Below are positions 1 through 64,000 of a stretch of 64,000 nucleotides of DNA, one piece after another (within the stretch, counting starts at the first letter, position 1; each line of letters opens with the position of its first letter). Source of the DNA: Paramacrobiotus metropolitanus (taxonomy: Eukaryota > Tardigrada > Eutardigrada > Parachela > Macrobiotidae); the NCBI RefSeq assembly GCF_019649055.1, contig NW_026570240.1:1116001-1180000 (forward strand), in the 5' to 3' direction. A program made the translations under genes and the position numbers. The notes beneath the pieces were generated by a model that was not told the DNA's origin, made no database searches, and saw only the letters and a list, made by a program, of their open reading frames with translations.

Positions 1-64
1 GCGATCTGAAGTAAATAAATGTTGAAATTCACAATCACCTGCACTCAACGTCAGTTATTAGTAC

Positions 65-2309
65 CTGTGTCACTCTGGTTTCGTTTACATCTGTGGATGT
101 AGTTTCACAGAACAAATCACAAACTGGCAGATCAGAGGTAGTATAAGGTTGTTCTAAAAAACATCATTTCGTCTAATACAACGCCGATTTTTTTAACTAT
201 AATATCTGTACAGCCGCACTGTTCGAAAGATAATCCTTACCATATCGTTTATCAACATCTAGCAGATGCAAAATTTCCTCGTCATTTATAGTTTCCTTCC
301 AATACCGTAGGAAATCTTTGTCAGTTTGTTTTATAAAGGAATTGTAGATCCCCACGAAATTACCACAGTCTATAAAACCACATACTCATTAAGACTACGT
401 AAACAATCAAACTGTTTGCTCTGACCTGCGGAAAATACGGCAACGGAGGATAATAACGCATCCAAGAGCACCGAATGGCTATTTCGAAGCATGAGTGGGC
501 GAACGGCGTCAGAGGACCTGACCAGCAAGGCGTTTATGGAGAAATCGATCTCATTCGGAAGACCAGAAGACAAGGAAAGGGTCAACTTTTCGAAAGGATC
601 TTCTTCTTTCGCGTCATTCGGTAAGCCACAAGCCACACGAAGATATTCTGGAAAATAAGGCTGTTGTCAGTACACAGAAGGCATCATAAACCACGAAAAT
701 CGCACCTGGCAATCTGGAGTATCCAGGACCATTGATGCTAAAGCGCTTCAGTGCGTCGTCGTCATCGTCTTCGACGGGCGTGCGATTGAACTGGGAGCAT
801 TCATATTTCAGCAGATATCTGAAAAAAATCGATCGACCGTCGCCACCACTTGTTGAATGATTCGACTAAATTCGAAACACTTATGTATTTCCGAAAGCCA
901 AAGCTAAAACAATCTTTTTCTGTACATGATTTTCAAGGGAAATAATAATTACGTGATATCTGAGGAAGCTGTTGAATAGATTACAGCAATCACATAAATA
1001 CAGGTTTTCAATCTCTACATTAAATTAAAGTTGAGCGTGTCGGGCCTCAAAACTTCAGCCGATAATTAATTCTCTTCTCCTTAACGATAACAGAAAATTT
1101 TAAAGCTCAAACAGCAAAAGGGTTATCAATTAATGAAATATCAGCATTAAAGCAAAATTCTACATACATACATCAATATATGGTCGGCCGTTACTACACG
1201 ATCTAAACACCGCTATCGTTCATAAACAACAAAAATCTTCCACAAAACTGACAAGTAAAAGAGAACACCGCCTCAAGAACAATCCCAGCCAAGAAACACA
1301 AAATCTCCAAGAATTTAGCAACACTGGAACTGACTTACTGATAATACAAGGACTTGACGGCATGCCCAGCATTGGCACATGGCTTTGGCATCCCCAGAGC
1401 ATATGCCACCGATTCCCATCCATTCTGATGGCACACCTACAGAAAAAATGTGTTTGCATCATAACAGTAAAAAATACAACTTATGAGCGCTCGCATTTTA
1501 TCACTATTAAGCTGTAAGCACGGCAAAAAAACAATCGTTCACTGCATACACCCAATCGCATTCAATGCGGATTTGGAAACATACTGTTATAAGAATTTTC
1601 CACGGGTACAATAGCCATGGTTGACACAAACAAACCACGGACAAAGTAAGGCACAGTGGCGGAAAAAAATCAGAAAAACAACACAAAGAATAAAACCAGG
1701 CTTGAAAGTTGAAATCATTTACGAAAGCCTTTGCAGTGTGACATTCATCTGATGGACTGCAAATTGTACCTATTCCTCGCAATGCAATGTTCCGCAAATT
1801 AATAAATTTCAAATATAAAATAACTTAACGTTATAATGCGAAACACATCAGAAACAATGCTTAAACACGGTCAGAAATTACAAAAACCACGGTTTAAATT
1901 GCTCTACAATGGAAACAGGCTGCGTCACCCGAAATTTAATTACGGAAGCTCTCTTAACCGTCACAAGTCGCCAAATCAATTAGTCTTTGGTACGCAAAAA
2001 AATTCCAAGTAAACTGCACGTACCCGCTGCCATCCGCCGCGCGATATCACAGTCTGGTATAATAAAAGCAAATTTACAGGCTTTCCGTTGAACTGGGGCA
2101 CATTTGGAGCCTTTTGCCTGCAAAATTCCACATTTTTATCGCATATTCCGCGGTCTTCTTGACAGACGCATAATCCCAACAGTGCGCAACATTATCCCCG
2201 TCGGCTTCCTCCGCGATTACGACGAGTAAACTCACCCATTAGCTCCCAAGAAGCGAAAAAGGTCCTCTGCAAACTGCGAGGTCGCCGATGAACATGGCGA
2301 TTTGAGCAT
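65..2309 (-). CDS. ARID2: ARID2 (BAF200), PBAF chromatin-remodelling subunit, 5' part
   Basis: AT-rich-interaction-domain protein, the DNA-binding subunit that defines the PBAF form of nuclear SWI/SNF. Seven phase-consistent exons on the minus strand, in order: 2309-2236, 2117-2024, 1436-1339, 818-706, 647-426, 369-241 and 123-65, giving 263 residues before the window ends. The start ATG at 2309 has an in-frame stop just upstream. The ARID domain fills roughly residues 10-100 and includes ISRGGWQRVC, QNGWESVAYALG and the YYQYLLKYE helix. An acidic run of five Asp follows. The next conserved block contains LSLSSGLPNEIDFSINALL and DKDFLRYWKETINDEE, which match ARID2 after its ARID rather than other ARID families. 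The C-terminal RFX-type and zinc-finger regions would lie beyond the left edge. The domain is divergent from vertebrate ARID2, but collinearity over six exon junctions makes the family call secure. Confidence 0.88.
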
Positions 2310-4489
2310 TTCGTGGGCTTTGCTGCTGCACAACGCACACTATCCCACTGAAAAGTGACCAGTCATCGAACAAATTAGTTAATAAGAGAACCCGCGCGAA
2401 GATCTCACATTCTCACAACAGAAATACTGGATTTTATTATTACAGATACTGATTAGGCACAGATAAGTTGTCGCATTCATAGACTTGACTGCGCAGCGCT
2501 CACACACAAGCCACAGGGCCAAACATGAACCTATCGAGCAAATCTCCATGCGTTAGCTTGCAAGCCACTCTCCACTCGGTTTATTTACGCTATGTGGCAG
2601 TGGTGGATTGCAAGCTTTATGCAGGTTCAAAACATTTATATGTGAATTGTAGCATCCGTGCATCCAAATTGATCCCAGGCTCCCAGTCAGGTCCGATTCT
2701 TTGTGTTCCGCTTGAGTTAGAAGTTATTTATGTCCTTCGAGAATGTAACTTAAATGATTTGTCCTAATTATTAATTGTAAAACTGCTTTGTACTTTCCTT
2801 AACGATTTCGTCATCCATAAAGGACAAAAGCTGAAGGGATGATGTCGTCAGAGCATCATTGCGCTGCAGCCTGGTGTGATATGCAGTTCGCATAGGCCAA
2901 AAATTCATTCAACAATTCATTTGAAACCAGTTTTAATGTTCACCCTTGGCAGCTTGCGAGCTAGCATTTGCGATGGGACCGTTTGTTATAACGCTTCGGT
3001 CGCTTCCAATTCCACCATAATAATTTTCGTAACGTAACTCTCCCCCGTACGAATACGTGCCTTTTTGTAAATGGATGACAGAATTTGGCCTTTGTTGTAG
3101 TCTGATTATTACTTTGTCGTCGATTTTAACTTCCAAATCCCATTTTGAGCTAATATTCTGAGCTAGAGCGCGAAAAATATCTAATATCATAGTAATACTA
3201 AAGGTGCTTATCGCATTTTCTGATTTACAACGGTATAATACATACTGCGTAATCGTTAGAAAACACTTTTGCATGTTAAAGAAGTGCAGTGAAAAACGCC
3301 GACATACAGTAATACTCCACGGTTGAAACTTAAACATCCAAAAGCTCCATTCTCCCGTAGTTTAAAAGGTGAAGTGCGTCCGCGTTTCCACTTTTTATTA
3401 TCTGATGGCCCTTCCCTGTTAATTATAAAGAAAGCGTGAAAAAATTACAGTTGTGCGATATATACACATCCAGATTTATTTGTGAATTGGTGGAGAAATG
3501 GTACTATATATCTCACAAAGTCTGGAACGCGTGAAGGAACAAAAACCAAACTCCTAGAGGAATATCGTAAATGTATAATTACAATACTGAATTTCTTTCG
3601 TAAATTTAATGTAAGATTAAATGATACCAAATTAAGTGTTAAAATAATACCAAAATAAGTGGGTGTCCCGTTGTACTGTAACAAGCCCTCTCGCTACACA
3701 GCTTAAAGTGCGATTTCGCAAACCAGCAAACCAGCAACAAATTCCAATTTTAAAGTCTTCTTGGAGTTAAGGAACTCTCTGGGTTCCTTTAAGATACAGA
3801 ACATCCATAACTTTGCACGCAGCAACAATCGACAGGCCTAAAACAAAGTGCACTTGAAGCTACAGAGCACTTAGAGGTGTGCAGCTAGAGGGCCTAATAA
3901 AAAACGTTAGTAGATTCTGCTTGATTTCGTTTGGACTCTTACGCCGTTTATCCCACGGGAAGCGAAAAAAATTCGATTTGGAGGCTTTCAGCTCTGTTTT
4001 CTTTATCTATTATACTGCATTTTCACGGTTTAAGATACTGTACTTCTATGTCCGCATCCCTCTGTATACTAGTACAAAACAGTACGTATATCTGTATATA
4101 CCGTGCACGTGTCAGCCAAGTTGACCATAAGCCAACACCGGCTTTTACCGAACCTTGGAAAAAGTTCACAAATTCACCGGCCAGTTGCAGGTTTCAAAAA
4201 AAGGCCACGATCGAGGTGTGACCTTTGACCATGCATCCTTAGCGCATCGTAACGACAAGAAATTCAATGACGAACATTTGACTTGGATAAGCATTTAAAA
4301 ATTTTATGGCAGTAATATTTTAATGCCTATAAAAAGTCTGTAATGCGGTGTTTCGGTGTTTCTTCGATTCTGGTAATATATTCGCTAATCGCTATTACGC
4401 TAATTGCATTCAGTGCAGCGGTGACCCGAATGAGCAAAATTAAACAAGCCTTATCGGTTAGGCGCCTCTTATTTAAGGATACGGCTATT
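2310..4489. other. Region upstream of ARID2, no firm gene
   Basis: This stretch should hold the ARID2 promoter on its left side. I see no conserved protein. One minus-strand open frame at 2933-3337 (134 codons) is the only sizeable one; its last 70 residues are hydrophilic and protein-like (for example KIDDKVIIRLQQRPN), but I found no convincing upstream exons and recognise no family. It may be a terminal exon or chance. Confidence 0.3.
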
Positions 4490-4915
4490 GTCACCCCTTT
4501 TGCACCCCTTTTTGATCAATTTTTTTAAAAAATAACATATATATATCCCCTTTGACTACTGTTTCTCACCCGCGTTGGCTGTTTCCACCACCTTTCAATT
4601 TATTCTTATAGTTTTGCCACCAGTTTTTAGGTTAACCTTAGCATCTTCAGGATTTGTTTTGCTGATGAGTTCCGCAGTGAATGCGATCGCGAAATTAAAT
4701 CCACAATTGCGTCCATCCCTTTGCTGCTGCACGCGCGGAAACAAAATTTCGGTGACCTCGTTGTAAAGGAGTGGCAGTTGTCAAATGGGGTGAACAAGGT
4801 GGTGGCAAACTGACCATACTTAAACGGGGTCTATATTTTATTTAAAAAAAGGGGTGGCAGTAGTCAAACGGGGCACCCCTTTTTGACACTAGGGGGGTGA
4901 CACTAGTCCCACCCT
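4490..4915. repeat. Cluster of CCCC-TTTGAC-ACTG motifs in both orientations
   Basis: A short motif recurs in direct and inverted form. CCCCTTTGACTACTG at 4547 is mirrored by GGCAGTAGTCAAACGGGG near 4857 and by GGCAGTTGTCAAATGGGG near 4773. GCACCCCTTTTTGA occurs as direct copies near 4502 and 4873. GTCACCCC and GGGGTGACAC variants sit between. The arms are imperfect and no coding sequence is present. It could be a decayed miniature inverted-repeat element or a locally expanded satellite-like motif. Confidence 0.45.
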
Positions 4916-5743
4916 TTATATAATGTTATGTTAACAGATAAGCTTTTGCACGGATTCTAGATCTCCGGGTCCGACCACAATCCTTCCCCCGAAGTACATA
5001 GGTATGTACTCTTATACAAATTTGCAACTTGTACTACCGCCATTTCGATGAATGTGCCAATTATAGCTATACAGATACATGTTTTTTAGGCACGTTGATC
5101 GATGACTGCAACTACTGCACACAGCAATCTATCTCATTTTTTTTCACGAGTACAGAAGCAACTAATATTAATGTTAACGTTGCATTAACCATGCTCCATA
5201 CATCCATGGCTATCCATAGCTATAAGAAACAAAAAGATCAAGCGGCAAGTCAGATCCCGGCCCATACAATCGAAACTGCCTCATAGCAATGTTATGGATC
5301 TTGGATTTCTTTTATTTAACATGGAAACGCTATTTTTCAAAAGATTACGGATTTTTGGTGAATTAATTTTCATATTTAGTTAAGTATAAAGCATCGTCAG
5401 CGTCGTGCGAAGTTAGAAATATCCAGAAAATTTTTGAAACTATCAGATTCTTGAAAGAACCTCCCAAATTAATGACAAAATATACTTATAAGTAATTTAA
5501 TGTTTACGAACGAGATCCTACGAGCAGGAATTTTTCAAGTTGGCATGATTTGCTTTTTTCCAACACAATCGCAGCTTGGACGGTCGGAGAGATTGTACAA
5601 CCTTAAATGTATAAAACAGAAGTACGCATGCCACATTTAGGCCCAAACAACTGCATGTCCAGAGTATTTGTGCGGGAAATAAGTACAGTTTGTAATTGCT
5701 TTATGCAATTAATGCATCGAACCGCGTTTGTTCAACAATCCAA

Positions 5744-6322
5744 GACAAGAGCGACTTTAGCGAGTGAATAAAAGAGTACCGCCAAAAGCCAGCTGGCAAC
5801 GGATGTATCACACGCCGCCCTGTGCAGTTCGCGCTGGTTACAACTTACAAGAAAAAGTGGGTAACTCAATCTTTGGGACATTCTTAAATCAATTAAACAG
5901 ATAACTCTGAGGTTACTGCCTTTCCTTGGCGCAATGGGAAGCCGATGGTATGGGATGTCACTGTTGCCGATACCTTCGCCCAGACCTACATAGGCCATAC
6001 ATCGCGTGTCCCAGGAAGCGCAGCGGAAGTGAGAGAGAATCAGAAGTTAGGGAAGTACGATGGACTCGCGGATCGATACGTAGTACAACCTCTGGCTTTT
6101 GAAACTACGGGGACATTTGGACCACTAACAAAGAAATTTTTCAAAGATCTGTCAAGAAAGATTTGCGAATGTAGTGGTAACCCTCGGTCGGGAGAGTTTT
6201 TGCGTCAGAGAATCAGCATTGAAATACAACGCGGAAGTGCTGTGTCTGTCCTCGGAACATTTAATGAGATGCGAGACAACGAAGACGTTTTTTTAGCGTT
6301 TAGATTGGCTAATCGGGAATGA
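5744..6322 (+). mobile_element. Remnant of a non-LTR-type retroelement, C-terminal endonuclease-like end
   Basis: An open frame from 5897 to the stop at 6322 carries TAFPWRNGKPMVWDVTVADT, then GSAAEVRENQKLGKY, then PLAFETTGTFGPLTKKF and FLRQRISIEIQRGSAVSVL. This order (Asp in WDVTV, then a Glu/Lys-rich helix ending in KY, then an AFET strand) resembles the region after the reverse transcriptase in many invertebrate retroelement proteins, and the Asp-Glu-Lys pattern resembles restriction-like endonucleases; that last reading is inference. From about 5770 a second frame reads TDVSHAALCSSRW, which fits the segment expected just upstream, so the element is frameshifted and stop-broken there. An AATAAA lies just downstream near 6380. 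No reverse transcriptase remains, so the copy is dead and 5'-truncated. Confidence 0.62.
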
Positions 6323-6329
6323 TTGGAGC

Positions 6330-7808
6330 CCGATGTTGTATTTCTTAGCAGCTCCGCTGTGATTTTGTTATTATGCAATAAAATATGTAGGTCTAACTCT
6401 GAGGTAGTAATTTACCTAGCCTAAAATGAGCGATAAGCTAAGATAATACCCGCTTAGGACTTAAATATTTGACAAATATTAGGAATTCAATATTTGACAA
6501 CTAGGAATTCAATATTTGACAACTGAAACCTAACAAATGTAAAAAACAGGGACAGGGACGACCACCACAACGCAAAATTTTTTGTTTATCTGGAACTATT
6601 CTGTACTCACATAACGCAAAATTCAAATAGCATTTCTTCTCCAGGTTTGAATGGAAAAACCTGTACGGAAGTTTACTAAAGGGCACGGAAGTATATCAAA
6701 GGTCATTCTTTCAGTTTGTGCAAGTGGCATGTGCGTTGTCAGCTTTTGTTTTACAGATTTTCCATTGGGCAAACATGCTCAACTGTGAAGTTGTAAAACT
6801 ACCGGTATTTCGCACTGTGTGAGACTTCATAGCACTTTGTACTGAGACTGTACATAAACATGGCGAACGGTGAAACTGGCAAACCACAATGATCAGCTTG
6901 CGTGCAAGCAGTAAGAAATCTAAATCATAAAGTAAAACGACAAAGGATTAAGCTAATCTTTGATCAAAAATTAGCGCTGTGTATTCGTCATTGGTTCGCG
7001 ATACCTTATGGTTGAAACCTTACGCGGATCGGTTATCACATTGAGTTATAGCGTTGTTTAATACTATACGATTATCCTATTTAAGACGCTTCATTTTGCA
7101 CCTGCTATCGAATTACTTGCCGTTATGAAAGTGGAAGACCACCTCAATTCACTAACCCACCATGGCAAAAAGGGCGATCACTGTTATTTTATTTTAATCT
7201 GAAACATCGCAACAGATCCAAAAGCAATTAAGTTATAGTTATAAACATTTATCAAACAGACCAACATATCAATAAAAACATCCAAATTATTCTAACAAAC
7301 CACAGCCAAGTGGCACCCTGTAATCACCCACAATCCAGAAAACAGAATTATGACACATTCCAGTGGTATTTCCATGAGCCTAGAGGATCAACCCGAAGCA
7401 TAAAATCGACATCGGTCTCTCGGTCTTTGAGATCAGACAGGAAATACACAAGCAACAAAAAATTTCCTCATTTTGAGCAAAATACGAACTCAAATAAAGA
7501 ATATTTCTGTGATGAATTTTTTTAAAATTTGGATAATTGACACAACACCACGCACAGCAAGAATATCATCGTACTGTACACATAAAATTCTCCGTAATGT
7601 CCGTCGTCTCGCCGACTATCGTTGCCCGGACCTCTCAAAGTCACCGCAATTTACTGTCCGGCATCCAAATTTTACACTGCACCGTAGTCCCCAGTAATAA
7701 ATCCATCCGTAAATTATGCATCACAGCAACGTTTGACCACTCGGCTTCAGGGCAGTATTCCGTCGCCTTGGGCAGCTGATCCTCTAAACAGATCTTTGCT
7801 GAAGAAAA
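6330..7808. other. AT-rich intergenic region
   Basis: No conserved gene is visible between the retroelement remnant and the 3' end of PDE3. It holds the 22-base tandem duplication at 6481-6524 and presumably the PDE3 3' untranslated region at its right end. Confidence 0.4.
6481..6524. repeat. Perfect 22-base tandem duplication
   Basis: The unit AGGAATTCAATATTTGACAACT (shown here only as its key parts AGGAATTC and ATATTTGACAAC) occurs twice back to back, at 6481-6502 and 6503-6524. A partial copy, ATATTTGACAAATATT, lies immediately upstream near 6464. Confidence 0.85.
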
Positions 7809-22923
<15,115 letters not shown>

Positions 22924-25900
22924 CTTCAAGCCGGTCTTTGCTTTAACGCCTGCAACTGTAAAACATTCATTTATAGTACTGCCAAATAACACAATCCATC
23001 GAATGACAGAATGATATAATTGCTGTTTATTGTGTATCGTAATTTAATTACGTTAATAACAGTACAATCAACTGATGCACAAAAAAACTTCTCATTCAGT
23101 CAGTTGCTTTACTGCTGTTACTGCATTGGTTGTACGAAGCACTAACAATAAATAAAACTTCCCATATGAAATAGAAAAGTACCACGACGTCAATGACAGC
23201 AACTTTTTTTGTGAAACGCAATGGCACAGCCATTCACAACACCTCAACGTCAGTCCAGCGTGTGCCTACGACACAATGTTAACAAAAGTGCAAAGCTTTT
23301 TACAGTAATTTCAAATCAGAAAGCATATCCATTCCGTCAAACGTGGTTATGAAATAATTACTAAAATAGTATAGTATAGTACTTACTAAAATAATAAACG
23401 TTTTGCTCTTGTGTACAAAGAAGCATTTCAGAAAATGCAAGCCAAACTCGCATAAAAGCCATTTAGACATAAACATTTCTTTGCTTACAATCTTATACGA
23501 CTGTAGTCGTGAATTGCCGATGCAAATTTGACTCGGTTAAACACGGACCGCTACATGGTGCTACACCACGTATTGAACATTTCGTACGGAGCTCTTAAAC
23601 CGCATATTCCAAGCCGACTGTCAAAAAGCTGCCTATAATAAGCAAAAACTGCCCACCATTTACTGCTACGATTTGCGAACGACCAAGTTTCTGTCGGTCC
23701 ACTAATTCAATACAACTAAACTACATTACCCGGCAATTGGTGGAAAGTAATAGCAACTCATAAAAATCGGAAAGAATAACATGCAAAGAGGAGATTAATG
23801 CAACCTGCAAATCACCCATAAAGCGACCCGCAGCATCGATAACGTAAATTTCCGAATAATTGTGGTGCAATAATCTCTTATCGAAACTATTAAATCAATC
23901 ACTTTCGAGTTTCGATACTGTCGAAAATCGAGGCGTAAATCGACAGAAAACACCATGCTTGGTTGCATGAATTCAGTCACCCAGAATTGATTTAAAATTA
24001 ATGTAGCACATTAAAATTAAAAATGTGATCAAAATTAAAAATGTAAGAGAGTTCCCTAGCGAAACGCAGAGATCAAAAGGACATTTAAATAATTTCAAGC
24101 GGTTTACATCCGACTCCCACAAATCACGTTAATGGTACTTTAACCTTACGATTAGATACGATATGCAGTACTAAATCTGTATGCAAATAACACCCACAAA
24201 AAACGGAAATCTTCCCACAATCTGACAGTTTAATAAACATTTAGTACTTGTCGATGCTGGTCCCTTTGTGCAGGCCTCCGCTAATTTATATTACAATTTA
24301 TGTAACAATGCTACAAGTGGAGCGCAGTTTTTCTCAGCTTTTTCTTTGCCTAATAATAATACTGCCTTAGTTTCCAGATGTACTAATTTTCCGCTGCTTG
24401 GTTCAGAGAGCAGTGATTTGATTTCCGTCGCTACATTCAGATTGCAGGGTTGGTAAGTAATTGATAAGGCCGTAATGCAAAGGTTTAGTAAACAATATTC
24501 CCGATCAAATTTCATGCGAAAAACGGCAACGAGTATTCGACGGCGACAATGAAAAGCATCTTGTGACAGCTCAAATGGGCACCAGGAAACAGCTGAAAGG
24601 CCAGTAATTACCTTAAAACCCACCAAAGAAACCAAAACAGGGGGAATACAATGCCGAAAGACGGTGCGCTCAAGCAATTCCCTGATGCATATCACATTCC
24701 TTTCCGTCACGAAAGCGCATCACTTGCAGGGAAAAAATTGACACTTGGACTCAGATTCCGATGACATGTGTTTAGATTACAAATGACGAAATTGCCCGCC
24801 TCCGTTTTATCAGACGAATTATGCCGACTAAACGGATTATATTACATGTAAGACCCACTGCAATCCGTATCAATAACAGCTTACCTCGCCGCTCAAATAC
24901 CAATCGTAATCACCCAGAGACCCCGATTACCACCAAAGCCAGCCCGCTCATATTATTGCTGAATAAGGAATTTCCTGATGAATGGTTCGCAATGCATCCG
25001 CAGTTCCGCACACGGTGTCGTGTAGCAAATCACACTCACATACGCTTCGTACATGTATGTGCAGCCGTTGAGCTTCGCAAACGCACTGAAACTCCTCAGA
25101 TCTTTCTGAAGAATCTCGGCCAACAACGCAATAAATTAACGATGTACGTGTTTCGCAAAAATATATATTGCTCTGCAAAACAGACGAAATGCTGTGCAAC
25201 TCATGTGCTCATAAAGCCCAGCTGAATACACTGCGCAAGACATAAGAACAGATGCCAGAAAAAGTAAAACTCAGCATGATGGTGAGCATAAAGAGGATTG
25301 TGGTTTAGGCGACACAAACTGGAGCAAAATGTTGAACCGTTTTTCAAGTTCGTTGCGGGCCTTCTTCGATGTCACAAAGTCTCTCCAGCCATAAAGCTTT
25401 ATTTGTGTCACTGACAGTGAACCAGCTATCTATCTCTCGTACTTCTCTCGCTCTCTCTACCTTGGTGTATATGCCGGCGATAATTCACAAACTGGCAGCC
25501 TCTGCGGCGGCGGTGCCGCGCGCGGGCATGTTTGTACGCCAATGTGTATAGTGTAGAGCACGGCGCACCACAGTCCCTCTGTTTTCCCGGCTTGTTAAAT
25601 CAACTCCCACTGTGCGCCGGGATCAGTAAACAATCCTTTAAAGTTTGCAGCCTTTGAGCACAACTTGACAATCGGCAATTTTATGCAAATGAATCTGCCG
25701 CTCAAGCTAGCATACATAAAACGCCTCGTGATTATGATCTATGGCAGTGCGGTACTGTACATGTGGCGGAACAATTGACATCAGTATGCTCACGTACAAG
25801 GGGAGCATGAATGGATGTTTGTAATCAATCGACTATCGGAAGGTTTTACAACATTTCATTTCTGGTTCAAACACATGTCGATCTCATGACCAAGCGCATG

Positions 25901-26797
25901 ATATTCAAATTAAAAGCCTTATAACCACGTTTTCTGTGTCTACATTCAGTTCTTCCCGCTACACGAGTATGTATAGTGCACTCGGTGTAAGTATAATTCT
26001 GTAACCTGTAGTATCTGTATTCTGTTAAAAACTTAGCTTGCACACGTACTGTATTCTAGAATTGTTGTTTGTTTGTAGCTTTACACAATTCAGTTGTAAT
26101 GTTTTTGACGCAACGACCAGTTCCAGAATCTCAACCCTGAGCGTAGTTAACCGCTTACATATTCGGAACTGCCCTTTCTGACAAATAAATTATAGCGCTT
26201 AAAAGTAAGGTAAAGCACACTTTTGACTGACTTTCAGGAGCGTGCGTCTCTGTTTTCCGTGTGGTTCAGTGGTTTGTGGACATACAAAAATATCAAACTG
26301 TGATTCCAAGTTGCCGTATTATGTTTTACTATTGTTCTCGTTTCTTAAATAACATAAAAGATAACCACAATATGTGGAAGAATCACCGCATTCGTACATT
26401 AATTTTGTCTTTGCAAAAAAGCAATTATCTCGACCACAGCAAGATTTTGATGTGCACTTGTATGGAAAATAATTTATTGAATATTATTATTAAAAGAAAA
26501 GTCAAAAGAGTCGTCTGTAAAGTAAAACCGATAATTAAGCGGAGTGCCGGTAAAACCTTGAATCTGTTGGCAAATACTGCTCCAGGTCTGAAACTGAAAG
26601 GGATGACTGTATGTCTGTAATTGCATCTGTGTTTGCCCAAGCAACTGGATCTGCATCACTGTAATATGTGTGCAATACAAACTTAAAAAGGGCGATTAAT
26701 TTTTCCACAAAAGTGTGGTGTGCTCGCATATAAATACTACTCTGCAGGACGCTACAGAAACCGCGTTTTACTTACATCACATTGGGAAAGTCTGACC
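22924..26797. other. Region upstream of PDE3, possible promoter near 25.4-25.6 kb
   Basis: A good acceptor (TTTTACAGTTGCAG) lies about 25 bases before the PDE3 start, so a 5' untranslated exon is expected further right. The best promoter candidate is the unusual block at 25429-25530: a CTCTCGT-TTCTCTCGCTCTCTCT tract, then a GCGGCGGCGG-GCCGCGCGCG tract, unlike the AT-rich surroundings. No conserved gene is visible elsewhere in this stretch. Confidence 0.3.
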
Positions 26798-27295
26798 ATG
26801 GGTACCGAAAAGACACCTAGTCACCTACTGATGGTAGTTGCACAAAACTCCGATGGTAGTTCTATTGAGGGTAGTTTTAATCCATTGATATCCATGCAAG
26901 TAAGTAACGAATTATTGTACACTCGCATCTTTCGCATGTACAGATATACCTTCATTAATCTCAACAGAATAAATGGACTTGTCTGTGGTGAGGTACGACT
27001 ACGGTGGTAGTTTTCGTTTTCGTTGTTTTATCATATTTTTACTTTGCACCCGTTTATGATCGGTCATTTTGCTTTTTGGCTTTAATTATATAATTTATTT
27101 GTTCGATTAGGTGTTTAAGGTCAACCGCTGATGTTTCCCTGCCAGCTTGGGTGGTAGATGCACTACATCTGCTTTGTGTCTCCGCAACATCAGAAAACAA
27201 CATCCAGCAAAGAACCTCATCTTATGTCCCTCAGCGTCTCAACAATCTACCTGAACCGCCTGCAATCGCTCCAGGATCACACATCCATAAGTTAA
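26798..27295 (+). CDS. Possible small two-exon gene, 67 residues
   Basis: Not recognised. An ATG in a strong context (GACCATGG) at 26798 opens 34 codons (MGTEKTPSHLLMVVAQNSDG at the start) ending at a donor, CAA|GTAAGT, at 26899. In the same phase, an acceptor at 27193 (ACATCAG|AAA) opens 33 more codons (KTTSSKEPHLMSLSVS...) to a stop at 27295. The product would be small and soluble. It lies about 390 bases beyond the rapsyn stop, converging with it. Phase agreement over a single junction is weak evidence, so this may be chance. Confidence 0.28.
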
Positions 27296-27681
27296 CATAA
27301 ACAGCAAGTAAGGCAGCAGGTTGCGGCCGGACTGAGCAAACGGATCGACGCTTGTATACTTGGAGCAGATAACTGCATATTTTATAAAAACTTTCACAAA
27401 TTTTTAACAGCAGCAAACCGCACCCACTCTTTGTAAACCCGAGAAAACTTTTGGCACGATCCAGTAGCCACAAAAGGACTTGTCTAACAACGCCGATACT
27501 GAGAAGTAAATACATTTTGCCATAAATCTCTACATAAACTACCACTCCGTTAATACTAAATTTCAAATGCATTGTACCAACCGGTATAAATTAGGACAAG
27601 ATCGAATATAAATGCACAATCGCGCTACAGCTTTTCAACACATTAAACTCAAATGGTTTTCGCAATGTTGGCGGCTGATTA

Positions 27682-30600
27682 TCACAAAAGCAGCGTATCG
27701 CACAGATCTTCAGTTTGATTCCGACAAATCACGCAGTATTTGCGCCCCACAGGTTTGTCTTCCCTTTCGTTCGTCATACATCTATAAAAACAGACGATGA
27801 ATTAGATATAGGCAAATCCATACTACCAAGGTAAACTGCAAACGAGAGTGCAGAATTACTGGACGCGGTACTAGAATTACATGAACAGCATAAAGGTCAC
27901 TTCAGCATATATATACGACTAATACGAGTACCGTCGACTGCATCGCACATACGTAACGTTAAGAAACTGCAACATGTGCAAAGTTTAGTTGAAGGCCCTT
28001 GCATCTGACCAAGAGTGCGCAGTCTGGTTTTATTTTCTGCGTTGGGAAAAGCAATTCACCTTGCATGAAAGATATGTCCACAATTGAGAATCTTCAAACT
28101 GTCAGGTTTTGTACCATATAGTTCTCCGCAAATTACGCAGAGCAGCTTAAGCTCGTCGCAAAGCCTTTGAATTTCTTGCATATGAAATCCCAGTTTGCTG
28201 GAAGGTTCTCCAAGGACAGAATAAGTACTTGCAATTCTTCGATGAGAGTGGAGAACTTCCAGCTGGAAAAATGGGTTACCTTCGCTCATCTGCCTCTCTG
28301 AGATATTGCCTCAATACTGAAAAGATTGAAAAGTTACCTTGCAACCCATCGAGACCGCAATTTCCAAGACTTTTTGGTAAATATCAAGTGCCTGTAAAAA
28401 TTGATCACGTGTACACTTGCAATATATACGGATGTAAATTTTTCTCTTGGTGTGATGTCCAAACGCTCACTTTAAGATGGGAAACTTTGGAATTACCATC
28501 CCGATTCCATTTTTTTATACATTTAGCCTGACCAAGCATAGCTCGCACTTGCACATAGTGATACCCGGATTCTGATGCGGCTTGATAACTTTGGTATGCA
28601 ACCTAAATCCACACAAATTATTTGTCATTACGTCCACATATGGCTGGCAAGTAAATCTGCTATGGTATGCACGTTATCATATTATCACAGAAACGGTCTT
28701 CGGAAATCCCATTCGTTAGCAGAATTCCAAACATATCGGGGGCATTCTTTGCCGATAAAATTTATCAACATTATTTACAGTATTATTTTTTTTCTTGTCA
28801 GTGAACTTTAAAATTCTGCACAATTATTCACAATTCGGCACAATTTATGGTGATGCTGTGGTCAGCTTAAGAGTCAGCTTCCCCTCAACTTGTGTTTTGT
28901 GTCACTGTCAACCAACTGGAACTGCCCGCAATACTGTATACCCTTATACGAATTCCATTACACAAAGCTCACCTCAAAATCTCCCTTAAGACGACGAATA
29001 TCCGCGAAATATAACATGCATTTGGCTTGCACGAAACGGTCTCCAAAATCTAATGCTCCACGGACAGCTTCCTGCAAAATATTTAGTTTTTCATGCACGT
29101 CTTATAGTCCCATAACTTAGTGACTTTTTTTTATCACATTTTAATGATTTCCCGCTTGACTGGCATATGTTCATAGCCGATAGTATGGTCACTTTCCCTA
29201 TGCCTGCCAGCATGACAAATATTCAAGTAAGCATTACCCATCTTTGGCAGATTTTGTACATAATTCGTTTAACTCTTTTTCATTTTTGTGGTTTTTACAT
29301 TAAATTTGTATGATGTTGCCATTTTGTTATTTCTTACAGCATATAAATTCAAGTGAATTCACCTGGTGCTCATTCAAGAAGACCGCTCGTAGAGTATGAG
29401 AATGTAGGCTGCCAATATACAAAGTATGTAGCGTAGCAGCTACATGCAATGAATTGACATTTCATATGTAAATGTGAGAACCACTGAGAAGACTATTGTC
29501 AGCGAATGCATTTTTTGTTGCCTTAATGCAGCTGCCGAATAAAAACGAAATGTTATTTCAACACTCCACAATATATATATGATAGTTCAATGCAACTAGA
29601 CTGCTCAAGTGAAAACCAAGTTCCTTAAGGCAGCGCAGCACAGAACCGCACAATTTTCCAATTCGTTAATAATTTAATGATTAAACTTACTAAGCCAGTT
29701 ATTCACATTAGCCAACAGATGATATCACGTAGCCTGATCACTGCTGACATTTTGTTTTAATATCACCTCCTGCTGTAAAATCCACACTGTGTGCAACTTA
29801 GATTATTGTAAGAAAAATGTCTGCCATCACAACATCTTAATTATCACCACGATCCATAAGTGACTGTGATGGCAGTTTCTTTCTTTTTACTACGCTCTAC
29901 AAAACACCGGAATGAATAAAATAACTAATTACAGCAGTTGTACATTAAATATTGTATAACAAACATAATTTGTCAGCATACGCAAAGCAGGTGTCGTTTG
30001 TACAGATGACTGGTACAAACATCGGTATGGTTGCGAGTCTGCATGTAGTGTTTTGCAGATTAAAAAATCTGTAGAGAAAGTTTTGAGAATCTGTAACAGT
30101 TATCAAGCCATTAAACGTGCCATGGCCATATAGCATGTAGACCGTACTAGTATATTTCTGATTGGTTCGAGATTCTTCTGCGCGCTTCTCCACAACTTAA
30201 AACTGGCCACAATGGGATTTTTTAAGCACCATTTTGCGCTGGGTTGTACCGGTAGTTGCGTAACTGATTGATTGCTATGCCAGACACTGACGATACTTCC
30301 AAAGAATTATCGATATCGATTAACAGTATATGCGGGACGATTCCTCTTGAATTAATGGTTCCCTTTAACACGAAATGCATTAGGGAGTCCCACTCGGAAG
30401 CCGGCAATGTTCTGCGTTGGTAGATGAGGAAAGATGCATACAGCATTGTACTGTTATGTACAGTATAGACTATAGAATATTTTGCATGTATTGTCAAACA
30501 GCAAACGTTATGCAAAAGCTTGCCACTTACTCATTTTGACATTTAGCAGCAGCCCGTTGAGGCAATGGTCGAATGTTTAAAAACGTGTCACGGTTCAGTG

Positions 30601-33600
30601 GAAAACAAATAAGCTGCCGTTTAGGATCATCTGTAGCCAGTTCATACAAAACATCGGTGGCAAGTCTTCCCTTGTCACAGAGCAAATTTGTACCCGTTCT
30701 TAAATAAATATTCCAATCGCTTTCAATTTATTTTCTTCTTTTAGAGAGATACTGTTGTTCAAATATATACGGATAGGCGGATACAAGGCTGTCTTTAAAA
30801 CATATAACCACTTCAAATTCACTTGAATATATGGAAGTAAAGTGGCCAACTGAAATTCAAAATGTGTGCTAACGGACAGCGTTCAGAAGCTGCAGGAAAC
30901 CAAAATACGGAACACACAAAACCGGTCAAAAACAAAGAGATCCTTGATAGTTTCCATTCGCATGAAAATTACACTGCTGTATAACTGCCTTCAAAGATTC
31001 GGAACACGCTAATATTTCGAAATTGACAGCAAGATGTTGCGGGTCAACACTGCTAATAAGTGCCTCCATAAACGAGGGCGGTTTAAAAAACGCCACAGTT
31101 TAAGCAAAAGATTAGCATCACAATATTTTAGCATCACACATGGAAGATTAACATCACAAAATTTGTGGTGCACCGTTTAATTCGAATTCCTGTAACACCG
31201 GCAAATTTTCTCCCTAACGTCGAACCATATGTTCTGATACATGGCTGCAGCCACTTAAGATCATATGTCATCATGTACCTTCCTGAATCTCGCACATGCC
31301 GTTTCCGGCTACCGCATGTTTTATCGTCAAAGGTAAACTGATCCTGCCATAGTGTTAAGGACATCCTCACAGGCTTCGATTCGTGATACTTACAACAATT
31401 TAACAATTTGTTTGCTGGAAACGATGGTTAATTATTAATATATCGGATTTACACTGCAAATGTTTAGAACAAAAAATATGTTCTCCAAAGTGCACTAGTT
31501 TTGCGACAAAACCGAGTTTCACAAAAATAATAATGATATTTTATGAAAATTTTTACTATGCTATAACTGTCAGCTACCTGCATATAGATAAAACGATGCA
31601 GTTATTAAAGACTGGAACAGCTGAGCCAACAGTGGTGTCCACAACAGTAAATTATGTTGTAAACACTATCGCGTAATGTGCTCTAGTTTTGGTGTTGAAA
31701 TTACCATGGGATGTTGAAATGCCAATGGCTGTTCTCACAATTATTGAAATATATACATCATGCACGCCCTTAATAGCTGTTTGCAAAATAGGCACATATG
31801 CCTCGTATTCAACAGATTCCTCGTGCTCACCTCGCATAACTGTAGCGATTCGTCCAGCTGCCGTAGTTTGATCTGCAACGAAATAAATTTTATTGCAGGT
31901 TGCCGATTGAAATTTTATATATCTGTGCTCTCAAGCGAACAAAGACTGTCCCACCTTGACTGGTATTAAATGTACTTTAGTCCGCCGGAAACGGGCACTG
32001 CTCGCTCCACCACCGAACACCGCTTCAGCCACTTCTACAGCGCGCAGTGCGAATTCTTTGGCTTCGTTGTAGGATTTAAGGATGTAAAATAAACTACTGC
32101 AGGCCACGAGTGACTGCACCACTAATCCGTAATTTTTTTCTTTGGCACATATGTCGAAGGTCAATTTGAGGAATCCAACAGCTGGTGCAACTTGACTTAA
32201 TTCAAGATACGCACAGCAGATGCTCATCTACGGCAAAAGGCACGAGAGCATAAAAAATCATATTCATACTCAATAAAGTGAATAAACTCGTGGGAAGGCA
32301 AGGTCGAGAGAGCGATGGCGGATCGGCTTACATAAACATAACCGACTTTACTGACGTCCAAGTAGAGCAGGCAATTTTTGCAATACGATAGGCATAATTC
32401 CCAGTTGCCCAGTAATCCCCGGGAACTGGCCAAATTAAGGTAGGATTCGGCGATGAGATTCGTGTCGTTGAGGTATTTTCCCACTTGGAATTGCTGTACG
32501 GAGAAATTCAGCATTTTTTGGAATTGGCCGAAGTCAAATGATAAGGAGATCAGGTAATTGAGGGTGTAGAACAGCTCCCGGTTATCACAAAGGCGGGATG
32601 CTATCTGCCAGTCGCGGTAGGCGGTTTTGTAATCCTGCAACGATAAATACCGTTTAGCGCGATGACCGGACAATGGATACACTGCCATAATACGGTCCAT
32701 AAATGAGCCGTCATCTAGCCGCAGTGATTACTTTTTCGCCATATGCGCATTTCAAAATACTCAAGATCTCCAAGAGGTAATGTTATGTTACGGATGCTAT
32801 TTTCCTTTCTGTACCGGTAAATTAAATATCTCCTAAGTATTATTTTGATAAGTGAGTAACAGTGCCAAAGGGCAGATTGTTTGACGGCGACGACGGATCA
32901 ATGAAACTTGTTCGCATCGATTACATACATGTAATACGCACTTGCGGTGTATGGCATAAAAATTCCGTGTTTACTAAAGTAAACCAAGTGAAAATGCAGA
33001 CTGCACCAAGTGAAAATGCAGTCTGGTAATTGCACCTACGTTGCGCGGTGTTGCACTTTTAAATAGAATATAACTCATATCATATAACACTGTGTTACAA
33101 ATTAAATACAGAGTAAGGCAACAGCGGCCCATTATGAATTTTATAAAAATTTGATTTATCACAAAATCATAACAGTATCATCAACTTCGGAATTCTCTTA
33201 TACGCTGTTCAGTGTTATACCGATTACTGTGCATATACCGTGTTATACCGATTAGTCTGCATACGAGTATACCGTGTTATACCGTTATTTGTACATGTGC
33301 TCTGCATGATTATGCTAAAATTAATCATGAAAGTACTCCCGTGTTTTATAGATATCATTTACTTTCATCTTTACTTATTACTTATTGCTTTTATGAATAT
33401 CATTACTTACTTCCCAACTGCTCAACCTGCTTTTTTAAATATGCTATCTACAGTCAGTACGTAAAGTTTAGTTGTATATAAAACAAAGTAAAACAAAAAG
33501 ACCAACCGAACGTTCAAAAGGTTGGTTAAATAGCATAACAGAAGAAAAAGTTCAGTAATATTACAAAACAAAATCCAACAAAACCGTTTTACGTACGCCG

Positions 33601-33785
33601 TACATGCGATCCGTGTGAATTCCCACGGCAAAAATATCATTCCATATGCAAAACAATATTACAGATTGTTTACTCAGATGTGGAAATACTGAGGAAGTCG
33701 TGTGCTGCGGTTTTGCATAACTTACCTGCAACTTGTAGGCTTGAATGCCACTTGCGATCTTCTGTCGGGCCAGCACACCTCCCAT
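27682..33785 (-). CDS. RAPSN: Rapsyn, acetylcholine-receptor-clustering scaffold
   Basis: Peripheral membrane scaffold that clusters nicotinic acetylcholine receptors at synapses. Nine exons: 33785-33726, 32634-32332, 32227-31955, 31872-31831, 29071-28973, 28602-28471, 28391-28338, 28262-28060, 27781-27682; all phases agree, 421 residues (human 412). It starts MGGVLARQKIASGIQAYKLQ; Gly2 fits the N-myristoylation used for membrane targeting. Tetratricopeptide repeats fill residues 1 to about 330. A RING-H2 finger follows, with Cys363, Cys366, Cys382, His384, His387, Cys390, Cys405 and Cys408 all present. The open frame continues upstream of the chosen start to 34049, but TTTTTTACAG just before 33800 suggests a 5' untranslated exon begins there. 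Intron 4 (29072-31830) contains another gene. The acceptor of the eighth exon (TTTTCCAG) is the best of several. Confidence 0.93.
29945..31069 (-). CDS. Unrecognised five-exon gene nested in a rapsyn intron
   Basis: I do not recognise the family. Exons 31069-30934, 30849-30753, 30698-30531, 30411-30250 and 30068-29945 join with consistent phases (1, 2, 2, 2) into 228 residues. Introns are 84, 54, 119 and 181 bases. The start ATG at 31069 follows an in-frame stop 33 bases upstream with no acceptor between. Quotable blocks are MEALISSVDPQHLAVNFEIL, FEVVICFKDSLVSAYPYIFE, TNLLCDKGRLATDVLYELAT, GIVPHILLIDIDNSL and IPMFVPVICTNDTCFAYADK. The protein looks soluble, without a signal peptide or clear membrane segment, with scattered cysteines. 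It lies on the same strand as rapsyn, wholly inside its intron 4. The first donor (T|GTTTTT) is weak, so that junction is least certain. It is unlikely to be chance, because four junctions keep the frame open. Confidence 0.68.
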
Positions 33786-34456
33786 TAGGCATTCTGACAG
33801 CTGTAAAAAACATTCGGAAGTTTTTCCATTGGGAATGTCGTCGGCATCCGCTGTATTATCTGCCGGCAATAATGCTGATTTCAAACAATATGACAACAGG
33901 CGTAACTCCTGATCCTTATGCCGGGTGACCGTTGGAACGGGTGTCGCGGTAGCCGTTGATGTCGATGTGGGTAATGGCATATGGGCTGAATGAATACGCT
34001 GCTCATCACCTGGAAATGGACGTCTGCCGCGAGAAGCCTCGCGCTGCATATTAAGCTTTACACTCGAGTGCCCACCACTGTATAGTGCAATCAGCTAGCC
34101 TGTCCTTCTTCCGGTAAAGATCGTGATAAAAAAGATCACAGCATGACTCGGTTAATAAAGTGCCAGCCGATTACAGAGTTGGCACGTCGTAAAGTCGTCA
34201 GCGCGTTTTTTGCCGCCTCCGTTATACAAAAAAAACTGTATGGCGCATCATACGATAATATATATATTGCGCGCCGCCGAACAAAGAAAATGCAATCTGC
34301 GAATCTTTTGGACAATCACGCCCGGTAATAGCATCATTCGCATCACGGAAACGAAACTGGAGCCACTTGCGCTGCATACAATACCAGCCAATATACAGAT
34401 TGGCGAAGATAAATCAAATGCCACTTTCTTCTAGCCGCGTTATGAATGGAAGATAA

Positions 34457-36892
34457 TCATTTTGACAAGACCTCATGGCCGTTGGCAAAGGATTTAATCC
34501 AAATAAAGCCCCCAGTAATTCCAAAGAAGTTTAAGTATAAACCAGCAAAGGCACAGAAGAGCGGATTGATGAGATAACTGTACTCTTGTGCCGGGTATAA
34601 ACCCTCATCGATATCATTCCTCCGCGGATGCGATGCAGTGTAGTTGATGGGTGTATATGCGGTTTACGGAGGGGCCGGTTTTGCGGTTGATTCCTTTTAC
34701 GTTAAACGTCATCCATTCCCAAGCAAACCAGATTGTATCTGCAAGACATTCAACGTAGTAAAGCAAAGCAATCACGAACGGCAGCAGATCATTTCCACCA
34801 CAGTCACAACACACATCTACGTAGACAAATCAAATAAATTACTTACTGTATCCGAAAAGATCTCACGAGGGCCATAATAAACCCACAATACACGCCGATA
34901 TTCAGCCATGTTAACCAATCTGCGATTGCACTGCTTATTCAACCGCCGTATACGTTGTACAATCACTACAATATGTAAGTACATCCATACAGCGGATTCA
35001 ATTCGCCATGTGTGCAATATAGCGGATCCACTGTTACAAATGCAGCGGAAATTGATGTTTATGGGTTTAAGAAAACCGTAACTTTGACATATGTTCAAAT
35101 AACACAAAGAATAACTGTCGCAAAGCTTACGCAAATATTACATAGCGGTACGCGCAATGTCAACAAACAAATCAGTCAATGTGCCGGGCAAAATGTGTAG
35201 ATTTAATCAATATATTAATTTGCAGGAAAAACAGATTCATACTTGCCGTAGCTTCTGTGACTTACTGACTAATAAGTAAAAACATAAAGCCCGCTCAAGC
35301 AAAAGCGGCCCGGTTGGTAGAACAAACGTGTCTTTACAGGAAAATACTTTAAAACCTTATAGTACCATGGATCATATCGCGTGTATAGTGCAAATGGCTA
35401 TAGCTCAGAGTAGGTAACAAGCAGCGGCCATACTTAATCTAATTATTTTTAACAACCGAAGAGTGAGAACTAGAAATTAAGTTGAACATCTTGTGAATGT
35501 TCAGATTTGTTATGTTTAAGTCAGATAATTAACTGGATAAATTTCGGCTGTTTCGCCTCTGCATAAATCAATCTGGTAGCAACAAGCAGCGAGATCTGTA
35601 GCTCCTGACGTGTAATATTTCTACCCGTAGTAAAGTGCAACATTCGAAGTTTTCATATTAATTTATTAAATCTGAGCGTACACCGTCATACGCCGTATAT
35701 ACAGATCGAATCAAAATTAATGTCTAAGGTGTCTAATCAAAATTAACGTCTAATTTGTAATTAAACTACAATTAGGGTAATTAATCATGCGATTAATTTA
35801 GCTTCTGCAGGCGATCGAAAGAGCACTGGCTCATGAAGTTACCAACTGCAAGGCGCAAACCATTGCCGTCCTCTGCGCTAATTATAAGGCGCTTTCTTGT
35901 ATTACATGCAGATAAATAGGTAGAAGTATAACACGTACAACACTAATGTATTTTTCTGCATAAAGTAGTTAAAAGTAATTTTCCAAAGGCAAACACTGTC
36001 TCGAATCACGTCATACTTTCCGGAGCGATTGCAATATGCATAAGGTAAACAACAGCACTTGTTACACGCCAGACCTGCCAATGTTTTATTTCTTAATAAA
36101 TTTTGCGAATTTCGTATCCGTTGAGAAAGACAAAAGTTATTTTAGCCTAGAGTTGCACGAGCAGTAGATATCTACAATACTGTATGAGTGTGCTCCGTGC
36201 TCTTGGGTTAGTTCTATCTTAAATTTTGTAAAGCCTTTACAAAATTCCAGATGAACTACGCGCACGGAGCATACTGTACTGTAGCACGGAGCATACTATA
36301 CTGTACCTTACAACCTCACAGTTGCTAGCACTGACTGTGAAAAAACACGCTACTTGAATACTTTGTAAGTCGATACTCGATAGTTACCTCAAAATTTCCA
36401 AAACTGCCAAGCGAAACAAATAAATAGATTCAATCATCACCGTAAACCGATTCCAGAATGAATTACATAGTTGAACGCATTAGCTAATGACTATGCAGTA
36501 GTTGTAAGCTTATATAGAAGGAACTAACTTTGAAATTACCAGAGACACCCAATAAGATGCTGACTGCCAAATCCATTTAAAGCGCCATATTTCACAGAAG
36601 GAATTCAAATATTCATTGATGTCCCAAAAGATATAAACAGTCCAGTTGGTGAATATTTCTTCAGTTGCGTCCGGCTAGTCAAAACCTGCTTGAGTACACA
36701 GTAGCCATGTCAGCATGGACCGAACTTAGTTTTCTGCTGGGCCATCACAGATGATTCTGCAAATACATAAGTGCTTATTTGCATGCGTTTGCCAGTAGCT
36801 GGGCGGAGATCAAGCGTCTATGCCGGACAACAAAAGACCGCAAGGAGTAGGATTATGGAGCAGATGCTGGCCACCCCGACATTTAACCGCAT
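34457..36892 (-). CDS. Multi-pass membrane protein, gene model incomplete
   Basis: Several exons look genuinely coding, but I cannot join them all. Firm 3' part: 35030-34867, 34816-34701 and 34603-34457, phases consistent, ending in LINPLFCAFAGLYLNFFGIT, then GGFIWIKSFANGHEVLSK and stop. The middle exon has the hydrophobic run LLPFVIALLYYVECLADTIW. Further upstream, 36674-36540 is open and reads IFTNWTVYIFWDINEYLNSF then CEIWRFKWIW; an ATG at 36892 starts MRLNVGVASICSIILLLA, a membrane anchor. The segment linking 36540 to 35030 is missing. Order and spacing of the last helices, with a D-x-x-x-F-x-x-E pattern, recall the EXPERA/EBP sterol-isomerase-like family, and other parts recall Frag1/PGAP2 proteins; neither call is firm. 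The two halves might also be separate genes. It is divergently arranged with ALAD. Confidence 0.42.
36262..36305. repeat. 22-base tandem duplication
   Basis: GCACGGAGCATACTGTACTG plus TA occurs at 36262-36283 and again, with one change (ACTAT for ACTGT), at 36284-36305. A partial inverted copy (GTGCTCCGTGCTC) lies near 36190, so the segment could fold. It lies in the unresolved intron region of the membrane-protein gene. Confidence 0.8.
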
Positions 36893-37880
36893 TCTTGTGC
36901 CGCCGCATACAGACTTTGTCACGTTGTATGGATTAATGTACGTATAAGTTATGAATTAATTCGTACGCATAGAAAAAGCAGGAGGATGTCGTAAAACACG
37001 AAGTCTGATACAGATCTAATACTGGAACTTATCATTACCTGCTTCCGTGAATGCGCATACGTCATAAACAGTGACCTTTATCGCAGAAAAAGCTCGTTGT
37101 TATAAACTGATGGATTACACGTTTTTGACGCAAAGACATTATCGCATGCGATCGCTTCCTATGGATACCGCAATGTTGTACCACAGAAGTTGGTGAAAAA
37201 AAGTCCTGTGCTCGAGAGCATCCTTACCGGGCCTTATGTGCACAATATTTACCACAGGCACACCTACCATATATATCTTTATATACTGTTACTTGATGCT
37301 TTTCAGTAATAACAACAGTCGTGTTATGTAAAATTGCATAGCGTAAATTAGCGTTTAAATACTGTAAATACAGTATATCAGATAATCGCGAATAAAAAGT
37401 ATCAGAAAATGGGAAAGAGGCAATAATTATTTTTACAGGAAACCACTCTAGTAAAGCCAAAGAAGTTCAGTTAATGGGTTTAATTTCTGTATTTAGACAA
37501 AATCAGAAAACCATATGCTTTAATCATAATTTATAGCTAATTAAATTGTGATTGCTATAAAGGACAAAGACCCAACGGTAAGATGGATGTACGATATGAT
37601 AAGGCAACACTTACTATGGTAGTCTGTGTGCCGTAAGTATCGCGTGAAACCAAACATTTCTCTGCTATCAGATCAAGAGTTTTAACACAAATGGTACTTC
37701 TATCGGTTTTTATCCAGATCTGACGTATACAGACTCACAGCTGGGCTAACATTGTAAGCTGTAGTTTCCTTGGAACTTTAAAGTCATTTCTAATTTCTCT
37801 TCCTCGTTAAGAGAACGTTAATTCCAGGCTTGCTGCAAGCTGTCCCGGTCTCCCATTCGCCTGCTTACTATAACATCAAA

Positions 37881-40435
37881 ATGGACAATGCTACCCATAA
37901 TAATGGTCACGGGTCCAGTTATGCACTCCTTCATAGTGGATACTCAAATGCTGTCTTCCGGGAATGGCAGTCCAGCAGCACGAGTCTCGCTCCTACGAAC
38001 TTCATGTACCCGTTATTCATCCAGTAAGACATAAAATTTAGTAAAACTATTGCGCGAAAATTTAACATTTCGCATGATTGGCTTTAGAAGGACAACTGGA
38101 CGCTATTATCTGTATAACGCTATCATGAGTATGTGCTTGGGTCGGATGGTTAACGTTTATACAGAAACAATTACTTCAGTCGAAATAATTCCTTCTTGGA
38201 GCGCAGTCGTGTTAAATTTGTTTCGTGTAGTTTTTGTTTACTAGGGACGACCCCGATGGCCGCGAACCTATCCCGTCAATGAAAGGGCAGTATCGCTACG
38301 GAGTGCAACAACTGGAGAATGTCCTCACACCTCTGGTCAAAAAAGGACTCAAGTCCGTCCTTATATTCGGAATTGTGCCGAAAGCATGGAAGGTATAATA
38401 GGAGTTTCAGAACTACACAAATCATTGTATGTATGTGTAACAAATTGCTCATGATCAGCATCTGGTTTTATGTTAAAATGTGCCGATAATAATTAATGCG
38501 GTGCTAATTTCTACAAACATAGAACTTATCTTTTGTAATCAAACTTTCCATCTACATTTATAAGTCCAATATTTGTCGAATAATGCAGCATTTCCTGATG
38601 CAAATTTCCAAAAAGCCATACTACCGTACTAATTAATAACATTTTTGTAACAATTCAGTATTTACAGATAAATATCAAACGTTGCGCCATGTAAATCGCA
38701 GTACGTGACTGGTTTGTTAATTTGAAAAATTTGTACTTACTTTATGAATGCTCGTGCAAAATGCAGCGCGGGCTATAATTCTACAACAATAACGACCCAA
38801 CTCTGCACTGGCATTATTATTATGACTGTGTTATTCGAAAGAATCCGCACTTCCTAATCGAAAAAACCTCATAACTTCCTATACGTGCAGCAAAAAGTAG
38901 CATAAATATCATGTTGTAAATTGTTACAGAAGTTTAGTAGAAAAAGTGCATAAACTGCATATGATTCCAAGCATGAGTACACTGCACTAGGTGCACGGAT
39001 AAAGCCACGCCAGGCATTATATTAAGTTATATTAAATTATGCTAAATTTTACATTATATTAAATTTTACGTTCTATTTTAACTGGCGGTATGTTTTCTTG
39101 CCTGTCATATGAAGAATGCCACAACATTTAATGTGACTTTCATAATTATACACGATATTTATTGCAATGCTGGTACATCATCAGACGACACTGCAATTTT
39201 AATTAAGGATGACCGAGGATCCGGAGCAGATGCTCCACCCAGTCCTGTGTTGGTTGCTATTCGCCTTCTCCGGGAGAAGTTTCCAGATTTGGTGATTGCG
39301 TGCGATGTCTGTTTATGCCCATACACTGACCATGGACATTGTGGTAAAGAAACTTGGAAAACGCGCAATCCGAAATAAAAGAGCATTTATAAAAGGGTTC
39401 GCATTCCCCAGGAGTAATGTTATTCTTGCAGGCATCCTGCGACCGAATGGTAATCTGGATGTTGCAGCAAGCATTGCTCGTCTCGCAGAGATTGCGTTGG
39501 CATTCGCATTCGCTGGTATGTCGCGGTCACTGCCATAGATGGTCATTAATTTTTCGTTTTCATGACACTTTATTTAAATCAAGTTCTTGCAGGTGCCCAT
39601 GTTGTTGCACCTTCCGATATGATGGACGGTCGTGTTCAGGCTATCAAACAAAAACTGCGCTCATCCAGTTATGGAAACACAGTGGCTGTCTTGAGCTACA
39701 GTTCCAAATTCGCATCCTGCTTTTATGGACCGTTTCGGTGAGCACCAGCTGCGTAATGCGGCACACTAAAGTAATCTGCATGATATTCAGTGGCAGAGCA
39801 TCCGCTAACTTGAAAATTTAAGCAGATAATGATCTTTTGCCTAAAAGTAGAAATATTTAATTTATGTGTTCACAGAAAAGCCGAACGTCGCATGTATCTG
39901 TAATTTAACAATTACCATTGGCCATCACAAGTTTACGAAAATTATTATGTTGACTGGTGATTTGTGTTAGAGATGCCGCACAATCGTCGCCTTCGTTCGG
40001 TGATCGTCGAGCCTATCAGCTGCCAAACGGTAAGTAGAGTTGTCTGAGTTACTGTATTTGTGATGAAAACAAAAGGGCAGAAAAATTTTTTTCCCGATTT
40101 TCAATGGGCATTTGAAACGTGTAGGAAGCCGCGGTTTAGCCATTCGCGCAGCCGAAAGGGACGTGGCCGAAGGTGCAGACATGTTGATGGTCAAACCCGC
40201 GTTGCCTTATCTGGATATCGTACGGGATGTGAAGAATATGTTTCCCCATCATCCCTTATTCGTTTATCAGGTGTCCGGAGAATATGCAATGCTTTTATGC
40301 GCTGCCGAAGCGGGAGTTGTAAATCTGAAAGCGGCAGTCATGGAAACTTTCATCAGTATGCGCCGTGCTGGAGCTGATGTTATTATCACATATTTTGTAC
40401 CGGAAGTCTTGCAGTGGCTGCAAACCGAACAATAG
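37881..40435 (+). CDS. ALAD: Delta-aminolevulinic acid dehydratase (porphobilinogen synthase)
   Basis: Condenses two 5-aminolevulinate molecules to porphobilinogen, the second step of haem synthesis, in the cytosol as an octamer. Seven exons: 37881-38023, 38245-38392, 39208-39343, 39432-39515, 39593-39737, 39971-40029, 40125-40435; phases agree, 341 residues (human 330). The two active-site lysines are present: Lys209 in [10 protein letters not shown] and Lys262 in [14 protein letters not shown], the Schiff-base residue. The zinc ligands Cys132, Cys134 and Cys142 ([14 protein letters not shown]) mark it as the animal zinc-dependent type. The ATG at 37881 has a good context (AAAATGG) and matches the family's N-terminus ([18 protein letters not shown]); an in-frame ATG at 37830 is possible. 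Intron 2 (38393-39207) is the only long one and shows nothing recognisable. Confidence 0.96.
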
Positions 40436-40853
40436 CATTTCCATTTCAGTAGTGTGACTGGTTCTTGCAGTAATACTGATTTTGAACTACGCAGTATACT
40501 TTGTTTGTCCTCACGTGAATGTGGTGTACATCTTTTTTCGGACTTTCAACGAGCAGTGATCGCGCAAAATTCTTTTGCTTACCCATAGAGAAAAAATTTT
40601 TTGTCATTCAATAGTTTTCAGAAGAGTAAAACATCATTTTTTGAATTTTTTAGAAGTGGAGGTATAAACACCCAAAAAATGACCACTACCCTCCTCTTAA
40701 GCTACGCTCTGCCCCTAACTAAATTGTCAGAAGATTTTGGGTTTAGCATTGCTGAATCCGCAATAAAATGTTACTCAAGTGAATATTATATTAATAGAAC
40801 TATACATTACAGTACCACTAGATTTTACAATGTATGAAGCATTAAAATACTAG

Positions 40854-41104
40854 TCATAGTATACTTATGCTGCATAGTTCAGTTATCAGGCGAGTGGCTT
40901 CCGGTTCCATATTCCACGGATTTCGAAGCCCGGAGGATATAAGCAGTAATCCATAGTGATGCTATTATGGTACACAGTATTTTCATTTTGCAGTTTAGTC
41001 CCCCTTACCTTACTTACCCTGTTGCGGCTGCGAACGTGGTTGCGATTTAAGTGCTTCGGCAGGTTACATCCCAGTGTCCCAGTCAACATTTTTCCCTTTC
41101 CCAT
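40854..41104 (-). CDS. Possible two-exon small protein, 64 residues
   Basis: Not recognised. An ATG in a strong context (TACCATGGG) at 41104 opens MGKGKMLTGTLGCNLPKHLN and continues basic (NHVRSRNR) to a donor, AGG|GTAAGT, at 41018. A 56-base intron ends at an acceptor at 40962 (CATAATAG), and the same phase stays open for 35 codons to a stop at 40854. The first half is strongly basic, the second mildly hydrophobic. The frame also stays open upstream of the ATG, so it could be the end of a larger gene. It is tail-to-tail with ALAD and divergent from MCM5. Confidence 0.33.
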
Positions 41105-42499
41105 GGTATTACCGTAGTCAAGCCGAACAGACAGAGCTACTTTTATAAGAGGTCCGGACAGAGCGTAGAAACTTTTCGCCGATGCAATGTAAGAGCACAA
41201 GCTCCACCTCAGAACCAGGCAGAGGGAGGGCTTCTAGCCTTCCAAATGCCACGTATTCCAGTTTACTCATTCCATTTACAAGTAGACTGCAGCTACACAG
41301 TGTACACACAGCGCTTGTGAATTCAAAATATCGCTGTTCATGGTAATAATCAACCACAAATCAACAAACATAATACAAATATGTTAATGTTAACTATCAA
41401 CTGCCAGCGCTTGCCATCATCGTTATCTTGGTGGCTATTGCTTATTAAAGTGTACAAAATTTAAATTCTATGTGGATATAGGTGTAAGCACAATAACCAT
41501 GAAATTAATGTGACATAATAATATGCTATTTGAATTTGTATAAACTGATATGTTATTTGTATTTAATAGCAGATTCTATGGCGGCCGTTTACTAAGCCAT
41601 AATTCTGTAATAAACACCACCATTATAATAAGGGCTTTATTTACAATCATAATTATAAAGCGAGAAAACATCCGTAATCACAAAATAAAAAAATGATATC
41701 GGGAATGGATGCTTATCATGGCCTGGTACTGTAGTTTCGCAGAAAAATAGTTCCAGAACCATTGACTTGTATCGGCACTGGCATTTCCAGTGTGATACCG
41801 GTATTCACGATAGCCATTGGTCAGACAAGCTCGTTTTTATGATGGCTATTGGCCAAGCGAAGACCAATGTGAATTGCCTATTTCACCGGGCCCGGTATTT
41901 TATGGCCACCGGGTCCCGAAGACAATAGAATGGTTTGTTTGCACAGTCATCGCATCGGCGAATGCTTGAGCATAGGCAGATCATAGCGCGGCCGGACCTT
42001 GATAACTCTCTCTGTGCTCTGTCGCTCAGTCTGTTCAGCTTGACTACGGTATTACTGTCACGCCGGCGATCCGTCTGGTTGTATCCATACCGTACGTGTT
42101 TACGTATAAGGTGTTATCAGCTACACATGTAGACTGCGTACAAAAAAAGCGGGTTCCAATGGTAACCGCTCATCTGTCTGCGTAGACGCTGCGGTTTGAA
42201 TGAGCAACCATCAATGTGGAATGTGGAAAATGATACGTGCAGTGTGCCTACGGTAGCCGTGGCCTGTACCGTATGTTTCGTAACCGTACCGTAGTCCGCT
42301 TTGTTCAAAATTGTGCAAATAACCCGATTATTTTCGAGCGAACTAAACGTGGTCGAAAACGGCCTGTTAAAATTTAAATTGAGTGTATGCCTCTATTTCA
42401 ATCGTTTTTGCTGTTCTACTATACGGTTTGCGAACCTTTGTTTGACATTAAATTATCCGACCTGTACATTTTAGAGGACCATTCCGCTCGCTAAGAAAG
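41105..42499. other. Upstream region of MCM5
   Basis: No conserved exon is visible. The part next to 42500 should contain the MCM5 promoter. A minus-strand frame around 41230-41300 reads MSKLEYVAFGRLEALPLPGS after a plausible ATG and ends at a donor-like GAG|GTGGAG; it might be an upstream exon of the small minus-strand gene, but I could not join them. Confidence 0.3.
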
Positions 42500-46673
<4,174 letters not shown>

Positions 46674-48110
46674 CAACCGATGTCTTTTTACATATCGTCA
46701 AAATATTGTTTTTTTAATTTTTTATACAAGCTGGTGTTTTCATCGTTGAATGCTTTTCATTGACCATCATGCAATGTTGCGTTTACTGTTTTGCATTTTT
46801 TTTACATTTGGATATACGTCTTTGATGGCATGGTGGGTTTATTAGTATGCACGACACGAGTTTGGCTATGTAAAGGCAGACCAGGGGAAATTAAATGAAA
46901 ATTAATAAGTTCACCGTCAGAAAATTGAAATGCTGACGTAGTTGGTCAAGTGTTGCGATGAGAAATCAAGAAATATTGAAAGGGGAATTAGCGATTCATA
47001 AATGGTGTTACCACGGGCGGACGTCAATGGGAGTTAGGAAAAGACGTCTTAAACACACTTGGTGCAGAATGAAAAGTACCCTATTTTATCAGGCTGAATG
47101 CGCTTGTCAAACGGATCCTGCTAGATGGTTAACCCGTTTCACCATCGCAAATGCTTATCTGAATGGGTCGCGTTGACATTTGGGATACATGCGTATTTAG
47201 CGTTACGGCTCAGCGGGAGACCTTTGCTGGCTCATAACTTCCATAGTTGATATATCACTTATCAATTTGGTTTGATGACCATAAATATCGGCTAACCAAG
47301 ACACTGAAGACAGTTAAGCCATGTAGATTATACTCTTTGTGGCACCCGTAAAACGTCGGAAACTAACATGTTTTGGCACCATTTTATCCAGCGGTGCCGC
47401 ACTGGATGGCACATTGGTTTTTTCGTGCCCAGTGCTGTATTATGCAAAATACCATTTATTTAATGCTGCCCGTTCAACAAAAATGACATGAATTGCACGC
47501 GGTATTTATCTGAGTATTTTCATAATGGCGCGGCATTAGATGGTGACAGTTATTCCACTTCTTTTGGCATTTGTTAGTTTCCATTATGGCGTTGTGCCTG
47601 CAACTTCTTGTGATCTGCGCATCATGTAAACAATTTCTCGTGACCTTCCTGATTTTCTTCCATCAGGGTAAGCAAAGCGCCATTGTGTTATTTCATTTTA
47701 ACCTCACATTAACAAAGAATACGAGCACCTCTTATTTTAGTATGGGAAAGTATTAAAAATACCGTATTTTGTATCAAGGATAATTGTACCGAAAGAATCT
47801 TTAATACGTGCTTATAAACAATGAGTGGTGGTCGGGGTATCTTGTTGTGTATAGCTGGTATAACATTCATTATGTACAAAATACATATTAGCGTTTAATT
47901 ATTAATCGAAAAGGTGACAGTGGCTGATTTTCTACTTTTTAATGCAGCAGATAAGGTGCCTTCCCCGCGGGCCGCTGCTATCGTTCTCAACGTTTTCAAT
48001 GATTATAATTACAAATGACTCGTTTCTGGAACCATGTCTAAGAGTTTAGAAAATTGTTGTGTCTGCTAAACACAACAATTTTCTATACTCGTAGCTTTTG
48101 AGGATGCATC
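46674..48110. other. Intergenic region between MCM5 and the neurotrophin-like gene
   Basis: No conserved gene. One item of note is an ATG at 47540 that opens a 28-codon hydrophobic signal-peptide-like segment (MVTVIPLLLAFVSFHYGVVP) ending at a donor-like AT|GTAAAC at 47625; see the separate entry. Confidence 0.35.
47540..47625 (+). CDS. Possible signal-peptide first exon
   Basis: Not assigned to a gene. The ATG at 47540 opens MVTVIPLLLAFVSFHYGVVP followed by ATSCDLRI, a typical secretory signal with a small-residue cleavage region, and ends in phase 2 at a GTAAAC donor. The nearest acceptor (47666) gives only 14 further codons before a stop. It could be the start of an unrecognised small secreted protein or chance. 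Confidence 0.2.
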
Positions 48111-50074
48111 ATGCATATGTCAGAGCGTACTCGCTATACTATTTGTTTCTTTGTAACAGTTTATGCCACAAGTATCAACATACCGACAAAGGATGCCGAC
48201 GGACAATTCATAAGTGACCTATCTGGAAATGGTCGGCCCAATAATAATAATCGGATGCCTCCTTCCGCTTTTCAAGACGGTCGTTTGAAATTATTACTAC
48301 ATGGTAATTAGCAAGCAATTGCTGGTACACGGCTGAGTGTAACCCACGAAAGCTATTGGACGATGTTTGACTTTTAGCTTTTATAACCAAACTATCAGAG
48401 GAAATGCGGAGCGATCCGGAAATCGGTATGAATCCAAAACAATGTAAGTCCACCTTCTTATGCAGCATAGTTACAATCTATGGCTTTGTCCGTCATCTTG
48501 AATTTATATTCGCCAGAATTCGGAAAGCATGAACTAGAATAGCCTTCGAATTTTGATTACTAAGAATTTAAGCTATACTTTCTTACAACCCAGTAAGACC
48601 GAGGAATATTAATTAGATAGTACAGCTAGGTAGTAATCAAGTGGGATAATATTAGCTTGAATATTTATATACTGCTCGTAGTGACCGTTTTTATTATGAC
48701 CGTTCGGACATAGTCAGGGTACGAGTATCATCTTTGAAACCTAAATTTTTACATTTTTTGACTGTGAACAGTCTGTGGTATAAACGGTCAATAGTAATTC
48801 TGTTTCCACCGAGACGACAAATGAACAGACTGTTATTGACAATTTTGGATTCCAAGATTAGTACTGGGAGCAGTGAAATCCACCCTGCTCTTGACGTACA
48901 AACCCCAAATATAGAATAGCTGGTATAATCCCGATTTAGTACTGATTACTTTAGCATAACAAGTTCCGTATTTAGCCGAATTCCTACTCCACCGATTACG
49001 GGGTTTGTACAACCACTTGAAAGACCATCCGGCACTAATGGATAGTCGATTATCCGTTGGCCGTCCATTGGAGCTCCCACCGGAAGTATCCGTCGCCGGC
49101 GTCAGGAGTGATGCAGCAATAACCGATAACAATTCCGACGATTTCGCGCGTATAATCCGGAAGCGCAAACTTGAGCTGCCGCTTACGGAAGCTTGCCCTT
49201 CCGTAACCGAGTGGCTTTCATTGGTGTGTATATTCAGCCCTGACCTTTCTTATGTCTTAAGTGACTTCAGGCTCTTTTATGTCAATTTCGTTTTACTTAC
49301 TTGCCATAACATGGCTAACTGGGCAATTTTTTTCGCATTTTAGAACAAAAGTCGCGATATTCACGATGAGGAAGTGGAAGTGTTCCAGCCCCAAGGGGAT
49401 CCAGGAAGCGATGAAGAATCTCAGCTCGGAGCTCAGGTAGGTCGACCGGATCGCCAGGTAAAGGACTGTTTATCATATGCAGCGATCTAATGGCACGTAG
49501 AGAAACGTCTGAAATGAAGTTTTTTATTTTGTAGTACTTCTATACGACACGGTGTATAAACGGTGTAGAAAATGAGCCCTGCGTCGGATCATCAAGTTTT
49601 TACACGAGTCGATGCGTTACACGAGTAAGGTTGTTCACAAAATCCCGTAATCCGCTTAAGGTCACGTATTGACCTGATCTACAACTCACGTAAGAAAAGG
49701 CAGCTTGAGTTGGTTGAAATTGAGCCTGATGTCAATTAGAAAACAACTTATTTTAACATGGAATTAGCGCGATATCAATTAAGATAGTGCTTTTCAAATT
49801 AAAAGTGTATCATGAGTAATAAACCCTTATCCATGCATGGATCGCTTACGCTGGTCTTTGTATAGAAGGGTTATGTTATGGCGCTCGTTCGAAAGAAGCC
49901 GACTGAGTTGTTCGATTGGAACTGGATCCAGGTGGGATAATAAGAATAATTGCAAATCTGCAGTGCATATCCCGAATTCACGAAACCTTTACTTAATTAT
50001 GCTCACCATAAAAAAAAGTTTTCTTGTTCCAGGTTGCTGTCAGCTGTAATTGCGGTGTACGCAAGAAGTTCTGA
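48111..50074 (+). CDS. Neurotrophin-like secreted growth-factor precursor (NGF/Spaetzle cystine-knot superfamily)
   Basis: Likely secreted ligand for Trk/p75- or Toll-type receptors. Seven exons: 48111-48303, 48378-48425, 48976-49223, 49344-49436, 49535-49624, 49866-49931, 50033-50074; phases agree, 259 residues (NGF precursors are about 240). Residues 1-20 look like a signal peptide (YTICFFVTVYATS core). A pro-region follows, with a basic processing site IIRKRK at 140-145. The mature part starts LELPLTEACPSVTEW and has six cysteines, 154, 201, 210, 221, 251 and 253, the neurotrophin number and order. Matching blocks are CPSVTEWLSLNKSRDIHDEE, QYFYTTRC and DWNWIQVAVSCNC. Cys-x-Cys at the end and the QYFY-RC motif favour neurotrophin. 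The spacing Cys-x10-Cys and SRC resemble Spaetzle, so the exact branch is open. Exon 4 has an alternative donor at 49457 that adds seven residues in frame. Confidence 0.82.
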
Positions 50075-50759
50075 TAGCCCTTGGCGATGATTAAGCTATG
50101 AGTTAATAATGTACTATTTCCTTGTGTTTTTCAATAATATGTCAAACCAGCTGTTACAATAACCACTATTAATTTTTGTCTAATAGTTTTCGAATATCGC
50201 ATCGTTGCGTTTCGCGACCCCGCTTAGTAAAGCCTAATTCAGCTTCTTACATTTATGTCCACTTTATAAACACCTCTTACATATTTACCTTACTTTCTAA
50301 CCGCCGACTTCAAGTTTTTGACGTACACTCACTGGTAAAGTTAATTTTTGACAGAAAACGTGTACCTATTTTGTATGCCCAATAAACCGAACGCCATAGC
50401 GAAAGTTGTAAGAGCGAAGTGGAAAAAACTTCTGTCTGTCATGCCGATCTGATTATTAACCAAGAGTAATCAAAATCAAGAGTAATCAACACCGTCTTTG
50501 AATTTCCGCGAAGAGTAAAATGAAACGAAAATTATCGTGAAGGCTTCTAAAAGCAGCACCATTCACAAAAAGTACGCCAATCATCATTATGAACAGATGA
50601 ACCTCATTATGTGCAATGCACATCAATAACCGCTACCACAAACGTACTGGTGTTAACTGAAATTCAAACTCATTAAAATAAATAATAACAAAGAAACAAA
50701 CAAAATTAATACAGCTATTCGTTTTGCCGAAACCAACACACTTGCAGTCAGCATCAGAC
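50075..50759. other. Convergent intergenic region
   Basis: It separates the 3' ends of the neurotrophin-like gene (+) and CPT1 (-) and presumably contains both 3' untranslated regions. I see no further gene. Confidence 0.4.
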
Positions 50760-53700
50760 TCATTTTCCGGCATCGCTAACAATAGTCGGCGTGTCGAAGA
50801 TGGATCTCATGTCCAACATAGCTTGTCGGATTCTTCCCCGGAAACGGTCGGAATCCTGCAGTACATTTCCTTTATTACAAACTATTCCACAAACCAAGAA
50901 GCAAAGAACGACTTACTGTTTTAGGTGAAGATGCCTTAGAAGAAATGTGGAAGAAAATACAATTTTCTCCAGAAATAATATACGACACGCCATATCCATC
51001 ATCGGCAACCTAGAGCGAAAGTACGATAGGAATAGCATTGGTAACTTGATCAACAAGGACGAAAAAACAGACGAAGTCGTACCGGACCAAATCCACCGCC
51101 AGGTGACACCTGATCCGGATATTTGTTTACGTCTACTCTACCGGTTTGAGTTTGAGGCGTCTGAAAATATAATATTTGGGGGCCATGAAGTACGAGGCCG
51201 TCCAGTTAAGGGTGTACCTGGCTAGTTGATAAGCGCCACGGTTCGCTCAGGATTTCTTTCAAGAATGGCGTGTCGATATCCAGATATTTAGACACCACGT
51301 ACAAACAAAACAGATGACGATCAATGCCCCGTCCACACATAGCATTCAGGTAGCCTTGCTGATGCACGTCACAAGCAGTACGCAGCAGCCTTTGGCGCTC
51401 GAAATTCTATGCCGCAATGGAATCAGGATAATTTTTACTAATTCAATAATTGCAGTTTTAAGTCAATCTTTATTTTTTTATGCACAATGCTGTAAAATAG
51501 AAAAGGACCCATACACACGCCCTTACTAAACCCCCTGCTAAGAGTTCAGTCTACGTTCAGCTTACAGTGGCCTTTTCGTCCAACATGGCGCGCACAAAGG
51601 CACACGACTCCACAGTACATGGACGCACGGTCTCCGTCCGGCCTTCACGGAATAGACGAGTCATGGAAGCTTCATAGGTTAGATTGAACTTCCCCGCATC
51701 CTTTCAGTAATATCAGGAACATATTTATTTCTGTTAACATGTTTCTTAACAAAACAAAAACTTACCCGATAATATGCCAGTTGCAGTGCCATTTGTACGA
51801 ATGCATCCGGACTCACTTTGCACCCTTTAACAAATCCTTTGCCGAATTCATTGAATGTCAAGATCCTCAAATCCACGTCATCGCACGCAAGCTTAGCAGT
51901 TAAAGCGCTGTCTTCGATAAACTTCAAACACTAAATAATCGATTAACAAGTAAGCTCACAAGATGTCATTGTCAGATGGCAGTGATCCGTAAATGTTTTT
52001 GTTTCTTTTAATAAGTATGCCAGCAACAAACTTAAGGGTCAAGACTTACTTCATCTGGCAACTCAAATCTCAAGCGCTGTGGTGGCGTTGGAAAAACCTC
52101 CACGGAACCTTTACAATGCCCATCTGCAGTATAACCCAGGAAGACCAGATCTTCCGTGATAACCCATTCCCAAGCATGCCCAATAACTGGCGCATCCGCC
52201 CTGAAAAAGGGTCAAGGATACAGGAAGAAATATTACGGTACTGAAATGCGAAATTACCAAGAGTGTTCCACGTTCAGACCGGCCTAGAAATTTATCAACA
52301 AATTTCATCAACGTTTAATGAATACGGCACAAATAAAGGTTTCAGGACTGTCGTCACTTACTTTGGCGTTCTTCATAACAATCAGGTTGAAGGACTTATC
52401 GTACCATCGATTGTGCCCGTTGCCGTGCAAAAGCCACTTACAGTACGCATCTAAGTGGGATGGATCAATCTAAAACGAGCCAAAAATAACATTCAGCATC
52501 ACAAGTAGCTATTTCTGGGGCGCTCCTTCTAAAGGTATAAAGAGCACCTTGTCGTAGTGGTGCTCTTCGTCGTCCAATGCCACAAAGAATGCCGCCTAAA
52601 AACGAGCACGATTGTTTCACTCTCGGGGGTAGTGCACAAATGGTTACATCGAACGCCGCAGAATTACTTACTCTTTCGATCGTTTCCAACGACACTCGGT
52701 TTACGCCACGATTAAAAAATGCGCGACGATTCTGCGCCCAAGGCGCTCTACAAACAGCGATCCAGAATTCGCAAGAATCAACCACACCATATCAAAGTAA
52801 CAGTAACAAATTCGAAGAAACAAACTGCATACGTTTTGATTTCCATAAAACTCAATTAAAGACTTAACTTTCTCATTAACAACGAAATTACCATGCGTAA
52901 AAACCATACAAACAGCAATTTCACCAAAAAGGGCTAGTACTAATTTGATAATAACAAAACAGCGACAGAGAAGCTCGTGAACGTACACCTCATGTACCAC
53001 TTTTTAGAAAACGAAACTTTAAGTTTTCCAAATTTTTTTATTCAGTGAAGGGTAGTGCCAAACACATTAACAAATTAACTTGATATGAAAATGTGAATAC
53101 AATCGTCATAATCACAGCCAAGAGAAACGGAAACACATAAACGCTTAAGGGGAACCGGAAATAGCATACCTGTCAACCGCGGTCATCGCACACAATAGTT
53201 GTTCTCCAGGTTGTGCAGGAGATGTATCATGGATTACACGTTCGATTTGCCTACAAAACGAAAGGGATATGTCGGCCGACCAACGCATAATTTGATTAAT
53301 TATAACATATCACTTTATAAGATTACAAACCACTAAGTGCACAATCTTACATTTCCAACTCTTTCGGATTGAGCAACCTTCCTTTTCCATGAGTGTATAC
53401 TTTAAAGAAACGACCTTTGTGCAGCACGACAACGTGGGTACTGTTGTAATAGTGGTCAACCTTATCTAAACAGAAATCAATTGATTAATTTCAACAGAAA
53501 TTGTTAGATACTCTAAAAGCAAACGCTTTTAACCGAAGTAGCGATGAAAATCATACTAAATTCGTATATCTATGCAACCTAAAAGGGTTACAACATCTCA
53601 TCGCTATTAAATTTCCACTTTACCAGTTTCCACTCCTGGAATACGGCAAGTGTCGAAAGATCTCATGTACTGCCAGGAGCACAACGGAATCGTTCCATCA

Positions 53701-55971
53701 AGCAGTAGCTAAATAACCACGGAAACGATCACCAGAAGGTCACACAAACCTTCTCAGAACACATTTTAAATACCGGATTGACATCCTGCTTTACAAGCAT
53801 TCTCCTGAATGTCAAGAAGTTGTAAATTAGGTTTGCAGCCCTGGAAGCTTGCCTGGTAGTTGGGGGCATGTGCAGAGAATCCTGAATTTTAACAAACAGC
53901 ATTTTCACAGGCGTCATGATAACCCATATAATCACGATCTACCATTGCGTAGAAATTGCTGTTGATCATTAACGCCGATCGATTTCGCAGGTACACATAT
54001 TGTTCCCACCAGTCGGAGACCTACAATCAAACATGTTCAACTTCTGAAATCCAAATCATCGCATTTTATGAACTCTCTGGTTTCCGTAATTATACACAAA
54101 CTCTCACAACAGATGTATAGACACACTGATATTTCTGTAAAAGTTGTGATGCGGTGATTAAAAGTATTTCTTCGCTCACATAATTGGTCGAAACCATCCA
54201 CTTCAAAAACAGATAGCGCTGAAATTTGCGCCCGACTCCATTCTGGAATTCCTTCGCGAGCTTTTCCATCCGTTCATAGTTGGCATCGTCCAACAAAGGT
54301 CGCACGGATCGCAAATACTGTAACCAAAAAACCTGAATCAGCGAACTTCAAAATACTTACTGTACTCGATTTCAGACAAATATAGCACCTATAAAATTAA
54401 AATTCAAATAAATTCGTAACGAGCTCAATGGCCAAAAAAACTGTGGCCAGCTAACAGAAAAACGAGCTATTCACATATTTAGCTCAGCAAAATCTATAAA
54501 CCTATACCCGTGTCATCGTCTCTTTTAAAGATGGAAGCGGCAAAATGGGCATCATCCCTTGATAACTGTACAGCAATGGTTTCCGCTTCCCTTGCAGTAG
54601 TTTCATCAGGATCTGAAACAACCACCAATAATAACAAGTTGTACTAACTTGATATGCCAATAACTTAATGTCAACAACATTGGGAAACAATGATAATTAT
54701 CGCAAGTACCGTACAAACAGTACGTACAGACTCTTCACTCGTACCGCTTTTACAGCGTTTATATGGTACAGAATCCATACGTCTATGTATAGCACAAGTC
54801 TGCAATACCTCATTCACAATTTTGTTCATTTAGAACACATCATAAGTTCTGTGGACCACGCAATACTACTGTTTAGGCGTCTCGTCATGAGACGAAAGAA
54901 AATCACGATATCATGTGCCATAAGTATTTCCTGTCTATGCTCGCAGTCGTTAACGAAGACAGGGGCGTTGTCTCATAACTTACAAACCACAATTTCGTCT
55001 TTAAGGAATATCGTCCGCGCCGTTCGAAGAGAGCACCGCGATAGCTTAACAACAGTTGTGTCATCCATCGTATAGCAAAAATGATGATAACCCATTCAGC
55101 AGTCGAAATGGTTACTGCGCTAATAATTACAGATTTGCTGGGCCCAAAGAGTTTCCTGCAAATATAATAATATGGAAATTCATTGTAACTAAATCCAAAC
55201 TGAATTCTTTTACGAAAACATCTGTTTAGACCGGATCACAATCACAATTTTAATTCTCGCATCTCGAGTAACTAGTTTAACAAAACTTTACACACAAGCC
55301 CCGGAGCACTTAGCACATACTAAAAATTCAACGACAGTTTGTATTTTGTTTGCATTCTTAAAAAATTACGTATTTCCCAATCACGGGTGGAGTTATTAAG
55401 AAATTTTCATATTGTTTAACGTTAAGATACGACCGAAGAAGGCAGGTTTACAAAAAGTTTTAATTCCTATATCTTACAAAAAAACAATGACCTGTTCCGC
55501 TGTACAAATCAAATTTGTAGCCGGAAGGAAGCCACACAAAAATGTTACAAGTCAACGTACCACGGTGTCAAAGTTGCCAGCTTTTGAGCATATCCGAAAG
55601 TTGGGTCAAAATGGAAATTGACTTTCCCGAAACCCAGCTGCTGCAGGTAGCTTGACGGATCGGTTACCGCGAGAGCTGACGTCAGAACAATCACCGCGGT
55701 GGCCGAAGACAGCGTAAATGGGAAAACGACATTCTTAATGTTGTTCTGAAATCAATTTCAGAACGTCACCGAAAGTGAAGCACAATCCTTACTGAAGCTC
55801 CAATCATGGAATATCAAACAGGCAGTTTACCAGAAATCGGACCAAACGGTAGCGCCAAGACCTTCCGTACGTATGCAGGATTTCCCGCACCAGATCTTGA
55901 TCGTAGTCCACCCGAACCCCTTCATGGGTGACGTTGAACTGGAATGCGACGGCCAAGTGGGCTTCGGCCAT
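50760..55971 (-). CDS. CPT1: Carnitine O-palmitoyltransferase 1
   Basis: Mitochondrial outer-membrane enzyme that converts long-chain acyl-CoA to acylcarnitine, the entry step of fatty-acid oxidation. Twenty-one exons: 55971-55831, 55745-55549, 55155-54984, 54612-54508, 54317-54180, 54020-53943, 53881-53750, 53669-53624, 53465-53351, 53250-53170, 52747-52672, 52595-52548, 52469-52362, 52283-52258, 52200-52050, 51930-51766, 51700-51566, 51406-51218, 51160-51083, 51009-50917, 50855-50760. All phases agree, giving 789 residues (human CPT1A 773). The N-terminus [15 protein letters not shown] matches CPT1, the segment carrying the malonyl-CoA-sensing regulatory region. Two membrane segments lie near residues 55-76 and 121-140. 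The catalytic histidine is His486 in [30 protein letters not shown] and [20 protein letters not shown] follow, then SPGGGFGP. The membrane anchors separate it from CPT2 and acetyltransferases. The end of exon 2 is the least certain junction. Confidence 0.95.
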
Positions 55972-58288
55972 CGTTTATCGTCCAGAACAGATTGCCAAGC
56001 ACTACAGCAGTCGCCTTTTCTGCAAAAACGTAACAATTACAGTGACTGGTTTCCGACATTTACCTACAGTGTCATTATAGTGCAATTAAATTTTTTGATA
56101 GACGAAACGGCAACGATATTAGACACTGCTGACAATGAGTTCGGGAATCGCACCAGTTTTCCACTAGCATCCAAAGCAAACAATATTAAGTTAGTCAGTC
56201 AAGTCATTTTCAGAAGAGTACGTTTCACACAGAAGATCTCACAACAACACTTTAAGTTTACTAGCTTCGTCTAATTGCAGTACAGTAACGTAAACAAACA
56301 CCAGATGTAAACACTGGTATACTGTGCCAGGTGCAGTCTACGCTCAACATTATCATCGCCACTTTTGGGTTCCGATAGTCCACATTACGGGTCGCTGCAA
56401 CTCGGTTCGACATAGCCACAAAAGAGTGCAGTTCGTACTATTCGGCGATTAGAACTTGGCGATAATTTTACGTGATCCATTTACTTACTTCAACTATTCG
56501 ACGCCAGTACCAAAGCTCACAAGCGCCCGACAATAAAGTCCGAAATAACTGTCATCTCGTCACCAGAAAAGCACTGTACTTTGCACCTGAGTCCAAAGGC
56601 TGATTCTTACACACGTTCTTGGTATGTTCCGAACATAGAAAAACAGGGCAGCTTAAAAGACCGCTACGTACGTAGTAACGTAGAACACAAATACAAATTA
56701 TCACTTCTTACAAATAGCGTTTTTTTACTACCCTAGAGAAAATTATTTGCAATGCTTTGATGAGTTTGATCATTTTAATTTCAGGAGATGATGAGTGCTG
56801 TTCGTCTACGCATGTCGTGTCAAACTTCAGAGTGTGCATTGCTGTCTGAGTATACGCTCTGATTTCTTAACTGATAGAAGACGACCCTTTTTAAATGTTT
56901 TTTTTATACAGCTGCCGGCGGCCTGTTGCCCGCAAATGCACACGATAATGACGATATATGTAACAATTAAATTAAACGATTATTAATAACGCTGATAAAC
57001 AACAGAAATGGGCGGCCGCATTATTACAGACAACATTTGCTCTAAATGGGCGGAAGCTGGTGCCGTTCCCAGGATGGAAACCGTGTTTCGGTGTTGAATT
57101 TCAATGCTGATCCGCTGACGTAGAAAATCTGTTGCCGTCGTACTATCTCATCTGTAATGGTGAGCGGACAGCGGACTTAATAATATTGTAAATTGTTGAA
57201 CACCCGGTTATAAAAAAATGCAAATTTAAAGAAAGTTTTTGTTTTTCGTCGTTCAGTTTGTTATTAATGCAAGTTTTTTGCTTCCGAATTGCAAAGCCCC
57301 TTTTATCTTTTTATGTAACTTACTCGTACACTTTTGTGGCTTAACTTACTTTTGAAAAATTGCCATATTTAAATTCCCAAGGTACTCTAAGAATGGTTAC
57401 TGTACTCTAAGAATGGTTACCCTTACTACGGGTAGCTATAGTCTTCATTAAAGTTAATAGAAGTTGATAGAGAATTTAAAAATGTCACAGAGGCAATTTT
57501 TCAAAAGGACGTTACATAAAAAGAAAAAGGGTAGGTGCATTATGTATAAGAACGTACCGCATTTGTATGAGAATAGATGAGGTATAAAAATCCTGCTTAA
57601 TTGTTAATGCACCGGTAAGAACAAATGACTGCATTTGCGGCTTGTTTATTGTTTGGGCACTTTTTTTACCGCAAGCTTAAATTGTTATCGTTAATACAAG
57701 GGTGTCATGCTGCTGCGCATACATTTCCCTCATCCGGATGATCGGATTATAGCTTGCTTCCTTGCGCGCAAGTTAGGAGCAAGCCGTCACAGCAACGCGA
57801 GCAACTTACAAACTGGAAACAGTTATGCAAGTATGTGTAATGAACGAACTTTATCCACCGGCAATGACATTGTGAACACCACCTTTGACACCAGGAGCAT
57901 CTTGACCCGTACAGGACAGGCTGTTGCTCGCTGCGGCATGTGCCGCTGTGCATTGGAGTACTATATACTAGTATGAGTAGTATCCAAAGCAAAGCATCAA
58001 AGGAACGATTCGTATACATGAAGAAAGTGAAAGAAAATTCATTTTTCATGAGTCGAACGTGTATGCGATGGCTTGCATATTGTGTGCGAAAATTCCAGGA
58101 TGACCACTACCGCATTTCTGATTGTGAATCAAATCGCGTTTATTTTATTGAGACATTGTTCTCCTATATGTCACTGGTAACGGTGCTCTAATGATTTTCT
58201 TTCGATCTGCTGCAGCCCAATTTCAGGCGTCTGATATTTCTCGAGTTTGTTATAAGATTAGGCGATAGTAAACTGCACGCATAGAAAA
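55972..58288. other. Divergent intergenic region between CPT1 and lipocalin
   Basis: About 2.3 kb between two genes transcribed away from each other, so both promoters should lie here. It contains the tandem duplication at 57381-57420. No conserved exon is visible on either strand. Confidence 0.4.
57381..57420. repeat. 20-base tandem duplication
   Basis: GGTACTCTAAGAATGGTTAC at 57381-57400 is followed directly by the same sequence with T as first base at 57401-57420. It lies in the CPT1-lipocalin intergenic region. Confidence 0.85.
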
Positions 58289-60435
58289 ATGGTGAAATTC
58301 AATTCATCAATTCCTACCTTATTAGCGCGGTACTGTTTGGTGACCTTTGTAATGTCAGTGATAGCGCGTATTTCCGCCCAGATTCCGTCATGGGGTTCCT
58401 GTCCGACAGTGAGTAAACGGACATTTGATTTGACCTAACCATAAGTAACTCAACAACGTATGCAGATCTAACTGCTCTTCAATTCAAATATTTCAGGTGG
58501 ATACAGTGGCAGACTTTGATATTAATCGGGTACGTATACGTTTACCGTTCGTAATTGAATCAAGCAAATTTCCTGTATCATGGTACACCACGGATGCTTA
58601 GCGATTCTTTGATTCCTGAAGTTTCGTGTATTGTAGTATCTTGGAAAGTGGTTTGAGATTGAAGCCTATTTCCATTTTTTCGAACTCGGATTAACCTGCA
58701 TAACGGCTGATTATTCACTAAGCTCCGTATCTTCGGTGCAGTCGGGATTAGAAAGTCGACCTATGATAGTCGTGCGGAATTCCGGTTGGAACTGGATGTA
58801 AGCGTAGCGTTGTCCATAGTTTGCGCACACGAAATCTTTTCCTTTTTTGGAATTATAACTATCAACTGGTCATTAGTAGTTCAGCGTTTATACATAAAAT
58901 TATCTATTACTTCAGTTTCAGTGGTGTTTAAAAATGTTGGTGACGTATTCTTGTTCTCATTTTGTCAGATATGGAAATGAAGTTGTTACTTTGGGTGAAG
59001 CTTACGCTCCTGACCCTATCCACGATCCCGGGAAAATGAAAATACGCTTTCCAAACGGTATTAGTTTAAAATCTTTAAAATACGAAATTATATATGCCTA
59101 ACATTTCAGCTGGCGCAAAATGTCTGTTTAACAGACAATGAATTGCATATATATACGGTGTGATCCTATCCAGCAACGTAACCTTAGTGCAAATTGAGAA
59201 TGTGTTATATGTCCACCGAAGCTCTCCTTCTTTCCTTATATACGAGTAATACAGAAGTACAATGTTAGTTTTGTTCTGATTAATGATTTTGACTACTTTT
59301 GCATAGGGAAAACTGCAAAACTTGATGATGAACAGTTTAATACATAATAACTTGCTCCTATCTTTATAGTTACGGCTGGCTTTGTTCCTGTTATGGATAC
59401 AGATTACTGGGTAAGGGTTTACAGCGATTTCCGGTGAATCTTCCACTATGTAGATGCTTTTATTAGAGGCAGCAAAGGCCGAAATTAAGTTAAAAAATGT
59501 ACCCCGGACATACGACCAGCAACATACTGGGCTACAATTACAAATTAACTTCAAGTACAGTACTGCAAAGTGCTGTGGTACATATTACAGATGCATACAT
59601 GAAAGGATTTCATAAAATGTTCGATACGTAAAAAAACTATTGACAAGCAACTTTGACACGAAGTTTGTCTCATTTCAGTGTGATTTGTATTATCGTTAAA
59701 CCAGAATTTATCAGATTTTAGACACTGATTACACTTCGTACGCCGTCGTCTGGAGCTGTACTTCCATGGATATTTTTGGAGCTTCCTTCATGAATGCTCA
59801 GTCGCTCTGGGTACTCAGTCGGACTCCGGAGCTCAGCCCTGATCGATTACAGCGAATAAAAACATGGTATGCGATGTTTTGGAAATTAAATACAGCCCTG
59901 TAAAACTACATTAAACATCTGGACAAATGAATGCAACTTTAGGCTTACGAGACTTGGCATCAACTCTGCCGGTTTAATGCGTCCCTCCACAGAAACATGC
60001 CCAGGTAAACATTCCTCAAATACCAATTACAACGAATTTCAATAAAAATAACATATACCAGCAGGTCGGAAAGATTTCAATGGAACAACCAGTAAAATCA
60101 ACAACATATTCTTCGGCAACGGCGGGACACAAAGTAACGACGTAGCGGTTCGGTCACTGCTACATTCCTCGCTGTCCACGTTACCAAACAGCATGATGCC
60201 GTTGCATCCTCCCTCCCAGTGGCAGACACCTCAGTCCCACAATATGGTCGACATATTCCCCAAACCTCGCAACATGGAAATAGGGCCGCTGAATTTCCTA
60301 ACCAATCTAAAAGAAAGAACGTCAGGTTTTCGATCATCAAAAAATGTCCGCACCGCTCAAGTAGCAACATCCATAAGAATAAAACCGTTTAGATCTGGGA
60401 GAACTCAAAGAAATTCGTATTCTAATCGACCATAA
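58289..60435 (+). CDS. Apolipoprotein-D-like lipocalin with long C-terminal tail
   Basis: Secreted carrier of small hydrophobic ligands. Exons: 58289-58408, 58497-58529, 58637-58797, 58969-59057, 59370-59410, 59715-59866, 59943-60004, 60065-60435; phases agree, 342 residues. A signal peptide (residues 10-30, YCLVTFVMSVIARISA) precedes IPSWGSCP and VADFDINRYLGKWFEIEAYF, the lipocalin start motif with its conserved Trp. VMDTDYWILDTDYTSYAVVW matches the strand pair with the conserved T-D-Y motif, and SRTPELSPDRLQRIKTWL the C-terminal helix. Four cysteines fit two disulphides. The last exon adds about 122 residues rich in Ser, Thr, Asn, Pro and Arg (for example MMPLHPPSQWQTPQSHNM), absent from ordinary lipocalins of about 190-230 residues. 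If the last intron is retained, the frame stops at 60045, next to an AATAAA, giving 232 residues. Both ends may be used. Confidence 0.85.
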
Positions 60436-60601
60436 AAATGAGAAATTGAATAGCGAAAACGGATGTTCTGCTTTAAAAGTGGGAACAAAAGCTGATATGT
60501 TCCATCACCATCCTGAAAACTGTGTGATAGTCGTCAATGTTCACAGCGGATACGGTTTCATCAGTTCGTAGCAAACGCTCTCACCTGTGAATCTCTTTTT
60601 C

Positions 60602-62156
60602 TCATCGTAGTTTCAAAAAGCTTGCCATAATAGTGTTGCAGTGTTCAGAATGGCTGACATGCGGATCATGTTCTGCATGGGCAAAGATGTACAGGCTAAT
60701 AAGAAATAAGAAAACTTATAAGAAACAGACCAACAATATTGAAGATAGCACTCACTCGCCGTGTTTTAAATTTTTGGCAAGATAATGCGCGTGATCTACA
60801 GGAACAACAGGATCCTGCTTTCCATGTATAACAAGGGTCGGTGCATCAACTTCAGCCAAAACTGACCCACAAATGTCGCCACCTTTTTGACTGTAGATAT
60901 TTTTCATCGTATCGCACCATGAATTCCAAAGTTGATTCGCCTTATCCTTCCCATAAACAACATACAAAGGTTCCTTTGCGGATGGGTCCCACTTGTCGAT
61001 TTCTCTGCAACCTACATAACCAACAAGCACATATTCAACCTAACGAGACTGATAAATCTGCTTAAATTAGTAATTCTAGCACGATCTTATATTTCCCGTA
61101 TTAAACTGCGTTATGAACAATACGAGTATTGTACTATAAATCTCTGCAACAGAGTTTCGTACCGAAATGTACAAAATGAGAAACGCAATTAGTAGACCGC
61201 TAGCTGCAATTATCGCAAAGTTAGCAACTAACCTTCATAAATATCGATGTCCAAAGAATGCAAGAGTGCATTACCGGCAATTGCAACCACACGCTGTACC
61301 ACTTCCGAGTGCTTCGCAGCCATGATCAGCGCCGTCATAGCTCCATCACTCCATCCTATTACCGAAAATTTGGTAAAACCAAGGTACTACGATGAAAATC
61401 AACCATTCAATTCAACCAACCGTAAAGGTAAAAACAAACAAAGGTAACTAAAAAATTAGCTGTCGCATAAAGCGGACATCAGGAAATGTTTACGACTCTG
61501 TGAGTGAGAAAGAGAATCAAAGAATTAAATTTAAGTAACTGAAATAATACAGCCCACTGTACAAATTCGCAAATGTTTTATTCAATTTCACCTTCATCAA
61601 ATCGGCGGCAATTTCAGCGTCTCTCAAAAACATTTGATCATCCCAGATTTTTGCAACGTTCGCAGATAACCCATATCCTGGTGGATCCCAAGCCACCAGC
61701 GTCAAAGCTGGATCAAAAGATGTCAACTGTTTCGTGAAGGCCATTTCCAACGTGTCTATATAGTGGGAACAAGTGAAGTTTCATTTTTTCGGATCATACA
61801 ATTATTAGTATACAAACGGTGCTTTAATGCTGCTTAATAAATTATACGAAAATAAATGATTAATATCGCTAACAATAACTGCTATTACCTTTTACTTTTG
61901 TCAAATACGTGGCTCGAAATTAATTATCAGTCACAGGGTGATTGACCATGGGCCCTTCGGCCCCTTCCTCATCTTAGTATCCAAGTTTTAGCTTACCAAG
62001 TGCTCCAGGCAGCAGCAGGACTGGATTCTGATCAGCACTGTCCGGGGAGCTTGACGATCTCTTCTTTAAAACATAACGGACTTGGCCAGCCAGTAGCTTT
62101 GGGATATCAAAATACAATGACTCGAGCGCTAGGGATTTCGAACACGAGTAGTCCAT
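60602..62156 (-). CDS. BPHL: BPHL-type serine hydrolase (valacyclovirase-like)
   Basis: Alpha/beta-hydrolase-fold esterase; the vertebrate enzyme, biphenyl hydrolase-like protein, hydrolyses amino-acid esters in mitochondria. Five exons: 62156-61997, 61755-61592, 61386-61233, 61002-60756, 60695-60602; phases agree, 272 residues (mature human form about 250-275). The start at 62156 has a good context (ATCATGG). Motifs in order: PVLLLPGALG (oxyanion region), LVAWDPPGYGLSA, the nucleophile elbow GWSDG with Ser121, the acid region LVIHGKQDPVVP, and a C-terminal His in AHAEH near residue 248-251. DLMKYLGFTKFSVIGWSDG aligns without gaps to the family. The N-terminus is not obviously a mitochondrial presequence. 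The 3' end is 166 bases from the convergent lipocalin gene. Confidence 0.9.
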
Positions 62157-62507
62157 GATCGAGGCTTTCAGGCCCGCTTTCTATAAAAACAACTTACGTT
62201 TTTCTGTTTAACAAGCAAAAAAGCCTGTTGAAATAAAAAAAAAGTAATAAGTAATCAAATCTGGTAAGGCGCCAGCCTTGAAGGCTACGTTCTGACTTCT
62301 GAGTTAGCAATCCACCACAAATCAGCTGTGAGTTTTGCGTAAACTGTAAGGCTAGAGGGCTCCTCGGTACAGGGACTTAAGCTTCATGACAACAGCGTAT
62401 TTTTGTGGCTCGTTTTCCGCTTCAGTCTACTGAAATGAAAAATTGCATACAAGTACTGCTACTGGTTCATTTGTTTTATGTAACCAGCAACCGAATTTTT
62501 GGAAGAA
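62157..62507. other. Upstream region of BPHL
   Basis: Short intergenic stretch with A-rich tracts near 62220-62260. No gene recognised; it should contain the BPHL promoter. Confidence 0.3.
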
Positions 62508-62678
62508 TTAGTTTGGGACTTCGGGATAATAGTCGGTTTTGGAAATGAAATAACAAAGCGGGCAGATAAATTTATTTCGTCTCCCGTACTTTTCTGCTTC
62601 TCGAAAGCAGATATATAAGGACGGTTCGCACTTCGTGTAATCTGGCCGTGGCAGCTTATCTGGAAGCACAACATCCAT
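62508..62678 (-). CDS. Possible small cysteine-containing protein, 56 residues
   Basis: Not recognised. An ATG at 62678 opens MDVVLPDKLPRPDYTKCEPS, then FREAEKYGRRNKFICPLC, with a stop at 62508. Charged composition and a Cys-x-x-Cys pair look protein-like, but there is no supporting splice junction and a 57-codon frame can be chance. The ATG follows TTACAAG, which might be an acceptor, so it could instead be the last exon of something larger. Confidence 0.22.
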   Translation of the reverse strand: MDVVLPDKLPRPDYTKCEPSLYICFREAEKYGRRNKFICPLCYFISKTDYYPEVPN

Positions 62679-62929
62679 CTTGTAAGTATTGGAAACAAGG
62701 TAAATGAAAGAATGAGCATTTATTAAGCCGAGGAATCTGGAAATTCCTGAAATTTAATTAATTCACTAAAAGGTGAAGGACACTTTTAACTAAAATGTTC
62801 AGGTGCTAGAGAAACGACCTCTTCTGACATTTAGCAAGGTGCATACTAATAGCAATTCTGAATATGCACGCACATTTCAATATGGCTTAATAATCAGCCA
62901 CGTTTATTTGTTTGAAAAATTAAAAGTCT

Positions 62930-62973
62930 GTGTGCTTTGCTTCCATTCTGTCTTTGTGCTTTGCTTCCATTCA
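62930..62973. repeat. Imperfect tandem repeat of TGTGCTTTGCTTCCATTC
   Basis: TGTGCTTTGCTTCCATTC occurs near 62931 and again near 62955, separated by a few bases (TGTCTT). It lies in the intergenic region before FAF1. Confidence 0.8.
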
Positions 62974-63127
62974 TTTTGATTTTTAATACTGTACTGCACG
63001 GATGCTCATAATTTATCTTCGACAAGGACGCTTTACTATGCTTGTAACTTGTTGTGAGCTGCAGGGCTCATTGTTTGCACCACTTTGATGACTTGCAGAT
63101 TGAGATTTGTTGCGGTTCTTTCAAGTC

Positions 63128-63929
63128 ATGGAGGATTACGAATTTCGTAACGGAAGCCATAAAATGGCAGGCGATGAGGATATTGTGTTTAAGATCCATT
63201 ATGGCGAGCACACTATTCGTTTGGAGCTTCCGGAATCGGAAAAAGTTGGTATGTCAAACAGTAAACGGACACTGCTAATTTTTTTATTTAAATTTTTTAA
63301 TTACGTTAACCGTTATTGTTGCTTTGCAGGGGATTTAAAAAGACTCCTGCGGAGAAAAACGGGACTCAAAGACTCCGAAATGGAACTGTTAGGATGGGAT
63401 GACCCGGACATCATTTCTGACGAAGTTCGTGCTTTACCTGTAGCGGTGTTTGTCATGTTCTCGGCAGTGTTGTACGGTACCATAATGATAAGCTGTTGTG
63501 GTACTGTAATCCGTATTTTGTATTGTTGTGCATTTGGACTGCAAAAATTTTTTGCAGTTGCTGTCATTTCGTTTCGCCATGGTGTCGCAAACCTTAAGTG
63601 AAGTTTTTTAGTTTTTTTTTATGCGTTGCAGCTAAAGTAATTTTATACTGGATTTCAAAGAGATCATGGTGATTTGGCGTTTTCTTGCAGATGACGTTTG
63701 CAGAACTTGGTCTGGCAAAGGACTACCATTTGGTTCTACGACCTGTTGGTGATCATTGCGAGTGAGTTTCACGATTTTTATTTGTGTAAACGATGGAAAA
63801 TTATATCAACAGTTTAACTGAAGCTGTTGCAGTGATAGAATGGGGAAGACTTACCATGTGCAAGTCATTGACCAACAAAACGACGAAACCTACAATTTGT
63901 TTTTCAACGGCATGCAAACTGTCAGAGAG
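63128..63929 (+). CDS. FAF1: FAF1 (FAS-associated factor 1), 5' part
   Basis: UBX-domain cofactor of the p97/VCP segregase. Exons 63128-63248, 63330-63439, 63691-63761 and 63833-63929 agree in phase and give about 132 residues before the window ends. Residues 18-90 form a first ubiquitin-like domain (DIVFKIHYGEHTIRLELPES, then GLKDSEMELLGWDDPDI). The second begins at TYHVQVIDQQNDETYNLFFN, which matches FAF1 rather than FAF2. The UBA domain that normally opens FAF1 is not found upstream of the ATG in the roughly 450 bases examined. Either it lies in an earlier exon to the left, masked by other sequence, or this protein starts at MEDYEFRNG without it. The UAS and UBX domains would lie beyond the right edge. 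Confidence 0.82.
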
Positions 63930-64000
63930 GTATGGGCCGTATGGCTATCAAAAATTTTAAGAACTTCTGCGTAGTACGGGCGGTATTTTAAGAGGGTAAC

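Follow-up and report, generated by a model that had tools for sequence, protein, structure and literature searches.

Does the locus studied here, in the genome of the tardigrade Paramacrobiotus metropolitanus, encode a neurotrophin, and does the same genome hold a receptor through which its product could act? A preliminary description had seen in it a neurotrophin-like ligand with Spaetzle-like spacing, a mixture that might inform how the two ligand families split. Among protostomes, neurotrophins have been reported in Daphnia, two ticks, annelids, and molluscs (PMC7535936, PMC2772990, PMC4812194), so that the view taken in that description, that they are known only patchily, is a fair one, although their presence in these groups is established. 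According to PMC2772990, no neurotrophin orthologue was obtained from flies, and they seem to have lost full Trk (PMC4812194). What makes the present case of interest is that an arthropod relative has both ligand and receptor, while flies apparently have neither and the ligands of C. elegans escape recognition by sequence alone. Tardigrade nervous systems are small, and thus the role of a neurotrophin-Trk module could be tested in them.

No report of a tardigrade neurotrophin was found in the literature searched, where the data set of one study (PMC7535936, eLife) is described as including tardigrades; the gene may still stand in NCBI's genome annotation. Tardigrada, apparently an unreported phylum in this respect, appears to join the phyla having a neurotrophin and Trk pair. 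The reading favoured here, which we consider highly probable, is that the locus is a neurotrophin gene of P. metropolitanus, and that its product would be a secreted, dimeric Trk ligand.

Structure of the gene and of its predicted product

The window, that is, the whole stretch of DNA analysed, comprises 64,000 nucleotides, and the positions given below are counted in it. Its tardigrade origin agrees with primers printed in PMC8277472 for the TPS-TPP-2 gene of Paramacrobiotus sp. TYO, a strain now assigned to P. metropolitanus (PMC11191345): the forward primer has a single exact match in the genome, and the reverse primer, sought in the stretch L002, is located some 3.65 kb downstream of it in the expected orientation, the intervening reading frames resembling, by eye, trehalose-6-phosphate synthase. 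A nematode origin had been considered and was rejected, as the SL1 spliced-leader pattern had no match and the presence of delta-aminolevulinic acid dehydratase in the window speaks against it. The gene lies on the plus strand (48111-50074) and, as read from the DNA sequence alone, has six coding exons and five junctions, all of them GT-AG, with a product of 243 aa. The existence of a real gene, with exons, cysteines, and motifs as first described, is confirmed, with some corrections: the product had been given as 259 residues and the junctions as six, and the span proposed (48976-50074) contains exons 2-6 but misses exon 1 and its signal-peptide-like segment.

Exon 1 (48111..48303) starts with an ATG preceded by an in-frame stop, encodes the signal-peptide-like segment (about 48111-48164) and the start of the pro-region, and ends at the donor GTAATT, with an intron of phase 1. 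The most hydrophobic stretch of the precursor corresponds to residues 10-20, as would be expected of a signal peptide. Exon 2 (48976..49223) encodes the remaining pro-region, the polybasic site, Cys I, and the VTEW block. The polybasic site, RKRK (49158..49169), lies inside ARIIRKRKLE and represents residues 126-129 of the precursor; the mature chain would start LELPLTEACPSV, leaving 114 residues with exactly six cysteines. The product has a hydrophobic start that may be a signal peptide and, in RKRK, a putative cleavage site, which fits the minimal convertase pattern, R-x-x-R, and not the canonical R-x-K/R-R of furin.

The SRDIHDEEVEV block is encoded by exon 3 (49344..49436), which holds an aspartate aligned with mammalian Asp30, and Cys II, III, and IV by exon 4 (49535..49624; YFYTTRC...EPC...TSRC). 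Exon 5 (49866..49931) contributes GYVMAL and the DWNWIQ block, with the neurotrophin-diagnostic Trp, and exon 6 (50033..50074) contributes VAVSCNCGVRKKF, with Cys V and Cys VI, and the stop. The introns measure 672, 120, 98, 241, and 101 bases (phases 1, 0, 0, 0, 0) and their GC content is 0.34-0.42, against 0.40-0.53 in the exons.

As originally proposed, the cystine-knot domain is spread over five small exons, Cys I being in exon 2, Cys II-IV in exon 4, the Trp block in exon 5, and Cys V-VI in exon 6. The neurotrophin order of the six cysteines also holds: all of them align with those of NT-3, the last two form a terminal CxC, and their spacing is 46-8-10-29-1, against 42-9-11-28-1 in NT-3. 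Taking into account that the mature part has exactly six cysteines, none would be spare for a disulphide-linked dimer.

Chance and copy number

Since the joining of exons is a choice, a control with random joins was carried out. Phase-open GT/AG joins were drawn from the rest of the window, on both strands, 75,598 being obtained of the 200,000 aimed for; the best of them reached 11.4 bits against NT-3, whereas the neurotrophin gene reaches 33.7. Likewise, when all residues but the cysteines were shuffled, in 2,000 rounds, no alignment with NT-3 scored above 67, against 112 for the gene. The match to neurotrophins is, therefore, more than chance.

These data bear on the proposal that the gene could have decayed or not be expressed, or that the model could be an artefact in which chance frames have been joined. 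Exon 1, for which splice sites and hydrophobicity are the whole basis and which is the least certain exon of the model, could be cited in its favour, as could the fact that no single exon matched PF00243. Against this, the joined frame is open across its 243 codons, with neither stop nor frameshift, its junctions are canonical, its six cysteines are in register, and no random join came near its score. This alternative is regarded as extremely improbable.

The genome (169,799,020 bases in 533 contigs) was searched exon by exon with PF00243, and zero matches were obtained, this gene included; the control also gave none. Having missed this gene, the search indicates that single exons are too weak and that the signal depends on joining. 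In a further search of the genome, five of the six matches were exons of this gene, the sixth having an E of 0.146. No close second copy was found by this exon-by-exon genome search, which diverged copies could escape.

Family identity

The preliminary description had suggested comparing the product with the neurotrophin and Spaetzle profiles. Against the NGF family of Pfam (PF00243), for which the curated cut-off is 27, the joined product scores 48.8 bits (E 8.6e-13), and no other Pfam family, including Spaetzle (PF16077), was found for it up to E 10; a model shorter by one residue scored 43.1 bits against the NGF family. In the PDB search, NT-3 was the best match, followed by BDNF, venom NGF, NT-4, and NGF, and all 16 matches up to E 10 were neurotrophins or the NGF-like OIF. 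In the alignment with NT-3, which includes all six cysteines, 36 of the 95 aligned residues are identical. The profile and this alignment support the claim that a neurotrophin-type cystine-knot ligand precursor is encoded in this protostome.

Sites separating neurotrophin from Spaetzle were described in 2009 by Wilson (PMC2772990), Asp18 being given there as typical of canonical neurotrophins. At these sites, taken from the text of that paper and mapped by us on the NT-3 alignment, the tardigrade product shows the neurotrophin states: no Pro13, Trp130, Ile133 (where neurotrophins have Ile or Val), no Pro136, and Asp18. None of the Spaetzle marks (a PF16077 match, Pro13, an aromatic residue at 133, or Pro136) is present in it.

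The consensus motif quoted for vertebrate neurotrophins in the same paper (PMC2772990), [GSRE]-C-[KRL]-G-[LIVT]-[DE]-x(3)-[YW]-x-S-x-C, is not matched, the tardigrade sequence in the Cys III-IV loop being PCVGSSSFYTSRC. As this consensus is a vertebrate signature, the mismatch excludes the vertebrate neurotrophin subgroup only. The corresponding loop of NT-3 is longer by one residue. In the NT-3 alignment, the position of NGF Arg103 is occupied by Gln (WIR is replaced by WIQ). In NGF this arginine is a main Trk contact, and thus a vertebrate-like Trk contact is not to be assumed for the tardigrade protein.

Spaetzle and Toll in the same genome

Neurotrophins and the Spaetzle family (PF16077) belong to the same cystine-knot superfamily, although their profiles and most of their diagnostic residues differ. 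The search of the genome with PF16077 gave 18 matches, 17 of them flagged as passing the cut-off, 15 by the score of the match itself, which were grouped by us into 13 separate places; six loci (L035-L040) of these 13 places were read for comparison. A Toll-type LRR-TIR gene, for which the preliminary description had proposed to look, is also found, the TIR search of the genome giving one match.

Taking into account these genes, the locus could be thought to encode a divergent Spaetzle acting as a Toll ligand, or a hybrid predating the split of the two families. The existence of the LRR-TIR gene is compatible with this idea, and so is the Cys III-IV spacing of 10 residues, which the neurotrophin shares with four Spaetzle loci out of the six read, against 11 in NT-3. 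However, all seven Spaetzle pieces scanned, coming from the six loci, match PF16077 first, whereas the tardigrade neurotrophin gives no such match up to E 10; one of the seven has, in addition, a weak NGF match of 16.2 bits, below the cut-off. The C-terminal pieces lead to the same conclusion, the four that were read being, by eye, of the type FRIPTACDC or FKIPDGCEC, with Phe and Pro where the neurotrophin has Ile and Ala.

Two further marks are less general. The Pro located nine residues after Cys I is kept in three of four Spaetzle loci and is replaced by Leu in the neurotrophin, and a phase-2 intron interrupting the codon that follows Cys II, seen in the three joined Spaetzle loci (L037, L038, and L040), is absent from the neurotrophin; L039 has an acceptor compatible with such an intron. 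But L035 has Ile in place of the Pro and no interruption after Cys II, which speaks for the Spaetzle alternative insofar as neither mark is universal among the Spaetzle loci of this genome. The possibility that the neurotrophin and Spaetzle genes share an intron, and with it a common structure, was also considered and rejected, the neurotrophin being without this phase-2 intron. An extra cysteine is found within the III-IV loop in three of the six Spaetzle loci (L036, L038, and L039).

The decision between neurotrophin and Spaetzle is thus carried by the profile and the C-terminal residues, and an identity as Spaetzle, or as a hybrid, is judged very unlikely. The Spaetzle-like spacing noted from the beginning stands as far as Cys-x10-Cys is concerned, and appears to be the one Spaetzle-like trait confirmed; being one residue in one loop, it is weak evidence, and it is outweighed by the rest, so that a mixture of families does not follow from it and the hybrid reading is rejected. 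Similarly, the idea that the gene could bear on how neurotrophin and Spaetzle split finds no support, since neurotrophin states occupy the separating sites and the Spaetzle genes lie elsewhere.

Spaetzle and Toll have been described in tardigrades, without the intracellular Toll pathway, in PMC7056985. It can be observed here that an expanded Spaetzle set (13 places) coexists with one LRR-TIR Toll gene in a phylum reported in that paper as being without this intracellular pathway.

Trk and TNFR candidates

The preliminary description had also suggested looking for Trk and p75 homologues in the same genome, and Trk gene pieces, namely the kinase, the Ig exons, and the motifs, were found. The pattern RWMPPE occurs at 27 places, 24 of them tyrosine-kinase-like by eye; three (L011, L012, and L027) are not kinases, and two of the kinase-like places (L009 and L010) have broken frames. 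The kinase-like places (within L003-L029) lie on several contigs, with clusters of six on contig C98, three on C9, and three on C139, and represent an expanded and diverged kinase family.

The Trk locus, on contig C104, reads RDLATRNCLVG...DLYSSDYYK...RWMPPES. Among the best 60 of 809 matches, its C-lobe exon gives 164.6 bits with TrkA, 163.8 with TrkB, and 161.5 with TrkC, against 138.6 with MuSK and 132.2 with ROR1. As to the N-lobe exon, the 27 best of the 37 matches listed, with at least 86.3 bits, are 24 TrkA/B/C entries and three named "tyrosine-protein kinase receptor", the next one having 73.4. Upstream of the kinase, two Ig exons over the Pfam cut-off, a hydrophobic segment, and IENPSYF were found, and the last kinase stretch ends in YTDVIEH, so that Ig domains, IENPSYF, and C-terminal tyrosine follow in order. 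The second Ig exon scores 22.6 bits with TrkC and 19.4 with TrkB, but many other Ig proteins score higher with it, so that it is assigned to Trk by its location within the gene. No LRR was recognised by Pfam in this gene, in which LRR-type cysteine clusters are seen by eye. The gene is known as separate open stretches and not as one joined model. The Trk of Daphnia, as described in PMC2772990, has two Ig domains, a Shc tyrosine, DIYSSDYYK, and a C-terminal tyrosine, and the tardigrade pieces carry the same set.

Contig C7 carries a TNFR gene whose cysteine-rich domains number three, as is also given for Daphnia p75 (PMC4812194); its best PDB match is osteoprotegerin (47.0 bits), with p75 close behind (45.0). 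This gene (L048, C7:1246500-1256400) occupies about 1232-1958 in L048 and has a signal-peptide-like start. A second candidate, on C20 (L049), has a single cysteine-rich domain. No death domain was found in ten selected open stretches (eight from L048, including two cysteine-rich ones, and two from L049), and none of the six matches of a death-domain search of the genome falls on C7. Therefore, a TNFR with three cysteine-rich domains does exist, but p75 is not established.

The C7 gene, together with the Gln that replaces the arginine presumed to contact Trk, could suggest a protein that is a neurotrophin by descent and whose receptor is not Trk but a TNFR-type or other molecule. We consider this unlikely, since the genome carries Trk gene pieces whose motifs are conserved; as to the TNFR, the genome search found no death domain near it, and its best match is osteoprotegerin and not p75. 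The receptor type first proposed gains support from the Trk pieces co-occurring with the ligand, and the binding of one to the other may be inferred.

Proposed mode of action

According to the reading favoured here, that of a neurotrophin acting on Trk, a pre-pro-protein would be made and its signal peptide removed, and a proprotein convertase would cut at the polybasic site, releasing a mature chain of about 114 residues. This chain would fold into an NGF-type cystine knot with the pairing I-IV, II-V, III-VI, which we take from NGF, and two mature chains would form a non-covalent homodimer. The dimer could then bind the second Ig domain of the Trk encoded elsewhere in the genome, and binding would drive autophosphorylation of the kinase (DLYSSDYYK loop) and signalling via the IENPSYF and C-terminal tyrosine sites, probably with a neural role.

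That a neurotrophin and Trk pieces occur here together with distinct Spaetzle and Toll genes speaks for the idea that the two ligand families had separated by the time of the panarthropod ancestor, and that absences of neurotrophin or Trk elsewhere reflect later losses. The same early distinction between neurotrophin and Spaetzle had been suggested from Daphnia (PMC2772990). A further proposal, to which we give even chances, is that a module of one ligand and one Trk has been kept beside the expanded Spaetzle set, that the Gln found where vertebrates have the main Trk-contact arginine may reflect joint change of the ligand and its receptor, and that this pair represents a panarthropod form close to the ancestral one.

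Comparison with known systems

Among the closest systems described is Dappu-NT of Daphnia pulex (PMC2772990), likewise a panarthropod pre-pro-neurotrophin with six coding exons, a split knot, six cysteines, and a Trk in the genome. According to the published description, however, its knot is encoded by four exons, instead of the five of the tardigrade gene, and its cleavage site is different. With vertebrate NT-3, BDNF, NGF, and NT-4 (PDB 1bnd, 1b8m, 1bet, and others), the tardigrade product shares a co-linear knot, the Trp and Ile diagnostic sites, and the equivalent of Asp30. Vertebrate neurotrophins nevertheless carry the consensus loop motif and Arg103, both missing from the tardigrade product, and their precursor is encoded by one large exon (PMC2772990) and not by six.

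The neurotrophins of annelids and molluscs (PMC4812194, and Aplysia, cited there) are also protostome proteins accompanied by Trk, although lophotrochozoan; in Platynereis (PMC4812194), the cleavage site is a canonical RSKR and p75 is described as having four cysteine-rich domains and a death domain. C. elegans, with TRK-1 and cystine-knot ligands (PMC13174251), resembles the tardigrade as an ecdysozoan with Trk and ligands of this type, but in the nematode, according to that paper, vertebrate neurotrophins have no apparent homologue by sequence, whereas the tardigrade gene is one by its sequence.

Neighbouring genes

Some other genes can be recognised in the window. Directly downstream of the neurotrophin gene, on the minus strand, there is a carnitine O-acyltransferase-type gene (51679-54347), three of whose four open stretches scanned match PF00755. 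Upstream, a delta-aminolevulinic acid dehydratase exon (40067-40435) and an MCM5 exon (44645-45319) are located on the plus strand, while a Rapsyn-N-like exon (32224-32727) and a cyclic nucleotide phosphodiesterase exon (7893-8552) are found on the minus strand.
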